Positions 1 through 64,000 of a stretch of 64,000 nt of DNA are shown in pieces. The DNA lies in the NCBI RefSeq assembly GCF_004366375.1, contig NZ_SOEF01000014.1, forward strand, positions 1-64,000, written 5' to 3'. Position numbers and translations under genes: made by a program. Under the pieces are notes generated by a model. That model searched no databases, was not told where the DNA came from, and saw only the letters and a list, made by a program, of their open reading frames with translations. This DNA is from Halanaerobium congolense (lineage in GTDB: Bacteria; Bacillota; Halanaerobiia; Halanaerobiales; Halanaerobiaceae). How positions within the stretch are numbered: the stretch's first letter is position 1; each line of letters opens with the position of its first letter.

Positions 1-41
1 TTTTTGGATGATTTTTTGATTTATTTTTGCTCATAATATTT

Positions 42-245
42 TTATCTTTCTACAAAGTTATCCACATTCCTGCAAAAGCATAGTTTCCTATATAATAAAA
101 AATGTGGTGCTAGAGCAGCTTCTTCTGGATAAGCTGTTAAAAACAGCAGTGGTGAAAGAATAGCACCCCCTGCAAACATAATTATAACTCCAATATATTT
201 TGAAATTAAATAATAGCGAGAAATAAGCAAGTTTTTATATTTCAT
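42..245 (-). pseudogene. N-terminal fragment of a second TrkH/KtrB-type potassium transporter
   Basis: The first 45 or so residues read like the start of a TrkH-family subunit: a basic start, one hydrophobic segment (about residues 16-37) and a PEEAALAPHF stretch before the expected second helix. The reading then goes off into a short basic and Cys-containing tail and stops, far short of the roughly 450 residues of the family. A T-run at the break could be a frameshift. The start codon directly follows the stop of the upstream TrkA-like gene (TAAATG), so it was translationally coupled to it. A complete homologue lies at 4947-6269. The window edge prevents checking what follows. Confidence 0.5.
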
Positions 246-908
246 TTATTCTTCACCACCAAACACTTTAATGGCTTCTGCCTGCTCTTCGGGCAGAGAA
301 ATAATTACTATTTTATCTCCAGCCTGGACTTTAGAACCGCCGCGGGGAATTGTAATATCACCATTACGAACTATTCCTCCTAAAACTATAGTCAGCGGCA
401 GATCTATCTCCTTAATTTCTTTGCCGCAGGCTTCTGAGTCAGGAGAAACTTCTACCTGAAAGATACTTAATTTTCCTTCCTCAATCATTGTCAAGTTGCT
501 GACATCATCAGCAACTACACTCTGTTCAATAATCGAACTAACAAGATCTGTAATATTAAAAATTCCAGTAATACCTAAAGTGCTGAATAATTCCTCATTT
601 TCAGGATTGTTTACTAAAGCAGTTGTTCTTTCCACCCCAAAATAATCCATTGCCATCTTACAGATAAAAAGATTATTATGGTCTTTCTGAGTTAGAGCAA
701 CTAAATTATCAGCTTTATAAGCTCCTGCATCTTCCAGTACAGATTGATTGGTTGCATCACCAAAAACAACTGTAGCATTGATTTCTCTGGATAAATCTTC
801 CGCCTGTTTTCGATCTCTATTAATTATTGTTAAAAAATGACCTTTTGAAATTAATTTTTTGGCAAGATGATAAATTAATTTATCCCCACCAACAAGTATG
901 ATATCCAT
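246..908 (-). CDS. TrkA-like potassium channel regulatory protein (two domains)
   Basis: 220 residues in the usual KtrA/TrkA half-length layout: an N-terminal Rossmann RCK_N domain (about 1-120) and a C-terminal RCK_C domain (about 135-218) ending in a KIVIISLPEEQ strand. The nucleotide-binding glycine motif is degenerate (VGGDKLI in place of GxGxxG), so NAD or ATP binding may be altered. Such proteins sit on the cytoplasmic face of TrkH/KtrB and gate potassium flow. The next gene downstream is a broken TrkH, so this subunit may now serve the KtrB at 4947-6269 or be idle. It belongs to a tightly packed minus-strand operon. Confidence 0.85.
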   Translation of the reverse strand: MDIILVGGDKLIYHLAKKLISKGHFLTIINRDRKQAEDLSREINATVVFGDATNQSVLEDAGAYKADNLVALTQKDHNNLFICKMAMDYFGVERTTALVNNPENEELFSTLGITGIFNITDLVSSIIEQSVVADDVSNLTMIEEGKLSIFQVEVSPDSEACGKEIKEIDLPLTIVLGGIVRNGDITIPRGGSKVQAGDKIVIISLPEEQAEAIKVFGGEE

Positions 909-911
909 TGT

Positions 912-1325
912 CTACCTCGTCCCTTCTCGCTCAATTTTATTGATCATATTTTCAGCTAAAAGAGAAATCTGAGAGAAGATTTCAATTCTTTCGTCCGTTT
1001 CGTACATTTTTTCTACTGCCGGGTCAAGTGTTCTGACCATAATTCTGGGTACATCGAAGTTTAGTTTTGCCATCTGTGATACCAGGTAATTTATCTGATC
1101 ATTGCCAGTACTGATTATAACAAGATCAGCAGATTCAATTTTCCCTTCTTTTAAAATATCATTCTCTGCTGCATCTCCTTCAATCTGAAAACCAGAAAAA
1201 TCAACCGGCAGCAGGGCAAACGATTCTGGATTATGCTCAATTACAACAACTTCATGCCCGGAGCGGGAAAGACTTCCTGCTAATATAGAACCAGTTCGTC
1301 CACAGCCCACAATAACTATAAACAT
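912..1325 (-). CDS. Single-domain TrkA-N (RCK_N) protein
   Basis: 137 residues forming only a Rossmann TrkA-N domain with an intact GCGRTG glycine motif (residues 7-12) and the acidic end of strand 2 (VVVIEHN). The C-terminal RCK_C domain is absent; the chain ends with a short basic helix. It follows the response regulator with TAAATG coupling and ends three bases before the next TrkA-like gene. Together the two look like a split, two-subunit TrkA. It presumably binds a nucleotide and modulates a potassium transporter; this role is inferred from family and neighbours. Confidence 0.85.
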   Translation of the reverse strand: MFIVIVGCGRTGSILAGSLSRSGHEVVVIEHNPESFALLPVDFSGFQIEGDAAENDILKEGKIESADLVIISTGNDQINYLVSQMAKLNFDVPRIMVRTLDPAVEKMYETDERIEIFSQISLLAENMINKIEREGTR

Positions 1326-2021
1326 TTATTCTTCCTCCTCGTCATCTCCAAAATTAACATTATCTAAATCAATGGAGCCCATACTTTCTCCAGCTCTTTC
1401 AATATTATCATTGGCAGGTTTATAACCAGGATCGAGTGCCAGAGCAGCTCTGTACATCTTCATTGCTTCTGCCTGTTTATGCTGCATCTCATAGATAATT
1501 CCCAGAAAATTAAATGGTTCCGGTTTTTCAGAGTTTAAGGAGGTTGCTTCCTGCAGCATTTCTTTTGCCTTCGAAAAATCCCTTTTGTTAATTGCGTTTT
1601 TAGCCAGCATTATATAGTCGTCAAAGCTTTCTACTTCTTTTTCGCTGTTTTCAATTTCATGCCGTTCAAATACATCTTCTACTATAGAAATTATTTCCTC
1701 TGGTTTAAATGGTTTGCGCAGATAATCAACAGCTCCCAGTTTTAAGGTTTCAACCGCTGTTTCTACACTGCTGTAACCAGTAATCATAATCACCTTTGTC
1801 GCAATATCTTTATCAGTTACTTCTTTTAAAAATTGAATCCCATCCATTCCAGGCATTTTCATATCAAGCAGCACAACTGGAATTTCCTCTTCTTTTAGTT
1901 TTGTTAGTCCATCTTCCCCATTGACTGCTGTTTCCACCTCATAACCTGCTTTAGAAAGAGCAGTTTTTAGAGTCAGCCGTATATTTTTTTCATCATCTAC
2001 AATTAGCACTTTATGCTTCAT
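1326..2021 (-). CDS. Response regulator with receiver and TPR domains
   Basis: 231 residues. An N-terminal receiver domain (about 1-120) carries the acidic pair D10/E11, the phospho-acceptor D53 in LLDMKMPGMD and the conserved KP near residue 103. A TPR-like helical repeat (about 135-205) follows, then a very acidic tail. There is no DNA-binding domain, so output is probably by protein contact. The start at 2021 is chosen because a GAGGAGG site lies just upstream; it overlaps the end of the preceding receiver gene by 11 bases. Its partner is probably the kinase at 2420-4246. Confidence 0.9.
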   Translation of the reverse strand: MKHKVLIVDDEKNIRLTLKTALSKAGYEVETAVNGEDGLTKLKEEEIPVVLLDMKMPGMDGIQFLKEVTDKDIATKVIMITGYSSVETAVETLKLGAVDYLRKPFKPEEIISIVEDVFERHEIENSEKEVESFDDYIMLAKNAINKRDFSKAKEMLQEATSLNSEKPEPFNFLGIIYEMQHKQAEAMKMYRAALALDPGYKPANDNIERAGESMGSIDLDNVNFGDDEEEE

Positions 2022-2427
2022 TATTATTTTCCTCCTCTTTTTCTTCTTGACCATTAGTTGCTTCCGTACGTATATTAGCCTCAACTGCTGACAGCAGATC
2101 ACTCTGACTGATTGGTTTAACTAAAAAGTCTTCAGCACCTAATGATATTACTCTCTGTACATCATCTTCTTCTGATAATGCTGAAAGAATCATCACCGGT
2201 ATATCTTCAGTCGAAGTATCGCTTTTTAAAGCTTCTAAAACCAAAAAACCATTCATCTTAGGCAATCTCAAATCAAGCAGTACCAGGTCAGGGTTTATGT
2301 CATTAGCTTTTTCTACAGCCTGAACCCCATCCACAGCATAATAAACATCAAAACCTGCTTTTTCCAGACTTTTACCAACAACAAGTCTAATATTTTTTTC
2401 ATCATCTACAACTAATATTTTACTCAT
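2011..2427 (-). CDS. Stand-alone receiver-domain response regulator
   Basis: 138 residues, a single CheY-like receiver domain: D9/D10, phospho-acceptor D52 (LLDLRLPKMNG) and K104 in LVKP, then a short acidic, Asn-rich tail. It has no output domain. The start at 2427 follows an AGGAGGG site; longer in-frame starts upstream lie inside the kinase gene and lack one. It overlaps the kinase stop by 8 bases and the next regulator by 11, so the three signalling genes are translationally coupled. Likely a phosphorelay or protein-contact regulator. Confidence 0.9.
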   Translation of the reverse strand: MSKILVVDDEKNIRLVVGKSLEKAGFDVYYAVDGVQAVEKANDINPDLVLLDLRLPKMNGFLVLEALKSDTSTEDIPVMILSALSEEDDVQRVISLGAEDFLVKPISQSDLLSAVEANIRTEATNGQEEKEEENNNEA

Positions 2428-4246
2428 CTTTTCCCTCCTGATAACCAAATCTGGGAATATAGAATGAAAAGGTTGAGCCCGCTCCTTCTTCACTATCCAC
2501 CCAGATTCTACCATTATGGGCTGTAATAATTTCTTTGGAAATAGCCAGGCCGAGTCCTGTACCACTCTTTTCGTCTTTATCATTCCCTGCTCTCACAAAT
2601 TTATCAAAAATCTTAGACTGATATTCTCTTGGAATTCCTGGCCCATTATCTGCTACAGAAACTAAAACCCTTCTACCTTTTATTTCTGCATCCACCTCTA
2701 TTTTCCCTTTATCTGCATAGCGGAGTGCATTTCCAACCAGATTTGAGATAACCCAGCTAATTTTTGAAGGATCTGCATAGGCAAAAATATTATCTTCGGA
2801 CTGTTTAAATTTGAGGTCGATTTCTTTTTCTTCTGCCTGCTTATAAAAAGGATTGAGCGTTTTTTCAATAATATCGTTGACATCTACTTTATCAAATTCC
2901 ATCTCAATTCTTCCTGATTCAATTTTTGAGAGGTCAAGCAGGTCATTAACCAGTTCTGTCAGCCGCTCAACATCCTCATAAGCTGCCTCCAGCAGCTCTC
3001 GCTGCTCTTCATTTAATTCTCCTGTGTCCTCATTAATTACCATACTTAAGCCCATGTTCATTGAAGTCAGGGGAGTTCTAAATTCATGAGATACGGTTGA
3101 AACAAATTCTGATTTCATACTGTCAATTTCTTTTAAGCGGGTAATATCCTCCAAAAGAGTAACTGTAAATTGGTATTCTTCATCTTCATCAATTACCTGC
3201 CTGGTAGATATTCTATAATGCCTTTCTTTATCATCTTTCTTCAGCTTAAAGGTTTTTTTCTCTTTTGCATCTGGATTTTTGATATATTCAAATATTTCTT
3301 CTGCCTGAATAACTTCTAAAAAGTGGGTATTAATGACATCCTGTTTGATAGAAAATAATTCTTTAGCAGTTTCATTAATTAATACAATTTTATGATCCTG
3401 ATCTGTTACAATTAGAGGACTGCTTAAATTATTGACTACTGCTTCCGACTTTTCTTTTTCCATCAGCAGCTTTTTTACATTCAATTTTTCATATTCCTGC
3501 AGTTTTGCAATCATCTCATTGAATTCATCTGCCAGTACTCCAATTTCATCTTCGGAGGCAACTTCAATCTGCTGCTGAAAATTTCTATCTGCAACTTTTT
3601 TGATCCCTTTTTCCAATTCTTTAATCGGCCGCAAAATTTGTTTTGTCAGATAAAAGGCAAAAATTAGAGAAAAAGCAATTACAAGTAGGGCCAAAACAAT
3701 AGTATAAATAATTGCCTGATTGGCCCTGCTGTTGGCACTTCTCTGTGCTTCTACCATTGCCTGTCTGTTTATTTCCCTTAGTTCGCGAATATCATTTTTT
3801 ATCTCATTAAAACGTGGAAGCAGCTGCTGATTATAAATCTCCCAGCGCTGATCTTCTTCTGCATTATAGAATTGGTCAAAATTAGATACAAAACTAAAAT
3901 ATTTTTCATTAATTTTTTCTAAAATTGCACCCTCACCTTCAATGGTTATATTATCTTCTGCTCTGGCCAGCCAGGTATAGAATTCTTTTTCATTACGCCT
4001 GAATATTTCCTGGCCCTGTTCTTCAGATGTTCTTAAAAGCAGCAGCAGAGCACTATCCTGGCGCTCTATTGATTCTACCATACTGTCACTGGCCTTAATA
4101 CTGCGGTAGTTTTCAACTAAGATATCATTGATTGCATTTGAAAGTGATTCGAAGTTATAAATACTCCAGCCAACAACTCCTGCCAAAATTAAGATCATAA
4201 CTGCAAAGCCAAGGAGTATTTTCCCTTTTAGAGTTTTTATATTCAT
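2420..4246 (-). CDS. Membrane sensor histidine kinase (HAMP-PAS-HisKA-HATPase)
   Basis: 608 residues: TM1 about 9-31, a helical extracytoplasmic sensor about 32-177 (resembling four-helix-bundle sensors), TM2 about 178-201, HAMP 201-253, PAS 268-366, HisKA with phospho-histidine H387 in SHEFRTP, then an ATPase domain with the N box (N506), DNGPGIP (533-539) and GTGLGL (563-568). All catalytic motifs are intact. It lies between KtrA and two DNA-binding-less response regulators inside a potassium operon, which suggests it senses osmotic or ionic conditions. The ligand is unknown. Confidence 0.95.
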   Translation of the reverse strand: MNIKTLKGKILLGFAVMILILAGVVGWSIYNFESLSNAINDILVENYRSIKASDSMVESIERQDSALLLLLRTSEEQGQEIFRRNEKEFYTWLARAEDNITIEGEGAILEKINEKYFSFVSNFDQFYNAEEDQRWEIYNQQLLPRFNEIKNDIRELREINRQAMVEAQRSANSRANQAIIYTIVLALLVIAFSLIFAFYLTKQILRPIKELEKGIKKVADRNFQQQIEVASEDEIGVLADEFNEMIAKLQEYEKLNVKKLLMEKEKSEAVVNNLSSPLIVTDQDHKIVLINETAKELFSIKQDVINTHFLEVIQAEEIFEYIKNPDAKEKKTFKLKKDDKERHYRISTRQVIDEDEEYQFTVTLLEDITRLKEIDSMKSEFVSTVSHEFRTPLTSMNMGLSMVINEDTGELNEEQRELLEAAYEDVERLTELVNDLLDLSKIESGRIEMEFDKVDVNDIIEKTLNPFYKQAEEKEIDLKFKQSEDNIFAYADPSKISWVISNLVGNALRYADKGKIEVDAEIKGRRVLVSVADNGPGIPREYQSKIFDKFVRAGNDKDEKSGTGLGLAISKEIITAHNGRIWVDSEEGAGSTFSFYIPRFGYQEGKDE

Positions 4247-4272
4247 AATTTACACTTCCTTAAGAAACAAAT

Positions 4273-4926
4273 TTAATTACCGAAATCCCTCATTTTATCC
4301 AGATTTTCATTTTTCCCCATTAAAACCAGCTTATCTCCAATTTCAATTTTGTCTTCCGCCCCTGGAGAAATATAAAGCTGGTCACCTCTTTTAATTGCCA
4401 TCACATTGACATCAAAACTGGCCCTTAATTCGAGCTCTTTTAAAGTTTTACCTATCATATTATCACTGGCTAAAATTTCAATCACTCCATATTCTGGAGC
4501 AAATTCAATATAATCTAAAACATTAGAAGAAATAAGATTCTGAGCAATTCGAACTCCCATATCTCTTTCTGGATAAACAATTCTATCTGCACCCACTTTG
4601 CTTAAAACTTTTCCGTGTAATTTATCTGGTGCTTTTACAATCACATAAGGTACACCTAATTCTTTTAAAATTAAAGTACATAATATATTTGCTGAAACAT
4701 TATCCCCAATGCTAACCACTGCTACATCAAAGTTTCTGACACCTAAAGTTTTTAATGCTTCTTCATCTGTAGCATCAGCTTCTACAGCATGAGTTACATC
4801 ACCACTGATTGCCTGCACCTTTTCTGGATCACGGTCAATCGCTAAAACATCATGTCCATTTTCAGCCAGAGTAGTAGCAACACTGACTCCAAATCTTCCT
4901 AAACCTACAACAACAAACTGCTTCAT
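4273..4926 (-). CDS. ktrA: KtrA/TrkA-family potassium uptake regulatory subunit
   Basis: 217 residues with an intact Rossmann motif GLGRFG (8-13), an acidic strand end (VLAIDRD), and a C-terminal RCK_C domain (about 140-215). This length and layout match KtrA/KtrC, which forms an octameric ring on the KtrB dimer and gates it with ATP, ADP and c-di-AMP. It starts 20 bases after the end of KtrB and is surely cotranscribed. RCK_C domains of this type commonly bind c-di-AMP, which agrees with the c-di-AMP riboswitch upstream of the operon. Confidence 0.93.
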   Translation of the reverse strand: MKQFVVVGLGRFGVSVATTLAENGHDVLAIDRDPEKVQAISGDVTHAVEADATDEEALKTLGVRNFDVAVVSIGDNVSANILCTLILKELGVPYVIVKAPDKLHGKVLSKVGADRIVYPERDMGVRIAQNLISSNVLDYIEFAPEYGVIEILASDNMIGKTLKELELRASFDVNVMAIKRGDQLYISPGAEDKIEIGDKLVLMGKNENLDKMRDFGN

Positions 4927-4946
4927 TTATTTTCCCCCTATCTAAA

Positions 4947-6269
4947 TTAACCAACCATTATTTTTTCTGTTGGATAATGATATTTTCCTTTTCTTACCCT
5001 TTCACCAAAGGCAAGTGCCAGTGTCAGTGGACCAACTCTACCGGCAAACATTGTAATAGTAATCAAAACTCTGCTAATATCAGATAATTGACCGGTAATT
5101 CCTGTTGAAAGTCCTACTGTACCAAAGGCAGATACTGTCTCAAACAAAACATCTATAAATTGAAAATCTTCGATCACTAATAATAATGTAGTTATTAATA
5201 CAACCAGCCCGGCAGATAACATTGTAATTGTGAATGCCTCATAGATAATTTTTTTTTCAAAACGGCGGTTATATACTTCCATATCTTCTTTACCGACAAT
5301 CATGTTTTTTAAAGTAACAAGCATTACTCCAAAAGTAGTTGTCTTAATTCCCCCACCGGTTGAGCCGGGAGAAGCACCAATAAACATTAAGATGATAATA
5401 ATAAAAAGTGAAGATTGTTTTAAAGCCCCAGTCGGGACTGTATTAAAACCCGCTGTTCTTGGTGTTACAGATAAAAACATTGCTCCCAGTGTTTTATCAA
5501 GTAGTGGTAAACCAGCGAGAGTGTTATCATATTCTAAAGCAAAAAAGACAATAAAACCAAAGATTAAAAGGGCTAATGTTATGACGAGAACTAGTTTAGT
5601 CTGTAGAGTTGATTTTTTAAACCTGACTCTGTTATAAGCTTCTACCATAACTCCAAAACCAATCCCCCCCAGAATAATTAAGGCCATAATAACAAAGTTG
5701 ATTGTTATATCACCAGTAAAGTTCTCCAGGCTGTTTCCAAAAAGATCAAAACCAGCATTATTAAAAGCGGATACTGCATGGAAAATGGCCAGATAAATTG
5801 CCTTCCCTGTAGGATAGTCCTGCACCAGGCGAGTAAATAAGATGACTGCAGCAGTTCCCTCAATTGCAAAGGTAAAGCCAAGCAAATATTGGACCAGCCT
5901 CACCATACCTGATATCTGATATTGATTTAAATCTTCCTGAATAATTAACCTTTCTTTTAAACTAATTTTCTTCCCAATTATAAAGGCAAATAAAGTAGAC
6001 ATGGACATGATACCCAGCCCACCAATTTGAATTAAAAGCATGATAACTGTCGATCCAAAATGAGTAAATGCTTCTTTAGTATTTACAACAATCAAACCTG
6101 TCACACAGGTTGCAGAAGTTGCTGTAAACACTGCATCTACGGTTCCTAAACCCTGCCCATCAGTTGTTGCTATCGGAAACATTAAAAGTATTGATCCCAG
6201 CATGATAATAATAAAATACCCAAAAACTAAGTACTGAGCCGGGGTTAAGTTTTTCTTACTAATCTTCAT
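4947..6269 (-). CDS. ktrB: KtrB/TrkH-family potassium uptake channel subunit
   Basis: 440 residues with four pore-loop repeats. The filter-like segments are visible: SATCVTG (about 52-58), SAFNNAGFD, TPRTAGFNTV and SAFGTVGLSTG. Length and pattern fit KtrB-type Na-dependent potassium uptake in the cytoplasmic membrane. A halophile using potassium as osmolyte would rely on it. It is the first gene of the operon behind a c-di-AMP riboswitch and intrinsic terminator, an arrangement well known for ktr genes in Firmicutes. Confidence 0.95.
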   Translation of the reverse strand: MKISKKNLTPAQYLVFGYFIIIMLGSILLMFPIATTDGQGLGTVDAVFTATSATCVTGLIVVNTKEAFTHFGSTVIMLLIQIGGLGIMSMSTLFAFIIGKKISLKERLIIQEDLNQYQISGMVRLVQYLLGFTFAIEGTAAVILFTRLVQDYPTGKAIYLAIFHAVSAFNNAGFDLFGNSLENFTGDITINFVIMALIILGGIGFGVMVEAYNRVRFKKSTLQTKLVLVITLALLIFGFIVFFALEYDNTLAGLPLLDKTLGAMFLSVTPRTAGFNTVPTGALKQSSLFIIIILMFIGASPGSTGGGIKTTTFGVMLVTLKNMIVGKEDMEVYNRRFEKKIIYEAFTITMLSAGLVVLITTLLLVIEDFQFIDVLFETVSAFGTVGLSTGITGQLSDISRVLITITMFAGRVGPLTLALAFGERVRKGKYHYPTEKIMVG

Positions 6270-6328
6270 TCTCTCTACTCCTTCCAGACAAGTATAATTA
6301 TAAAATTAATAAAAAGCTCTATAAAATC

Positions 6329-6356
6329 AAAAAAACACTACAGATAGACTGCAGTG
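6329..6356 (-). terminator. Riboswitch-controlled intrinsic terminator upstream of ktrB
   Basis: On the minus strand, an 8-bp stem (CACTGCAG against CTGTAGTG, one G-U pair) with a 5-base loop is followed by seven T. It lies between the c-di-AMP aptamer and ktrB, as expected for a switch that stops transcription when ligand is bound. Confidence 0.8.
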
Positions 6357-6404
6357 CCAATAAATAAATTTCACCATAATATAGAATATAATGATGGCAT
6401 CAAG

Positions 6405-6525
6405 TCTGTCCCTTATTTAAAGTCTACGGAGTTAGCTGTCGGGCTAGAAGTAAAGGTCTTCTTCTTATATAGATTCGCCCCAAAAAGTGGGTCCCCCGTT
6501 CTCAAATGAGATTAGACAACAGAAA
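6405..6525 (-). promoter_or_regulatory. c-di-AMP riboswitch (ydaO/yuaA type)
   Basis: The minus strand carries the hallmark blocks of the ydaO aptamer in order: GGGGGACCCAC, TTTGGGGCGAAT, then TAGCCCGACAGCTAACTCCG followed by TAGAC. This class binds c-di-AMP and turns off potassium uptake and cell-wall genes. Here it precedes ktrB and a terminator, so high c-di-AMP should shut down the whole potassium operon. Boundaries are approximate. Confidence 0.92.
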
Positions 6526-6541
6526 TATTTTCTTTTCTTAT

Positions 6542-6570
6542 ATTAAAACACATTATAAATATTTTGTCAA
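6542..6570 (-). promoter_or_regulatory. Promoter of the potassium operon
   Basis: TTGACA at 6565-6570 and TTTAAT at 6542-6547 with a 17-bp spacer, pointing into the c-di-AMP riboswitch. Confidence 0.7.
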
Positions 6571-6604
6571 ATATGTGATTATAATAATTCACGTAGTCTA
6601 TATA

Positions 6605-6640
6605 GAAAAAACCTTCTCATAATTATCAGAGAAGGCCTTT
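6605..6640 (-). terminator. Intrinsic terminator of the pspA operon
   Basis: A 7-bp stem CCTTCTC/GAGAAGG with a 10-base loop and a run of six T on the minus strand, just downstream of the SHOCT gene ending at 6674. A-rich on the other side, so it may work in both directions. Confidence 0.85.
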
Positions 6641-6673
6641 TTAGATAATATCTATATCAATATTCATTTAAGA

Positions 6674-6901
6674 TCATTGTAAATCTTTCTTGCGGGTTAT
6701 AAATTCTTCTCTTGAAATATTTCCTAAAGCATACTCATGCTTTAAGATACTTAATGCTTCTCGACTACCACGGTTTTTCTGTGATCTGATAAAGAACACA
6801 ACTCCTGTTATAATAAGACCCCAGAATAAGAGAGGCATTATCCACCAATAACTACCTAATAAACCAGAACCATAACTGTTTAAACCATAACAATATCCCA
6901 T
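6674..6901 (-). CDS. Small SHOCT-domain membrane protein
   Basis: 75 residues: a Gly/Tyr-rich start, one transmembrane helix (about 19-38, with WWIMPLLFWGLIITGVVFF), a basic stop-transfer, and a C-terminal SHOCT motif (about 49-75, ILKHEYALGNISREEF). SHOCT domains are short C-terminal modules of unknown biochemical role, often in envelope-stress operons. It is the last gene of the PspA operon, 16 bases after the coiled-coil gene, and precedes a terminator. A related SHOCT protein lies at 30289-30606 in another operon with the same promoter type. Confidence 0.8.
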   Translation of the reverse strand: MGYCYGLNSYGSGLLGSYWWIMPLLFWGLIITGVVFFIRSQKNRGSREALSILKHEYALGNISREEFITRKKDLQ

Positions 6902-6917
6902 TTATTAAAACCCCTTT

Positions 6918-7571
6918 CTAAATATCTTTTTTGATATTTTCTAATTCTTCCTGTAATTTTACAGCTTCATAATCAAGCATTTTTGTATCTATTATCTTCA
7001 TCGTTTTGTCAATCTCATCAATTTGTTTTTCTAATTCTTTTTCTCTCTTTTTCAATACCTGTATATTTTCTTCAATATCAAGCTTTTTTTCTATATATTC
7101 TCTGGCAGTTTCCTCACTAGAAGATATCATTGATTCAGCCACTTCTTCTGATTTTTCTTTTTCCTGGAGTAATTCGTTTAGGCGTTCCTGAATCTTTAAT
7201 CTAATACTTTCAACTTTTTCTTTGCTGCTCTTTAATTCTTTAAGTTTTTCTTTATATTTATTAACACTATTGTTTTTATTATTCGATTTATCTTCTGTTG
7301 TTTCATTATCTTGTGAACTGTTATCTCTGTTATCATGAGTCGATTCTTTAATATTCATTAATTGTTCAAAAGAAAGATTGCCATTATAAGCTCTATCTTT
7401 TAATGAATAATATCTATCTCTATCAATACTGCCTTCGGCATATAATCTTTTTATTAGGGAAATCTTTTCCTGAGTATCGTCCTGCCGCCGGTCATTATAT
7501 CCTGTATTTCTGTTGTTATCTCTATTGCCATAGGCTCGAAAAAGATCATTTAATCCTCCTCCACACCCCAT
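6918..7571 (-). CDS. SHOCT-like plus coiled-coil protein, PspA partner
   Basis: 217 residues, no known enzyme. It begins with a Gly-rich start, then a SHOCT-like segment (about 36-72, LIKRLYAEGSIDRDRYYSL), a low-complexity Asn/Asp/Lys linker (about 78-105), and a long charged coiled coil (about 106-217) rich in Lys and Glu. The coiled coil resembles PspA-type helices, and the gene starts three bases after pspA, so it probably interacts with PspA filaments at the membrane. There is no signal peptide. The function is an inference from context. Confidence 0.7.
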   Translation of the reverse strand: MGCGGGLNDLFRAYGNRDNNRNTGYNDRRQDDTQEKISLIKRLYAEGSIDRDRYYSLKDRAYNGNLSFEQLMNIKESTHDNRDNSSQDNETTEDKSNNKNNSVNKYKEKLKELKSSKEKVESIRLKIQERLNELLQEKEKSEEVAESMISSSEETAREYIEKKLDIEENIQVLKKREKELEKQIDEIDKTMKIIDTKMLDYEAVKLQEELENIKKDI

Positions 7572-7573
7572 TA

Positions 7574-8278
7574 TTATGCCTCCCCCGTCTTTTTAGATCT
7601 TAGATTAGCAAGTTCTTCTTCAATTTTTGAATCACGCTGTATTTGATTAAGAGACTTATCAATATCATCCCCCGAATTAAGATCATTTATTAACTCACCA
7701 TCAGCAACTAACTCATCTATAGCAGAAAGCTTAGCTTCCTTCCTGTTTATCTTATCTTCAGCTCTCTTTATCTGTTCATTTAAATCAGTAATATTATTAC
7801 TAGCCCCGGTAATAATCTCTTTTACTTCCAGCTGAGCATCGGCAGATTTATTTATAAAAGTTAACTCTTCCCGTTTCATTTCCAGCTTTTTAATTTGTTC
7901 GGCCAGTGTGTTTTTATTGGATTTAATAACCTCAATCTTATTTTCGATTTTCTCTATTTCCGTTTTTAAAACAGTTGTTTTTTCATTTAAGTCCGCCTTT
8001 TTTTCTAGAGCTGCACGGGCCAGATCTTCTTTTTCTATATCCATGGCAGTCTGTGCCTGCTGCTGGGCAAGTTCTGCCTTATCTTTAACATCTTCTAAGT
8101 CTTTTTCTAGACCTTTTTTGATTGTAGTTAGCTCCAGTAATGACTTTTGTACCTGCTGTAAATGTTCTTTCATTTCCTGCAGAGATATATCCAGTAGTTC
8201 CTCTGGGTCCTCAACTTCATCAACAAACTTACTCATCTTTGCCTCAAATGCTTTCTTCATCCTTTTTAATATTTTCAT
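7574..8278 (-). CDS. pspA: PspA/IM30 family membrane-stress protein
   Basis: 234 residues, nearly all charged alpha-helical coiled coil, with the amphipathic N-terminal helix (MKILKRMKKAFEAKMSKF) and the DPEELLDISLQEM segment typical of PspA/IM30. Members polymerise on the inner leaflet and maintain membrane integrity (the ESCRT-III superfamily). The usual PspF/PspBC partners are not present; two SHOCT proteins replace them. Upstream lie a strong promoter with a CsoR-type operator (8501-8556) and a second operator copy (8384-8402), implying induction by metal or sulfur stress. Confidence 0.92.
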   Translation of the reverse strand: MKILKRMKKAFEAKMSKFVDEVEDPEELLDISLQEMKEHLQQVQKSLLELTTIKKGLEKDLEDVKDKAELAQQQAQTAMDIEKEDLARAALEKKADLNEKTTVLKTEIEKIENKIEVIKSNKNTLAEQIKKLEMKREELTFINKSADAQLEVKEIITGASNNITDLNEQIKRAEDKINRKEAKLSAIDELVADGELINDLNSGDDIDKSLNQIQRDSKIEEELANLRSKKTGEA

Positions 8279-8383
8279 ATAATAGCTCCTTCCTTATTAA
8301 ACATTATTAAACATTAGTATTAGAAATTCATACTTTTTGTTGATTTGTTATTTAAATGCTTCAAATTCTTTCTTAAATGCTTT

Positions 8384-8405
8384 ATACCCTTACCGGGTAA
8401 TTATA
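8384..8405 (-). promoter_or_regulatory. Second CsoR-type operator with -10 box, pspA leader
   Basis: The palindrome TACCCTTACCGGGTA (8385-8399) lies immediately downstream of a TATAAT (8400-8405, minus strand). The -35 is poor (TTTCTT with an 18-bp spacer). This repeats the architecture of the stronger site at 8501-8556, so pspA may have tandem controlled promoters. Confidence 0.5.
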
Positions 8406-8500
8406 TGATAACAGTTAAATGTGAAGAAATTATGAATTTTATCTTTAAAGTTTAAATTATCATGATATTATTCTTATATAATCAGAATCATCAAATACAT

Positions 8501-8556
8501 TATACCCCTATTGGGTACCTTGAGTATAGTATAACACTCAGGATTAATTGTGTCAA
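8501..8556 (-). promoter_or_regulatory. Strong promoter with CsoR-type operator, pspA operon
   Basis: Minus strand: TTGACA (8551-8556), 17-bp spacer, TATACT (8528-8533), then the operator TATACCCCTATTGGGTACC (8501-8519, plus-strand reading) at the start of transcription. The block from -35 to operator is almost identical to those at 31290-31345 and 45019-45074. Confidence 0.8.
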
Positions 8557-8621
8557 AAAAAGCTCAAAAACATTATAGGATTCTGCCTTACTTTTATAAT
8601 ATACTGGCCAGAACTCTTATG

Positions 8622-8650
8622 AAAAAAGGCTGGAGTTTTACCTCCAGCCT
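8622..8650 (-). terminator. Intrinsic terminator after the dsrE-like gene
   Basis: Perfect 8-bp stem GGCTGGAG/CTCCAGCC with a 6-base loop, followed on the minus strand by TTTTTT. The rest of 8557-8780 holds nothing else I can identify. Confidence 0.9.
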
Positions 8651-8780
8651 GATTAAAAACAATTAATTATTCAATTTATCATCCCAATTATATTAATCTT
8701 GACTATTCTTGTCAGTTATCTTTGATACATAATTTAATTTTTTTAATAAACTCAGGCAATTTTCTGTGATATAATCCTAT

Positions 8781-9125
8781 TTAAAAGGTCATTACTTTAC
8801 TATCACTTTTAAGATAATCAGTTAAAGGCTCTCCCATATATTTAACTTCAATACCCAGTTCTGCTAAATCATCTGCAACACCATATTGATCAGCACAGGC
8901 CTGACAGGCTTCAACTTTAATATCTGCTTCAATAAAATCTTTAATCTGTTCCTGCAGTTCCTTGTCCTCACTTAACAGTTTTGAGGACGGTCCCCAGACT
9001 ATAAATTTAATATCCTGCCACCACCCTCTTTTTTTAGCATTAATCGTGTACATAAAAACCATTTTTTTAGCTACATCTGGATCACCACTTGTCCATAAAA
9101 CAACTAAACTATTTTTGTCTGCCAT
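8781..9125 (-). CDS. DsrE/DsrF-like sulfur-relay family protein
   Basis: 114 residues of a DsrE-like alpha/beta fold: VLWTSGDPDVAKKMVFMYTI at the N-terminus (residues 9-28), a WGPSS turn, and a Cys pair C74/C77 in VEACQACADQYG where this family often carries its sulfur-binding Cys. Such proteins accept or store sulfane sulfur or are linked to peroxiredoxin-type systems. The ATG at 9125 is preferred because AAGGAG lies 9 bases upstream. It ends a run of redox genes on the minus strand that also holds the AhpD-like gene, and it is followed by a terminator. Confidence 0.85.
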   Translation of the reverse strand: MADKNSLVVLWTSGDPDVAKKMVFMYTINAKKRGWWQDIKFIVWGPSSKLLSEDKELQEQIKDFIEADIKVEACQACADQYGVADDLAELGIEVKYMGEPLTDYLKSDSKVMTF

Positions 9126-9154
9126 TTTATTCAACTCCTTATAGTGATAATAAT

Positions 9155-9470
9155 TTAATTTTTACGTTCTTCTAAAATCGAACCCAAAGTTTTAGCAATT
9201 TTGTAGGCTTCTAATTTTTTATCTTTTTGTTCTTTAAATTTCAAAGGAAAATGTTCTTCCTTCATCTCATCTAAAAAACCATGTCTATCTACTACCGTCC
9301 AGCTGCACAGTCAATTCCATAGCCACAGCTAAAGCATTGAGAATAACCTTCTACCTGAAACGTATCTAATATCGCCATCTGATTGGAGTCCATAACCCGT
9401 TTAATGTACTTTATTACTCCTGAATTAATTTCGGGACGACCATCAACTGCAATTCCTACTCCCCTTCTTT
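9155..9470 (-). pseudogene. C-terminal remnant of a flavodoxin-like NADPH-dependent FMN reductase
   Basis: The minus strand reads VGIAVDGRPEINSGVIKYIK (part), then SQCFSCGYGIDCAAGR followed by TAG; in another frame it continues with HGFLDEMKEEHFPLKF and runs to a proper stop at 9155-9157. These are recognisable C-terminal pieces of flavodoxin-fold FMN reductases. The N-terminal half is missing and a frameshift splits the rest, so this is dead. It lies between the lipoprotein gene and the DsrE-like gene, and abuts the inverted repeat at 9473-9525. Confidence 0.65.
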
Positions 9471-9472
9471 AA

Positions 9473-9525
9473 TTACTCAAACTCCGCATATTAATTATTT
9501 TTTTACAAATGCAGAGTTTGAGTAG
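9473..9525. repeat. Inverted repeat at a gene-decay junction
   Basis: Arms ACTCAAACTCCGCAT and ATGCAGAGTTTGAGT match over 14 of 15 positions around a 23-base AT-rich centre. No T-run follows on either side, so it is not a typical terminator. It lies exactly where the N-terminal half of the FMN reductase gene is lost, as an excision scar or a very small mobile element would. Confidence 0.55.
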
Positions 9526-9556
9526 TGATATTTAAATCAGATTAATTTCTAACTTA

Positions 9557-10090
9557 CTACTGTACTTCCATCTCACCCGTGACTTCACTAGCTTCAGTAA
9601 TCTCTGCAGATTCTTTATATTCTGAACTGGCGAAATAAATATTTCCTTCCACAGTAGCATCATAAAGAGTAAATCCATTAGTCTCAACTATAATGTCACC
9701 TTCAAAGATTCCCGCCTGAAATCTTGTATTAGGACTTTTAATAACCATTTGAGGAGCAGTAATTGTATATCTATCTGTTACGTTATAATTATCATCCTGA
9801 GCGTAAGCAGCAATTTTACGATAAATATCATTTTCTGAATTACCACCATCATGGAAAGTCCCTTCAACTACAATTTCTTCTTCAAAAGTTAAATCATTTA
9901 AGATAGCGACTATCCAGTTTCCATCAGTACTAATAGCTTCTTTAAAAGCCGCTTTTTCATTTACTATAGAAGCTGTTGTTACAGTATCAGTCGTTTCCTG
10001 CTGGTTTTCGTCTGCTGCATTACCTCCACAAGCTGTTAATAGAAAAAGAGACAGAACAACAATTGTTATTAAAGTTAATTTTTTTCTCAT
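9557..10090 (-). CDS. Lipoprotein of unknown function, paralogue of 39796-40338
   Basis: 177 residues with a lipoprotein signal peptide: basic start, hydrophobic core and lipobox LLTAC (C21). The mature part has no family I recognise. It has a DTVTTASIVNEKAAF segment, an NWIVAILNDLTFEEEIVVEG strand-rich region, and repeats of short beta strands towards the end (KSPNTRFQAG, GNIYFASSEY), suggesting a beta-helix-like fold. A paralogue of near-identical layout lies next to csoR, so both may act in metal or redox stress at the cell surface. The start follows GGGAGG by 9 bases. Confidence 0.8.
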   Translation of the reverse strand: MRKKLTLITIVVLSLFLLTACGGNAADENQQETTDTVTTASIVNEKAAFKEAISTDGNWIVAILNDLTFEEEIVVEGTFHDGGNSENDIYRKIAAYAQDDNYNVTDRYTITAPQMVIKSPNTRFQAGIFEGDIIVETNGFTLYDATVEGNIYFASSEYKESAEITEASEVTGEMEVQ

Positions 10091-10116
10091 TTTTATATTC
10101 CTCCCATTTATCTAAT

Positions 10117-10265
10117 TTATAAATTATCAATAATTGTCTGAGGCTCTGTACGAACAGTATAATCTACATTCAGATCGACAAATTCTATTTTGCCGTCCTG
10201 ATTTATAATATAGACTGGGTGTCTGAGAACTGACAGCAATTAACTGTGCACCTTTTTTTAATTCA
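10117..10265 (-). pseudogene. Remnant of a peroxiredoxin-like protein
   Basis: Two out-of-frame pieces are visible: IELKKGAQLIAVSSQTP, typical of the middle of AhpC/TSA-like proteins, and HPVYIINQDGKIEFVD with a following DYTVRTEP and a stop at 10117-10119, typical of their C-terminus. The N-terminal active-site Cys region and most of the middle are missing. It follows the AhpD-like gene directly, so the original operon probably held a peroxiredoxin with its AhpD-type reductase. Confidence 0.6.
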
Positions 10266-10270
10266 ATAAT

Positions 10271-10828
10271 CTACTTATGCTCTGCTTCCAGTTCTATTCC
10301 CAGGCCATCAGCTGTTCTATTAACATAATTAAAATAAGCAACTACCTGATTTAAATCAAGAATATCTCTATCACTCAGATCGAATTCTCTTAATCTATCA
10401 AGATCCTCCTTTTTCACTGACGCTGGCTTTTTAGTTAATTTAACAGCATAATCAAGCATTTCCTTTTCTTTTTCACTAATTGGTGCTGAATTATAATCAT
10501 CTAAAACACCACTTAATATTTTATCTGCCTGCTCATCATCCCTGATCAACTTTTGGAGCGCCGCTCCATGATGTGTTATTCAGTAATGACATTCATTGAC
10601 GTCAGACACAACTGTAGCTATCATTTCTCTCTGTCTGCGGGAAATATTTGATCTGCCGAACATAATAGTTTTATAGATTTTAAGATGGTCCTCTAAAAGA
10701 TCAGGATTTAAAGATTGAACTTTTAGAACATGTGCCACCTCATTTTTACCAGAACGACTTAACTTATCATAGAGTTTAGCTAATTTACCTTCTGCCTTAT
10801 CTTCATCTACCATATCTATCCATGCCAT
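10271..10828 (-). CDS. AhpD/carboxymuconolactone-decarboxylase family protein, probable selenoprotein
   Basis: The frame is open for 185 residues if the TGA at 10580-10582 is read as selenocysteine. The first 82 residues end in NECHY, then comes TGA, then ITHHGAALQKL and 92 further residues to a normal stop. In this peroxidase-related family the motif is E-x-CxxC-x3-H; here it is C80-H-Y-U83 with H87, so TGA replaces exactly the second catalytic Cys. A GC hairpin lies 12 bases after the TGA. The start follows a GGGAGG site, and an Rrf2-type operator lies upstream. Alternative: a Cys codon mutated to TGA in a decaying region, which also holds a peroxiredoxin stub. Confidence 0.7.
10555..10582 (-). 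promoter_or_regulatory. Candidate bacterial SECIS hairpin after in-frame TGA
   Basis: Minus strand: TGA (10580-10582), 12 bases, then GGAGC-GGC-GCTCC (10555-10567), a 5-bp GC-rich stem whose loop starts with G. Weaker pairing of ATCA with TGAT could extend it below. The distance and G in the loop suit bacterial SECIS elements read by SelB. sel genes are not in this window. Confidence 0.5.
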
Positions 10829-10844
10829 TATTATCCTCCCTTCT

Positions 10845-10869
10845 AACTCAGATTAATTTTATCCGAGTT
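10845..10869 (-). promoter_or_regulatory. Rrf2-type operator copy 1
   Basis: A 25-bp interrupted palindrome with half-sites AACTCAGAT and ATCCGAGTT around a 7-base AT spacer, directly upstream of the AhpD-like gene. The same site occurs at 18407-18431. A weak promoter (TTGAAA, 16-bp spacer, TAAACT) overlaps it. Confidence 0.6.
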
Positions 10870-10969
10870 TAATCCAAAATAAAAATATTTCAAATTTCCT
10901 TCCAGCTAAGATAGAAGTTTGAAATAAGATTTAAACTCCTTCAAACATGATAAAAATTATTACAAGTTT

Positions 10970-12157
10970 TTAATTTAAATATTCATTGGCTCTTAGGGCG
11001 GCCTTAGCACCCTCTGCTGCAGAAACAATAATCTGTTTATCTCTGATATCTGTTACATCTCCGGCAGCAAAAATCCCTTCTATACTTGTCTGATTATTTG
11101 CATCAATAATAATCTCATTACCCTGATTAATATCCAGGTGCTCACAGATAAAACCTGTATTGGGAATTAAGCCAATTTCAATAAAAATAGCTTTTACATT
11201 AAGTTCTCGTTCTTTACCGGTATTAAGATTTTTAATTCTTATAGATTCAACTTTCTGCTCACCCTTTATCTCAGTTGTCTGGTATGATTTACAGACTTCT
11301 ATTTTATCTGAGTTATTTACCTTATCCTGCAGACTTTTATCACCTGAGAGCTGTTCTCCTCTAATAATTAAATAAACTTCAGTCGCAATCTTTGCCATAT
11401 CCAGAGCTGCTTCCAGCCCCGAATTACCTCCGCCAACTACAGCAACCGGCTGATTTTCATAGATATAGCCATCACAGGTAGCACAGTAACTCACACCATT
11501 ATCTTTTAACTGATGTTCTCCTGGAACTCCAAGCTGCCTCTTTTTAGTTCCAGCAGCAATTAAAACAGCTTTAGTCTTAATTTTTTTATCACTTTTTGTA
11601 AGCAGAATGTGTCCTTCTGCCTGTGGATTAATATCTGTAATTTCCTCTCCAAAAAGTGTGTCTATCTTATAGTTTCTCAGATGTTTTAAAAAATTCTGCA
11701 TTAGATCCGGGCCTGAAGTTCCATATTCTGGTAAATAATTATCGATAGTGTCAGTTTCCAGCACCTGACCTCCGATATCTCTTGCTGCCATCAGAACTTT
11801 TAAGCCTTTTCTAGCCGCATAAACTGAGGCAGTCATTCCGGCCGGTCCAGCTCCAATTACAGCCAGATCCCAGTCTTTTTCACTGCAGTTTGGTCTTTCA
11901 AATTCTGTCAGATCATCAAGGCCACCAGAACTGACAAGCTCAATTAAATCATCATAGCCGCCAATTTTTTGATCATTTATAAAAATCTGGGGTATGGTTT
12001 TTTTACCGCTCCGCTCCACCATCTCCTGCTGTAGCTCTTCATTATCTGTAATATCATAATCAGTATAATCAAGCCCCAAACTTTTCAGCATGGCCTTTGC
12101 TCTTCTACAGTAAGGACACCAGGTTTTGGTATAGATTTCAATTTTTGGCTTATTCAT
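10970..12157 (-). CDS. Glutaredoxin-thioredoxin reductase fusion
   Basis: 395 residues. Residues 1-80 form a glutaredoxin domain with CPYC (C14, C17) and the TIPQIFI cis-proline strand. From about residue 95 comes a low-molecular-weight thioredoxin reductase: FAD motif GAGPAG (102-107), active site CATC (C225, C228), NADPH motif VGGGNSG and a C-terminal FAAGDV FAD segment. The fused enzyme should move electrons from NADPH directly to glutaredoxin substrates, perhaps the AhpD-like protein next door. It starts 18 bases after the Rrf2 regulator and is probably cotranscribed with it. Confidence 0.93.
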   Translation of the reverse strand: MNKPKIEIYTKTWCPYCRRAKAMLKSLGLDYTDYDITDNEELQQEMVERSGKKTIPQIFINDQKIGGYDDLIELVSSGGLDDLTEFERPNCSEKDWDLAVIGAGPAGMTASVYAARKGLKVLMAARDIGGQVLETDTIDNYLPEYGTSGPDLMQNFLKHLRNYKIDTLFGEEITDINPQAEGHILLTKSDKKIKTKAVLIAAGTKKRQLGVPGEHQLKDNGVSYCATCDGYIYENQPVAVVGGGNSGLEAALDMAKIATEVYLIIRGEQLSGDKSLQDKVNNSDKIEVCKSYQTTEIKGEQKVESIRIKNLNTGKERELNVKAIFIEIGLIPNTGFICEHLDINQGNEIIIDANNQTSIEGIFAAGDVTDIRDKQIIVSAAEGAKAALRANEYLN

Positions 12158-12175
12158 CAGATCAATCCCTTTCTT

Positions 12176-12583
12176 TTATTTGATTTCAGGATCAATAATA
12201 TCTTTAATAGTTGTCTGTTCAAGTTCAGCCAGCATTTTTTGATAGGCCCTTCCAAATACACGATGGATTTTACACCTATCTTTAATTGAACAGCCGTGAA
12301 TATCATCAACACATTCAAATACATTGTCTTTAGCTTCAAAAAGTTCCATTATTTGAGCTAAATTTATATTATCAGCATTATTAGCTAAAGTATATCCCCC
12401 CCTTTTTCCCTCAGCAGAGCTTACAATTCCAGCTGCTGATAATTTCTGCATTACCTTTGCCAGATAAGATGAAGATACATTTTCTAAATCTGCTAATTCT
12501 TTTACTGAAAGTTCCTGACCTTTATTTCTGGCTAAGATCATTAAGGCATGGACTGCATAATCCGTTTTTCGTGAAGTTTTCAT
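12176..12583 (-). CDS. Rrf2-family Fe-S or redox transcriptional regulator
   Basis: 135 residues: winged-helix DNA-binding domain (about 1-75, with DYAVHALMILA and the RGGYTLA wing) followed by three Cys, C91, C98 and C104, spaced as in the Fe-S-binding IscR/NsrR branch. It probably senses Fe-S status, nitric oxide or thiol stress. It sits between an ABC transporter and a glutaredoxin-thioredoxin reductase fusion in one minus-strand run. The two copies of a 25-bp palindrome at 10845 and 18407 flank this run and are its likely targets. Confidence 0.92.
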   Translation of the reverse strand: MKTSRKTDYAVHALMILARNKGQELSVKELADLENVSSSYLAKVMQKLSAAGIVSSAEGKRGGYTLANNADNINLAQIMELFEAKDNVFECVDDIHGCSIKDRCKIHRVFGRAYQKMLAELEQTTIKDIIDPEIK

Positions 12584-12615
12584 ATACTTAAAATGTCTCC
12601 TTTTTTGCTTTAATT

Positions 12616-13596
12616 CTAATTATATAAATGACAGGCAGTTAAATGTCCTGCCTCTACTGCTTTGAGTTCTGGTTCTATCTTTTTACATTTATCAAAACTA
12701 TATTTACAGCGGGGATGAAAACTGCAGCCGGGTGGGGGATTAATTGGACTTGGCACCTCTCCCTGTATTATCTCACGCTCTTTATAATTCCAGTCATCAT
12801 TTATTCCTCTTAATGAAGAAAATAATGCTTCTGTATAAGGATGAACAGAATTGTTGAAAATAGTATCAGTATCTGTGATTTCAACTATTTTACCCAGGTA
12901 CATTACTGCCACCTTATTGCTAATATATCTTACCTCATGTAAATTATGAGAAATCCAGAGATAGGTCAGCTGATATTCCTGCTGCAGCTTTTTCATTAAA
13001 TTCAAAACTGCCGACATTATCGAAATATCAAGACCGGAAGTTGGTTCATCACAGACTATAAATTCAGGCTGCAGAGCAAGAGCTCTGGCAATTCCAACTC
13101 TTCGGGCCTGACCACCACTTAATTCGTGTGGGAAAAGTTCAGAATACCTTTTAGAAAGTCCCACTAGATCCAGCAGTTCCCAGACTCGATCCAGCAGATT
13201 TAAATCATCCTTAATCTGGTCATGGATGTATAGGGGTTCGGAAACTATCTCTTCTACAATAAAGCGAGGATTTAAAGAAGAGCGGGGATCCTGCAGAATC
13301 ATCTGGGCATCTTCTCTAAAGACTTTCAGCTCCTGTTTATCAAAATTATTTATTGACCTGCCTCTATAAAGTATTTCTCCAGCTGTTGGCTCAATTAATC
13401 TTAAAACAGAGCGGGCCACTGTTGTCTTACCACAGCCGCTTTCCCCGACTACAGCCAGGGTATCCTCCTTCTCTATCTTAAAACTTACATCATCAACTGC
13501 CTTAACCTTAATTGGACCTTTATTGGCCAGTTTGTAAAGCAGGCCGTCATTATTGACAAAATATTTTTTTAAATTTTTAACCTCAACTAAAGCCAT
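12616..13596 (-). CDS. Peptide-type ABC transporter ATP-binding protein (DppF/OppF-like)
   Basis: 326 residues with Walker A GESGCGKT, signature LSGGQARR, Walker B FIVCDEP and the C-terminal oligopeptide-type extension with its Cys cluster ([17 protein letters not shown]), which marks the Opp/Dpp/Ni importer class. It energises uptake in a complex with the other ATPase and two permeases of the same operon (12616-17989). The extra Cys residues may hold a metal cluster as in some OppD/F proteins. Confidence 0.93.
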
Positions 13597-13608
13597 TTTT
13601 ATATCTCC

Positions 13609-14583
13609 TTAACGGTCATTTAAAAAACAGGCTGAAAAATGTTCTGAAGCTATTTCTTCAAGCCGGGGATCTTCCTGCCGACAGCGGCCAAAACTATAGC
13701 TGCAGCGGGGATGGAAATTACAGCCCGGAGGATAGTTATCAAGATCAGGAACCTGCCCAGGAATTGTCTGCAGTTCTTCCGTTTTTTGATAATCCGGCAG
13801 ACATTTTAAAAGTGCCTCAGTATAAGGATGGTTGGGGTGATCAAATAACTCTCTGGTCTGAGCAACCTCAACTATCCGCCCTGCATACATCACTGCAATC
13901 CTATCACTTAAACCGGCAACAACTCCTAAATCGTGACTGATATATAGGATAGATGTTTTGTACTCATCTACTAGATTGGATAATAGGTTTAAAATTTGAG
14001 CCTCCACTGTCAGGTCAAGAGCTGTTGTTGGCTCATCTGCAATTAAAAGAGATGGATTGGAGATAAAAGCCATAGCCAGCATCACCCGCTGTTTCATCCC
14101 ACCACTAAACTGATGGGGATATTCTCCAAATCTGTATTCTGGATCTGAAATGCCAACTTTTTTTAAAATTTCAACCGCTTCTTTTTTTAGTTCTTTTCTA
14201 CTTTTTTGTTTTTTAGACTTAAAATACAGTACGTCAAGAATTTGAGTTCCCACTTTAAAGACTGGATTTAAAGCATTCTGAGGATTCTGAATCACCATTG
14301 CCATTTCCTGACCTCGAATCTGATCATTAAAATCTTTTTCGGATAAATTGCAGATATCTTTACCTTTAAAAAATATACTTCCCTCTGCTATTCTGGCTGA
14401 ATCTGGCAGCAATCTTAAAATTGTTTTTCCAAGAGTAGATTTACCAGAGCCGCTTTCTCCAACAAGAGCCAGGATTTCACCACTGTCAAGTTCCAGATTT
14501 ATATCCTGCAGTACCCTTAAATATTTCCCTTTATTTCTATATTCAACTGCTAAATCATTTATCTTTAAGATTTTATCGGGCAT
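13609..14583 (-). CDS. Peptide-type ABC transporter ATP-binding protein (DppD/OppD-like)
   Basis: 324 residues with Walker A GESGSGKS, signature FSGGMKQR, Walker B LLIADEP, and the same C-terminal extension (PPGCNFHPRCSYSFGRC). It is the second ATPase of the transporter, 12 bases before dppF-like. Substrate cannot be told from sequence; the class moves di/oligopeptides, nickel or glutathione. Confidence 0.93.
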   Translation of the reverse strand: MPDKILKINDLAVEYRNKGKYLRVLQDINLELDSGEILALVGESGSGKSTLGKTILRLLPDSARIAEGSIFFKGKDICNLSEKDFNDQIRGQEMAMVIQNPQNALNPVFKVGTQILDVLYFKSKKQKSRKELKKEAVEILKKVGISDPEYRFGEYPHQFSGGMKQRVMLAMAFISNPSLLIADEPTTALDLTVEAQILNLLSNLVDEYKTSILYISHDLGVVAGLSDRIAVMYAGRIVEVAQTRELFDHPNHPYTEALLKCLPDYQKTEELQTIPGQVPDLDNYPPGCNFHPRCSYSFGRCRQEDPRLEEIASEHFSACFLNDR

Positions 14584-14589
14584 AAGAAC

Positions 14590-15465
14590 TTATACCTCCT
14601 GGTTTAATTTTGGATTTAAAGCCACCCTCAAACTCTCAGCAAAAGTCGAAAATCCTAGCATTGTCAACATTATTGCCAGAGCCGGCCAGAGAATCATTAA
14701 GGGAGCAGTCTGAATATACTGATATGACTCCTGCAGCATTACTCCCCAGCTGCTTAAAGGAGGCTGTAAGCCCAGACCAAGAAAAGAAAGTCCTGCTTCC
14801 CACATGATCATTGAGGCCATATCCATTCCACTTAAGACAAGAACTGAAGCAAAAATATTGGGCAAAATATGTTTAAAAATTATGCGGGAGTTATCTGCTC
14901 CCAGTGATCTGGCTGCCTCAACAAAATCCTCTTCTTTTTCAGAGAGAGTTTCTGCTCTGACCACTCTGCCATAGCGGGGCATAATTGTCACTCCAAGAAT
15001 AACTATTACACTTAATAATGAAGGCCCAATTATAGAAAGCAGAACTAAAATTAGAATAATCGGTGGAAAAGCCCTGATCACATCAAAGATAAATAAAATT
15101 ATACTCTCCAGTATTCCCCCAACATAGGCTGCCAATAGTCCCAGAATTATTCCAATAATTACTGAGATAATAATCCCACCAAAAGAAACCAAAACTGCCG
15201 GACGGGCTGCATAGATAAGGCGACTTAAAATATCCCTACCCAGACTGTCAGTACCAAGCAAATTTTGCAGACTTGGTCCTTCCAACCTTTTAGTCACATT
15301 GGTTTTATAGGGGTCAGCAGGAGCAATCAGGGGTGCAAAAATAGCTGAAATCAAAATCAGCATGATTACTGAGCCGCCGAGATATGCTTTGTAATCTTTT
15401 TTCATTATTTTAATTACTCTAGCACTCTTTTTTTGAAAGCGAAAAAATTTCTGACTCTTAAACAT
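14590..15465 (-). CDS. Peptide-type ABC transporter permease (DppC-like)
   Basis: 291 residues, N-terminal membrane helix after a basic start, five further helices and the EAA-type loop (EAARSLGADNSRIIFKHILP) that contacts the ATPase. The OppC_N-like start and the NLLGTDSLGRDI segment are typical of DppC. It ends 6 bases before the next gene in the operon. Confidence 0.93.
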   Translation of the reverse strand: MFKSQKFFRFQKKSARVIKIMKKDYKAYLGGSVIMLILISAIFAPLIAPADPYKTNVTKRLEGPSLQNLLGTDSLGRDILSRLIYAARPAVLVSFGGIIISVIIGIILGLLAAYVGGILESIILFIFDVIRAFPPIILILVLLSIIGPSLLSVIVILGVTIMPRYGRVVRAETLSEKEEDFVEAARSLGADNSRIIFKHILPNIFASVLVLSGMDMASMIMWEAGLSFLGLGLQPPLSSWGVMLQESYQYIQTAPLMILWPALAIMLTMLGFSTFAESLRVALNPKLNQEV

Positions 15466-15482
15466 GTCTAACCTCCAGCAGT

Positions 15483-16421
15483 TTATTTTTGTTTGATTCT
15501 GGGATCAAAATAGGCATATGAAATATCAGCAATTAGATTTGCAACTACAAATAAAAGGGCAGCTACTAAAACTCCACCTCTAACTAGAGGAAGATCGCGT
15601 TCATTAACCGAGTCAACAATCAATCTTCCCAGGCCGGGACGGTTAAAAATCACTTCCACAAAAACTGCTCCCCCAAGCAGCCTGCCTATGCCAAGCCCTA
15701 TTACTGCAATGATAGGTTTAATTGCCTTTTTTAAAGCATATTTGTAGAGAATATAATAGCGGGGAATACCAAATGATTTTTCAGTCTGAATAAATTCCTG
15801 ATCTAAAGTTTCGAGCATTGAACTTCTGGTTAAACGGGCAATATAGCCGGTCCAGCCAACCGAAAGGGCCAGCGCCGGTCCAATTAAGTGATGAATGCTG
15901 TCTAATAAGCCGCCATCACCAATTCCAATTGAGGGCAGCAGATTAAAATTAACTGAAAAAACAACTATTAATAATACCCCGGCAATATAGGTTGGAGTTG
16001 AAGCAGTAATAAATGAAAGCATAGTTAAAAACTTTTCAAAATAACTGTTATTATAATTTGCTGCCAGGAGGCCAATAGAAATTCCGTTAAAAACAGCCAG
16101 GCCCATCCCGGCCAGGGTTAAAATAACTGTGTAAGGCAGAACATCTAAAATGACTTTTAATACTGAGCGATCTCTAAAAATTGAAGTACCGAGATCACCT
16201 TTAATAATATTTTGTAGATAAATTAAATAACTCTGGTACCAGGGGTTATCAAGCCCAAGTCGACTTTCAAGTTCTGCAGCCATTTCTGGAGTAGCTCTCG
16301 GACCAAGTATAATATCAGCTGGATCTCCCGGCAGTAAATAACTGAGGCTGAATAACAATAATAAGACTGTAAGAATAGTCGGAATCACCCATAAGAGGCG
16401 TTTTGTGATATAGATAAACAT
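15483..16421 (-). CDS. Peptide-type ABC transporter permease (DppB-like)
   Basis: 312 residues with about six membrane helices, the N-terminal LPGDPADIILG segment and an EAA-like loop near KSFGIPRYYILYKYALK, as in DppB/GsiC. It forms the heterodimeric channel with the DppC-like protein encoded 17 bases downstream. Confidence 0.93.
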   Translation of the reverse strand: MFIYITKRLLWVIPTILTVLLLLFSLSYLLPGDPADIILGPRATPEMAAELESRLGLDNPWYQSYLIYLQNIIKGDLGTSIFRDRSVLKVILDVLPYTVILTLAGMGLAVFNGISIGLLAANYNNSYFEKFLTMLSFITASTPTYIAGVLLIVVFSVNFNLLPSIGIGDGGLLDSIHHLIGPALALSVGWTGYIARLTRSSMLETLDQEFIQTEKSFGIPRYYILYKYALKKAIKPIIAVIGLGIGRLLGGAVFVEVIFNRPGLGRLIVDSVNERDLPLVRGGVLVAALLFVVANLIADISYAYFDPRIKQK

Positions 16422-16450
16422 ATAATAATCCTCCAGCTTTTAATAACTTT

Positions 16451-17989
16451 TTATTCTTCACTATTGCTGATTAACCAGGGTAAAATCACTCCATCAGGTG
16501 AAAAAACAGGCTCTATTTCAGTAATCCAGGCAGGTGTTTTAACTCCATGGGTGACCCAGATTCCAATCGAGTCGTCATTCATCAGCTGCTGCATTTTCTT
16601 GTAATTTTCAGCCCGCAGATTACTGTCCAGGGTAGTTTCAGCTTCCTGCCAGAGATTATCATATTCCTTATTTGACCAGTGGAACAAGTTCCACTTTCCA
16701 AGCTGTTCACTCAAATTCCACTGAAAATTATAGCCTGGATCAACAGTGTTGGTAAATCTGGCATAGGTAATATCATAACTTCCATCCTGCCAGCGGTCAA
16801 TTTTTGGTCCAACCTCCAGGGCTTCGATATTTAAATCAATATTAAAGCGTGATAACTGATCCTGAATTAGAGCTCCAATTAATCTTCTTTCTTCATTGGC
16901 GTCAGTTACATACTCCAGCTCAAGACCTTCTCCTTCGGGATAACCCGCTTCTGCCAGCAGATTCCAGACATAATCTTCTCCCACGTCTTCCAGCTTAAAA
17001 TCAGGAGCCTGCCAGTAACCGGTCATATCTTCAAGCAAAATTGAGTTGGCTCTTTCTGCCTTACCGGCAAAGGCTCCAATCAAAATTTCTTCTGGATTAA
17101 TTATATACCTTAAGGCTTCTCTTAGTTTCTTATTATTTAAGGGCTCCTTACTGGTATTAAAAGCAACATACTGAATTGCCAGGTCTGGATAAATTTCAGC
17201 CTCAAACTCTTCCATCTGACTTATCTGATCAAAATTATCAAGAGTAAGCTGTCCAATATCAATTTCTCCAGACTGTAAAGCCAGCTCCTGAGATGTAGGA
17301 TCCGACATCGGCATAAATACTATTTCACCATATTCAGCCCCTACCTCAAAATAATCATCATTTCTCTTTAGTGTTATATTATTGTTGACATCCCATTCTT
17401 CAAAAACATAAGGTCCAGTACCAATTGGGTTGCTGGCAAATTTTTCTCTTCCCATCTCTTCAACTGCCTTTTTGCTGACAATCAAACCGGCATTAAAAGG
17501 TAAGGTAGAAGTGAAAAGTCTTCCCATTGGCTGTGTCAAAATCAATTTAACTGTATACTGATTGATAACTTCAACTCGTTCCAGATTAATAAATGACTGT
17601 GCTTCTGGTGAATTTGCATCTTCTGCGATTATTCTTTCAAAAGAGAATTTAACATCTTCAGCAGTAAATTCTCCATAACCTTTATGGAACTGGATACCTT
17701 TTTTTAGCTGAAAAGTAATTTCTGTGTTATCTTCCGAAATCTCCCATTCTTCAGCCAGATCAGGTACTACCTCAAATGTTCCCGGCTTATATTTAACCAG
17801 CCCATTAAAAATTGAATTCATAACCGGCCAGTCAGATAAAACCCGCTGCAGATATGCCGGGTCAAGTGTCTGAGCCCTACCAGGTATAGCAATATTTAAA
17901 CTGTCATCCTGAGCAGCTGCCGGATTAGTTAAAAGTCCTAAACATAAAACAGTAATTATTAATAAATATATATATTTATTTTTTAACAT
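16451..17989 (-). CDS. Extracellular solute-binding protein, family 5
   Basis: 512 residues with a signal peptide (basic start, hydrophobic core, NPAAAQ cleavage region, no lipobox Cys) and the SBP family 5 body: LDPAYLQRVLSDWPVMNSIF, QFHKGYGEFTAEDVKFSFER and NPIGTGPYVFEEW. The start at 17989 is chosen for its AGGAGG 7 bases upstream; a longer reading to 18022 lacks one. It delivers peptides or a similar ligand to the DppBCDF-like transporter. Association with Rrf2 and glutaredoxin genes suggests a thiol compound or peptide ligand, which is speculation. Confidence 0.92.
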   Translation of the reverse strand: MLKNKYIYLLIITVLCLGLLTNPAAAQDDSLNIAIPGRAQTLDPAYLQRVLSDWPVMNSIFNGLVKYKPGTFEVVPDLAEEWEISEDNTEITFQLKKGIQFHKGYGEFTAEDVKFSFERIIAEDANSPEAQSFINLERVEVINQYTVKLILTQPMGRLFTSTLPFNAGLIVSKKAVEEMGREKFASNPIGTGPYVFEEWDVNNNITLKRNDDYFEVGAEYGEIVFMPMSDPTSQELALQSGEIDIGQLTLDNFDQISQMEEFEAEIYPDLAIQYVAFNTSKEPLNNKKLREALRYIINPEEILIGAFAGKAERANSILLEDMTGYWQAPDFKLEDVGEDYVWNLLAEAGYPEGEGLELEYVTDANEERRLIGALIQDQLSRFNIDLNIEALEVGPKIDRWQDGSYDITYARFTNTVDPGYNFQWNLSEQLGKWNLFHWSNKEYDNLWQEAETTLDSNLRAENYKKMQQLMNDDSIGIWVTHGVKTPAWITEIEPVFSPDGVILPWLISNSEE

Positions 17990-18066
17990 TTTGACCTCCT
18001 TCGATTCACTCTTCCTCCACAATACAAAAACTAATTTTAAATTTAAATATTTTCTTATCTCATTTC

Positions 18067-18390
18067 CTATCTATATTCTGGATTTGGATGATCGAAGCTG
18101 CAGCCTGCATCCCAGGCACTGCGCTGATTGCCGTGGACAGTAATTCCATCATTTCCCTTAAGCATCTTGGCCAGGTGCATTAAATTCCAGGTCATAAAAG
18201 TTGTATTTCTCTGGGTAAAATCATTTTCCAAATTTTTTTCCATAATTGCCTTTGCTACATCCATTAAACCTCTTGTGTTTGAGGTTTGAGGTGATTTTTT
18301 TAAAGTACAGTTGATAAATAAAGCCTTTAAATTAGAAAAATCTTCGGTATTTTCTTCACACAATTTAAGCTGCTTTTCATTTAATTCCAT
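18067..18390 (-). pseudogene. Flavodoxin-fold FMN reductase reduced to joined N- and C-terminal ends
   Basis: 107 residues in one open frame. The first 50 (LKALFINCTLKKSPQTSNTR) are the phosphate-binding start of an NADPH-dependent FMN reductase; the last 50 (TTFMTWNLMHLAKMLKGN and the HGNQRSAWDAG end) are its C-terminus. About 100 central residues, including the FMN-contact region, are gone, with the join near base 18230 in frame. It has a good ribosome binding site and a strong promoter with an Rrf2-type operator, so it is probably still transcribed as the first gene of the ABC/Rrf2 operon. Enzyme function is unlikely. Confidence 0.7.
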
Positions 18391-18406
18391 TTTCTGCCTC
18401 CTTTTT

Positions 18407-18472
18407 AACTTAGATATTAAATATCCGAGTTTATGTTAAACTAATTATAATACATTGATAATGAATTTACAA
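18407..18472 (-). promoter_or_regulatory. Promoter with Rrf2-type operator copy 2
   Basis: TTGTAA (18467-18472), 17-bp spacer, TATAAT (18444-18449), then a 25-bp palindrome (18407-18431) with half-sites AACTTAGAT and ATCCGAGTT, sharing 20 or so positions with the site at 10845-10869. It should drive the run from 18390 to 10970 that includes the Rrf2 gene. Confidence 0.65.
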
Positions 18473-18529
18473 GGAAAACTCTAATTCATAAATTAGATAT
18501 TCAATTTTATTTAGTTATCAGTAAAACTG

Positions 18530-19402
18530 CTAACTTTTACAGCATATAAGAGAGGTCAGTGGTAGTCCAGGAGAATCAGCAGCATCTCCTGCAGCATAAA
18601 CTCTGGGATTGGTTGTACTTTGGAGATACTCATTAACTTCAATTCCTTTTTTAGTATAAGCAATATTAGCTTTTTCTAAATCCAGATTAAAGATTTTTGG
18701 AGGTCTTCCAGCTGAATTAATAATCATTTCTGCTTCAAAAAAATCAAATTCTCCGCTGGTCTCTCCTTTAACCCGATAGCTATTGTCTAATTTCTCAATC
18801 CCGCAGACTTCTGTCTCCAGAACGAGATTAATTCCCAGCTCTTCAGTGACTTTAACCAAGTGGTCAACAATATCCTGCTCAAAGTTTTTCAATGGAGCTT
18901 GACTGTGGTGGACAATTGTCACTTCAGCACCACAGCGGGCAGCTATATGAGCAAATTCAAAGGCAATATAACCACCTCCAATAAAAAGTAGTGAATCCGG
19001 CATTTCCTTCATATTCAGAAAGTCTGTGCTGGTCTGCGCATATTCTGCTCCTGGAAATTCAAGTTCTCTCGGTTTAGCACCAGTGGCAATTGCTATTTTA
19101 TCGGCTCTAATTTTTTCCTGTCCGACCTGAAGAGTATTTTCAGAAAGAAAACGCGCTGTTTCATGGTACATAGCTATTCCTTTTTTCTTATAACCCGACT
19201 CGATCTTGGGTGGCATTTCATCTACAAATTTCTGCTTAAATTTCATCACATCTTCCCAACTTATCTCAGGCACCTGATCAATTCCTTTATCCAGAAGGTG
19301 ATCAGCATGATAGTGAACTTCAGTTGGACCAATTAACACTTTTTTTGGATCACAACCCCGAAGAGCACAGGTTCCACCATATGGTAGTTCATCAGCCAGA
19401 GC
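18530..19402 (-). pseudogene. FAD/NAD disulfide oxidoreductase (MerA/Gor-like), truncated at both ends
   Basis: The readable part starts at ALADELPYGGTCALRGCDPKK, the redox-active GGTCxxxGC motif of this superfamily, and runs through the NAD-binding motif IGGGYIAFEFA and the second FAD motif YAAGDAADS. The N-terminal FAD Rossmann motif is missing, and the C-terminus breaks off after GLPLTS, so the dimerisation domain is absent. Neither end has a sensible gene boundary. A MerR-type fragment lies next to it on the other strand, so a mercury or thiol-stress locus may have stood here. Confidence 0.65.
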
Positions 19403-19559
19403 TTGATGACAGCATTTACCAGTAAGATTTTCATTTAAACAGTTTCCTGTAATTGATTTCTCGGTATATTTTCTGATTTAAATATATTTGATAAGAGTCA
19501 TTCTCTTTAAATTCTTTCTCAACCAGGCTTTTTACTGTTACTATATTAACCTTTTTCCT

Positions 19560-19769
19560 AATGTTGAAACAGTTCTTTATTATGAACGGAAAAAACTAAT
19601 TCCTGAACCTCCAAGAAACAGCTCCAGGTACAGACAATACTCATCAAAGGAACTGAAACGCCTTAAGTTTATTAAGTCAGCTCAAAAATTAGGGTTATCC
19701 CTAAAAGAAATATCAGAAATTACTACCTTTAAAAGTATCAATCAACTGAATCTTTTATTCAATGAATAA
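19560..19769 (+). pseudogene. MerR-family regulator fragment
   Basis: NVETVLYYERKKLIPEP and RYRQYSSKELKRLKFIKSA are the wing and helix region of the MerR DNA-binding domain. The first helix-turn-helix is missing (the upstream residues are unrelated) and the C-terminal effector helix is cut after KSINQLN. It is divergent from the disulfide oxidoreductase remnant, an arrangement common in mer-type loci. Confidence 0.65.
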
Positions 19770-19953
19770 GATTCTCTATTGTTTCTGGAAAATAAGCGTG
19801 CCATGCAAACCACATAACATCATAAACAACCACTTCTATTAACTCATCCTCTTCTTTAACAAAAACTTTAACTGTATCCAAACTGCTGTCATAACGGGCT
19901 ATAAATTGCTCAGCTTCTATATCAAACTCAACTTCTTTTTCCATCCGAACCAT
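19759..19953 (-). pseudogene. Short C-terminal fragment resembling DUF3179
   Basis: 64 residues; the end VVVYDVMWFAWHAYFPET resembles the conserved C-terminal WFAWxAFxPxT signature of DUF3179 proteins. The rest of such a protein, around 300 residues, is missing, and no good ribosome site precedes it. Its end overlaps the MerR fragment by 11 bases. Confidence 0.4.
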
Positions 19954-20059
19954 GGGTTTTAAAAAAGCGAAATTTATATTTTTATATTCTCCAGCAGTTC
20001 AATTTTATTCTGATTTGAGCCTTTAAACTTCCAGTTTGCTATTTAAGATTATTGAAAAT

Positions 20060-20410
20060 TTAAATATTAACTCCAAATCTCTGCAGGATAAAGACCATTC
20101 CAAAATATACAACAATCATAATTATCGTTGAAATAGCTAATGAAAGATAAAAATTTAGGTCAGTATTTAATAATAATGGCAGTACTACAAAAAAAGATAA
20201 GGATGGAATAACCATCCAGAAAACATTCCTTGATAACTGAGCTACCTGAGTTTTACTCTCAGTATCTATATAAAGCCAGATGATTCCCAAATAAGAAACC
20301 AGGGGAAGTGATGCTAAAACCGCTCCCAGAAGTGAACTTCTTTTAGAAACTTCTGACACAGCTACAATTATAACTGCTGAAATTATAGTTTTAAAGATTA
20401 AATAAGCCAT
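20060..20410 (-). CDS. DUF3147-like small membrane protein
   Basis: 116 residues, four predicted membrane helices (about 2-20, 26-48, 60-82, 86-110) with a conserved-looking SSLLGAVLASLPLVSYLGIIW segment read in parts as in DUF3147. No catalytic residues are apparent and the function is unknown. It stands alone on the minus strand among gene remnants. Confidence 0.75.
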   Translation of the reverse strand: MAYLIFKTIISAVIIVAVSEVSKRSSLLGAVLASLPLVSYLGIIWLYIDTESKTQVAQLSRNVFWMVIPSLSFFVVLPLLLNTDLNFYLSLAISTIIMIVVYFGMVFILQRFGVNI

Positions 20411-20439
20411 CAGTATCTACCCCTCATTTCTATTTTAAT

Positions 20440-20526
20440 TTAGCTTCTTTTGAAATTTTCTTTAATTGATTTTCTATTTGCTACCCCCATAATTATTCCC
20501 TTTTTGCCTGACATTAATTCAGCCAT
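20440..20526 (-). pseudogene. N-terminal stub of enoyl-ACP reductase FabI
   Basis: 28 residues beginning MAELMSGKKGIIMGVANRKS, the start of FabI with its NAD-binding glycine region, then a few unrelated residues and a stop. A good GGGAGG site precedes the ATG. The remaining 230 residues or so are absent. Confidence 0.6.
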
Positions 20527-20892
20527 CATAATTACCTCCCAAAATAAATTGATTTATTTTTAAATTGAAATTTTATAATTCTATATTTAATATAATTCAT
20601 TCAAAACAGAAGTATACCTTCAATTTCTTCAAATTAAATTTTTTAAAATTTATTGATATCTATTTTACTATTTATTTCACCATTAATATTTAAATATTCT
20701 ATTCTTTTTTTATTTTTTGTCATCTAATTTATCAGATATAAATAAAACCCCAGGAAAACTCCATTATCTACTAAAAAATGAAGTTTCTCTGAGGTTGAAT
20801 CATCTCCAATTACGATGATCTTATATTAAATTTTCTACTTAAATAAATCTTAGCCTCTATTATTAGCTAAAGCACATAAGTTAATACAAATC
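20527..20892. other. Intergenic region without a recognisable gene
   Basis: AT-rich sequence between the fabI stub and the oxidoreductase gene. Apart from the terminator at 20741-20796 I see nothing that can be supported. Confidence 0.5.
20741..20796 (-). terminator. Long-hairpin terminator of the oxidoreductase gene
   Basis: Minus strand: AACCTCAG pairs with CTGGGGTT and the inner arms continue pairing (GAAACTTCATT with AATGGAGTTTTC, one bulge), then TTTATTT. The ends resemble the terminator at 22239-22266. Confidence 0.65.
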
Positions 20893-21831
20893 TTATGAAC
20901 TAACTTCAATAACAATTTTCCCTCTGGCATGATGAGTTTCACTTAATTCATGAGCTTCCTTTAAACCTTGATCTGTAAATGGAAATACTGTTCCTACAAC
21001 AGGTTTTAAAGTTTGATTTTCCATCATTTCAGCAAGTGCTGCAAGCTCTTTGCCATCAGGTATTAACCAGTGAAATTTAGTTTTAACATTAAGTTTTTCT
21101 GCTTTTTCCTGATCAGGCTCTTCAACAATTGAAACAAGCATTCCTCCATTTTTAAGAATAGTTAAGCTTTTATCTTGGATTTCTCCCCCGAGAGTATCAA
21201 TAACCAGATCATAATCTTCAAGTACTTCAGAGAAATCCTCTTTTGTATAATCAATGACCTCATCAGCTCCCAGGGATTTTAGAAAATCTACATTCTTTGT
21301 ACTTGCTGTAGTAGCAACATAGGCACCCATATTTTTTGCTATTTGAATAGCAAAACTTCCAACTCCACCGGCACCAGCATGAATCAATACCTTGTCCCCT
21401 GAATCCAAATTACCAACATCCACAAGAATTTGATAAGCAGTTAGTCCTGCAAGGGGGACCGCAGCGGCTTCTTTAAAACTAATATTTTCTGGCATTTTTG
21501 CGACCAGATCCTCTTTTGCTGTAGTATATTCAGCATAAGTTCCTCGATTTGTAAGTTCGGGTCTAACAAAAACTCGATCACCTTTTTGAAGAGAATCTAC
21601 ATTTTTCCCAACTTTCTCTACTATTCCAGCTGCATCCCAACCTAAAACAATAGGGAAGTCAAATGGAAATTTTTCCTTAAGATAGCCATATCTTAACTTC
21701 CAATCAATAGGATTAATTCCTACTGCGTGTATTTCAATTAAAACTTCATCAGAATCTGGTTCTGGTTTTGACAATTCTTTTTCTTTTAATTTATCTTTAT
21801 CTCCATACTGGTCAATGACAATTGCTTTCAT
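20893..21831 (-). CDS. NAD(P)H-dependent quinone oxidoreductase-like MDR protein
   Basis: 312 residues of the medium-chain dehydrogenase/reductase fold: N-terminal GroES-like part (about 1-120), then a Rossmann domain with AGAGGVGSFAIQIAK. No zinc-binding Cys cluster is present, which fits the quinone oxidoreductase branch. It probably reduces quinones or enones with NADPH. The start at 21831 is chosen because AGAGG lies 9 bases upstream of the ATG. It stands alone on the minus strand with a terminator behind it. Confidence 0.9.
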   Translation of the reverse strand: MKAIVIDQYGDKDKLKEKELSKPEPDSDEVLIEIHAVGINPIDWKLRYGYLKEKFPFDFPIVLGWDAAGIVEKVGKNVDSLQKGDRVFVRPELTNRGTYAEYTTAKEDLVAKMPENISFKEAAAVPLAGLTAYQILVDVGNLDSGDKVLIHAGAGGVGSFAIQIAKNMGAYVATTASTKNVDFLKSLGADEVIDYTKEDFSEVLEDYDLVIDTLGGEIQDKSLTILKNGGMLVSIVEEPDQEKAEKLNVKTKFHWLIPDGKELAALAEMMENQTLKPVVGTVFPFTDQGLKEAHELSETHHARGKIVIEVSS

Positions 21832-22039
21832 TATTAACACCCTCTTTTAATTAATTTAATAGAATATTATGTCTAATTTCCTGAATATATATTATTTATT
21901 TCTATAACTAATGTTAATAATAAAATATAATAAATTTTAATAATAGTAATTAGTAAACAAAAGACAATTCTAATTTTGATAACTTATTCTTATGATTGTG
22001 ATTTAGACTTTTGAAACTTTCTTTAAATGAATATCTTTT

Positions 22040-22182
22040 TTCATATTCCCAGTGGCCAAATTCGCTACGATCATTAACGCTTTCAGGCCGTTCTTCAATG
22101 CTGGTACCCAGTTTCTTTTTATTCTGTTTAGCACGGTTGGACTTTAAAGATCGCTTTAGTTTCAGTGGTAAATCAATGTTTT
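22040..22182 (-). mobile_element. IS30-family transposase fragment
   Basis: The minus strand reads LGTSIEERPESVNDRSEFGHWE, here given in part (SIEERPESVNDRSEFGHWE), the segment leading into the first catalytic region of IS30 transposases, preceded by a basic KLKRSLKSNRAKQNKKK stretch. The flanking parts are out of frame or absent, so it is inactive. No terminal repeats could be identified. The remaining sequence between 21832 and 22290 holds only this and a terminator. Confidence 0.7.
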
Positions 22183-22238
22183 TAATTCATTTTTTTCTTC
22201 TTTTCTTTGCCTGAATCCAATAACATATTTTTTCTAAA

Positions 22239-22266
22239 CTAAAACCCCAGACATAATATCTGAGGC
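22239..22266 (-). terminator. Intrinsic terminator after the YczE-like gene
   Basis: Minus strand stem CCTCAGA/TCTGGGG (one G-U pair) with a 7-base loop and TTTT. Confidence 0.65.
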
Positions 22267-22290
22267 CAAAAATTTATTTTTAACTGTCTT

Positions 22291-22941
22291 TTATTTAATA
22301 GTATCCAAAATTTTATTAAAAGTTTTGGCAAATGTTTCGTGTTCTACTTCAGATGGCTTAAAATTAAATAAATTAAAAATAAGATCTATGCAGAGTCCTA
22401 TTCCAAAAGCAGCAATAACAGTTCCTAAACCAACCGGCCCTCCCAAAAGCCACCCTGACAAAACTACTGCAGCTTCCATTATTGCTTTTGAAAATCCTGA
22501 AGAAAAACCTGTTTTCTTTTCTATAGCCACCATCAAACTATCTCTTGGACCTGCGCCAAAACCGGAAGATATATAAAAATATGTTGCAGCTGCAATAATA
22601 AACAAACCTAAGAATAAAAATGGAACTCCAAAATAAAATCTCTTAATATGAGGAATAAAATCAACAAATATAATCATATCCATAAATGTACCTATCATCA
22701 GCATATTAAAAAGTGTACCTAAACCAAGTTTTTCCCCCATCAAAAGTACCAATACACAGATTAAAAAGCCAACTATTATAGATATTTGTCCAATTGTAAA
22801 TCCTGAAATATTTGCTATTCCTTTATGAAAAACTTCCCAGGGAGCAAAACCTATATTGGCATTCATTGTAACAACTATCCCAAGGGCATAAAGAAATAAA
22901 CCAAAAAATAATCTTAACATTCTAATTGAAAAGTTATACAT
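22291..22941 (-). CDS. YczE/YitT-type multi-pass membrane protein
   Basis: 216 residues with about five to six membrane helices and the conserved NIGFAPWEVFHKGIA and SSGFGAGPRDSLMVA segments found in the YczE/YyaS/YitT family. Function is unknown; members are often beside regulators or transport genes. The ATG at 22941 has AGGAG 7 bases upstream; a GTG five codons earlier overlaps that site and is less likely. It follows the HD-domain gene by 44 bases. Confidence 0.85.
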   Translation of the reverse strand: MYNFSIRMLRLFFGLFLYALGIVVTMNANIGFAPWEVFHKGIANISGFTIGQISIIVGFLICVLVLLMGEKLGLGTLFNMLMIGTFMDMIIFVDFIPHIKRFYFGVPFLFLGLFIIAAATYFYISSGFGAGPRDSLMVAIEKKTGFSSGFSKAIMEAAVVLSGWLLGGPVGLGTVIAAFGIGLCIDLIFNLFNFKPSEVEHETFAKTFNKILDTIK

Positions 22942-22985
22942 ACATGATCTCCTCACATTTTTTGAACTTACTTTATCTTTAAGTA

Positions 22986-23705
22986 TTATTTATTACTTAA
23001 TTCTGCTTCAATATCTTCTTTTTTGGTTGCTATAGAATCAGCCAAATGAAGCAATCTTACATCAGGATAAAGTTCTTCCGCTTTTGATCTTTTTCGTTCA
23101 TCAAAAGGGCCATAAGGTCCCATATGATAAGTTATAGCAAGCACATCTCTTTCATCAAGTTCAATAAACTTTGAAGCCTCTAAAATAGCTCTCATAGAAT
23201 GATTTAAAGGTAAGTTGTTTTCATTATAATTCCAGTCACTTCTCACATCAGGGGGAGCAATATTTCTACCATCTTTAAACCATTTAATTAAATCACTGGC
23301 ATATTCCTTAGAAATAATAAACTCCTTATTTTCTACATACCTGTCAAGTCCATAAGTATTATACAAATCCATATTATCCCTGACCAAACTTCTTAAAAAA
23401 TTATTCTGCCCCTCAGTAATAGTATTCTGCATTTCCGATGTATAGGCAAAACATTTTTCAAGATCATGTATTGAAGCCTGGATGATCATATTTTCTTTAG
23501 GAATACCCGCGTTTATTTCTTCATTTAATTTTAGATATTCTTTTTTAACATTTTCGGTGTGCTCCAACAAACCACCAGTAACATTTAAATGATGTCTGAT
23601 GCTTGCCGGCTTATCATAAAACTCAATTTCTTTTAAATAAGATAAAAGATCTTCTATACCATTTTTTCCTGTCTTTTTCAAATCAGCAATAAACTTTTCT
23701 TTCAT
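22986..23705 (-). CDS. HD-domain superfamily protein
   Basis: 239 residues with the metal-binding pattern of HD hydrolases: HH (38-39), EHTENV, the ASIHDLEK doublet near residue 80, and a later H in LAITYHMGPYG. Typical activity is phosphohydrolysis of nucleotides or RNA ends, but the substrate is unclear. It is separated by 159 bases from the dehydrogenase gene upstream, so it may or may not belong to the SAM-riboswitch operon. Confidence 0.75.
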   Translation of the reverse strand: MKEKFIADLKKTGKNGIEDLLSYLKEIEFYDKPASIRHHLNVTGGLLEHTENVKKEYLKLNEEINAGIPKENMIIQASIHDLEKCFAYTSEMQNTITEGQNNFLRSLVRDNMDLYNTYGLDRYVENKEFIISKEYASDLIKWFKDGRNIAPPDVRSDWNYNENNLPLNHSMRAILEASKFIELDERDVLAITYHMGPYGPFDERKRSKAEELYPDVRLLHLADSIATKKEDIEAELSNK

Positions 23706-23864
23706 TTTTGCACCTTCCTATATACTAACATTTGCTTATTTTTTATTAATTTCATCTATCAAATTTTAACATTTAATAAGCAATAAAACAAGGTCTTTCA
23801 AGAAAGAATATTGGTTAAAAGATTAAATTCAAAGTGGAAGGAGATCATTTCCTAATAATTTATT

Positions 23865-24959
23865 TTATTGTTCAAGAAATTTTTTAGCTTTAAGATCAAC
23901 ATTTTTAATAGCTTCTAAAACATCTTCTTCTGTTACTTTAAAAGAAAGATTATGAATAGATTCCTCTGGTGCACAGCTTTTAGCAGCAGCTTTTGCTAAA
24001 TCATTATTGTCTGCATTTGCTAGGCCCAGTTGAGCTAAAGTAATAGGTTGTTCTAAATTGTTAAGCAGAACTAATAATTCAGCAAATTCTGCTTCATTAT
24101 CTTCTAATTCTAACTGTACTAAAGTACCAAAGGCAACTTTTTCCCCATGTAGTAAATCATGGGTTTCAGAAAGGGCTGTTAAGCCATTATGAACAGCGTG
24201 AGCGGCTGCAATACGACAATTATCACCGCCTATACCACCAACCATTCCTCCCAGTGCAACTATACTGTCAACTATTTTTTCAACGGCTTTAGTCGGTTTT
24301 TTTTCTTCCATATCTTCTGCAGCCTGAACACCAAATTCAAATAGGATATCTTTGCACTCTTCAGCAATTTTTAGAGCTGCCCTTGTTGGACTGTTTTTTT
24401 CTTTATCTGCTGCAGAAGCCCGTGCTTCGTAAAATTTAACAACTGTGTCAGCGATTCCAGCTTTAAAATAATTCAACGGTGAATTAGCAATAACTTCAGT
24501 ATCTACTAAAACAAGTGCCGGACTATATTGAAAAATAATGTATTCTTCAAAACTACCATTTTCATCATAAAAAACTGATAAGGGAGTCCAAGCAGCACAA
24601 TTAGAGGCAATGGTTGGAATAGTAATTAATTTTCGCTTAGAATATGCAGCTGCAGCCTTAGCAGTATCAATTGCTTTTCCACCCCCAATACCTATGATTA
24701 AATCAAAATTTTCTGCTTCAACTAAAGAAGCTATTCGCTGAGCCTCTTTTTTGGTAACCTCTCCTCCAAAAACTTCCTCTTTAAATTCAATCTTATTTTC
24801 TGTTAGACTCTGATGTAGTTTTTCTCTGACTATCTCTAATGTAGTATTATCTCCAACCAGTAAGGCTTTTTTTCCTAACGGAGCAATATGATTACCGGCT
24901 TCTATTAAAATATTTTTTTCTTGAAGATATCGATTAGGAGAACCCATTACTAAATGCAT
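23865..24959 (-). CDS. Iron-containing alcohol dehydrogenase family, HcxA/GldA-like 2-oxoacid reductase candidate
   Basis: 364 residues of the glycerol-dehydrogenase branch: NAD-binding IGGGKAIDTAK (91-101), metal ligands D171, H254 and H271 all in place. In E. coli a homologous pair, ybdH (hcxA, a 2-hydroxyacid dehydrogenase) and ybdL (methionine aminotransferase), is adjacent; the same pairing occurs here, 26 bases after an aminotransferase and under a SAM riboswitch. I therefore favour reduction of the methionine-derived 2-oxoacid over glycerol oxidation. That substrate is inference. Confidence 0.85.
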   Translation of the reverse strand: MHLVMGSPNRYLQEKNILIEAGNHIAPLGKKALLVGDNTTLEIVREKLHQSLTENKIEFKEEVFGGEVTKKEAQRIASLVEAENFDLIIGIGGGKAIDTAKAAAAYSKRKLITIPTIASNCAAWTPLSVFYDENGSFEEYIIFQYSPALVLVDTEVIANSPLNYFKAGIADTVVKFYEARASAADKEKNSPTRAALKIAEECKDILFEFGVQAAEDMEEKKPTKAVEKIVDSIVALGGMVGGIGGDNCRIAAAHAVHNGLTALSETHDLLHGEKVAFGTLVQLELEDNEAEFAELLVLLNNLEQPITLAQLGLANADNNDLAKAAAKSCAPEESIHNLSFKVTEEDVLEAIKNVDLKAKKFLEQ

Positions 24960-24985
24960 ATTAAAAACACTTCCTTTATTTAATA

Positions 24986-26158
24986 TTAATTGTTTCTCTT
25001 TTTTGCTTTTTTTGGTAACTTTTCTAATCTTTCTAAAGCCTTTTTTAAAGTTTCATCTTTTTTAGCAAAGTGGAATCTCACTAAATGTTTAATATTTCCT
25101 TTAAAAAAGCTAGAACCAGGCACTGCTGCCACCCCAACTTCTTTTATCATCCACTTACAAAATTCTAAGTCATCTTTAAAATTGAATTCACTTATATCCA
25201 CCATTACATAATATGCTCCCTGTGGTTTGGTATAGTTAAGTCCAATTTGATCCAAACCTCTCAAAAATAATTTTCTTTTTTTCCCATATTTTTTTTCTAA
25301 TTCTTGATAATATTTTTTATCAAAATTAAGTGCTGTAACTGCTGCTTCCTGAAGAGGTGCTGCAGCCCCAACTGTCAAGAAATCATGTATTTGTCTAGCG
25401 CCATCAATTATTTTTTCAGGTGCGATAAGATAACCAAGTCTCCAGCCTGTTATCGAATAAGTTTTAGACAGTGAACTACAGGAAATTGTTCTCTCAAACA
25501 TTCCAGGCAGTGAAGCAAAATATAGATGCTCATTTGGTGGATAAACAATATGTTCATAAACCTCATCAGTGATTACAAATACATCATATTTATCTACCAA
25601 TTCTGCAATAGTTTCTAGTTCGGAACGGCTGAACACCTTACCACTTGGATTAGAAGGATTGCAGAGAATTAAAGCTTTAACTCCCTGCTGTAAAGCCTCT
25701 TCTAACTCCTCAGGATCAAAATCAAACTCCGGTGGATTAAGGTTTACATAAATAGGATCTGCCCCCGATAATATTGCATCAGCAGCATAATTTTCATAAA
25801 AAGGAGAAAAAACAACGACTTTATCCCCTGGACTGCAGACTGTCATCATTGCAGCCATCATAGCCTCTGTGCTGCCGCAAGTTACAACAATTTCTTTTTC
25901 TGGATCAATATCTATCCCCATAAAATCTGACTGTTTTTTTGCCAGAGCCTCTCGAAAATTTGCTGCTCCCCAGGTAACTGCATACTGATGGATACTTCCT
26001 CCAGCGACATCTTTTAAAGCTTCTTTTAATTCTGCAGGTGGGTCAAAATCTGGAAAACCCTGAGATAAGTTTACTGCATCATATTTATTTGCTATTCTTG
26101 TCATTCTTCTAATCACTGAATCACTAAATTTATCAATTTTTTTATTTAATTCCGGCAT
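24986..26158 (-). CDS. Class I/II PLP aminotransferase, methionine aminotransferase candidate (YbdL-like)
   Basis: 390 residues with the fold-type I motifs: NPSNPSG (167-173), D198 in ITDEVYEH, Schiff-base K232 in SLSKTYSITGWRLGY and R240; a second Arg lies near the C-terminus in LVRFHFAK. The N-terminal QGFPDFDPP is typical of the KAT/YbdL group. It lies 42 bases after the MetQ-like gene behind a SAM-I riboswitch, which supports methionine or its 2-oxoacid as substrate. Confidence 0.9.
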   Translation of the reverse strand: MPELNKKIDKFSDSVIRRMTRIANKYDAVNLSQGFPDFDPPAELKEALKDVAGGSIHQYAVTWGAANFREALAKKQSDFMGIDIDPEKEIVVTCGSTEAMMAAMMTVCSPGDKVVVFSPFYENYAADAILSGADPIYVNLNPPEFDFDPEELEEALQQGVKALILCNPSNPSGKVFSRSELETIAELVDKYDVFVITDEVYEHIVYPPNEHLYFASLPGMFERTISCSSLSKTYSITGWRLGYLIAPEKIIDGARQIHDFLTVGAAAPLQEAAVTALNFDKKYYQELEKKYGKKRKLFLRGLDQIGLNYTKPQGAYYVMVDISEFNFKDDLEFCKWMIKEVGVAAVPGSSFFKGNIKHLVRFHFAKKDETLKKALERLEKLPKKAKKRNN

Positions 26159-26200
26159 AATATAACTCCTTTTTTTGAATTCTACTGATATTTATAATCT

Positions 26201-27016
26201 TTAAAAGGCTGGAATAACTGAGCCATCAAATTCTTCATTTATAAAATTACGGACTTTTTCAGATTGATAAGCTTCTACAAATTTTTTGATTAAAGGATCA
26301 TTTTTATCTTCAGGCCTTACCGCTACTATACAAACGTAAGGTGAATCACCATCTTCAATATAAATAGAATCTTCTTTGGGATTCATACCAAGATCCAGAG
26401 CATAATTAGAATTAACAGCTGCTGCGGCAACATCAGGGATAACTCTAGCAGTTTGAGCAGCCTCAACTTCGTGAAATTTTAAATTAAGTGGATTAACCTC
26501 AATATCAAAAATTGTAGCATTAATTCCTGCGGAATCATCTAATTTTATTAAACCTGCTTTTTCAAATAATAATAAGGCTCTACCACCGTTTGTTGGGTCA
26601 TTTGGAATTGCTATAGTTGAATTTTTGGGAATTTCACTTAATGATTCATATTTATCAGAGTAAATAGCGATTGGAATTACAATTGTTTTCGCGACTGAAA
26701 CTAAATCTAAATCTCGGTCTGATTTAAAACGTTCAAAATATGGTATATGCTGAAAAGTATTAGCATCTAAACTACCATCTGCCAGTGCTAAGTTGGGAGT
26801 TACATAATCTGTGAACTCAACAATCTCAAGTTCTATATTCTCTTCTGCTAATACAGGCTTTACAGCTTCTAATATTTGAGCAAAAGGACCAGCTGTTGCT
26901 CCAACTTTTAAGATTGGATCTGCTGCCATTACTGTATTTGCTGCTATAAATAAATATAAAGCCACTACTAAAACTACTCCACTGCTGATTAAAATTGATT
27001 TAATTGCTTTTTCCAT
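26201..27016 (-). CDS. metQ: MetQ/NlpA-family methionine-type substrate-binding protein
   Basis: 271 residues: N-terminal signal sequence or anchor with an AANTVMAAD cleavage region but no lipobox Cys, then the NlpA fold with VGATAGPFAQILEAV and the FTDYVTPNLALADGSLDANTFQH region. It captures methionine or a related compound outside the membrane. The partner genes metN and metI are not in this window, so it must use an ATPase and permease encoded elsewhere. It is the first gene after the SAM riboswitch. Confidence 0.9.
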   Translation of the reverse strand: MEKAIKSILISSGVVLVVALYLFIAANTVMAADPILKVGATAGPFAQILEAVKPVLAEENIELEIVEFTDYVTPNLALADGSLDANTFQHIPYFERFKSDRDLDLVSVAKTIVIPIAIYSDKYESLSEIPKNSTIAIPNDPTNGGRALLLFEKAGLIKLDDSAGINATIFDIEVNPLNLKFHEVEAAQTARVIPDVAAAAVNSNYALDLGMNPKEDSIYIEDGDSPYVCIVAVRPEDKNDPLIKKFVEAYQSEKVRNFINEEFDGSVIPAF

Positions 27017-27154
27017 AATTTAAATTCTCCTCTACTTTTTTAAAATTTAATTAAATTTTATTATCATACTATTTGCAATAAGTACTTTTAAATTTGACTT
27101 CTTCACCTCCTGCTGATTAATTAATAATTTCATCAAATTCTAAGATAATTAAAA

Positions 27155-27189
27155 AACCACTTTTACGATTATTAATAGCAAAAGTGGTA
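27155..27189 (-). terminator. Second terminator in the metQ leader
   Basis: Minus strand stem ACCACTTTT/AAAAGTGGT with an AT-rich loop followed by TTTTTT. It lies downstream of the SAM riboswitch terminator, giving two in series before metQ. Confidence 0.7.
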
Positions 27190-27328
27190 AAAAAAAATAA
27201 ACCCTCATGAGAGGGTTTTAATAGTCCTCTCATCTGTCATTTCTTTGAAATGCAGGATTTAGCACCTTACCATATTGGTAGGTTGCTGGGTTTCAAAGGG
27301 CCAGTCCCTCCACCACTCTTGATGAATT
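27190..27328 (-). promoter_or_regulatory. SAM-I (S-box) riboswitch with terminator
   Basis: Minus strand order: ATCAAGAGTGGTGGAGGGAC, TGGCCCTTTGAAACCCAGCA, ACC, GGTGCTAAATCCTGC, GACAGATGAGAGGA, then the stem AACCCTCTCATGAGGGTT with a long T-run (27190-27219). These are the conserved blocks of the S-box aptamer. SAM binding should terminate transcription of the metQ-aminotransferase-dehydrogenase operon. Confidence 0.95.
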
Positions 27329-27356
27329 ATTAAATTTTTATTATTATTGATTATAA

Positions 27357-27385
27357 AGAATATCATCTTATTTTTATTTTGTCAA
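27357..27385 (-). promoter_or_regulatory. Promoter of the SAM-riboswitch operon
   Basis: TTGACA (27380-27385), 17-bp spacer, TATTCT (27357-27362), reading into the S-box leader. Confidence 0.6.
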
Positions 27386-27386
27386 A

Positions 27387-27767
27387 TTACAAACCCATTA
27401 ATTCTTTATATTTTAACTTATTTGCATATTCAGCTCCATATTTCTTTTTCCTTTCTAAATACAATAATTCCTTTTTCAACTTTCTATAGCTTGCAAGCCT
27501 TGCTTCAGCTAACTTCCCCTCTTTAATAGCTTTTTTTACAGCACAGCCTGGTTCTGAGTCATGCTGACAGTCATTGAATTTATAATTTTTAGCTATTTTT
27601 TTAATATCTAAGAAACTTTCATTAACTCTATCACTTTCACCCCAGAGCTGAATTTCTCTCATATTAGGAGTATCAATAACTATAGATCCATTTTCTAAAA
27701 CAATTAATTTTCGATGAGTGGTAGTATGTTTTCCTCTACCATCACTTTTTCTAATTTGATTTCCTCC
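27387..27767 (-). pseudogene. C-terminal remnant of ribosome-maturation GTPase RsgA
   Basis: The frame reads from a stop at 27768 as NQIRKSDGRGKHTTTHRKL (switch region), then VIDTPNMREIQLWG (G3), then the zinc-finger region with CQHDSEPGCAV. These match the second half of circularly permuted GTPase RsgA. The OB-fold, the G4 and G1 motifs are missing, so it cannot bind GTP. A functional rsgA may exist elsewhere. Confidence 0.75.
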
Positions 27768-27780
27768 TTATTTAGCTAAG

Positions 27781-28537
27781 TTAGTTCTCAACTTTTTTTG
27801 CTATATAAAAGCCATAGCTTAAATATTCTTTGTATTTTCTATATATTTGAATTTCCTTTTTTTCATTTTCTACAATTTTTTCTGCAGTTTTGGAATGATT
27901 ATGCCTTTTTAAAAAGTTCTCAAAACGATCTTCAATTGGATTATAATAATTGTCCAACCAGCTGGATTGAGGTAGATAAAAGTATCCTGCCGGTGTGAAT
28001 CCATTTTTCTCTAAAACTTTAAATTTATTTGAAGCTGTATCAATCTCTAAATATTCATTATTCCAATATTTTTCAATTTCTTCTGGTCTTTTATCAGTCA
28101 ACCATGTAATTTCACTTACTGATAAATAACCGCCAGGTTTTAAAAACTTTTTCCAGCTTTTTATCCCTGCTTCAAAACCCATATTATAAATTGCTCCTTC
28201 AGACCAGATGATATCTAATTTTTTTTTGCTCAAAATCTAATTTATCCATTAATTTTTCCAATGTTTTAATTCTATTTTTTAATCCTTTTGCTTCTGCTTT
28301 CATTTCAAGCTTTCTCAAAAAATCTGGAAATAGATCAACTGCTGTTATCTGACCATCAATATTTTCAGCAAGAGTAATTGTCTAAGCACCGGAACCACAA
28401 CCAATATCTACAATTTTAAGATTTTTGTTTTTGCTAATCCCTATTAAATTTAAGGCCTTTAATGTATCAGCCGAACTTCCTGGCCCCTGTCTTTTAGCAT
28501 TTTTATGAAAATCAATTAACAATTCTATTTCAGTCAT
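27781..28537 (-). pseudogene. SAM-dependent methyltransferase broken by a TAG and a frameshift
   Basis: With two repairs the gene is complete: start at 28537 behind AAGGAG, a class I motif VDIGCGSGA, TAG directly after (where many homologues have Gln), TAVDLFPDF, then a 9-base A-run at about 28220 where the frame shifts, and a full C-terminal part of 150 residues (WSEGAIYNMGFEAG, KPGGYLSVSEITWL). Either a young pseudogene or, for the A-run, a sequencing slip. It is not UbiE; the substrate is unknown. Confidence 0.7.
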
Positions 28538-28591
28538 TTTCCTTCTCCTTTATAAAATTTACCAAAATTAATAATATCAGCTTCAAAAAAA

Positions 28592-29698
28592 TTATAGATT
28601 AGCTTTTTCATGTTTCAAAAGCCACTTTTTCCGCCAGACTCCTGCTCCATACCCTCCAATTTTACCATTGCTCGCTGTTACTCGATGGCAGGGTATAATT
28701 AACGGTATACTATTTTTATTATTTGCATTACCTACTGCTCTGTAAGCTTTATTATTTTCTATTGCTTCTGCAACTTCTTTATAAGAAAAAGTATCTCCAT
28801 AAGGGATTTTTAGAAGCTGTTTCCAAACACTTTTTTGAAAATCTGTACCTTCTAACTTAAGTGGTAGGTCAAATTCTTTCCTTTTTCCCCTAAAATATTC
28901 ATTCAGCTGATCTTTGGCTATTGATAAAAGGGCAGTTTCTTCTTCTGGGTAGCGTTTAACTTCTTGAAAATTAAGACTCAAAAGCTTTCCTCGATCAGTC
29001 TGAATCTCTATTAAACCAATTGGTGAATCATAATATACCACTTTATTATCAGTTGTTAATTCTTCAGCACTTTTAAAAATCTGATCAAGATTTTGTGTAG
29101 TTACCTCCCAAATATATAAAGAAGCTGCTGTATTATATGTTGAAAATTTATTTCTAAACTTTTTAAAATACCTTTTAGAAGGTTCATTTTTTAAACCATA
29201 AAACCACTGAATACCTTTTCTAATCCCTAAATCATTAAAGCTGATAACATTTTTTCTAGCTAGTGAAAAAATTAAAAACATTTCTGCAGTCCACCGGCCA
29301 ATTCCTTTTATCTTTATTAATTGTTCAATAATTTCTTGATCTGTCATCTCACCAAGTTTTGATAGCTTAAGTTGATTATTAAGAACAGCCTCTGACAAAT
29401 TATTAAGATAATCAATTTTTCTCTCTGAAAGTCCTGCTGCTTTGAGTTCACTTTTTTTGGCTGAAATAATAGCGGCTGGAGTTAATTCCGAAAGTTTATT
29501 ATTAAAATTAACCCAGATAGAATCGGCAGCTTGAGATGAAAGTTGTTGATAAACAATATTCCGACATAGCGCAGTAAATGGTTCAGGAATACAAATTCTT
29601 TTTATTTTTCCAATTTTTTCGATTAAATCTGACATCCGCTTATCTTTTGCTTTTAAATAATCTATTTCTTTTTGCTCAATATTTAATATTTCTTCCAT
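28592..29698 (-). CDS. AlkA-like DNA glycosylase fused to O6-alkylguanine-DNA alkyltransferase
   Basis: 368 residues. Residues 1-215 form an HhH-GPD base-excision glycosylase with the hairpin LIKIKGIGRWTAEMF (127-141) and catalytic D156 in FNDLGIRKG. Residues 222-366 form an MGMT/Ogt alkyltransferase with the acceptor Cys C337 in IPCHRV and the YGDTFSYKEVA helix. Both active sites look intact, so one chain can remove alkyl-purines and repair O6-alkylguanine directly. No Ada-type regulatory domain is present. It begins behind GAGGGG and is monocistronic. Confidence 0.93.
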   Translation of the reverse strand: MEEILNIEQKEIDYLKAKDKRMSDLIEKIGKIKRICIPEPFTALCRNIVYQQLSSQAADSIWVNFNNKLSELTPAAIISAKKSELKAAGLSERKIDYLNNLSEAVLNNQLKLSKLGEMTDQEIIEQLIKIKGIGRWTAEMFLIFSLARKNVISFNDLGIRKGIQWFYGLKNEPSKRYFKKFRNKFSTYNTAASLYIWEVTTQNLDQIFKSAEELTTDNKVVYYDSPIGLIEIQTDRGKLLSLNFQEVKRYPEEETALLSIAKDQLNEYFRGKRKEFDLPLKLEGTDFQKSVWKQLLKIPYGDTFSYKEVAEAIENNKAYRAVGNANNKNSIPLIIPCHRVTASNGKIGGYGAGVWRKKWLLKHEKANL

Positions 29699-29790
29699 AA
29701 TTATAAACCCCTCAATTAAACAATATGATTTTTAATACTCATCACTTAAATTTTAACATTTACAGTGTTCTTAAACAACTATATTTAAAA

Positions 29791-29842
29791 CAAAAAACCT
29801 GTTTAACCACAGTTAAAACTATAACTGCAGTCAAACAGGTTA
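29791..29842 (-). terminator. Intrinsic terminator after the DUF302 gene
   Basis: Outer stem AACCTGTTT/AAACAGGTT enclosing a second small stem (CAGTTA/TAACTG), followed on the minus strand by TTTTTTG. Confidence 0.8.
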
Positions 29843-29862
29843 TATTAGAAATAATTATTAAC

Positions 29863-30252
29863 TTAAATACTTTTTATTACTCTTTCAAGTCTTGATTTAA
29901 TCTCTTTAGCTATTTCATTGACCCTTTTATTCCCTGACATGCCAAGTGCTTTTTCTGGATCAATTGCTGCTACTTTAACTTCCTGAGTCTCAGTTTCATA
30001 AACTATTACATTACAGGGAAGTAAAAGACCTAGCTCAGGCTCCTCTGCTATACCTTCAAAGGCAAAGCTAGGATTACATGCTTCGAGTATAACATAATTA
30101 TTCATATCTTTATCCAATTTTTCTTTAAAAGTTTTTTTCATATCAATTTCTACCAGAACACCGAAACTTTCTTTTTTTAGTTCATCTTTTACTTTTTTCA
30201 CTGTTTCTTGATAAGAAAGTTTTACTGTTTTTTTAATACCATAATTACTCAT
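29863..30252 (-). CDS. DUF302 family protein
   Basis: 129 residues in the DUF302 fold: ETVKKVKDELKKESFGVLVEIDMKKTF in pieces, then NYVILEACNPSFAF and LLLPCNVIVYE, the two conserved blocks, each with one Cys. The biochemical role is unknown; the family is often found with DUF305, SHOCT and heavy-metal genes, as here. The start is chosen for GGGAGG upstream. It is the third gene of an operon behind a CsoR-type promoter. Confidence 0.9.
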   Translation of the reverse strand: MSNYGIKKTVKLSYQETVKKVKDELKKESFGVLVEIDMKKTFKEKLDKDMNNYVILEACNPSFAFEGIAEEPELGLLLPCNVIVYETETQEVKVAAIDPEKALGMSGNKRVNEIAKEIKSRLERVIKSI

Positions 30253-30288
30253 TATTATTCCTCCCATTTATATTATAAAAATTTAGAT

Positions 30289-30606
30289 TTAATTATTTAA
30301 ATTATCAAGGATCTCCTTTAACTCTTCTTTAGAAATTTCACCTTTTGCATAACGCTCTCTAGCAATTTTTCCTGCACTATCTTCCTTATTGTTATATTCT
30401 ATTTCTTTTCTTCTATTAAAGCTATCTCTATGAGCATCAAAATTACTGTGCCCATTATTGTGAGGATCACCATTTCCACGATCATCATGGCGGTGGTGAT
30501 TATGTCTATTATATTCCTTAAAGAAATAATAAATCACACCAATAATTACTATCCAGAAGATTATTGAGAATCCTCCTCCCATCATTCCAGGGCCATAACC
30601 CATCAT
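30289..30606 (-). CDS. SHOCT-domain membrane protein with His-rich linker
   Basis: 105 residues: Met/Gly-rich start, one membrane helix (about 14-29, IIFWIVIIGVIYYFF), a His/Asp/Asn-rich linker (about 33-62, with NRHNHHRHDDRGNGD) that could bind metal, and a C-terminal SHOCT motif (ARERYAKGEISKEEL). It lies between the DUF305 and DUF302 genes. Like the SHOCT protein at 6674 it is encoded in an operon with a CsoR-type operator. Confidence 0.85.
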   Translation of the reverse strand: MMGYGPGMMGGGFSIIFWIVIIGVIYYFFKEYNRHNHHRHDDRGNGDPHNNGHSNFDAHRDSFNRRKEIEYNNKEDSAGKIARERYAKGEISKEELKEILDNLNN

Positions 30607-30686
30607 AACTATACCTCCTAATTCAATATTTTAGTATGAAATAATGTTAATTCTTATTTAAATAAATTTATTTTACTCAAATCTAT

Positions 30687-31253
30687 TTAATACCATTTAT
30701 CCAGCCAATCACGCATCATGAAAATTTCCTGTCGCTGACTATCTCTAATACTTCTGGCAAGTAAATATACTGATTGATGTTCAGCCAAACCCTGCATTAT
30801 TAACTGCTGAGACATCATTACTGCCCCCATGTGATGAAAGATCATATCTTCTAAAAAATAATAATCGAGTTCTTCTCCAGACAATCCTTGGTAATCTCCC
30901 ATCATTGGCTGATAATGATAATTATTTGTTCTATTCGGGTACCATTCAGCCAGATATTTTTCCATTTCTTCAATTTCCTGAGTCTGAATTTCTATAATAT
31001 CTTTAGCAAATTCTCGCATTTCTTCTCGATTAGTATTATCTCTTAGAATTTTAGCCTTAGTAACTGCTTCTTCATGATGTGGTATCATTTTTACTAAAAA
31101 TTCATATTCACTGTTAACTGATTCCATCATCCCCGGTCCCATTTTGCCCGGCCACATCATTCCAGGTCCAAATCCAGCTTGGGCAGAAACAATATTAGCT
31201 CCAATACCAACTGCTGCCAATATAATTAAAGTAATTATTAAAATTCTTTTCAT
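30687..31253 (-). CDS. DUF305 family exported protein
   Basis: 188 residues with a signal peptide (hydrophobic 4-24, VSAQA cleavage) and a Met-rich segment (GPGMMWPGKMGPGMM), then the ferritin-like four-helix DUF305 domain with two signature blocks, VKMIPHHEEAV and EDMIFHHMGAVMMS. These His/Met motifs suggest copper or other metal binding outside the membrane. It is the first gene of the DUF305-SHOCT-DUF302 operon and has the CsoR-type promoter just upstream. Confidence 0.92.
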   Translation of the reverse strand: MKRILIITLIILAAVGIGANIVSAQAGFGPGMMWPGKMGPGMMESVNSEYEFLVKMIPHHEEAVTKAKILRDNTNREEMREFAKDIIEIQTQEIEEMEKYLAEWYPNRTNNYHYQPMMGDYQGLSGEELDYYFLEDMIFHHMGAVMMSQQLIMQGLAEHQSVYLLARSIRDSQRQEIFMMRDWLDKWY

Positions 31254-31289
31254 TTAATTATCCTCCTTTAAACTTAAATCAACTCTCAA

Positions 31290-31345
31290 CATACCCCTAT
31301 TAGGTATCTTAAACATAGTATAACACTCAGGATTAGTTCTGTCAA
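31290..31345 (-). promoter_or_regulatory. CsoR-type promoter-operator of the DUF305 operon
   Basis: TTGACA (31340-31345), 17-bp spacer, TATACT (31317-31322), operator CATACCCCTATTAGGTATC (31290-31308) at the transcription start. The spacer and flanks (GAGTGTTATACTATG) are shared with the sites at 8501 and 45019. Confidence 0.8.
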
Positions 31346-31439
31346 GGCTTATATCGTAATTGTTAAATATTAAACTCTACCATTCCTGTCGTCTTTACTT
31401 TGAATTAATTCTAGAATAAAAATGTGAAGAAAATATGAA

Positions 31440-31612
31440 TTAATGATAGATTTTTTAAATTTCCGGCCAGCATTTTACCGGAATCATCATCAATCTCTTT
31501 TCTATCTATAATATTTTTTACCCCTAAGTTATTGAAATGTTCTTCTGCCTCAGTTTTTCTCGTTGCTGCTGTAACTTCATACCCGAGCTTTGCAAGCAGG
31601 CTTTTACTCTAT
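31440..31612 (-). pseudogene. Fragment of an AcuI/YhdH-type quinone oxidoreductase
   Basis: The minus strand reads SLLAKLGYEVTAATRKTEAE then FNNLGVKNIIDRKEI, which match the NADP-binding segment of acrylyl-CoA reductase/YhdH proteins. Only about 55 residues remain, with stops on both sides. The rest of 31346-31671 shows nothing else apart from a short element at 31418-31442 shared with the pspA leader. Confidence 0.55.
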
Positions 31613-31671
31613 CACTTCTTCTATACTAATCTTAACATAAGCTCTACTTTAGCTCTACTTTAATTTAAATG

Positions 31672-32691
31672 CTAGATCTGACCAATAAAGAGCTGAATTG
31701 TAAATGAAACAATAACTACCAGTGAAGATATTATAAAACCATGCAGTAATGGCTTGATACCAGAATCAGATACTTCACTAAAATTAGTTGTCAGACCAAT
31801 TGCCCCTAGAGCCATAATCATCATAAATTTAGATATTGACGCAATATTGCTGCTTAATTCAGCTGAGATAAAACCTGTACTTTTTACTGCCACCATCATT
31901 AAAAACAAAAGAATAAAATAGGGAAATATGTTTTTAATTTCAACTTTTTCTCTCTGTTCATTTCCACTTACACCCAGTTTTTTGTTTTCTCTAGCATTGA
32001 TAAATGAAAAAATCATTACTATCGGAATTATAGAAAGAGTCCTGGTCAATTTTACTATCACAGCAAAAGCACCAGCGGCATCTGAAAAAGCATAGCCAGC
32101 TGCTACCACTGAGGAAGTATCATTAACTGCTGTTCCCGCCCAGAGGCCAAAACCTAAATCACTCATCCCCAAATATCTTCCTGCTAGAGGAAATAAGATT
32201 ACCATCAGCACATCAAAAATAAAGGTTGCAGAAATAGCATAGGCAATATGGCTGTTGTCCGCCTCAATTGTTGGAGCTACCGCAGCTATAGCAGACCCCC
32301 CACAGACACCGGTTCCAGCGGAAATTAAACTTGAAAGTTTCCAGTTCATATTAAAAAGGCGGCCAAATAAATACCCTCCCCCAAAGGCTGTCAGCAAAGT
32401 AAAAGTCATCACAATTAATGAATAACCTCCGACAGATAAAACCTGAGAAAAACTCAAAGTAAGACCCATCAGTACAATTCCAGCTTTTAAAATTTTCTTG
32501 GAAACAAAATTGATACCTGTATTGAAAATAGAAATTTCTCGTATAATCGGATTTAAAAGCATTCCCAGCATCAGTGCCAGAACACTGCCGCTGATCAAAT
32601 GCATTGGTATATAGCTGCTTACAGCTTTAGCAGTCAAAGCTAATAAAATTGTAAGGATGATTCCTGCTAAATAATCACTAAGTTTATTCAT
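31672..32691 (-). CDS. YeiH/UPF0324 family membrane transporter
   Basis: 339 residues with about ten membrane helices and the family blocks AGTGVCGGSAIAAVAP and GTAVNDTSSVVAAG. Members are annotated as putative sulfate exporters; YeiH-type genes are commonly controlled by a divergent LysR regulator, the arrangement seen here with 32844-33731. Given the sulfur island further on, export of a sulfur oxyanion is a reasonable guess. Confidence 0.9.
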   Translation of the reverse strand: MNKLSDYLAGIILTILLALTAKAVSSYIPMHLISGSVLALMLGMLLNPIIREISIFNTGINFVSKKILKAGIVLMGLTLSFSQVLSVGGYSLIVMTFTLLTAFGGGYLFGRLFNMNWKLSSLISAGTGVCGGSAIAAVAPTIEADNSHIAYAISATFIFDVLMVILFPLAGRYLGMSDLGFGLWAGTAVNDTSSVVAAGYAFSDAAGAFAVIVKLTRTLSIIPIVMIFSFINARENKKLGVSGNEQREKVEIKNIFPYFILLFLMMVAVKSTGFISAELSSNIASISKFMMIMALGAIGLTTNFSEVSDSGIKPLLHGFIISSLVVIVSFTIQLFIGQI

Positions 32692-32843
32692 TTTTATCTT
32701 CCCCCTTATGGTTTACATTCTTGATTTTATAATAAATTATAGATAAAATAAAATTATAATATTTTATAAATCAATAATTTTAAATTATAGCTAATCTGAT
32801 TTTATATTATAAAGTCATTTAAATATTTAGAAGGGAGATAAGA

Positions 32844-33731
32844 ATGATAGATTTTAGACACCAAACTTTTTTGAAGCTCTGTCAGATCAAAAACTACACT
32901 AAAACTGCAGAAAAACTACATATTACGCAGCCCACTGTTTCCCAGCACATTAAACATTTAGAAGAATATTACGGGGTGAAATTATTTAATTACAGCAGCA
33001 AAAAACTTAATCTAACTGCGGCGGGTAAAAAACTATATCATTATACAGAAAGGATGATTGCTGACAGTAGAAAAATTGCACAAACTATCAGCAATAAATC
33101 ACCTAAGCAAAACATAAAGTTTGGTGCTACTCTCTCTATTGGAGAATTTGTAATGCCCGATATTTTAAACCAGGCAATGACAGAAAATCCGGAGCTTAAT
33201 TTTGATATGCTGGTTGAAAATACAGCCACTCTGCTCCAAAAATTAAAAGCAGGAGAAATTAATTTTGCTGTTTTAGAAGGTTTTTTTGACAAGACAAAGT
33301 TTGGATATCACCTTTTTAGTCAAGAAAAATTCATTGGAATCTGCTCTGCTGACTCAAACTTAAGCAGAGAGAAAATAAAAATGGATAAACTCTTAGATTT
33401 TCGCCTAATTTTAAGAGAAAATGGATCAGGAACTAGAGAAATATTAGAACAAATTCTTTATACAAATAATTTAAATCCTAAAAGTTTTACCAGCACTATA
33501 GAAATTGGTAATCTAAATGCGATTAAAGCTCTGGTCTCGGAGAATAAAGGAATTTCTTTTATGTATCAGGCCGCTGCTAAAAGATATTTAGAAGCTAATA
33601 AAATCTCAGCTTTAAAGATTAAGGATTTTAATATTCAAAGAGAATTTAATTTTATTTATTTAAAAGACAGTGTTTTTGCAGAAGAATACCTTAAATATTT
33701 TGAGCTTTTTATTAATTTAAGAAAAAAATAA
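32844..33731 (+). CDS. LysR-family regulator divergent from the YeiH transporter
   Basis: 295 residues: N-terminal winged helix (about 1-60, KLHITQPTVSQHIKHLE) and a LysR substrate-binding domain, closest in feel to the YeiE/CysL/CbbR group. The 152-bp gap to the YeiH gene should hold the shared promoter region and regulator site. It is followed by a terminator. Confidence 0.93.
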   Translation: MIDFRHQTFLKLCQIKNYTKTAEKLHITQPTVSQHIKHLEEYYGVKLFNYSSKKLNLTAAGKKLYHYTERMIADSRKIAQTISNKSPKQNIKFGATLSIGEFVMPDILNQAMTENPELNFDMLVENTATLLQKLKAGEINFAVLEGFFDKTKFGYHLFSQEKFIGICSADSNLSREKIKMDKLLDFRLILRENGSGTREILEQILYTNNLNPKSFTSTIEIGNLNAIKALVSENKGISFMYQAAAKRYLEANKISALKIKDFNIQREFNFIYLKDSVFAEEYLKYFELFINLRKK

Positions 33732-33773
33732 AGCTGTTCTGACAGCTTAAATAACTATCAAAACAGCTTTTAT
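33730..33773. terminator. Bidirectional terminator between convergent genes
   Basis: AAAGCTGTT/AACAGCTTT stem, T-rich in both directions, between the LysR gene and the ADP-ribosylglycohydrolase-like gene. Confidence 0.8.
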
Positions 33774-33786
33774 ATTCAAAAGTCAT

Positions 33787-34869
33787 CTATTTACATTTTT
33801 CTACCAGTTTATCAGTTAAATTGAGCAGCTCATTCTTCTGCTTAAGACCCTTTATAAATCTAGCCGGGATCCTGGAAAAACCGACCTGAGCTCCGATTAA
33901 AGCACCAGTCAGCATTGTTCTCACCTGATTCTGACCGCCTCCATTAAGGGCATTGAGCACTCCTGCTTCAAAATCATCTTTAAATCTAGCCGCTAGATAG
34001 TAGACAGCAGGCAGCATATGATAAATTGCACAGGGCATTCCATAAACAATTGAAACCTTCCAGGCAGGCTCAATTATTATATCCTGATCCTCAGCTGCTC
34101 GAGCCATATAAGAAGGTGAGAGCAATCCATCAGGAGAAGCAAAGATTCCCTCACCATAGAGATCAGATTCTTTAACAGTGTTATCCTTAGCGGGGGGATT
34201 TAAATTATCAGAAGTCACCTTATGAAAAGGTAATTCCCCTCGATCGACAGCCCGCATAAGTTTTTTAGAAATTTCAGGATCAAGTTTTTCCCCCTGAACC
34301 AAAATAGCCAGCACTGAGCTGTAAGCCACAGTTAAAGAAGCAATTAAATTATCTGCCTGAGTTAAAGCAGTATTATCAGTTATATTCAAACTTAAAGCCT
34401 TAAGATCATCTGCATAGAAAATTGCCTGCCCAATATTTCTTTCAATTGCCTCAGTCGTATCTGCATTACCTGCAGACTGATCCCAGGGCAGCTCGTTTTT
34501 AACCCTTGCCCGCCAGAGATGCCGCATTGACTGGCTTGTATATCCTCCCGGGCCAGCCATCGCCTTCCCAGAGATTTTAGGCAAAAAGTCTTCGTCCATC
34601 ATTTTACAGAAAGCAGCCTGATCATAACCATTATTTTCAATTAAATGTTCAACCATCATTTTCAGTAAAATACCAGCCTGAGATATTTCTCCCGCCTCAA
34701 GGCCCCCATGATACCTGTCAGCTTTAGGTTCAGTATAATCATCAATCCAGTCACCATATTCAGCCCTCATTTCTTCTAAATCATAATACCAGTGAGGTCC
34801 AACTCCAAGAGCTTCACCGATAAAAGCACCCATCAATGCTCCTTTTGCTCTTTCTTTTTTACTGACCAT
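33787..34869 (-). CDS. ADP-ribosylglycohydrolase-fold protein lacking the metal-binding Asp motifs
   Basis: 360 residues with the ADP-ribosylglycohydrolase start KGALMGAFIGEALGVGPHWY and the C-terminal helical blocks (LNGGGQNQVRTMLTGALIGA). Active members have a T-D-D motif in the first third and D-x-D-T in the last third to hold two metals. Here the first reads GEISQAG and the second GGQNQVR, so the metal ligands are absent. It may bind an ADP-ribose-like ligand or catalyse something else. It is 46 bases downstream of nicotinate phosphoribosyltransferase, so NAD turnover is the likely setting. Confidence 0.8.
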   Translation of the reverse strand: MVSKKERAKGALMGAFIGEALGVGPHWYYDLEEMRAEYGDWIDDYTEPKADRYHGGLEAGEISQAGILLKMMVEHLIENNGYDQAAFCKMMDEDFLPKISGKAMAGPGGYTSQSMRHLWRARVKNELPWDQSAGNADTTEAIERNIGQAIFYADDLKALSLNITDNTALTQADNLIASLTVAYSSVLAILVQGEKLDPEISKKLMRAVDRGELPFHKVTSDNLNPPAKDNTVKESDLYGEGIFASPDGLLSPSYMARAAEDQDIIIEPAWKVSIVYGMPCAIYHMLPAVYYLAARFKDDFEAGVLNALNGGGQNQVRTMLTGALIGAQVGFSRIPARFIKGLKQKNELLNLTDKLVEKCK

Positions 34870-34915
34870 AATTATATCTCCTTTTTAAATTTGCCCATAA
34901 AACAACTTTAAAACT

Positions 34916-36346
34916 TTACTTTTCCATTTTATTTTCCTGAATTAGCTTTTGCTTTAAATCATATAACTCATCTGAAAGGTCTACTTTCATTATATGAGGA
35001 TTAGTCAATCTCTTATATTCTGCTCCCAGACTCTCTTTTTCCTTTTCTGCATATTCCTTAATTTCAGCCACTGTTGGAGAATCATAAACTAATTTACCAT
35101 TTTTGAAAATTGGCTCCAACATCTCTCTCAGTTTATAATTACCTTCTTCAAGGGTAGTAGTTTTCCAGGTATCTCTGGCATCAAATAAAACTAAATCTTT
35201 ATCTGCACTAATTTTTTCTTTTTCAAGAGCAACTAAATCTGCTCTGATTTCTCCATACTTTTCATCATAAATCCGAATCAGTTTTTTATTACCCGGATTA
35301 GTCATCTTTTCAATATTATCAGAAAGCTTAATTTTAGGCTGATCATTATATTCACTCATTTTATAAACTGCTCCAAAGGCAGGGCAGTCATAAGAAGTTA
35401 TCAGTTTTGTTCCCACACCATAAAGGTCAATCTGTGCTCCCTGCAGATTAAGGGAAGTAATAATATCTTCATCAAGATTATTGGAAGCGACTATCACAGC
35501 ATCTTCCAGACCAGCCTGATCAAGCATTTTTCGTGCCTCTTTAGAAAGATAGGCCAGATCTCCACTGTCCAGTCTAATGCCAAAGAGCTCTGAATCAATC
35601 CCTTTTTCCTTCATCTCTTTAAAAACTTTAATTGCATTAGGAACCCCCGATTTTAGTGTGTCATAGGTATCAACCAGGAGTATAGCACTATTGGGAAAAT
35701 TGTCAGCATAGGTCCGGAAAGATTCCAGTTCACTTTCAAAGCTCATCACCCAGCTGTGGGCGTGAGTTCCGCTGACCTTAACTCCAAATTTTTTGCCGGT
35801 TAAAACATTGGAAGTCCCGGAGCAGCCCCCGATTACTGCTGCCCTTGCTCCATAGACCCCCGCATCTGGACCATGAGCCCGACGAAGGCCGAATTCCAAC
35901 ACATTTTTACCCTGAGCTGCCTCTGTTATTCTGGCCGCTTTGGTCGCAATCAAAGCCTGATGATTGATAAAATTCAATAGTGGAGTTTCTAATAACTGGG
36001 CCTGTAAAATAGATGCCTCCACTTTAAGAATTGGTTCTTTAGGAAACACAACACTACCTTCAGGAACTGAATAAATATCCCCTGTAAATTCAAAATCTTT
36101 TAGGTAATCTAAAAATCTTTCTTTAAATCCCTGACTTCTTAAATATTTAATATCATCTTCTCTAAACTCTAAATTCTTTATAAATTCGATAATCTGCTCT
36201 AAACCGGCAAAAACAGCATAACCATTACCACTGGGATTTTCTCTGTAAAAAAGGTCAAATACTGCATTTTCTGTTTTTCCCTTTTCAGCATATCCCTGAG
36301 CCATCGTCAGCTGATAAAAATCTGTTAAAAGACTTAAATCTCTCAT
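34916..36346 (-). CDS. pncB: Nicotinate phosphoribosyltransferase
   Basis: 476 residues, full length for the family. It has the N-terminal LLTDFYQLTMAQGY, the FGLRRAHGPDAG catalytic-loop segment, GGCSGTSNVLTGKKFGV and the conserved His in SGTHAHSWVM. It makes nicotinate mononucleotide from nicotinate and PRPP in the NAD salvage pathway. The ATG at 36346 is chosen; GTG and TTG codons just upstream overlap the only AAGG-like site. Confidence 0.95.
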   Translation of the reverse strand: MRDLSLLTDFYQLTMAQGYAEKGKTENAVFDLFYRENPSGNGYAVFAGLEQIIEFIKNLEFREDDIKYLRSQGFKERFLDYLKDFEFTGDIYSVPEGSVVFPKEPILKVEASILQAQLLETPLLNFINHQALIATKAARITEAAQGKNVLEFGLRRAHGPDAGVYGARAAVIGGCSGTSNVLTGKKFGVKVSGTHAHSWVMSFESELESFRTYADNFPNSAILLVDTYDTLKSGVPNAIKVFKEMKEKGIDSELFGIRLDSGDLAYLSKEARKMLDQAGLEDAVIVASNNLDEDIITSLNLQGAQIDLYGVGTKLITSYDCPAFGAVYKMSEYNDQPKIKLSDNIEKMTNPGNKKLIRIYDEKYGEIRADLVALEKEKISADKDLVLFDARDTWKTTTLEEGNYKLREMLEPIFKNGKLVYDSPTVAEIKEYAEKEKESLGAEYKRLTNPHIMKVDLSDELYDLKQKLIQENKMEK

Positions 36347-36426
36347 TATAATAGACACCAACCTTATTTAATTTAAACTAATATTTGATATTATGTTCTT
36401 GTTTAGATTTTAACACTTTAGATTTA

Positions 36427-36894
36427 TTAAATCCAATCATTTCGCTTAAATAACCAGTATTCGAACCCAATAATCACCAGCATTAAAATTGAAAAAATTC
36501 CAAAGGCTGCATTACTTTCAGTCCCTGGCATACCACCAATGTTAATGCCAAATAGCCCGGTTAAAAAACTTAAAAGTAAAAAGATACTACTGACAATAGA
36601 AAGAATATACATTGGACCATCACCTTTCTGATAACTCTGATCAATATCATCAATGGTAAAAACTCGTTCACTGCGGGTAGTAATTATTTTACCGGGTTCA
36701 ATCCACATGTGCAGTGAAACCATGTCTTCCTCATCTGACTTCGAATTTAAATTTAGCCCCCGCAGATTAAGTAAAATCCCATCCTCATCTTTTAAAACCC
36801 GAGGTCTGGTTTCTTCAGAAATTAATTCTTTAATTACAATATTGGATAAACCGCTTTTTGCTTTTAACCAGACTTTAGCTTCGGCCTCTAACTA
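36427..36894 (-). pseudogene. ZntB/CorA-type transporter with N-terminal loss and internal deletion
   Basis: One open frame joins two distant parts. The first, KVWLKAKSGLSNIVIKEL to MVSLHMWIEPGKIITTR and VFTIDDI, is the cytoplasmic N-terminal domain of ZntB. The second, starting near base 36612, is the two C-terminal membrane helices with FLTGLFGINIGGMPGTESN, the GxN loop. About 150 residues of the long helix between are missing and the extreme N-terminus has no start codon. The frame is kept across the join. Confidence 0.75.
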
Positions 36895-37230
36895 AAAGGT
36901 GCCTCTATCCCAGCCCCACATTGCACCTGGGACATTAGCAAATTCAATATAAATTCTGTCCTGCTCTATTTCCAGTTCCTGTTCAATAAATTCACAAATA
37001 AATTGAGATAGTTCTTCGGTCATTGACTGCTTTAAGCCAATACTTTTAACTTCAATAAATGCTGTTTTTTCTTTGCTGCCGCCAAAAGTCATCTTTAGTT
37101 CAGCTTCCAGAGCTGTCATAATATATGATTCTGGCTTTCCAAGCTGCTCTGCCATCTCAGCTGATAATTTTTTTAATAATTCTTCCTCTTTTTTTACCTT
37201 TTGATTGGTTTGTACTTTAATAAATGGCAT
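36892..37230 (-). CDS. MIF/phenylpyruvate tautomerase family protein
   Basis: 112 residues with the catalytic Pro directly after the initiator Met (MPFIKVQTNQ) and the MIF blocks QLGKPESYIMTAL and RIYIEFANVPGAMWGWD. Prokaryotic MIF homologues act as tautomerases; the physiological substrate is unknown. The start at 37230 is required to expose Pro2; a GTG three codons earlier is less likely. Confidence 0.9.
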   Translation of the reverse strand: MPFIKVQTNQKVKKEEELLKKLSAEMAEQLGKPESYIMTALEAELKMTFGGSKEKTAFIEVKSIGLKQSMTEELSQFICEFIEQELEIEQDRIYIEFANVPGAMWGWDRGTF

Positions 37231-37268
37231 TAAAATCACTTCCTCTTTAATTTTTGTTTAAATTATCT

Positions 37269-37553
37269 CTACTCACTTAAATTGCGAACTATACCATATT
37301 TCCTTAAAACTATTAAATCAGCATCAATTCTGCCACTTGTTTCAGGAGCATAATCTACATCAATCAACTCAATGAACTCTGATGTATAATCCTTTAAAAC
37401 ACCATTATATTTAACCCATTCACTGCCCTTTTTAAGCTCTAAAATTACTCTTTCGCCAATATAATCTTCAAGCAGTGGCTCATAGGAAGTTTCAACCAGC
37501 CCATAAAGCTCGTTTTTCCGTTTATTAACCTCTCTGTCATTACTGCTAACCAT
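37269..37553 (-). CDS. Small protein of unknown function, possibly Sm-like
   Basis: 94 residues, no family I recognise with confidence. The segment YIGERVILELKKGSEWVKYNG followed by VLKDYTSEFIELIDVDY has the strand pattern of LSm/Hfq-like barrels. It is translationally coupled to a small membrane protein upstream (overlap of stop and start) and lies 38 bases before the MIF-family gene. Confidence 0.65.
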   Translation of the reverse strand: MVSSNDREVNKRKNELYGLVETSYEPLLEDYIGERVILELKKGSEWVKYNGVLKDYTSEFIELIDVDYAPETSGRIDADLIVLRKYGIVRNLSE

Positions 37554-37683
37554 TTAAAAGTTCCAAACAGACTGTATCATCTCTAAAATCCTTAAGACAT
37601 TTATCTTTTTTGATTTTTCTTAAGACAACTGCCACCAGTGCTGAAAGAACAATAAATATAATTGTTATAGCTGCAGCATCCAA
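37546..37683 (-). CDS. Small single-pass membrane protein
   Basis: 45 residues with a TTG start behind an AGGGGG site: MDAAAITIIFIVLSALVAVV is a membrane helix, followed by a basic segment with LRKIKKDKCLKDF and a Cys-containing tail. Its TAG stop overlaps the ATG of the next gene, a strong sign that both are translated. Function unknown. Confidence 0.6.
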   Translation of the reverse strand: MDAAAITIIFIVLSALVAVVLRKIKKDKCLKDFRDDTVCLELLNG

Positions 37684-37854
37684 AATTTACCCCCCTTTAA
37701 TAATTTTTTTCTCACTATATCCATATTTAAACAAAGACAGGAAAATTCCTCTATTTTGAAGCCGTAATTTCTCATCAAATTTTAATTTGTATAAGTTATA
37801 ATATTGCTGTAGAATTAGATTAGAAATAAGTATATTATACGAGGAGGTAAAATA

Positions 37855-38691
37855 ATGCACCGTACAAAAACATTTTTATTAATGTTTACTTTAATAATTG
37901 TATTTATGTTTTTTGGAGGAATGATCGCCGGTGAGAATGGAATTGTAATGGCCTTTATTTTTGCCCTTGCAATAAATTTCATCAGTTATTGGAATAGTGA
38001 CAAACTGGCAATTAAAATGACTAAATCAAGACCTTTGAATGAAAATGAAGCACCAGAAATTTACAGGATAGTAAGAAAGCTGTCTAAAAATGCTAAACTA
38101 CCGATGCCAAAAATTTATTTAACTCCAACAAATCAGCCAAATGCTTTTGCAACAGGGAGAAATCCAGAACATGCTGCAGTTGCAGTTACTCAAGGATTAA
38201 TTCGCTTATTAAATGAGGATGAATTAGAAGGCGTTATTGCCCATGAACTGGCTCATGTTAAAAATCGAGATACTCTAATCAGTACCATGGCAGCAGTAAT
38301 GGCTGGAGCACTTGCGTTTCTAGCTAGGATGGGAAGATTCAGAATGATCTTTGGTGGCCGCCGTAACAATAATGGAGCCGGAGCTTTACTGCAGCTGGTT
38401 GCTATTATCTTTGCACCTCTCGCGGCTATTTTAATCAAAATGGCAATTTCTCGCTCAAGAGAATATATTGCTGATGAAACCGGAGGAGAGATTTCTGGTA
38501 ATCCAGAAGGCTTAGCCAGTGCTTTAGAGAAAATGGAACGCTACAGCCAGGGACGAGAAAAAATGCAGGTTAATGAAGCTGCAGCCCATATGTTCATTTT
38601 AAATCCACTTTCTAATGAAGGTATGGCAAAATTATTTAGCTCACACCCTCCGACAGAAGAAAGAATCAAAAAACTGCGCCAGTTAAAATAA
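37855..38691 (+). CDS. htpX: HtpX membrane zinc metalloprotease
   Basis: 278 residues: two N-terminal membrane helices (about 5-24 and 28-46), the HELAH zinc site (H130, E131, H134) after the EGVI segment, a middle hydrophobic region (about 143-160 and 175-195) and the third ligand in YIADETGGE. It degrades damaged membrane proteins. It has AGGAGG upstream and stands alone on the plus strand with its own terminator. Given PspA in this window, envelope stress seems important here. Confidence 0.95.
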   Translation: MHRTKTFLLMFTLIIVFMFFGGMIAGENGIVMAFIFALAINFISYWNSDKLAIKMTKSRPLNENEAPEIYRIVRKLSKNAKLPMPKIYLTPTNQPNAFATGRNPEHAAVAVTQGLIRLLNEDELEGVIAHELAHVKNRDTLISTMAAVMAGALAFLARMGRFRMIFGGRRNNNGAGALLQLVAIIFAPLAAILIKMAISRSREYIADETGGEISGNPEGLASALEKMERYSQGREKMQVNEAAAHMFILNPLSNEGMAKLFSSHPPTEERIKKLRQLK

Positions 38692-38726
38692 ACCAGCACA
38701 GTCTTTAAATAAAATATTAATTAACA

Positions 38727-38769
38727 GTCAGGAGTTTTCTATGTAAATAGATAATTTCTGGCTTTTTTT
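38727..38769 (+). terminator. Intrinsic terminator of htpX
   Basis: A 7-bp stem GTCAGGA/TTCTGGC (with G-U pairs) around a 22-base loop, followed by TTTTTTT. Confidence 0.65.
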
Positions 38770-38776
38770 ATAAAAA

Positions 38777-39061
38777 TTATTCAAACCAGTGGTTTACATC
38801 ATAACGACCGCTGAAAAAGCAACCGGCATTTGGTGCTATTTCATTATCTAATTCAACCTGAGATAATTTGCGTCTTTGAATAGTTATCGCTTCTCTTGGA
38901 CATTTTTTAATACAATTGATAAAAGACCCGCAAAATGATTCTGCTGCCAATACTGCTTTACCACTTTTGATTTTTATTCCACCCTTAGTACAATGAGTTA
39001 TACATTTTCCACATCCATTGCATTTGTTTTGATCAATAGTAATATATTTTTTTAGCTGCAT
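38777..39061 (-). CDS. Two-cluster 4Fe-4S ferredoxin-like protein
   Basis: 94 residues. First cluster motif CNGCGKCITHC; second motif is the variant FCGSFINCIKKCP, where the first two Cys are separated by five residues as in the FCDGLGxC ferredoxin group. A later Cys in APNAGCFFSG is outside both. It probably carries electrons in an anaerobic pathway. Monocistronic, minus strand. Confidence 0.85.
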   Translation of the reverse strand: MQLKKYITIDQNKCNGCGKCITHCTKGGIKIKSGKAVLAAESFCGSFINCIKKCPREAITIQRRKLSQVELDNEIAPNAGCFFSGRYDVNHWFE

Positions 39062-39195
39062 GATAATCTCCTTTATTTTAGTTATTTAATTATATTATAT
39101 AAGAATTTTTTCTTTAGTTATGTGATATAAATCATATAACTGTAGTTATTTAAGATTTCCAGTTTTTAATCAACACCATTAGACAAAATATTGCC

Positions 39196-39259
39196 TTGAC
39201 AAAAGTATCTAAATAGAATATTATAATAAATGTAGAAATTAATAATAATAATCATTACT
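39196..39259 (+). promoter_or_regulatory. dps promoter with Fur-like box
   Basis: TTGACA (39196-39201), 17-bp spacer, TATTAT (39219-39224). Downstream of the start, AATAATAATAATCATTACT (39241-39259) matches 15 of 19 positions of the classic Fur box. A Fur-family repressor (Fur or PerR) is likely. Confidence 0.6.
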
Positions 39260-39291
39260 AATAATAAAAAATTAAACAGGAGGAATTCAAA

Positions 39292-39726
39292 ATGAAAAAT
39301 TACGAAAAAATGAACACTTATTTAGCAAACTTAGCAGTATTAAACACAAAGTTACACAACTTACACTGGAATGTAGAAGGTAAGCAGTTTATGCAGGTTC
39401 ACAGCTTTACCGAAGAACTTTATGATGATTTCTTTGAAAAATATGATGAAGTTGCAGAAATTATGAAGATGAAAGGTGAATTTCCATTAGTAAAGCTAAA
39501 CGATTATATTGAAGCTGCAACTATTGAAGAATTAGATTCTAAAAAGTATGGTGTAGATGAGGTATTGAATGAAGTTCAGTCTGATTTAAAAGAAATGAAA
39601 AAATTAGCTGCAGAAATTAGAAACGATGCTGATGCTGATGGTGACTTTGAAGTTGTTGGTGCCTTTGAAGATCATGTAGCTGGCTACAGCCAAAATATCT
39701 GGTTTGTAACTGCTATTTTAGCATAA
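39292..39726 (+). CDS. dps: Dps family ferritin-like DNA-protection protein
   Basis: 144 residues, the usual Dps length, with the ferroxidase pattern LHNLHWNVEGKQFMQVHSFTEELYD in pieces (H, D/E ligands) and FFEKYDEVAEIMKMKGEFP. It oxidises and stores iron with peroxide as oxidant, and protects DNA. AGGAGG precedes the start; upstream a Fur-like box suggests iron or peroxide control. Confidence 0.93.
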   Translation: MKNYEKMNTYLANLAVLNTKLHNLHWNVEGKQFMQVHSFTEELYDDFFEKYDEVAEIMKMKGEFPLVKLNDYIEAATIEELDSKKYGVDEVLNEVQSDLKEMKKLAAEIRNDADADGDFEVVGAFEDHVAGYSQNIWFVTAILA

Positions 39727-39750
39727 TTAACTTAAATAATTTAAAATGAT

Positions 39751-39786
39751 AAAAGCCCTAATGCTTTAAAGCATTAGGGCTTTTTT
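39751..39786. terminator. Bidirectional terminator between dps and the lipoprotein gene
   Basis: A 14-bp hairpin with arms AAAAGCCCTAATGC and GCATTAGGGCTTTT, A-run before and T-run after, so active in both directions. Confidence 0.93.
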
Positions 39787-39795
39787 GCAGTTATT

Positions 39796-40338
39796 TTAAT
39801 TTTGGACTTCTATAACTCCAGTCACTTCACTATCATTAGTAATTTCTGCTGATTTCTGATATTCTTCATTAGCAAAATAAATATTTCCTTCGACAACGGC
39901 ATCATAAAGTGTGAATCCATTTGCCTCTACAATAATATCTCCTACAAATGTTCCTGCCTGGAAGCGTGTATTTGGACTTTTAATAATCATTTCAGGAGCT
40001 GTGATAGTATATCTGTCTGTTATATTACGCTGATCATCCTGAGCATAAGCTGCTATTTTTCTATAGAGATCATTTTCAGAATCTCCATCATCATAAAATT
40101 TTCCTTCAACTGTTATTGCTTCTTCAAAAGTCAAATCATTCAAAGTTGCAACAATCCAGCTGCCATCAGCACTTACTGCATTAATAAATGCTTCCTCATC
40201 CGCAATAATTGAGGCTGTGGTTACGGTATCTGCTGTTTCCGGTTCTGGAGCTGCTCCCTGTTCTCCAGCTCCAGAACATGCTGCTAACACAAAAATCGAC
40301 AAAACAGCTATTAAAGCTACAATTAACTTTTTCTTCAT
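39796..40338 (-). CDS. Lipoprotein of unknown function in the copper operon, paralogue of 9557-10090
   Basis: 180 residues with a lipoprotein signal peptide and lipobox VLAAC (C21). The mature chain follows its paralogue almost block for block: DTVTTASIIADEEAF, WIVATLNDLTFEEAI, DRYTITAPEMIIKSPNTRFQ and EGNIYFANEEYQKSAEI. No family is recognised; the strand repeats suggest a beta-helix. It is the last gene of the cop operon, 89 bases after csoR, so a role in copper or thiol stress at the surface is likely. The start follows AGGAGG by 9 bases. Confidence 0.8.
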   Translation of the reverse strand: MKKKLIVALIAVLSIFVLAACSGAGEQGAAPEPETADTVTTASIIADEEAFINAVSADGSWIVATLNDLTFEEAITVEGKFYDDGDSENDLYRKIAAYAQDDQRNITDRYTITAPEMIIKSPNTRFQAGTFVGDIIVEANGFTLYDAVVEGNIYFANEEYQKSAEITNDSEVTGVIEVQN

Positions 40339-40427
40339 ATTCATATTCCTCCTTTAATTCTGTCAACAAATTCCAATTTCCTCTTACTTTTTTATCTTTA
40401 TAATCAAACTTAAAATCTAAATTCAGT

Positions 40428-40703
40428 TTAATCAGTAAACTTAGCCAAAACATTCATCAATTCATTTATGATTTCGTCGCCTTCTTCATTTTTGACTGCT
40501 CTCTGAACACAGCCGTGCACATGTTTATCAAGGATTTTTAGACCAACTTTTTTTAGTCCCCCTTGAACGGCATTGATCTGATGCAGAATATCAACACAGT
40601 ACTTTTCTTCATCTACCATCCGCTGTAGACCGCGAACCTGGCCTTCTATTCTTCTTAAGCGATTTGTAAGTTCCTTTTTATCCAGCTCACATAAAGAATT
40701 CAT
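40428..40703 (-). CDS. csoR: CsoR-type copper-sensing repressor
   Basis: 91 residues of the CsoR/RcnR (DUF156) helical fold. The Cu(I) ligands are all present at the canonical places, C36, H61 and C65 (KYCVDIL and DKHVHGCV). A sulfide-sensing CstR would lack the His, so copper is the expected signal. It is encoded behind copA and most likely represses the sites at 44285-44303 and 44012-44030. Similar operators at 8501, 31290 and 45019 are probable further targets. Confidence 0.93.
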   Translation of the reverse strand: MNSLCELDKKELTNRLRRIEGQVRGLQRMVDEEKYCVDILHQINAVQGGLKKVGLKILDKHVHGCVQRAVKNEEGDEIINELMNVLAKFTD

Positions 40704-40761
40704 CAAACCCCTCCTAATTCCTCTATTTCATTATATCATATTTGATTATCTACTCCCAATT

Positions 40762-43248
40762 TTATTTATAATTCGCTTGTACATTTTCCCGTCTCAAGAG
40801 GTTAGCATTTGTGACAACACTAATTGAACTTGTCGCCATTGCCATCTCAGCAATTACAGGATGTAATAGTCCAAGAATTGCAACTGGAATAGCAATTAGG
40901 TTGTAGAAAAAGGCCCAGAAAAGATTCTGTTTGATCTTCTTAAAGGTCGCTCGGGAGAGCTTAACTGCTGTGATTACAGAAGATAAATCACCTCGAACTA
41001 AGGTAATATCTGAAGATTCAATTGCAATATCTGTACCGGTACCAATTGCTATTCCAACATTTGCCTGAGTTAAAGCTGGTGCATCATTGATTCCATCACC
41101 AACCATAGCAATAACACCAAACTTAGACTGCAGTTCTTTTACTTTATCTACCTTACCATCGGGCATTACTTCCGCAACTACATGATCAATTCCTACTTCT
41201 TTTGCTATTGCCTCAGCTGTACGCTGATTGTCACCAGTGATCATTGCTGTTTCTAGTCCCAGTTTTTTGAGTTCTGCAATTGCCTGAAACGAATCCTCTT
41301 TTAAAGCATCTGCCACAGCAACTATTCCCAGCATTTTACCATCAGCTGCAGCTAACATTGCAGTTTTGGCTTCATTTTCTAACCTCTGTAATTCACCTTC
41401 AAAATCAGAGGTATCTATTCCTGCTGATTCCATTAATTTTCTACTTCCAACAAGTACCTCTTTACCATCAACTTCTGCCTTAACACCTTTACCAGTAACA
41501 GAATTGAAATTTTTAATTTCTTTTATTTCAATTTCTCTGTCTTTTGCGCCCTGAACTATTGCTTCTCCCAGAGGATGTTCAGAACCTGCTTCTACACTTG
41601 CGGCTAACTGCAGTAATTCCTCTTCACTGCTGTTTGAGGCTGCAGTTATATCTGTTACCTCGGGTTTACCTTTAGTAATGGTTCCAGTTTTATCAAAAAC
41701 AATTGTGTGTACATCTTTCATAGTTTGGATTGCCTCACCTTTACGGATTAAAACTCCATTTTCAGCTCCAATTCCACTTCCAACCATCAGTGCAGTTGGA
41801 GTTGCCAGTCCTAAAGCACAGGGGCAGGCGATTACTAAGACAGCAATTGTTGCAAAAATTGCCAGGGTAAATGTTCCTAATGTTGGATCAACCCAAGGCA
41901 AAAATGATTGGGCCCAGAAACCAACTTCTCGCAATGTATCAGGAAAAATCAACCAAGAAATAAAGGTTAAAGTAGCTATAATTAAAACAGTTGGGACAAA
42001 GATTCCTGTTATCTTATCAGCAAATTCCTGAATGGGAACTTTGGTTCCCTGAGCTTCCTCTACCATTTTAACTACCTGTGAAAGAAAGGTGTCTTTACCA
42101 ACTTTAGTGGCTTTAACTTTAATCAATCCATTCTGGTTAACTGTAGCACCAATTACTTCGTCTCCTTCTTTTCTCTTAACAGGCATTGACTCTCCAGTTG
42201 CCATTGATTCATCAACTGTCGTCTCACCTTCTACAATTTCTCCATCAGTAGGTATTTTTTCTCCTGGTTTGATCAGCATAATATCTCCAGGCTGTACATT
42301 TTCAATTGCAACTTCTTTTTCATTTCCATTTTCAATAATTGTGGCAGTTTTGGCTCCCAGTTCCAGCAGTTTTCGAATTGCCTGAGAGGCCCTACCTTTT
42401 GCTGTTTCTTCTATATAACGTCCGGTTAAATGAAAAGCCATAATCATTGCTGAAACACCTGCATAATTGGCAATTGGAGTAAAAAACACAGCCGGGCCGG
42501 TTATAAAAGCAGCTCCAGTACCCATTGCAATTAAAACATCCATATTGGCACTGCCGTGGCTGACCGCTCGATAGGCAGTAACAAAAGTTTTGCGGCCAAA
42601 AATAAAGAGCGGTGGAATAGCCAGCACAATCATTCCTAAATTAAATATCTGCATATTGGGCCAGGCAACACCAAAGAACATCTCTGGAATCATCCAGAGC
42701 ATGATTGGAATTGTAAAAGCCCAGGTCCCCCACATCTTTTTCTTTGCTGCTTTAACTTTTTTCAGATCATCACTTATTTCATCCTCAGCACTCTCACTAC
42801 TTTTGTCTGTTTCTTCATCTTCAAAACTGAGCAGCTCATAACCAGAATTTTTTACAATTTCTCGAAAGTCATTTTTGCTTAAAATTTCTGGATTATATTC
42901 AACACTACCCTTTTCAGTTGCAATATTAACATTTGCCTGATAAACACCGTCACTTTTATTTAAAGCCTTCTCAACTGCTGCCGAACAGCTGGCACAAGTC
43001 ATTCCACCTACCTTAAAAGAAGTCTTTGCCTTTTCTTCTTTAACACCATAACCGCTGTTTTCAACAACCTCAATCAATTTATCTCTGCTGTTTTGCTGTG
43101 GATCAAAAGTGACATATGCTTTTTCAGCAGCAAAATTAACCTGTGCCTCACTTACTCCATTTGCTTTGTTTAAAGATTTTTCTACCGTTTGAGCACAGCT
43201 GGCACAGCTCATATCTGTTATTTTTAAAGTTATTTTCTTACTAGCCAT
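40762..43248 (-). CDS. copA: Copper-exporting P-type ATPase
   Basis: 828 residues: two N-terminal heavy-metal domains with CxxC (C15/C18 in DMSCASC and C85/C88 in GMTCASC), eight membrane helices, the CPC ion site in ACPCALG, phosphorylation motif DKTGT, the HP motif in SEHPLGEAI and the GDGIND hinge. It pumps Cu(I) out of the cytoplasm. Encoded between a Cys-pair protein and csoR in one minus-strand operon that also holds CopZ. Confidence 0.97.
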   Translation of the reverse strand: MASKKITLKITDMSCASCAQTVEKSLNKANGVSEAQVNFAAEKAYVTFDPQQNSRDKLIEVVENSGYGVKEEKAKTSFKVGGMTCASCSAAVEKALNKSDGVYQANVNIATEKGSVEYNPEILSKNDFREIVKNSGYELLSFEDEETDKSSESAEDEISDDLKKVKAAKKKMWGTWAFTIPIMLWMIPEMFFGVAWPNMQIFNLGMIVLAIPPLFIFGRKTFVTAYRAVSHGSANMDVLIAMGTGAAFITGPAVFFTPIANYAGVSAMIMAFHLTGRYIEETAKGRASQAIRKLLELGAKTATIIENGNEKEVAIENVQPGDIMLIKPGEKIPTDGEIVEGETTVDESMATGESMPVKRKEGDEVIGATVNQNGLIKVKATKVGKDTFLSQVVKMVEEAQGTKVPIQEFADKITGIFVPTVLIIATLTFISWLIFPDTLREVGFWAQSFLPWVDPTLGTFTLAIFATIAVLVIACPCALGLATPTALMVGSGIGAENGVLIRKGEAIQTMKDVHTIVFDKTGTITKGKPEVTDITAASNSSEEELLQLAASVEAGSEHPLGEAIVQGAKDREIEIKEIKNFNSVTGKGVKAEVDGKEVLVGSRKLMESAGIDTSDFEGELQRLENEAKTAMLAAADGKMLGIVAVADALKEDSFQAIAELKKLGLETAMITGDNQRTAEAIAKEVGIDHVVAEVMPDGKVDKVKELQSKFGVIAMVGDGINDAPALTQANVGIAIGTGTDIAIESSDITLVRGDLSSVITAVKLSRATFKKIKQNLFWAFFYNLIAIPVAILGLLHPVIAEMAMATSSISVVTNANLLRRENVQANYK

Positions 43249-43305
43249 TATTCTGCACCTCCATTAAAATTATATAAATTTTATCTAAAATCCAAATAAT
43301 TAAAT

Positions 43306-43443
43306 CTACTTTTTATTTTCTTTTTTTGTTTTTCCATCTCCACAACAGTCCGGAACATCATCTCCATACTGCTTTTCATTGGCGGAAGCCAGTTTGTTAA
43401 CAAATTTCTGCCACCAATTTTTTTTGCTTTTATCCTGAACCAT
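43306..43443 (-). CDS. Small Cys-pair (DCC) putative metal-binding protein
   Basis: 45 residues behind GAGGAGG: a short amphipathic, Trp-rich start (KNWWQKFVNKLASANEK) and a vicinal Cys pair in PDCCGDG. It resembles the small LDCC-motif putative metal-binding proteins. It lies 57 bases upstream of copA in the same operon, so copper binding is a sensible guess. Confidence 0.75.
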   Translation of the reverse strand: MVQDKSKKNWWQKFVNKLASANEKQYGDDVPDCCGDGKTKKENKK

Positions 43444-43543
43444 CTTATATCCTCCTCAGAGTATAAACTATATTAATTCTAAGAGTACAATTAATTTTTT
43501 ATTTAAACTTCTAAAAACAATGTCGTGCAGCTTTGCTTATTAT

Positions 43544-43984
43544 TTAATTTCGATTAATTACTCTTTTAATTCTCGGTTTAAACGAAGAAATTTTTTCAAG
43601 ATAAGAATTAAACATTTTATTTATTAAAAAAGAAAGAATTAAAAAAATAAAAGTACCAGCAATACCTGCCAATTCTACTGCCGCTATACCAAATAAAGAT
43701 GCCATCCAGACTCCAAAAAAATAGCCAATTATCATTAAAAATATTGGAATCACATAAACAACAACAGTAGCAAATAAGAGATTTCCTTTTTCCATTTCAA
43801 CTAAAACCTGATCTCCGGCTGTAACTCCAATTTTATCTTCAACTTCTAAAACAATCTCATCCTGGTCATGACTATCACCGGCCAGACTGCAGCTTTTATC
43901 ACATTTGCTGCAGGCAGAGTATCTGATTATTTTCAATTCTGCTTTATTCTTTTTACTTTTAACTACAGTAGCTAATTCTTCCAT
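43544..43984 (-). CDS. RseC/SoxR-reducing-system family membrane protein
   Basis: 146 residues: N-terminal segment with clustered Cys (YSACSKCDKSC, C25, C28 and C32), a small beta domain, and two membrane helices (about 72-90 and 98-122). This is the RseC layout. Family members act in redox control of regulators or with Rnf-type electron transfer. The ATG at 43984 lies 8 bases after AGGAGG, so an earlier in-frame ATG is rejected. Placement in a copper operon is unusual. Confidence 0.85.
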   Translation of the reverse strand: MEELATVVKSKKNKAELKIIRYSACSKCDKSCSLAGDSHDQDEIVLEVEDKIGVTAGDQVLVEMEKGNLLFATVVVYVIPIFLMIIGYFFGVWMASLFGIAAVELAGIAGTFIFLILSFLINKMFNSYLEKISSFKPRIKRVINRN

Positions 43985-44011
43985 TGGAGTTTTCCTCCTC
44001 ATTTTATAAGA

Positions 44012-44030
44012 TATACCCCTACAATGTATA
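44012..44030 (-). promoter_or_regulatory. CsoR-type operator between copZ and the RseC-like gene
   Basis: TATACCCCTACAATGTATA, nearly the same as the reverse complement of the site at 44285-44303. No good promoter is apparent here, so it may be a secondary site. Confidence 0.6.
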
Positions 44031-44052
44031 TATAGATTAAAATTTTTTAAAT

Positions 44053-44262
44053 TTATACTGTTTTAATATATTTGTAGCCAGCCTCTTCAACAGCGGCCTT
44101 AAATTTAGCTTCTGCTACCTCTTTTTCCATTTCTACTACAGCCTGACCTTGATCTGCATCAGCTTCTGCAGCAATAACACCATCAATTTTTTCTAATTCT
44201 TTTTTAGTATGCATTTCACAATGTTCACAGGACATTCCTTCTATAATAATAGTTTTTTTCAT
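44053..44262 (-). CDS. copZ: CopZ-like heavy-metal-associated (HMA) copper chaperone
   Basis: 69 residues, a single HMA domain with MSCEHC (CxxC) after the first strand and the EEAGYKY end typical of CopZ. It carries Cu(I) to CopA. The start at 44262 is 9 bases after AGGAG. It is the first gene of the cop operon, directly behind a CsoR-type promoter. Confidence 0.92.
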   Translation of the reverse strand: MKKTIIIEGMSCEHCEMHTKKELEKIDGVIAAEADADQGQAVVEMEKEVAEAKFKAAVEEAGYKYIKTV

Positions 44263-44284
44263 TTTTAACATCTCCTTTATACAT

Positions 44285-44336
44285 TATACATGTAGGGGGT
44301 ATAAGTTATAATAACATTACTTAGTATTTTTGTCAA
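44285..44336 (-). promoter_or_regulatory. CsoR-type promoter-operator of the cop operon
   Basis: TTGACA (44331-44336), 17-bp spacer, TATTAT (44308-44313), operator with reading TATACATGTAGGGGGTATA (44285-44303) at the transcription start. Same geometry as 8501, 31290 and 45019. Confidence 0.8.
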
Positions 44337-44343
44337 GATTTAA

Positions 44344-44991
44344 TTATTTTTTAAGCTCAATTTCTTTAACAATATCGGACATCAAATCATTAACCTCAAC
44401 CAGCTTAAGTCCAGCTCTTTCTATATTTTTTATTGTTTTACGATTTATATTTGCTCCCCAGGTGTAGAGGCTAACCCAGTTAAACCAGTCCATCATTTTA
44501 CCAACAAATTCATTCTGACTGCGCATATGCTCCAACATTATTATCCTCCCGTCTTCTTTAAGCACTCTTTTTAGTTCTTTTAATCCTTTAACTGGATCTG
44601 GGACTGAGCAAAATACACAGCTGGTAACAATAAAATCAAAATAATTATCTTCAAAATCCAGATCCTGAATATCCATCTCCAGCAAATTTACTTCTTTATT
44701 ATATTTTTTAGCTTTTTTCTCTGCTTCTTTAATCATTTTAGGACTGAAATCTATAGCATAAATTTCAAGATCATCCAGATAATACTCAATATTCTTGCCG
44801 CTGCCGACACCGGCTTCCAGTAATTTGATCTCACTCCTGTTCAATTCAGATTGATCAATTTTTTTACTCACCTTCTGCCAGAGATTCTGACGCCAATCTC
44901 CCATCTTTCCCTTTTCCATAAACAGTTCTAAAGAATCGTAAACTGGAGCAATTCGATCATAACGCTTTTTAATTTTATTATCTTTACTCAT
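44344..44991 (-). CDS. Class I SAM-dependent methyltransferase (UbiE-like)
   Basis: 215 residues with motif I LEAGVGSGKN, the acidic YAIDFSPKM of motif II and DFIVTSCVFCSVPDPVKGL. The pattern is that of small UbiE-like methyltransferases; the acceptor is unknown. It is alone behind a CsoR-type promoter (45019-45074), so copper or sulfur stress should induce it. A role in methylating a metal, metalloid or thiol would fit but is not shown. Confidence 0.88.
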   Translation of the reverse strand: MSKDNKIKKRYDRIAPVYDSLELFMEKGKMGDWRQNLWQKVSKKIDQSELNRSEIKLLEAGVGSGKNIEYYLDDLEIYAIDFSPKMIKEAEKKAKKYNKEVNLLEMDIQDLDFEDNYFDFIVTSCVFCSVPDPVKGLKELKRVLKEDGRIIMLEHMRSQNEFVGKMMDWFNWVSLYTWGANINRKTIKNIERAGLKLVEVNDLMSDIVKEIELKK

Positions 44992-45018
44992 AATAAAAAC
45001 TCCTTATTAATATACTAT

Positions 45019-45074
45019 ATACCTCTATATGGTATCTTTAAACATAGTATAACACTCAGAATTAAAAAAGTCAA
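45019..45074 (-). promoter_or_regulatory. CsoR-type promoter-operator of the methyltransferase gene
   Basis: TTGACT (45069-45074), 17-bp spacer, TATACT (45046-45051), operator ATACCTCTATATGGTAT (45019-45035). The stretch from -10 through the operator is nearly identical to that at 31290-31345. Confidence 0.75.
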
Positions 45075-45198
45075 AATCACTTGTCTATAAAATAAAGTTA
45101 TCCTACATAAGATATTATTATTTTAGTATTGTTAATAAATAGTATATAATTATTATAGATGATTGTGAATAATATTATAAATAACATTATAACTTAGC

Positions 45199-45259
45199 CT
45201 GGCAGTTATTTTTATCTCTGTTATAATTTTTTGTTCTGTTTTGCGAATTTTAGAACAAA
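45199..45259 (+). promoter_or_regulatory. Probable promoter and leader hairpin of the YeeE-like gene
   Basis: CTGGCA (45199-45204), 17-bp spacer, TATAAT (45222-45227), then an inverted repeat TTTGTTCT/AGAACAAA (45230-45237, 45252-45259) at the transcription start that could be an operator. It shows no likeness to the CsoR-type sites. The rest of 45075-45296 is AT-rich with nothing recognisable. Confidence 0.45.
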
Positions 45260-45296
45260 GTTATTTTTATTCAAAAAATAAGGAGGGAATTTTTTT

Positions 45297-46556
45297 ATGA
45301 AAAAATTTGAAAAAGCATTAGGGTTTATAGCTATTATTATTATTTTAGCTGCAGCCAAATTCTGGCTGAAAACAGATCTTTTATTTTTTAGATTATTAGC
45401 TGGAGCAGGACTTGGATATGCTTTAGCACGAGCTTATACTGGTTTTGCTGGGAGTGTAAATAGAGCTTACAGAACAGGTTCAACCAAATTAATGAGAACT
45501 ATGTTATTTATGTTTTTTATTACAGCCGTTCTAATTACAGCTTTTCTCTTTGGTAAAGATCCAGCCAGCTACAATCTCTGGATTAAACCAATTAATATAG
45601 GCTTAATCTTAGGTGGTTTTCTATTTGGTTTCGGTATGTCTATTTCAGTCTGCTGTGCAAGTGGAGTTTTAACTGACCTACCTCAGGCATTACCAAGAGC
45701 GTTTACAACTCTTATCTTCTTTATGTTTGGAGTTTTTATCGGTTTTCCAGTTCAGTACACAGCTGATTGGGTTCAAGAATCATGGTTCAGCACCTATATA
45801 GGCTACAGAACAATGGGTGGGGTTTTTCTGCCTGACTTATTTCAGGGAGATGGGTTTGAAGGTTATCTAGGTGCCTTAATTCTTTTAGGTGCTATTTGTC
45901 TGTTCTTTACCTTCTTATCCTATTATTACGAAAAACGTCAAAAAAAATCAGGAAAATACACTGGTTTAGAAATAGAAAGAGTTCAGGAAAATTTAGAGCC
46001 CATGGATTTAAAGAATTTCAAATTATTTAGTAAAGATACCTATTACCACTTTTTCGAAAAACCGTGGACCTTAAAACAGGGTGCTATAGCATTAGCTGTA
46101 ATTGTTACAGTTATGCTGGGAGTAACAGGGTATGGCTGGGGAATTTCTCAAGCCTATGGTATCTGGTTTGGTAAAATATTAATGTTATTTGGTGTCTCTG
46201 CTGAAGCTATTGCAGAATTCACTCAATTGTCAGCTCAAAATTTTGCCACTCCATTTTTTGAACACCAAATTTCTGTCCAGAACTTTGGTATTTTAATTGG
46301 AGCAATTATTTATCTTCTAACTGCAGGTAAATTTATGGAGTCCTTTAAAAGTGAACTGCAAATTAGCAAAAAACAGGCGGCAATGTATTCACTTGGTGGG
46401 TTAACAATGGGTTTTGGTACTCGTCTCGCTCAGGGATGTAATGTTGGAGCATTATTTACTCCTATCTCTAACTTTTCTTTATCAGGCTGGGTATTCTTAA
46501 TCTTTATGATTATTGGCGGAATAATTAGTAATAAGTTCAGTGAAAAAGTATTTTAA
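45297..46556 (+). CDS. YeeE/YedE (TsuA)-type thiosulfate or sulfur-compound transporter
   Basis: 419 residues, two repeated membrane halves with about nine to ten helices. Each half has a conserved Cys segment: GMSISVCCASGVL in the first and GTRLAQGCNVGALF in the second, the GCNxG block of YeeE/TsuA proteins that pass thiosulfate by Cys-mediated contacts. Next downstream, 82 bases away, is a persulfide/CoA-disulfide reductase, so the pair probably imports and reduces sulfane sulfur. Confidence 0.93.
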   Translation: MKKFEKALGFIAIIIILAAAKFWLKTDLLFFRLLAGAGLGYALARAYTGFAGSVNRAYRTGSTKLMRTMLFMFFITAVLITAFLFGKDPASYNLWIKPINIGLILGGFLFGFGMSISVCCASGVLTDLPQALPRAFTTLIFFMFGVFIGFPVQYTADWVQESWFSTYIGYRTMGGVFLPDLFQGDGFEGYLGALILLGAICLFFTFLSYYYEKRQKKSGKYTGLEIERVQENLEPMDLKNFKLFSKDTYYHFFEKPWTLKQGAIALAVIVTVMLGVTGYGWGISQAYGIWFGKILMLFGVSAEAIAEFTQLSAQNFATPFFEHQISVQNFGILIGAIIYLLTAGKFMESFKSELQISKKQAAMYSLGGLTMGFGTRLAQGCNVGALFTPISNFSLSGWVFLIFMIIGGIISNKFSEKVF

Positions 46557-46638
46557 TTTAGTAAGTAACATTCCCTCTCAACCATTATTTTTGTTGAGAG
46601 GATGATTTATAATATAAAATTTACAGGAGGAATATAAG

Positions 46639-48336
46639 ATGAGTAGAAGAATTTTAGTTGTTGGGGGAGTAGCTGGTGGTGCAGGTACAGCTGCTAGAGT
46701 AAGAAGACTTGATGAAGACGCAGAAGTTATTATGTTTGAAAGAGGCTCACATGTCTCTTTTTCTAACTGCTCCTTACCTTATCATTTAAGCGGGATTGTT
46801 AGAGACTGTGATGACTTAGTATTAATGTGTCCTTCCAAATTTGCCGAGCAGTATAATATTGATGCTCGAGTTAATAGTGAAGTTACTAGAATCAATAGAT
46901 ATGAAAAAACAATAGAAGTTAAAAACTTAGAAACCGGAGAAACTTACACAGAAAAATATGATAAGTTAATGCTCTCTCCTGGTGCCAATCCAATTAAACC
47001 TGGTAGTATTAAGGGAGTTAATAATGATAATGTCTTTACTATTAGAAATGTTGATGATATTGATAAATTAAATCAGTATGTTAAGAAAAACAATGTAGAA
47101 AATGTAGCAGTAATTGGTGCCGGCTATATCGGTGTTGAAATTGCTGAAAACTTTATTCACTCTGATAAAAATGTAGCTTTAGTAGAAGCTATGGATCAGG
47201 TCTTAAATCCTTTTGACTTTGATATGGCACAGATTATTCAAAAAGAACTCTATGATAATGGAGTAAATGTGGTTTTATCTGATCCTCTTAGTGAAGTTAA
47301 TGATAACCATGTAGTTTTAAAATCTGGTAAAAAAATTGATGCTGAAGCAGTTGTTTTAGCAATTGGAGTTAGTCCAGAAACCAAACTTGCAGAAGATGCC
47401 GGCCTTAAAATTGGAGAAACAGGTGGGATCGAGGTAAATCACAATTATGTAACAAGTGATCCAGATATTTATGCTGTGGGAGATGTAATTGAAGTTTATT
47501 CTAAGATTGCCCGCTCTAAAACAAGATTACCACTTGCCGGTCCTGCTCAGAGACAGGCCAGAGCAGCAGCCAACCATATGTATAATATTCCTAATAAAAA
47601 TAATGGAGTTATTGGAACTTCTGTAATTAGAGCTTTTGATTACAATGCAGCTGCAACTGGACTCAACGAAAAGCAGCTAAAAGATGCTGGTATTTCTTAT
47701 GACTTTGTTTATGTTATTCCAACAGACAAAGTAAGCTTAATGCCGGATGCTAATCCTTTACATTTTAAATTGATTTATGAGGTACCAACAGGAAAAATTC
47801 TTGGTGCTCAGGCAATTGGGAAAGGTAATGTAGATAAAAGAATTGATGTAATGGCAACAGCTATTTTAATGGATGCAACTGTAGAAGATTTAACAGAATC
47901 AGAGTTAGCTTATGCTCCTCTCTTCTCTACTCCCAGAAATGCTGTTAACCAGGCAAGCCTTGTTGCTACAAACTTAATCAACAACCGCTACAATCAGGTT
48001 CCAGTAACAAAGGTTAGAGAATTAGTAGAAAATGATGCCTTTATTGTAGATGTTCGCGAAGAGGATGAATATGAAGCCGGCCATTTGGTTAATTCTATCA
48101 ATATTCCTTTAAGTGAATTAAGAGAAAGAACTGATGAAATTCCTAAAGACCAGCCGGTATACCTACACTGCCGCTCAGGTCAGAGAAGTTATAATGCTGT
48201 TTTAGCTCTGCAGGGTAGGGGCTTTGATAATGTAATCAATGTCTCAGGTTCTTTCTTAGGAATCTGCTGCTACGAATACTTTTTAGATCAGACAACTGAC
48301 CGCGAAAAAATTGTAACTGAGTATAATTTTGAGTAA
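46639..48336 (+). CDS. CoA-disulfide/persulfide reductase with C-terminal rhodanese domain
   Basis: 565 residues: FAD motif VVGGVAGG (8-15), the single active Cys C44 in SFSNCSLPYH (as in CoADR and NADH-dependent persulfide reductases), NAD motif VIGAGYIGVEIAE, a dimerisation domain, and a rhodanese domain (about 450-545) with active C511 in LHCRSGQRSY. Such fusions reduce persulfides or polysulfide to sulfide with NAD(P)H and coenzyme A. AGGAGG is upstream. Confidence 0.95.
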   Translation: MSRRILVVGGVAGGAGTAARVRRLDEDAEVIMFERGSHVSFSNCSLPYHLSGIVRDCDDLVLMCPSKFAEQYNIDARVNSEVTRINRYEKTIEVKNLETGETYTEKYDKLMLSPGANPIKPGSIKGVNNDNVFTIRNVDDIDKLNQYVKKNNVENVAVIGAGYIGVEIAENFIHSDKNVALVEAMDQVLNPFDFDMAQIIQKELYDNGVNVVLSDPLSEVNDNHVVLKSGKKIDAEAVVLAIGVSPETKLAEDAGLKIGETGGIEVNHNYVTSDPDIYAVGDVIEVYSKIARSKTRLPLAGPAQRQARAAANHMYNIPNKNNGVIGTSVIRAFDYNAAATGLNEKQLKDAGISYDFVYVIPTDKVSLMPDANPLHFKLIYEVPTGKILGAQAIGKGNVDKRIDVMATAILMDATVEDLTESELAYAPLFSTPRNAVNQASLVATNLINNRYNQVPVTKVRELVENDAFIVDVREEDEYEAGHLVNSINIPLSELRERTDEIPKDQPVYLHCRSGQRSYNAVLALQGRGFDNVINVSGSFLGICCYEYFLDQTTDREKIVTEYNFE

Positions 48337-48352
48337 AGGCTAATAGGTATAA

Positions 48353-48476
48353 TAGGTACCGGGTACTTGAGAAGTTTTTCCAATCAACTCGGTTAATTCT
48401 AGTTATAAATCAAAAATTAAAAGTACCTGGTACCTGGATTATGGTACCTGGATTAAATTTCCCGGTACCAGGTACC
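48353..48476. repeat. Cluster of GGTACC-based palindromic repeats
   Basis: Five GGTACC hexamers in about 125 bases. A 12-mer GGTACCAGGTAC and variants occur three times: 48355-48366 (with G in place of A), 48423-48434 inverted, and 48464-48475 direct. The last two form a perfect 12-bp inverted repeat separated by 29 bases. They lie between two sulfur gene sets, ahead of a terminator. Confidence 0.65.
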
Positions 48477-48483
48477 TTAATTA

Positions 48484-48515
48484 GACCATCAGGGTTAAAC
48501 TTGGTGGTCTTTTTA
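48484..48515 (+). terminator. Intrinsic terminator after the persulfide reductase gene
   Basis: Stem GACCATCA/TGGTGGTC (one G-U pair) with a 10-base loop and TTTTT. Confidence 0.8.
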
Positions 48516-48628
48516 ATCATTTATCAGCACTTTTAAAATTGATAATTTACTGCAAATATGATATCTTTGATGTTAGTATATGACTTATGTTCAAAAAGAT
48601 AGTGAGGATTATGAGGACGTGTAAAGAA

Positions 48629-49486
48629 ATGGTTTTAAACAAAAAGAAAAACAATAAACAAAAAGAAAAACCAGCAGCAAATAATCCAAAAATTAGCCGC
48701 GAATCCGAAAAAAATAAAAAAACTAAAACAGAAAAAGCCCTCACTTTTATAACCTGGGCTACTATTTTTCTTACCTGGTATATAGTTACTAAGTTAGGTA
48801 TCTTTACCCCTACCCTGCTGCCTGGACCAGCAAGGGTCTGGAATGCATTTTTAAGAATTCTAGAAAATGGTTATAATGGAGTTCCTCTCTGGCTTCATTT
48901 AGGAGCCAGTTTTAAACGTTTATTTGTGGCGCTTTTCTTTGCCATCTTTACTGCTGTTCCTCTTGGCTTATTAAGCGGTTATTTTGACAAAGTTGAAGCA
49001 GTAATTGATTCTGTTGTAGAATTTTATCGCCCCCTGCCACCACTAGCTTATTATACACTTCTAGTGCTCTGGTTTGGAATCGATGATACCTCCAAACAGA
49101 TTCTCTTATTTTTAGCTGGATTTGCTCCTATTTATATTGCCTGTGTTTCTGCAGTCAGGAAGTTAAATCAGGACTTTGTCTTAAGTGCACGCTCACTGGG
49201 AGCAGCTCAAAAGGATGTTTTTTTTAAGATTGTACTCCCTGCTTCTCTACCTGAAATTTTCACTGGAATTAGAACCGCCTTTGGTGTCGCCTATACAACA
49301 CTTGTTTCCTCAGAAATGGTTGCCGCAACATCAGGAATAGGCTGGATGGTTTTAGATGCATCTAATTTTTTGAAAAGTGATGTAATCTTTGTTGGAATTA
49401 TAATTATGGGAATTACAGGTGTGATAATTGATGCTGGTTTAAGATTTCTAGAAAGAAAAATTATTTTTTGGAAGGGTCATGTTTAA
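48629..49486 (+). CDS. SsuC/TauC-type ABC transporter permease
   Basis: About 285 residues with an unusually long, very basic N-terminal extension (LNKKKNNKQKEKPAANNPK) before six membrane helices. The EAA loop is SARSLGAAQKDVFFKIVLP. The family imports sulfonates, taurine, nitrate or related anions. The start is uncertain: in-frame ATGs at 48587 and 48611 also exist, but the only GAGG lies 11 bases before 48629. First gene of a permease-binding protein-ATPase operon between sulfurtransferase genes. Confidence 0.9.
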   Translation: MVLNKKKNNKQKEKPAANNPKISRESEKNKKTKTEKALTFITWATIFLTWYIVTKLGIFTPTLLPGPARVWNAFLRILENGYNGVPLWLHLGASFKRLFVALFFAIFTAVPLGLLSGYFDKVEAVIDSVVEFYRPLPPLAYYTLLVLWFGIDDTSKQILLFLAGFAPIYIACVSAVRKLNQDFVLSARSLGAAQKDVFFKIVLPASLPEIFTGIRTAFGVAYTTLVSSEMVAATSGIGWMVLDASNFLKSDVIFVGIIIMGITGVIIDAGLRFLERKIIFWKGHV

Positions 49487-49577
49487 CTAAATTGTTTGAA
49501 ATATATTAAAATATTGTAAGATAAATTTTAAAACTATTAGATTTTACATTACTATCACAAATCTGGAGGGAAAGACA

Positions 49578-50663
49578 ATGAAAAATAAATATTTTAAAAA
49601 AATAATGCTTATTTTCTTAATTACTGCTCTGGCTTTAACTTTAACTGCCTGTGGTAATGATCAAGCTCAAAATGAAGGTCAAGAAATTAAAAATACAGCT
49701 GCTGAGGAAGAACTACCAGAAGAGATTAACTTTGGGATTTTAAGAGTTCCAAATGATGAAACCATTGCAGTTGCAGAAGGTTTTTTTGATAAATATTTTA
49801 CCGAACGTGGAATTAAAATTAATACCAGAATTTTTGACTCAGGTGTAGAGGCCAATCAGGCTTTAGCTTCCGGCAGTATTGATTTTGCAACTATGGGAAA
49901 CACCAATGCTATTACTGCTCTAGCACGTGAACTTAATGTTGAATTAATCTGGATTCATGAAGTTTTGGGAGAAAATGAAGCTCTGGCAGTCAAAAATGGT
50001 TCTGGGATTGAAAAAGTTGAAGATCTAGTTGGAAAAAGAATTGCAGTCCCTTTTGCTTCTACCTCCCATTATGTTCTTTTAAATGTTTTAAAAGAAGCAG
50101 GTATTGAAAAAGATGTTCAGCTTTTAGATATGCAGACTGCCGAGATTGTAGCAGCCTGGGAGCGCGGTGATGTTCAGGCAGCTTATACCTGGCAGCCAAC
50201 CCTAGCCCAGCTTTTAAAAAGCGGTTATACTTTAACTGACAGCAGCGAAATGGCTGAAAAAGGGTATATAACTGCCAATGTAGAGGTTGTTCGTAAGAAG
50301 TTCTCAGAGAAATATCCCGAATTAGTTGCTGATTTCATTTCTGCTTTAAGTGAAGCCGGTGACATTTATAGAAATAATCCGAAAAAAGCAGCTGAAATTG
50401 CTGGTAATGAACTTGGAATTGAAACCGAAGTCGCTCTCCACCAGATGCGCGGCACCACCTGGAAAACTAGAGAAGAACTTTTAAGTCAAGATTTCTTTGG
50501 CACTGCTGATCAGCCTGGCAGCTTTGCTAAAGTGATGAAAGATACTTCTGATTTTCTGCAGCGGCAGGGCTCTATAGAAGAATCTCCTTCTCAAGCAGAT
50601 TTTAATAAATATGTTAATCCAGAATATATAAAAATATCTTTAAAAAATGATCAGAATAATTAA
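49578..50663 (+). CDS. SsuA/TauA-type substrate-binding lipoprotein
   Basis: 361 residues: lipobox TLTAC (C25) and the NMT1/SsuA-like fold with NFGILRVPNDETIAVAEG, a GSIDFATMGNTNA core motif and AYTWQPTLAQLLKSGY. It likely binds a sulfonate or organosulfur anion at the membrane surface. Encoded between the permease and the ATPase. Confidence 0.93.
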   Translation: MKNKYFKKIMLIFLITALALTLTACGNDQAQNEGQEIKNTAAEEELPEEINFGILRVPNDETIAVAEGFFDKYFTERGIKINTRIFDSGVEANQALASGSIDFATMGNTNAITALARELNVELIWIHEVLGENEALAVKNGSGIEKVEDLVGKRIAVPFASTSHYVLLNVLKEAGIEKDVQLLDMQTAEIVAAWERGDVQAAYTWQPTLAQLLKSGYTLTDSSEMAEKGYITANVEVVRKKFSEKYPELVADFISALSEAGDIYRNNPKKAAEIAGNELGIETEVALHQMRGTTWKTREELLSQDFFGTADQPGSFAKVMKDTSDFLQRQGSIEESPSQADFNKYVNPEYIKISLKNDQNN

Positions 50664-50713
50664 AGAAGTAATTTTCAATTATATATATAGTTAACCAGGA
50701 AAGGATATCTTGT

Positions 50714-51508
50714 ATGTCTGCTCAATCAAATAAAGAAAGCTTAATTAAAATTGAAAATATGAGTCTGGAGTATGGGGAAAGTATTAACTCTACTCTGGCT
50801 CTAAAAAATATCAGCTTAGAGATTAATAAGGGAGAGTTCATCTGTGTTTTAGGACCTTCCGGCTGTGGTAAAAGTTCACTGCTTAAATGTATTGCTGGTT
50901 ATGTAAAACCTACTGCCGGTAGAGTTTTAATGCAGGGAAAAGAAGTTGATGGACCTGACTGGCATCGGGGAGTTGTTTTTCAATCTCCCACTCTATACCC
51001 CTGGATGACAGTTAATGAAAATGTAGAATTCGGACCAAAAATGCGGGATTTACCTAAAGCTGAAATTAAAGAAATCCGAGATTTTTTCTTAGATGAAGTT
51101 AATTTAAGCGGTTTTGGAGAAAACTACACCTTTGAATTATCCGGAGGTATGAAACAGCGGGTAGCTATCGCTCGAGTACTAGCAAATTATCCTCAGGTAG
51201 TTCTAATGGATGAACCATTTGGAGCTCTGGATGCTTTAACCAGAGAAAATATGCAGAACTTAATTCGCAACATCTGGAAAGAAAACAATACCACCATCTT
51301 TTTTATCACCCATGATGTAGATGAAGCACTTTTGTTGGCTAATAGAGTTGTCGTGATGTCCAAACAGCCGGGTGAAATTATAAAGATCTTTAATGTTGAT
51401 TTTACTAATCAAATTTTTGAAAAGGGTACTAAAGAAGTAATTTATAATGAAGATTATTTTGAAGTCAAAAATGAAATTATGGATATCATCCACAGCCAAA
51501 TTGATTAA
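50714..51508 (+). CDS. SsuB/TauB-type ABC transporter ATP-binding protein
   Basis: 264 residues with Walker A GPSGCGKS, signature LSGGMKQR, Walker B VVLMDEP and the switch His in FITHD. It completes the transporter at 48629-51508. A terminator follows. Confidence 0.95.
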   Translation: MSAQSNKESLIKIENMSLEYGESINSTLALKNISLEINKGEFICVLGPSGCGKSSLLKCIAGYVKPTAGRVLMQGKEVDGPDWHRGVVFQSPTLYPWMTVNENVEFGPKMRDLPKAEIKEIRDFFLDEVNLSGFGENYTFELSGGMKQRVAIARVLANYPQVVLMDEPFGALDALTRENMQNLIRNIWKENNTTIFFITHDVDEALLLANRVVVMSKQPGEIIKIFNVDFTNQIFEKGTKEVIYNEDYFEVKNEIMDIIHSQID

Positions 51509-51603
51509 ATTTAAGATCTTTAACTAGAGTGTAAATTTGATCAAAATCTTAAGAAAATATAATTGGCTTTAAAATAATCTATAAATATATGTACAAAAAA
51601 CAT

Positions 51604-51631
51604 AAAGGAGCCCCGAGGGGCTCCTTTTTAA
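51604..51631 (+). terminator. Intrinsic terminator of the ABC operon
   Basis: 11-bp perfect stem AAGGAGCCCC/GGGGCTCCTT with a 2-base loop and a T-run. Confidence 0.93.
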
Positions 51632-51690
51632 TATCTATAAATTTTATTTTATCAGATATTAAGTTTTTTAATTTCAATTTACTGCACTAC

Positions 51691-52593
51691 TTACTTTACT
51701 ACTTCATAACCTTTGTTAGACCAACCATAAGGCTCATTAGCAGAAGTACCCATACCACCATTAAGTGATACAGCATCATAGTCTAACATTCTTAAACCTG
51801 CTACTGCCTGACCTGCTGTTTGACCTGTATAGCAGTAAACAACTATCTTCTTATCCTGAGGCAGCTGTCCAAAATACTGCTGCATACCAGCACCCCAGGG
51901 AATATTAACTGCACCTTTGATGTGACCTTCAGCAAAATCTTTAGGCTGTCTGATTGACACTATCATCATATCTGCACCAGAATCTACAGCCATTTTTAAC
52001 ATATCTTCAGCAATCTTATAGTTTTTATACATTGTATCACTAACATCAGCTAAACCTGCATAGTAATCTTCAACTGCAGCTTTAAGATTCGCATTAATTT
52101 TATAATCTGTAACTCCACCAAGTTGATGTGCTTCAGTTTCAACTATTTCTTCATAACCTGCAACTCTTGAAATACCTAAGTTCCAGCCAAATCTAACTGA
52201 CTTAGCCTCAAAACCAGCAAAATTTAATAAAGCAACTGTCTGATTGGCAGTCTGAGCTGTATAGCAGTAAACATAAATTGTTTTATCTCCAGGTAACTTA
52301 TCTAAAGCAGCTGGAATAGCTTCTGGGCCCCAGGGTATATTAACTGCACCTTTGACGTGACCTTCATTATAAACATCAGGCTGTCTGATATCTAAAATAA
52401 AGAGATCTTCTCCGGCCTTAACTTTTTCTACAAAATCTTTTTCACCAATCATACCGTTGTCTTCAGGAAGGTTTTCAAAATAACCATTAACTGCATCTTC
52501 TACTGCATCAGATACTGCAAATGCTGATGTTGAAACTACCAGCAGGGCCATAACAACTAGTGCCATTGATAATAAAATTCTTCTTTTTTTCAT
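51691..52593 (-). CDS. Exported tandem-rhodanese sulfurtransferase
   Basis: 300 residues with a signal peptide (hydrophobic 7-22, cleavage near AFA-VSD at 26) and two rhodanese domains, each with an active Cys: C110 in VYCYTAQTANQ and C254 in VYCYTGQTAGQ. The six-residue loops differ from classic thiosulfate sulfurtransferases (CRxGx[R/T]). The start at 52593 has AGGAGG 7 bases upstream. It should act outside the membrane on sulfane-sulfur compounds such as thiosulfate, feeding the transporters upstream. Confidence 0.9.
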   Translation of the reverse strand: MKKRRILLSMALVVMALLVVSTSAFAVSDAVEDAVNGYFENLPEDNGMIGEKDFVEKVKAGEDLFILDIRQPDVYNEGHVKGAVNIPWGPEAIPAALDKLPGDKTIYVYCYTAQTANQTVALLNFAGFEAKSVRFGWNLGISRVAGYEEIVETEAHQLGGVTDYKINANLKAAVEDYYAGLADVSDTMYKNYKIAEDMLKMAVDSGADMMIVSIRQPKDFAEGHIKGAVNIPWGAGMQQYFGQLPQDKKIVVYCYTGQTAGQAVAGLRMLDYDAVSLNGGMGTSANEPYGWSNKGYEVVK

Positions 52594-52748
52594 TCGTATT
52601 CCTCCTAATTTTTTATTCGTTACGTCAAATCTAACTAAATTGTGAAAATACAATACATTAAAATATATTTCACAAACCTTCTTAAATAAAAGTTCTCAAC
52701 TTATTGTTAAGAACTTTCATTATATACATTTAATTAAAAACAATTTTA

Positions 52749-53669
52749 CTAAGAGCCATCCTGAGCACTTGGTTTAGCAGGTGCACCAGTAGGCACTGCC
52801 TTAGGTGTTGAACTATCTGATGACCATTCAATCCAGGCACCATCATAAAGCTTTAGATTTCTATAGCCGGCATTATGTAAGGCTATAAAACTCTGAGCTG
52901 CTCTAATTGAAGTCTGACAGTACATAATAACTTCTTCGTCTGGTGTTATACCATTATCAGGATAATATCTCTGAATATAACTTGGTGGATAAAATTCTCC
53001 ATTATCCTTATTATTATTTACATAATTAATATGAATAGCTCCCGGAATAATCCCTTTGTTTACTTCCGCTGCTGTTCGAACATCTAAAATTTCAACATTT
53101 TCACTGGGATTATTAACCTCAGCCAGAACTTCTTCTTTAGCAGCAATTAGTTCTTCATTTTTTTCTGCTGCTTTGTATTCTACAGCTTCAACCTCGTAAT
53201 CTCCTGATACAAAATTAGCTCCAGCTTCTTTCAGAGCATTCAAACCACCACTGATCACCTTCATATTAGCAGTATCATGTCCGTAGACCAGCATTGTCCA
53301 CCACAAGCGGGCTGCATCCATATTATTGTTATTATCATAAATTAATACCTTTGTCTGATTTGAAATGCCATTTTCTCCTAAAGAAGACTCAACTTTAGAA
53401 GCATCTGCTAGCATATTTGGATAAGGACCAAAAGTAGTGATATCATTTCTGGCAATATTTACTGCACCATCAAGATGCTGATCTTCAAAATCACCCGATT
53501 GCTGTGCATCAACTACAACTACCTCCCCTTCCTCAATCATTTTAAGGGCTTCATCTGCTGTAATTATATCCTGACCCACTTCACCAGGAACAGAAATATC
53601 TGCTTCACAGCCTGTGAGAATAATCGCAAAAGTTAATAAAAGCAATAATAACTTTGCTGTTTTTTTCAT
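52749..53669 (-). CDS. SseA-like two-domain sulfurtransferase lipoprotein
   Basis: 306 residues with lipobox ILTGC (C21) and two rhodanese domains. In the first the catalytic position reads YDNNNNMDAA without Cys, as in the regulatory domain of SseA-type enzymes. The second has active C251 in VIMYCQTSIRAAQ. Membrane anchored on the outer side; it probably transfers sulfur from mercaptopyruvate or thiosulfate. It is 155 bases upstream of the tandem-rhodanese gene on the same strand. Confidence 0.9.
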   Translation of the reverse strand: MKKTAKLLLLLLTFAIILTGCEADISVPGEVGQDIITADEALKMIEEGEVVVVDAQQSGDFEDQHLDGAVNIARNDITTFGPYPNMLADASKVESSLGENGISNQTKVLIYDNNNNMDAARLWWTMLVYGHDTANMKVISGGLNALKEAGANFVSGDYEVEAVEYKAAEKNEELIAAKEEVLAEVNNPSENVEILDVRTAAEVNKGIIPGAIHINYVNNNKDNGEFYPPSYIQRYYPDNGITPDEEVIMYCQTSIRAAQSFIALHNAGYRNLKLYDGAWIEWSSDSSTPKAVPTGAPAKPSAQDGS

Positions 53670-53914
53670 TTTTCCACCTCCAAATTTATATTGTTAAAAT
53701 TGGAACAATCTCTATTAATATTATAAAACATATTAGCCGTTTATGGTTATAACATTTATTAATAGTGCATTCAATTATCAAATGAGGACTGCTTTTCTGC
53801 TCTCTAAAATACTTAATAACTGCTGCTGATTAACTCAAAAGTTTTAAAAAAAATAAACAGATATGATATAATGGGCGTGAGCTGGATTAAAATAATATTA
53901 AGGAGCATCTTTGT

Positions 53915-55546
53915 ATGTATATGTATAATTCAATAAAAAATAAGTTTAATAAAATTAAAGCATCTCATTTAATTCTACTTTTTTTTATAATAAATATATT
54001 TTTTCTGACTAATTTTCCTTTTATACATTCTGATGAAGCTTGGTTGAGCGGGCTTTCAAGACAAATTATGCAGACTGAAAATTTAGCGAGCACTGAATCC
54101 TTCTTTGATCTGCTGCCCCGTCATCCTCATGCAGTTAAAATCTTCTTTCATCTGCTGCAGATTATCTTTATCAAGCTTTTTGACTATCAAATTTTTACAT
54201 TTCGCTTGATTTCTCTAGTGGCAGGAAGTGTCAGCCTTTATATCTTTTATAAAATATCATTTTTAATTACAAATTCAAAGAAGTTAAGTCTGTCTGCTTT
54301 AATAATTCTGGCTGCTGACATTCATTTTATTTACAGCTCTCATCTGGCTCGTCAGGAAATTATTTTAGTTCTATTCTTCCTCTCAGTATTTTATTATTTT
54401 TTAAAAAATATTGATTCTAAAAATGCTGATAATTATTATTTAAAATCAGGTCATTCAGTCCAAAAAGATTTTATTTTGGGACTTATTCTGGGATTATCAA
54501 TTGGTTTTCATCCTAATGCCTTTATTATTTCAATGCCTTTAATCTTAATCTACAGCTGGAATTTAATTTTTAATCAAAAAACTACATTTAAAAATTATCT
54601 CAGCTTTGGAGCAGCCCTGACTATAACTGCTCTGTTATTTATTTATTTAAGTTTTCAATTTGATCCTAATTTTATTAGTAATTACAGCAGTTATGGTGCC
54701 CGACTGGGGGTTTTAGATTCTTTTTTAATCAAACTAGAAAATCTAAAAGCATTTTATCTAAAATTATTTTATAGAGTCAGTGGTACTTATTATATTCCTC
54801 CAATAAAATTTCAACTTATATTTTTTACTGCAGTAATTACAGTTTCAATAATAAAATCTATTTTTAGCAGATTTAAAAAAGATAGAATTAATATTTATTT
54901 ACTTTTGACTCTGCTGGGTCTTAATCTTGGGTATTTAATAATAGGCAGATACAACCAGACCTCAATTATTTTTATTTTACCTGCTGCCTATCTCATATTT
55001 ATAAATATGATAAAAAATTTAAATCCCAAATTTAGGGGATCACTAGTATTGATTTTAATAATAATTTTATTGCTGAACACTGGTTTCACAATAATTAAGG
55101 ACAGCCATTATAATTATCAGGATTATCTGCATCAGATTGCAGAAGTAGTACCGCAGGAAGCTCGGGTTTTAGCTAATTTAAATACTGATTACTATTTTGA
55201 AAATGGAAGCCTTTATGATTATAGGAATCTGGAATATTTGGAGGAAAACAAACTCTCCTTTGCTGACTATATTAACAAAAATAAAATCGAATATATAATT
55301 TATCCTGAAGAAATGGATTTTATTTATAACAGCCGTCCCAGCTGGAATATCCTTTATGGTAATCTTTATCCCTATTATTCTGAGATGCAGCAGTTTTTAA
55401 AACAGAAAACAAAGCTGATTAAAATATTTAGCAGCTCTACTTATGGAATGAGAATTGTTAGAAAAATAGGTCAAAAAGATTGGTCGGTTAAAATTTATAA
55501 GGTTAATTCTGCAGCCGGGTCTGAAGCTGTTCAAAAAGCTGATTAA
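53915..55546 (+). CDS. ArnT/PMT-like membrane glycosyltransferase
   Basis: 543 residues with about ten to twelve membrane helices. The first extracytoplasmic loop has the catalytic-type acidic pair in [15 protein letters not shown] and a later SSHLARQE motif, as in ArnT and other GT39/GT83 enzymes that use polyprenyl-phosphate sugars. The C-terminal part is soluble. AAGGAG precedes the start. The likely donor is made by the amino-sugar operon at 58061-63263. Its 3' end overlaps the convergent ABC ATPase gene by 44 bases. Confidence 0.85.
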
Positions 55547-56270
55547 ATTCTCTGCTGCTGCGTTTTCGAGGATGGGGCAGCTTATTATCCACCAGTTCTA
55601 TAATCTCTCCAGGTTCATTTTTCATGAGTACTATCCTTTCCGAAAGAAAAACTGCCTCTCTGATATCATGAGTCACAAAGATAATTGTCTTATCTTCTTC
55701 CTGCCAGAGCTGAGCTAAAAGCTGCTGCAGTTCCTGTCTTGTCTGACTGTCTACACTACCAAAAGGCTCATCCATCAGCATTATCTCTCCCTCTGCAGCC
55801 AGAGTTCTTGCCAGCGCCACCCGCTGCTTCATCCCACCAGATAGCTGATGTGGATAATAATCCTGATAACTTTTAAGCTTAACTTCATTTAAATATTTTA
55901 ATGACTTTTCTTTAATCTGTCTTTTAGTTAGTTTTATATTTTTATTTTTAGCAGAAGCCTTAACCGCAAAACTGATATTATCAATTACCGTCTGCCAGGA
56001 AAAAAGCTGTTCAAATTCCTGAAAAAGCATAATACGATCTAGACCAGAATCTTCAATCAGCTGCTCATTTTTAAGAAGTTTTCCCTTTTCTGATTTAATA
56101 AATCCGGCAATAATTTTAAGCAGAGTTGACTTACCACAGCCGGAAGGTCCTAAAATTGTCAAAAACTCATTTTTTTTAATTTGTAGATTAATATCTTTTA
56201 AAGCTATCTTCTTCCCTTTTTCTGTGTTAAAACTCTTAGCTATATTTTTAAGTTCTAAATAGGAGCTCAT
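55503..56270 (-). CDS. SsuB-type ABC transporter ATP-binding protein (second system)
   Basis: 255 residues with Walker A GPSGCGKS, signature LSGGMKQR and Walker B IMLMDEP. The start at 56270 overlaps the permease stop (ATGA), with GGGG 9 bases upstream. It completes the transporter 55503-58037 and overlaps the ArnT-like gene at its 3' end. Confidence 0.93.
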
Positions 56271-57037
56271 TTTAACATGCCCCATTTCCGAACTGTATTT
56301 GTTTCTAATTTCTTGAATATAAAATCCTCAACTGTAACTCCAATAAAAATAATTACAATTATTCCTGCAAAAACACCAGGGAGATCAAAAAAAACTCTCT
56401 TCTGAAAAATATACCAGCCCAGTCCTCCCAGACTATTTATAGCTCCAAAAAGCATTTCTGCACTGATTAAAGCCCGCCAGGACCTGGCCCATGCTATTTT
56501 TAAACCAGAAATAAAGTAGGGAAATGAAGCTGGAATTAATATTTTAAACATAAATTCTAATTTATTTAAGCGATAATTTTTGGCAATTAGAGTGTAAATA
56601 TCCGGTATAGAATTAAATCCTGTACTCAAGTTTAAAATTAAGGGCCATAAAACTGAGTGAATTATCACAATCAAAATTGCAGTTTTACCAGAGCCAAACC
56701 AGATTAATATTAAAGGCATCAGTGCAATTCCCGGCAGTGGATGAGCCAGAGCTGTTAAAGTATCAATTAATCCATCAGCATATTTAGAAAAATAAGCTGT
56801 CAGTGCTAAAATTAAAGCAGCAGCCGCAGCAATAATTAAACCCTGAATAATAATTGAAAGAGAAAAAGCAATCTGTTTGACCAAAGTTCCATCTTTTAAT
56901 GATTTAAGTAATGCCAGAAAGATTTGATCCAGTCCGGGAAATATTAGATCAGAAAATAAACCGCTCCAGGCTGTCAGCTGCCAGAAAAGAGCCAGGACTG
57001 TAACCCAAACTAGACGCTGCCGATATTTATTTTCCAT
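56267..57037 (-). CDS. SsuC-type ABC transporter permease (second system)
   Basis: 256 residues with about six membrane helices and the EAA loop in [20 protein letters not shown]. It overlaps the binding-protein gene by 11 bases and the ATPase gene by 4, so all three are translationally coupled. Confidence 0.93.
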
Positions 57038-58037
57038 CCTGTTCTGCCCCCTCTAAAACAGTTTCCTTTTTTTCTGTCACTAACTCTTCGGTAAAAATTA
57101 GTTCAGAGCGCTGATAATTATTTTCTTTTAAATATCCTTCAGCTGTCATAAAGGCTAAAAATTCTTCCAACCCCTTAATTTTAGAGGTAAACTCCATTCC
57201 AGGCCAGTTTAAATATTCTTTCATTTCTGCTGCAGTCAGATTGTAATTATCTGCTAAAATATCTGCTGCTTGAGGCTGCTGATTAATAAAATTAAGAGCT
57301 TCAGTTAGAGCTTCTAAAAAGACTTTATAATTTTTAGACTGCTGCTGGTAAAATTCTTCTGTACTGACTCCAACAATAAAAGTAAATTCGCCTCCAAAAG
57401 CTTCTTTTCCACTTAAAATCTTTTTAATCCCCTTTTCTTTACTTTCTAAAAACAAATAAGGGGGAGAAGCAAAGTGGGCACTCACTTCCCTGCCGGCAAG
57501 CAGAGCATTCATTGCATCAGGATGATTCATTGTTAAAAGCTGATCGTCAAATTTATTTACCTCTGCAAAATCTCTCTCTACTGCCATAGATAGTAAAATA
57601 TGCTGTATACTCCCCGGCTGCGGCAGAGCAATTCTATCTTCAGCTTTAAAATCTGCCAGAGAATTAATATATTCTCGATTGGTCATTAATCCAAGCGGAC
57701 TTTCAGATAGTCCGGAAATTATTTTCCACTTCATCCCTTTATCTCGGGCAATCAAAAAGGGTGGTATTGCCATAAAAGCAATATCAACTTCTCCAGCCAG
57801 CATTGCTTCTCTAATAGCTGTAGTATTGCTGAGCTGTTTCCATTCAACTTCTAAAGAAGGATCTGCCTTTTCTAACAGGCTGAGCTCTTTGATCAGCTGT
57901 ACGGGTGCATAGGCCAGGCCGTACTGTTCAGCAATAGTAAGTTTTGTTTGATCAGCTGCATAATCTTGAATACTACAAGCTGATGCTAAAAAAATAATTA
58001 AAAACAACATTACAATAATCAAAATATATTTTTTCAT
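57027..58037 (-). CDS. SsuA/NMT1-type substrate-binding lipoprotein (second system)
   Basis: 336 residues with lipobox LASAC (C21), then the NMT1/SsuA fold (IAEQYGLAYAPVQLIKEL, MLAGEVDIAFMAIPPFL). Ligand unknown: sulfonates, pyrimidine precursors and nitrate-like anions are all carried by the family. It starts 23 bases after the ATP-grasp gene of the amino-sugar operon, suggesting cotranscription. Confidence 0.9.
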   Translation of the reverse strand: MKKYILIIVMLFLIIFLASACSIQDYAADQTKLTIAEQYGLAYAPVQLIKELSLLEKADPSLEVEWKQLSNTTAIREAMLAGEVDIAFMAIPPFLIARDKGMKWKIISGLSESPLGLMTNREYINSLADFKAEDRIALPQPGSIQHILLSMAVERDFAEVNKFDDQLLTMNHPDAMNALLAGREVSAHFASPPYLFLESKEKGIKKILSGKEAFGGEFTFIVGVSTEEFYQQQSKNYKVFLEALTEALNFINQQPQAADILADNYNLTAAEMKEYLNWPGMEFTSKIKGLEEFLAFMTAEGYLKENNYQRSELIFTEELVTEKKETVLEGAEQDGK

Positions 58038-58060
58038 TATTACACTCCTGGCTCAACTAT

Positions 58061-59305
58061 TTAAAAATTTTCTCCAATTTCTCTTAAAACAAGGTTTTTG
58101 CCATTTTGATCTCTAATTTTTAAATTATCATAAACAGCTGTTACTCTCTGCCTCAGATCTTTTTTATTATCTGCAGCAGCTATAAAATAACCAGCTCTGG
58201 CAGTAGCATTCTCAATATTTGGTATTCTTTCTCCCGGCTGATAATTAAATCCTGCTTTTAAAACACCAGTTAATTTTAAAAGTTCTGAGCTGGATGTGCG
58301 CTCAATAATCTTTCCTGGTTCAGCAAAGAAAAGCTGAGAAGAAAGATATTTCAAATTATCCTCTAAAGAATAACTATTTAAAGCTGAGCTGTCAATTTTT
58401 TCCCCGGCAGCCAGCTGCACCATCATTTTTAAAATATCAACACCTGTCAGCTGAGGCATAAAATCTCCTTCATAAGCTCCACCTATTCTGCAGGCTATTT
58501 CATTAACCTTAATTCCTTTTTCACCTATTAAAAACTGAAAATAGATAGGACCATTTTCAATAGCAAATTCATCAATAATTTTTTGGCTCAGCTTTTCAAT
58601 CTGTTCTCTATATTCTTTCAAATATTTAGATGGGAAAAAGTGAGATGAACAGATACCAATATGCATATCTTCCTCAAAACGCAGTCTATCTGTTACTGTT
58701 AAGAGCTTTGATCTGCCATCTATGACCCAGCCGCTGACAGTAATTTCGTCTGATTTATAATATTCCTCCACTAAGATTTCATTTTCTCTAGAAAAGCTTA
58801 AAACTTCGTTAAATTTTTCTCTAATCTGAGCAGTAGAATCTAATTTAAAAACACCCCGCTGACCCTGGCTGTCCAGCGGTTTAACCACTAAAGGTCTTTT
58901 GAAATCATTTAAATCCTGCTCAGAAAAATTTTGGGGCAAAATTTTATATTTAACTGTTGGAATTTCTGCTGCTGAAAATTTATTTTTCATTACCTTTTTG
59001 TTAGTTACGGCCTCTGCTGTTTCAACTGAAATATATTGATTTAAATTCAGCCTTTCTGCCACCTGAGCTGCTGTATAAACAGGCTGATCTGTTCCAGAAG
59101 TCAGTACTCCATCTACTCTGTATTTCCTGGCAGTTTTAAGATTAGCTTTGTAATCAAAAGTGCTGCTATCAGATGCAAAATCAGCTATTTTTTTACCGGG
59201 AGCATCAGAATAATAATCTGAAATTACAACCTGATATCCCATTTCTTTTGCTTTTTTTATTAAACTGAGCTGACCACTGCCTCCACCCAGAATTAAAAGT
59301 CTCAT
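58061..59305 (-). CDS. ATP-grasp family ligase
   Basis: 414 residues. N-terminal pre-ATP-grasp Rossmann-like domain (LILGGGSGQLSLIKKAKEMG), central ATP-binding fold (VVKPLDSQGQRGV, ILVEEYY) and the metal-binding NEIACRIGG segment, then a RuBisCO-like C-terminal part. It is like PurK/CarB relatives that join an amino acid or small acid to an amine. In this operon it could add an acyl or aminoacyl group to the amino sugar; that is inference. Confidence 0.85.
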   Translation of the reverse strand: MRLLILGGGSGQLSLIKKAKEMGYQVVISDYYSDAPGKKIADFASDSSTFDYKANLKTARKYRVDGVLTSGTDQPVYTAAQVAERLNLNQYISVETAEAVTNKKVMKNKFSAAEIPTVKYKILPQNFSEQDLNDFKRPLVVKPLDSQGQRGVFKLDSTAQIREKFNEVLSFSRENEILVEEYYKSDEITVSGWVIDGRSKLLTVTDRLRFEEDMHIGICSSHFFPSKYLKEYREQIEKLSQKIIDEFAIENGPIYFQFLIGEKGIKVNEIACRIGGAYEGDFMPQLTGVDILKMMVQLAAGEKIDSSALNSYSLEDNLKYLSSQLFFAEPGKIIERTSSSELLKLTGVLKAGFNYQPGERIPNIENATARAGYFIAAADNKKDLRQRVTAVYDNLKIRDQNGKNLVLREIGENF

Positions 59306-59325
59306 AGTTATATTCCTCTTTCTAA

Positions 59326-60078
59326 TTAGCTTTTATTATTTTTGAAAGTACTTTCTGCAATTATGTACTGCTCTTTATCTGAGCGTAAATATTTTAATAA
59401 AGGTAATCTGCCGTAATATAGATAAAGTTTTAGAAATAACTTTAAAAGTTTTAAAAAATTATAATTTGATTCACCATATTTTCTCTGCTGCTGTTTAGTA
59501 TAAATATTTGCTATTTCAGCTTTTTCTCTGAGTATTACAGCCGAAATATAAATAAATGATTTATCAGCTGCAGTAATTTTCTTCATCATTTCCCGGCTGA
59601 TAATTCTAAAACTGCTGACTCTGATATTTTTAGATTTTGAAGTTATCAAATTAAATAATCGATTAGTTAGTTTTGAACCAAGCCTTCGGTAAAAACTATA
59701 TTTTCTGCCTTTGGGAATGGCATAAACAACATCAAAACCTTCTTTAATCTTTTGGTAGAGTCCAACTATATCCTGGGGCTGATGCTGCAGATCATCATCC
59801 ATTGTAATAATATAATCTCCAGCAGCATAATTAAAGCCGCAAAAAATAGCATTCTGCTGACCAAAATTTTGGGCCAGACGAATGCCTTTTACTCTGCTGT
59901 CCTGATTGTGCAGTTCTAAAATCTGATTATAACTCTTATCTGAACTATTATCATCAACAAAAATAAGCTCAATTTTAAAATTATTGGCAGAGGCTGTTTT
60001 TTTTAGAGCCGAATAAAGTTCTTCCAGAGAATTTTCGCCATTATAAACCGGTACTACAATTGAAATTAAATCACCCAT
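59326..60078 (-). CDS. Family 2 glycosyltransferase (polyprenyl-phosphate sugar synthase type)
   Basis: 250 residues with the GT-A blocks VVPVYNGENSLEELYSALK, LIFVDDNSSD and YIITMDDDLQHQP, close to DPM1/ArnC-type enzymes that attach a sugar to polyprenyl phosphate. The two C-terminal membrane helices of ArnC are missing, giving a soluble or peripheral form. Encoded 3 bases after the transaminase. Confidence 0.9.
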   Translation of the reverse strand: MGDLISIVVPVYNGENSLEELYSALKKTASANNFKIELIFVDDNSSDKSYNQILELHNQDSRVKGIRLAQNFGQQNAIFCGFNYAAGDYIITMDDDLQHQPQDIVGLYQKIKEGFDVVYAIPKGRKYSFYRRLGSKLTNRLFNLITSKSKNIRVSSFRIISREMMKKITAADKSFIYISAVILREKAEIANIYTKQQQRKYGESNYNFLKLLKLFLKLYLYYGRLPLLKYLRSDKEQYIIAESTFKNNKS

Positions 60079-60081
60079 ACT

Positions 60082-61245
60082 CTACACTCCTGCCTGCTTT
60101 ATTTTTTTAAATATACCTCTTAAAGCTGCAGTAATATATTCTAAATCTGCTGAAGATAAATCAGGGTAAATAGGAAGTCGAAGCAGTCTGGCTGCAATTT
60201 TATTTGTATTCTCCAGATCTTTTTTATGATAGCCGATTTTTCTTCCCATTGGTGAAGCATGCAGCGGCTGAAAATGAAAGGTTGCTTCAACTCCATTTTC
60301 TCTGAGCTGCTGCAGAACAAAATCTCTTATCTTTTGATTCCTAAATTTCAAATAATATATGTGATAATTACTCTGCCTATCAACAGGTACAGATGAAATC
60401 AGCTCCAAAAAATCTTCAGTCAAAAATTCTTTTAAATGCTGATTATAATAATCAAATACTTTTTTTCTTTCTAAAGTGATTTTATCCAGCGCTTCCAGCT
60501 GAGCAAATAAAAGAGCCATCAAAATATCTGAAGGAAGATAACTTGAACCTTCTCCAACCCAGTTGTATTTGTCGATTTTTCCCCGCAGAAAGCGGGAGCG
60601 ATTGGTTCCCTTTTCTCTTATAATTTCTGCCCTCTCAATTATTTTCGGCTGCTTTGAATTAATAATCAAGGCTCCACCTTCACCACTGACAAAATTTTTG
60701 CTGCCGTGAAAGCTGTAGCAGCCAAAATCACCCAGGCTGCCTGCTGCCTGCTCTTTATAAAAACTATTAACAGCATGGGCAGCATCTTCTATAATGAATA
60801 AATCATTTTCAGCTGCAATTTCCTTAATCTGATCCATCTCACAGCTGACCCCGGCATAGTGAACAGGAATAACAGCTTTTGTTCTGGTGGTAATTTTAGC
60901 TTCAAAATCAGTTGGATCAAGATTAAAGGTATCAGACTTAATTTCTGCAAAAACAGGACTGGCTCCTTCTTTAAGCACTGCATTTGCTGTAGAGCTAAAA
61001 GTAAAAGAAGGCATAATGACTTCATCCCCTTCTTTTAACTCAATTAGCTGAGCTGCCATTTCCAGAGCATGGGTAGCTGAAGTGGTCATTAAAACCCTAT
61101 TTAATGCAAATTTTTCTTCTAAAAACTCACTCACTTTGTGAGTATAAAAACCATCACCACTCAAGCTCCCTCTTGAAAGTGCATCATTTATATAATATTT
61201 TTCTTTTCCAGTTAAATAAACTTTATTAAAAGCTATTTGTCGCAT
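60082..61245 (-). CDS. DegT/DnrJ/EryC1 sugar aminotransferase, WecE/RffA-like
   Basis: 387 residues with PLP Lys K183 in CYSFHGSKNFVSGEGGAL and the D of IIEDAAHA. The SFHxxKNxxSGEGGAL pattern is that of WecE/RffA, which turns dTDP-4-keto-6-deoxyglucose into dTDP-4-amino-4,6-dideoxygalactose. RmlB, which makes that keto sugar, is encoded two genes upstream, so substrate supply matches. Confidence 0.9.
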   Translation of the reverse strand: MRQIAFNKVYLTGKEKYYINDALSRGSLSGDGFYTHKVSEFLEEKFALNRVLMTTSATHALEMAAQLIELKEGDEVIMPSFTFSSTANAVLKEGASPVFAEIKSDTFNLDPTDFEAKITTRTKAVIPVHYAGVSCEMDQIKEIAAENDLFIIEDAAHAVNSFYKEQAAGSLGDFGCYSFHGSKNFVSGEGGALIINSKQPKIIERAEIIREKGTNRSRFLRGKIDKYNWVGEGSSYLPSDILMALLFAQLEALDKITLERKKVFDYYNQHLKEFLTEDFLELISSVPVDRQSNYHIYYLKFRNQKIRDFVLQQLRENGVEATFHFQPLHASPMGRKIGYHKKDLENTNKIAARLLRLPIYPDLSSADLEYITAALRGIFKKIKQAGV

Positions 61246-61264
61246 TAAAAATTACTCCGATCCT

Positions 61265-62155
61265 TTAATAACAAATATGTTTGCCCAGTTTTTTAAAATT
61301 GGCTATAAATTCTTTTACATTTTCTGTCAGAAATTCAGCTTTTTTATTAATCATATAAATATCATAATCTAAATCATAATCAGTAATTCTGGAGACATTA
61401 ATTTCTTTGGCGCTAAATTCGTCTCTAACCGCATTATATGGAACAAAAGCAACACCATAACCTTTGCGCACCAGAGTCTTAATAGCCTCTGTAGAATCAA
61501 GCTGAGAAATCACCTCTATTTCGGAAAAATTACTTCCCAAATCTGCTAGAGCATCCTTGAAATTCTCTTTGATTATGCAGTCCTCTTTTAAAATCACAAA
61601 TTTATAATCTAAAACCTCTTGCAGTTCAACTTTTTCCGGCAGATCAAAAGCGGGTGGAGAAATCAAAACTACCTTTTCGTTAATTACTTCCTCTGAATGC
61701 AAATTCTCTGCCTGAGCTGGGTGAGTTGTAAAACCAATTTCGCAGATATCACTTAAAACATCCTGCTCAATTTTATCTGAAGAAGCAGAAACCAGATTAT
61801 ATTTATGATTTGGAAACTTAAACTGCATATTTAAAATGGCACAGGGAAGACAGTAAGTGGCAATTGTATGTTCACCTTCTATTTTGATTTCTCTGCTTTC
61901 CTGCTCATTTAAATCAGAGAGCATTTTATTATAAGTTCGAATTATATTATCTGCATATTTTAATACTATCTCTCCAGATTTTGTTAATTTAACTCCTCGG
62001 TTGCTGCGGATGAAAAGTCTTTCCCCCAGTGAATCTTCCAATTTCTGTATCTGCTGACTTAAAGCAGGCTGAGATATATGAGAATTATTTGCTACTTTAG
62101 AAATGCTTTTTATTTTGGCTATCTCTTGAAAATATTCAAGACTTTCAATATGCAT
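61265..62155 (-). CDS. LysR-family regulator within the amino-sugar operon
   Basis: 296 residues: N-terminal winged helix (NNSHISQPALSQQIQKLED) and a LysR effector domain, somewhat like the CysB/CbbR-type branch. It is transcribed in the same direction as, and 19 bases ahead of, the aminotransferase gene. Its target may be its own operon, including the SsuABC-type transporter. Effector unknown. Confidence 0.9.
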   Translation of the reverse strand: MHIESLEYFQEIAKIKSISKVANNSHISQPALSQQIQKLEDSLGERLFIRSNRGVKLTKSGEIVLKYADNIIRTYNKMLSDLNEQESREIKIEGEHTIATYCLPCAILNMQFKFPNHKYNLVSASSDKIEQDVLSDICEIGFTTHPAQAENLHSEEVINEKVVLISPPAFDLPEKVELQEVLDYKFVILKEDCIIKENFKDALADLGSNFSEIEVISQLDSTEAIKTLVRKGYGVAFVPYNAVRDEFSAKEINVSRITDYDLDYDIYMINKKAEFLTENVKEFIANFKKLGKHICY

Positions 62156-62303
62156 AAATACACCCTCTCATAGTCTATAAAATAAAATTTTGAAGATATT
62201 GTTTTTAACTAATGTTCTTAATTAATTATATTATTAATCAAGCTAAATAACAAGGAATTAATCGCAAAAGATGGATAATATTTAAAATCTGTATTTTTTT
62301 AAC

Positions 62304-63263
62304 TTAAATCAGCTTCTGCCACCACTCTTTATGATCTAAGTACCAATTCAAAGTAATCTGCAGCGACCTCTCAAAATCATATTCTGCTTTCCAGCCCAAT
62401 TCTCTTTTAAGCTTAGCACTGTCAACTGCATAGCGGTAATCATGTCCTCTACGGTCTTCTACATGTTTAATTAGTAGTTCTGATTTAGATAAGAAAGAGA
62501 GTATTCTTTTAGTAACTTCCAGATTGCTTTTTGGATTATCTGCCCCAATATTATAGATTTCTCCTTTTTTAGCCCGGCGCATTACTAAGTCTACAGCCCG
62601 ACAGTGATCCTTAACATAAATCCAGTCTCTAATATTGCTGCCATCCCCATAAAGAGGCAGCTTCTTATTCTTTAGAGCATTAATTATAAACAGTGGAATT
62701 AGCTTTTCAGGGTACTGATAAGGACCAAAATTATTTGAACAGCGGCTAATATTAACCGGCAAATTATAAGTTTTAAAATAAGAATTAACTAAAAGATCAG
62801 CCGCTGCTTTAGAGGCAGCATAAGGACTGGAGGGATTTAAAGGACTATTTTCTGTAAATTTTCCTTTTTCACCCAGGCTGCCGTAAACCTCGTCAGTAGA
62901 AATTTGAACAAAGTTTTTAACACCAAATTTTAGGGCTAGATCAAGCAAATTCTGAGTACCCCCAACATTAGTTTTAACAAAAATAGAAGAATCTTCTATG
63001 CTGCGGTCAACATGCGATTCAGCTGCAAAATTAACTATATAATCTACTCCCCGGTGCATAAGCTGATCAATTTTTTCTTTATCACAGATATCCAGCTGTT
63101 TAAACTGATAGTTGGGATTGGCCTCTACATCTTTTAAGTTATCTAGATTGCCGGCATAAGTTAATTTATCAACATTGATAATCTGGTCATCATATTTTTC
63201 CAGCTGATAGCGAATAAAGTTACTACCAATAAAGCCAGCTCCACCTGCAACTAAAATTCTCAT
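62304..63263 (-). CDS. rmlB: dTDP-glucose 4,6-dehydratase
   Basis: 319 residues of the SDR fold: NAD motif GGAGFIGSNF (7-16), TDEVYG with catalytic D/E, YAASK (Tyr/Lys) and the RCSNNFGPYQYPEKLIP substrate block typical of RmlB. It converts dTDP-glucose to the 4-keto-6-deoxy sugar. 148 bases separate it from the LysR gene. RmlA, C and D are not in the window. Confidence 0.95.
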   Translation of the reverse strand: MRILVAGGAGFIGSNFIRYQLEKYDDQIINVDKLTYAGNLDNLKDVEANPNYQFKQLDICDKEKIDQLMHRGVDYIVNFAAESHVDRSIEDSSIFVKTNVGGTQNLLDLALKFGVKNFVQISTDEVYGSLGEKGKFTENSPLNPSSPYAASKAAADLLVNSYFKTYNLPVNISRCSNNFGPYQYPEKLIPLFIINALKNKKLPLYGDGSNIRDWIYVKDHCRAVDLVMRRAKKGEIYNIGADNPKSNLEVTKRILSFLSKSELLIKHVEDRRGHDYRYAVDSAKLKRELGWKAEYDFERSLQITLNWYLDHKEWWQKLI

Positions 63264-63407
63264 CTAAGTCAACTCCTCTGCTGCTTTTTATAATTTTTTT
63301 GATCAATCTAAGCTAAAATATATCTAAAATAGTAAATTTTCATTAAAATAATTATATCATACTAAGCTTTAATTCTACATTAATCCAGCAATTTTTTCGA
63401 ATAAATC

Positions 63408-63436
63408 TTGTTTAACGAACACATGTATGTTAAAAT
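63408..63436 (+). promoter_or_regulatory. SOS-type promoter of the yolD stub
   Basis: TTGTTT (63408-63413), 17-bp spacer, TAAAAT (63431-63436). The spacer contains CGAACACATGTATG (63416-63429), a fair match to the Gram-positive LexA box CGAACnnnnGTTCG. Confidence 0.55.
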
Positions 63437-63515
63437 ATCTATATAGTCAATTCAGCTAAAATTAAATTCTATAAATTTTAATTTTCACACTAATATTATA
63501 AGGAGTTGAAAAAAT

Positions 63516-63641
63516 ATGAATTTTAAAGACAGAGGCAAAATTATTAAGCTGGACAAATATAATAAACAAATCAAAATAGAACAGGCCGATAAAATGATTA
63601 GATATATAGACTTTAGTCAAATTATAGATTTATCTCTTTAG
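63516..63641 (+). pseudogene. YolD-like protein stub with joined ends
   Basis: 41 residues behind AAGGAG. It begins MNFKDRG, as YolD proteins do, then goes straight to a C-terminal-like segment, KLDKYNKQIKIEQADKM followed by YIDFSQIIDLSL. YolD is normally about 100 residues. It is encoded convergently with the UvrX stub, from which it is one base apart, and YolD/UvrX pairs are usual in Firmicutes. It may be a natural short variant, but an internal deletion fits better. Confidence 0.5.
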
Positions 63642-63642
63642 T

Positions 63643-63846
63643 TTATTTTTTATGGCCCCCAATAGTGCTTTCAATTCTATCTTTAATATTTCCTTTTTCC
63701 AGATTTCTTTTTTTATCTCCGATTCCAGCTAAATAACCCTTAAGAGGATGAATATTTCTTTTAACTAATTCTATACTGGCATAAAATGATTTCATATCTA
63801 CACACAAAATTTGATCAGCTGGTACATCACTATAATCAGGCTGCAT
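63643..63846 (-). pseudogene. UvrX/DinB Y-family DNA polymerase stub with joined ends
   Basis: 67 residues behind GAGGAGG. The first 48 (DQILCVDMKSFYASIELVKR) are the catalytic start of a Y-family polymerase, with the first metal Asp. The last 19, from LEKGNIKDRI to STIGGHKK, match the extreme C-terminus. About 350 residues are missing, with the join near base 63702 in frame. The promoter has LexA-like sites. Confidence 0.65.
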
Positions 63847-63864
63847 TACAGTTCCTCCTCTTAA

Positions 63865-63929
63865 TTTAAACGAACGTTTGTTTAAATATATTTTAGCATA
63901 TTTAATTGCAATTGACAAACATAAGTTCG
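63865..63929 (-). promoter_or_regulatory. SOS-type promoter of the uvrX stub with near-perfect palindrome
   Basis: TTGTCA (63913-63918), 17-bp spacer, TAAAAT (63890-63895), minus strand. LexA-like sites: CAAACATAAGTTCG (63916-63929) over the -35 and CGAACGTTTGTTTA (63871-63884) after the -10. The second lies in a 22-bp palindrome (63865-63886) with one mismatch. Confidence 0.6.
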
Positions 63930-64000
63930 TTAAACGGCTAAAAAAAACTGCTTTGAAAAAATACAGCAGTTTGTCAGCTTAATATTTAACTCTGAATTCA

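Follow-up and report, generated by a model that had tools for sequence, protein, structure and literature searches.

The locus

The window, that is, the whole 64,000-nucleotide stretch of Halanaerobium congolense DNA that we analysed, carries on its minus strand a gene for an AhpD-like protein (here Sec-AhpD), amid redox genes of which two are remnants (Table 1). With TGA read as selenocysteine (Sec), its frame gives M...NECHYUITHHGAALQ...EAEHK and closes at a TAG; the sole internal stop is the TGA, after which 102 residues and the stop codon follow. The initial annotation had proposed a selenoprotein of the AhpD family whose active site reads C-H-Y-Sec, placing the TGA at the second Cys of a CxxC motif and counting 103 further codons with HHGAAL kept; the latter two features are present on the minus-strand reading, the placement is borne out by alignment with Cys homologues, and only the strand, left unstated there, had to be supplied. 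It had also spoken of decayed genes nearby, which prove to be peroxiredoxin and FMN-reductase-like remnants just downstream, Sec-AhpD itself being unaffected.

Table 1. Features of the Sec-AhpD locus, in window coordinates
Feature	Position	Strand	Details
Rrf2-family regulator	12176..12583	(-)	
Glutaredoxin-thioredoxin-reductase/AhpF-like fusion (Grx-TrxR)	10970..12157	(-)	Glutaredoxin 6-64; TRX_reduct 97-394
GGAGG ribosome-binding site	10835..10839	(-)	6 nt 5' of ATG; read from sequence
Sec-AhpD gene (AhpD-like, TIGR01926 peroxidase-related enzyme)	10271..10828	(-)	185 aa, Sec83
Cys80 codon	10589..10591	(-)	predicted partner of Sec83 in CxxU; invariant column
In-frame TGA, read as Sec codon 83	10580..10582	(-)	second CxxC position (C80-H-Y-U83)
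SECIS hairpin, U-GGAGC-GGC-GCUCC-A	10554..10568	(-)	6 bp UGGAGC/GCUCCA, apical loop GGC
AhpC/TSA peroxiredoxin remnant	10092..10263	(-)	last 32 residues + short inner stretch
Small lipoprotein gene between peroxiredoxin and FMN_red remnants	9557..10090	(-)	
FMN_red-family remnant, frameshifted, 5'-truncated	9158..9468	(-)	residues 110-212, two frames
DsrE-family protein (PF02635), intact	8781..9134	(-)	end of conserved cluster

Conservation of the TGA codon

The same TGA stands at the Sec column in all 22 distinct orthologues from the order, class and phylum, which are 42-97% identical. These comprise 12 genomes of the order (12 of its 38 genomes hold a near full-length TGA orthologue), three named records (L048, L049 from Alkaliphilus serpentinus, and L050) and seven genomes from a sample of 398 from the phylum, named-record hits that fall on these same loci being treated as duplicates. 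TAA or TAG occurred at the column in none of the 22, nor did any other stop appear in the distant homologues, which come from other phyla and have Cys there, or Ser in one clade. Aligning homologues at this column had been proposed in the initial annotation, which raised the prospect of related strains with Cys beside a decaying copy here; related strains instead keep TGA, and Cys or Ser appears farther out. In comparisons among the four closest orthologues, dN/dS is 0.03-0.10 for the part 5' of the TGA and 0.07-0.12 for the part 3' of it; Sec-AhpD is therefore not a decaying gene.

In two genomes of the order (G024 and G025) a Cys-form paralogue sits beside the Sec form (L037:1504-2076 and L038:1501-2073). 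The tree puts these two paralogues either beside the Sec clade or inside it, a placement that is not firmly supported; the Sec orthologue of A. serpentinus lies in the same Sec clade as the Halanaerobium protein. The SECIS stem is broken in both paralogues, which might be Sec-to-Cys reversions with decayed SECIS, and the one at L037 keeps GGAGC...CTCC around its broken stem, possibly a fossil SECIS left by such a reversion. Separately, the clade with Ser at the Sec/Cys position (CxYS) is proteobacterial (L057, L062, L072, L121 and others), which suggests that the usual CxxC chemistry has been lost there.

Selenocysteine machinery

The genome that carries Sec-AhpD (2.83 Mb, 99.9% complete) encodes a tRNA-Sec with a TCA anticodon, SelA (E 1.4e-157), SelB (E 7.7e-108) and SelD (E 3.9e-113), with selC, selA and selB together on one contig (C23). 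SelD has an in-frame TGA of its own, in TSG*AAKMGP, which we take to be the usual Sec position of that protein. Since all four genes that the initial annotation had named as the ones to look for are in the genome, the Sec trait is present. Of the 12 genomes in the order that carry the TGA gene, 11 likewise have a full-scoring SelA. Neither selA nor selB was found in G025, whose fragmented assembly is 95% complete; its congener G024 has both, and the two genes adjoin each other in G024 and G034, so that the gap most likely reflects a contig missing from the assembly.

A SECIS hairpin after the TGA

The GC hairpin with a G-starting loop that had been described 3' of the TGA is real: 11 unpaired nt separate its stem from the TGA, and the TGA-to-loop distance is 17 nt. 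An Rfam scan of the locus returned sub-threshold chance matches only, and the SECIS was therefore assessed by a published model and by covariation. The bSECIS model (PMC13188914) calls for a loop of 3-9 nt with G in its first two positions, a stem of 4-16 bp, a spacing of 16-37 nt and a minimum free energy (MFE) of at most -7.5 kcal/mol; our hairpin fits it, with a 3-nt loop GGC, 6 bp, 17 nt, and an MFE between -8.2 kcal/mol (36 nt) and -10.6 kcal/mol (51 nt). Of the 2504 TGA triplets in the window, just 7 are followed, within the spacing allowed, by a perfect G-C-rich stem of this kind.

Across 15 orthologues the codons of the hairpin (88-91, GGA GCG GCG CTC) form the four-codon window with the lowest synonymous-difference rate in the gene, 0.11 vs. 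a gene mean of 0.50, and Leu91 is CTC in all 15, a codon that elsewhere in these genes ranks among the less used for Leu. Compensatory change is seen at two of the six pairs (U-A to C-G and C-G to A-U), and 97% of the hairpin alignment cells are paired, vs. 36-68% for slid versions. None of 500 shuffles reached the covariation score; because shuffles ignore relatedness, we treat that score as supportive rather than as a probability. The stem persists as GGAGC/GCUCC or GGAGA/UCUCC at ~50% protein identity, and the hairpin is imperfect in L045 and L032. Taken at the level of sequence, the comparison shows selection acting on Sec insertion at codon 83, and supports the view that SelB and tRNA-Sec would decode this UGA as Sec under the direction of the downstream hairpin.

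Protein family and active site

Sec-AhpD matches TIGR01926 with E 2.3e-44, at 151.3 bits vs. a cut-off of 81.8. Its AlphaFold2 model, with Cys put for Sec, has a pLDDT of 93.9 and an AhpD-like all-helical fold, and this predicted model is closest to 2prr, 2pfx, 3c1l and 6k40, which it matches over its full length (Z 23.7-24.3). In a 40-row alignment E68, C80, Y82 and H87 are invariant, and the other rows have mostly Cys in the U83 column, with Ser in four; the C-terminal half contributes the invariant residues H86, H87, Q161, N167, N170 and R171. The proton-relay residues of AhpD, namely E, C, (H/Y), C/U and H, are thus present at conserved spacing. In the Mycobacterium tuberculosis enzyme this relay is Glu118/Cys130/His132/Cys133/His137 (PMC3141380), of which Glu118, Cys130, Cys133 and His137 correspond to E68, C80, U83 and H87 at the same spacing, even though the two proteins share only 11% identity (Z 11.7 across 138 residues); Sec83 therefore stands for the residue equivalent to Cys133. 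Tyr82 takes the place of His132, as does Tyr50 in PA0269 of Pseudomonas aeruginosa (PMC3141380). Sequence comparison shows this active site to be AhpD-like.

Gene neighbourhood and decay

The cluster is complete in H. saccharolyticum: Rrf2, the Grx-TrxR fusion, Sec-AhpD, AhpC/TSA peroxiredoxin (intact at L126:8522-9154), FMN_red (PF03358; L126:9181-9819) and DsrE. The H. congolense peroxiredoxin remnant matches the intact gene at 91% over 32 aa (tblastn) and at 86-88% (blastn); in this genome the operon genes next to Sec-AhpD, for peroxiredoxin and FMN_red, have decayed, and Sec-AhpD and DsrE have stayed intact. Loci in other genera hold subsets: Rrf2, Grx-TrxR, Sec-AhpD and DsrE in G014; Rrf2, Sec-AhpD, FMN_red and DsrE in G021; FMN_red, Rrf2, Sec-AhpD and DsrE in G037; FMN_red, Rrf2 and Sec-AhpD in G024; DsrE and Sec-AhpD in Alkaliphilus; and peroxiredoxin, a regulator, FMN_red and Sec-AhpD in L050. 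Rrf2 adjoins Sec-AhpD or heads its cluster in L044 and in seven of the nine related loci that were retrieved in full. The peroxiredoxin, FMN_red and DsrE neighbourhood was not found at L033, L046 or L047.

Several further elements were noted around these genes. The small lipoprotein between the two remnants has no Pfam match; a second such gene at 39802-40338 is its 69% identical paralogue, and the same lipoprotein lies in a second H. saccharolyticum cluster copy (L133), between a Sec-AhpD relic and DsrE. That relic (L133:6566-6772; L039/L117) spans residues 49-117 only and keeps the TGA and hairpin, with an altered active site (RCU, NH) at L117; another in the same genus (L132:3915-4103; L034) spans residues 1-63 only, beside an intact Grx-TrxR. 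Just upstream of the FMN_red remnant, at 9475-9530, lies an inverted repeat whose arms match imperfectly, ACTCAAACTCTGCAT ... ATGCGGAGTTTGAGT, which may be a terminator or the end of a mobile element. Elsewhere in the phylum, genes of the GrdB family (PF07355), or pieces of them, occur near Sec-AhpD (L137:2329-2790 and L140:808-1479).

Alternative readings and proposed mechanism

Two genes immediately downstream are truly decayed, and broken Sec-AhpD copies occur elsewhere (the two relics above), as would suit a decaying gene whose TGA came from a nonsense mutation or from a sequencing error. Against this stand the same TGA in all 22 orthologues, including those with only about 43% identity, the low dN/dS after the TGA with no frameshift or other stop, and the constraint on the downstream hairpin beyond that on the protein. 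TGA conservation together with purifying selection downstream thus leads us to reject a nonsense mutation, a reading that we regard as scarcely conceivable; on these same two lines of evidence we also reject sequencing error and a split gene. The UGA could also be a true terminator, leaving an 82-residue N-terminal product or two separate ORFs. The conventional ORF list does give an 82-aa and a 92-aa ORF, the two pieces into which a conventional gene caller would cut Sec-AhpD, and some termination at Sec codons is expected in general, above all when selenium is scarce. However, invariant residues lie in the C-terminal half, where purifying selection acts as well, a split would part the two catalytic residues, and the TGA is never replaced by TAA or TAG; we consider a true terminator very improbable. 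With the machinery present, TGA kept in relatives and purifying selection on both sides of it, the proposal of the initial annotation holds, and we are highly confident that a functional AhpD-like (TIGR01926/COG2128) selenoprotein with a Sec-based redox mechanism best explains the locus as a whole.

What such an enzyme would do is less firm. We infer an enzymatic role because the relay E68-C80-Y82-U83-H87 is conserved; the redox partner and substrate we can only infer, because the neighbouring peroxiredoxin has been lost here. The Sec83 selenolate would attack peroxide or a similar oxidant, or take oxidising equivalents from a peroxiredoxin, and would then pair with Cys80 as a selenenyl-sulfide; the probable reductant that restores it is the Grx-TrxR fusion encoded immediately upstream, which depends on NAD(P)H. 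Rrf2, encoded first in the cluster, would regulate Sec-AhpD according to redox or Fe-S status. Sec may instead be inserted into a protein that serves chiefly as a disulfide or selenenyl-sulfide adaptor, or in the redox chemistry of sulfur or halogenated compounds, and not as a peroxidase. In M. tuberculosis, AhpD serves AhpC as an adaptor (PMC3141380), the recurrent peroxiredoxin, FMN_red and DsrE neighbours would suit an adaptor or sulfur role, and the debrominase Bmp8 has the same fold (Z 18.7-18.8). Yet Bmp8 is just 17-18% identical, and the relay residues agree with those of AhpD peroxidases; we see a non-peroxidase role as possible though rather doubtful. More broadly, Rrf2, the Grx-TrxR fusion, Sec-AhpD, peroxiredoxin, FMN_red and DsrE would form an undescribed redox module of anaerobic Halanaerobiales and some Clostridia, cored on Sec-AhpD, that would link NAD(P)H, via the selenenyl-sulfide, to the detoxification of peroxide or persulfide. 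The joint reading, of such a module with a peroxide or persulfide role and of reversion in the Cys paralogues, we offer tentatively, as somewhat short of an even prospect.

Comparison with known selenoproteins

AhpD-like selenoproteins with CxxU (COG2128/TIGR01926) have been catalogued (PMC1088965, PMC1794560, PMC9312934, PMC13188914), among them a family from Sargasso Sea data (PMC1088965) and a member in Alkaliphilus metalliredigenes (PMC1794560), and the literature already notes that selenoprotein genes of the Prx-like and AhpD-like kinds occur together. The initial annotation was thus right to recall bacterial AhpD-like Sec proteins, and, the family being catalogued, this selenoprotein type is not new. 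Our literature search found no description of the Halanaerobium Sec-AhpD gene or of its cluster with Rrf2, Grx-TrxR and DsrE, and the main text of the deep-Sep paper (PMC12013277) mentions neither AhpD nor Halanaerobium. The work adds a clear, lineage-wide selenoprotein, with its redox cluster, to the gene content of the halophilic anaerobes of the Halanaerobiales.

The Cys-form peroxidase-related proteins 2pfx, 3c1l, 6k40, 2oyo and 2prr share the fold throughout (Z 23.2-24.3) at 24-33% identity, and 2pfx, 3c1l and 6k40 have CxxC in the same place, with Cys where Sec-AhpD has Sec83. NF041238 (CFYUT), NF053654 (YciW-related) and NF041047 (a distant AhpD homologue) have a CMD/AhpD-type domain, as does Sec-AhpD; a CxxU motif is given for NF041238 and NF041047 (PMC13188914), and NF041238 and NF053654 match Sec-AhpD weakly, far under their cut-offs (71.3 vs. 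175 and 37 vs. 310). With the known COG2128/TIGR01926 selenoproteins Sec-AhpD shares the family, the CxxU motif and a small-loop SECIS with G after the UGA; unlike the catalogued members, it belongs to Halanaerobium and is clustered with Rrf2, Grx-TrxR and DsrE.
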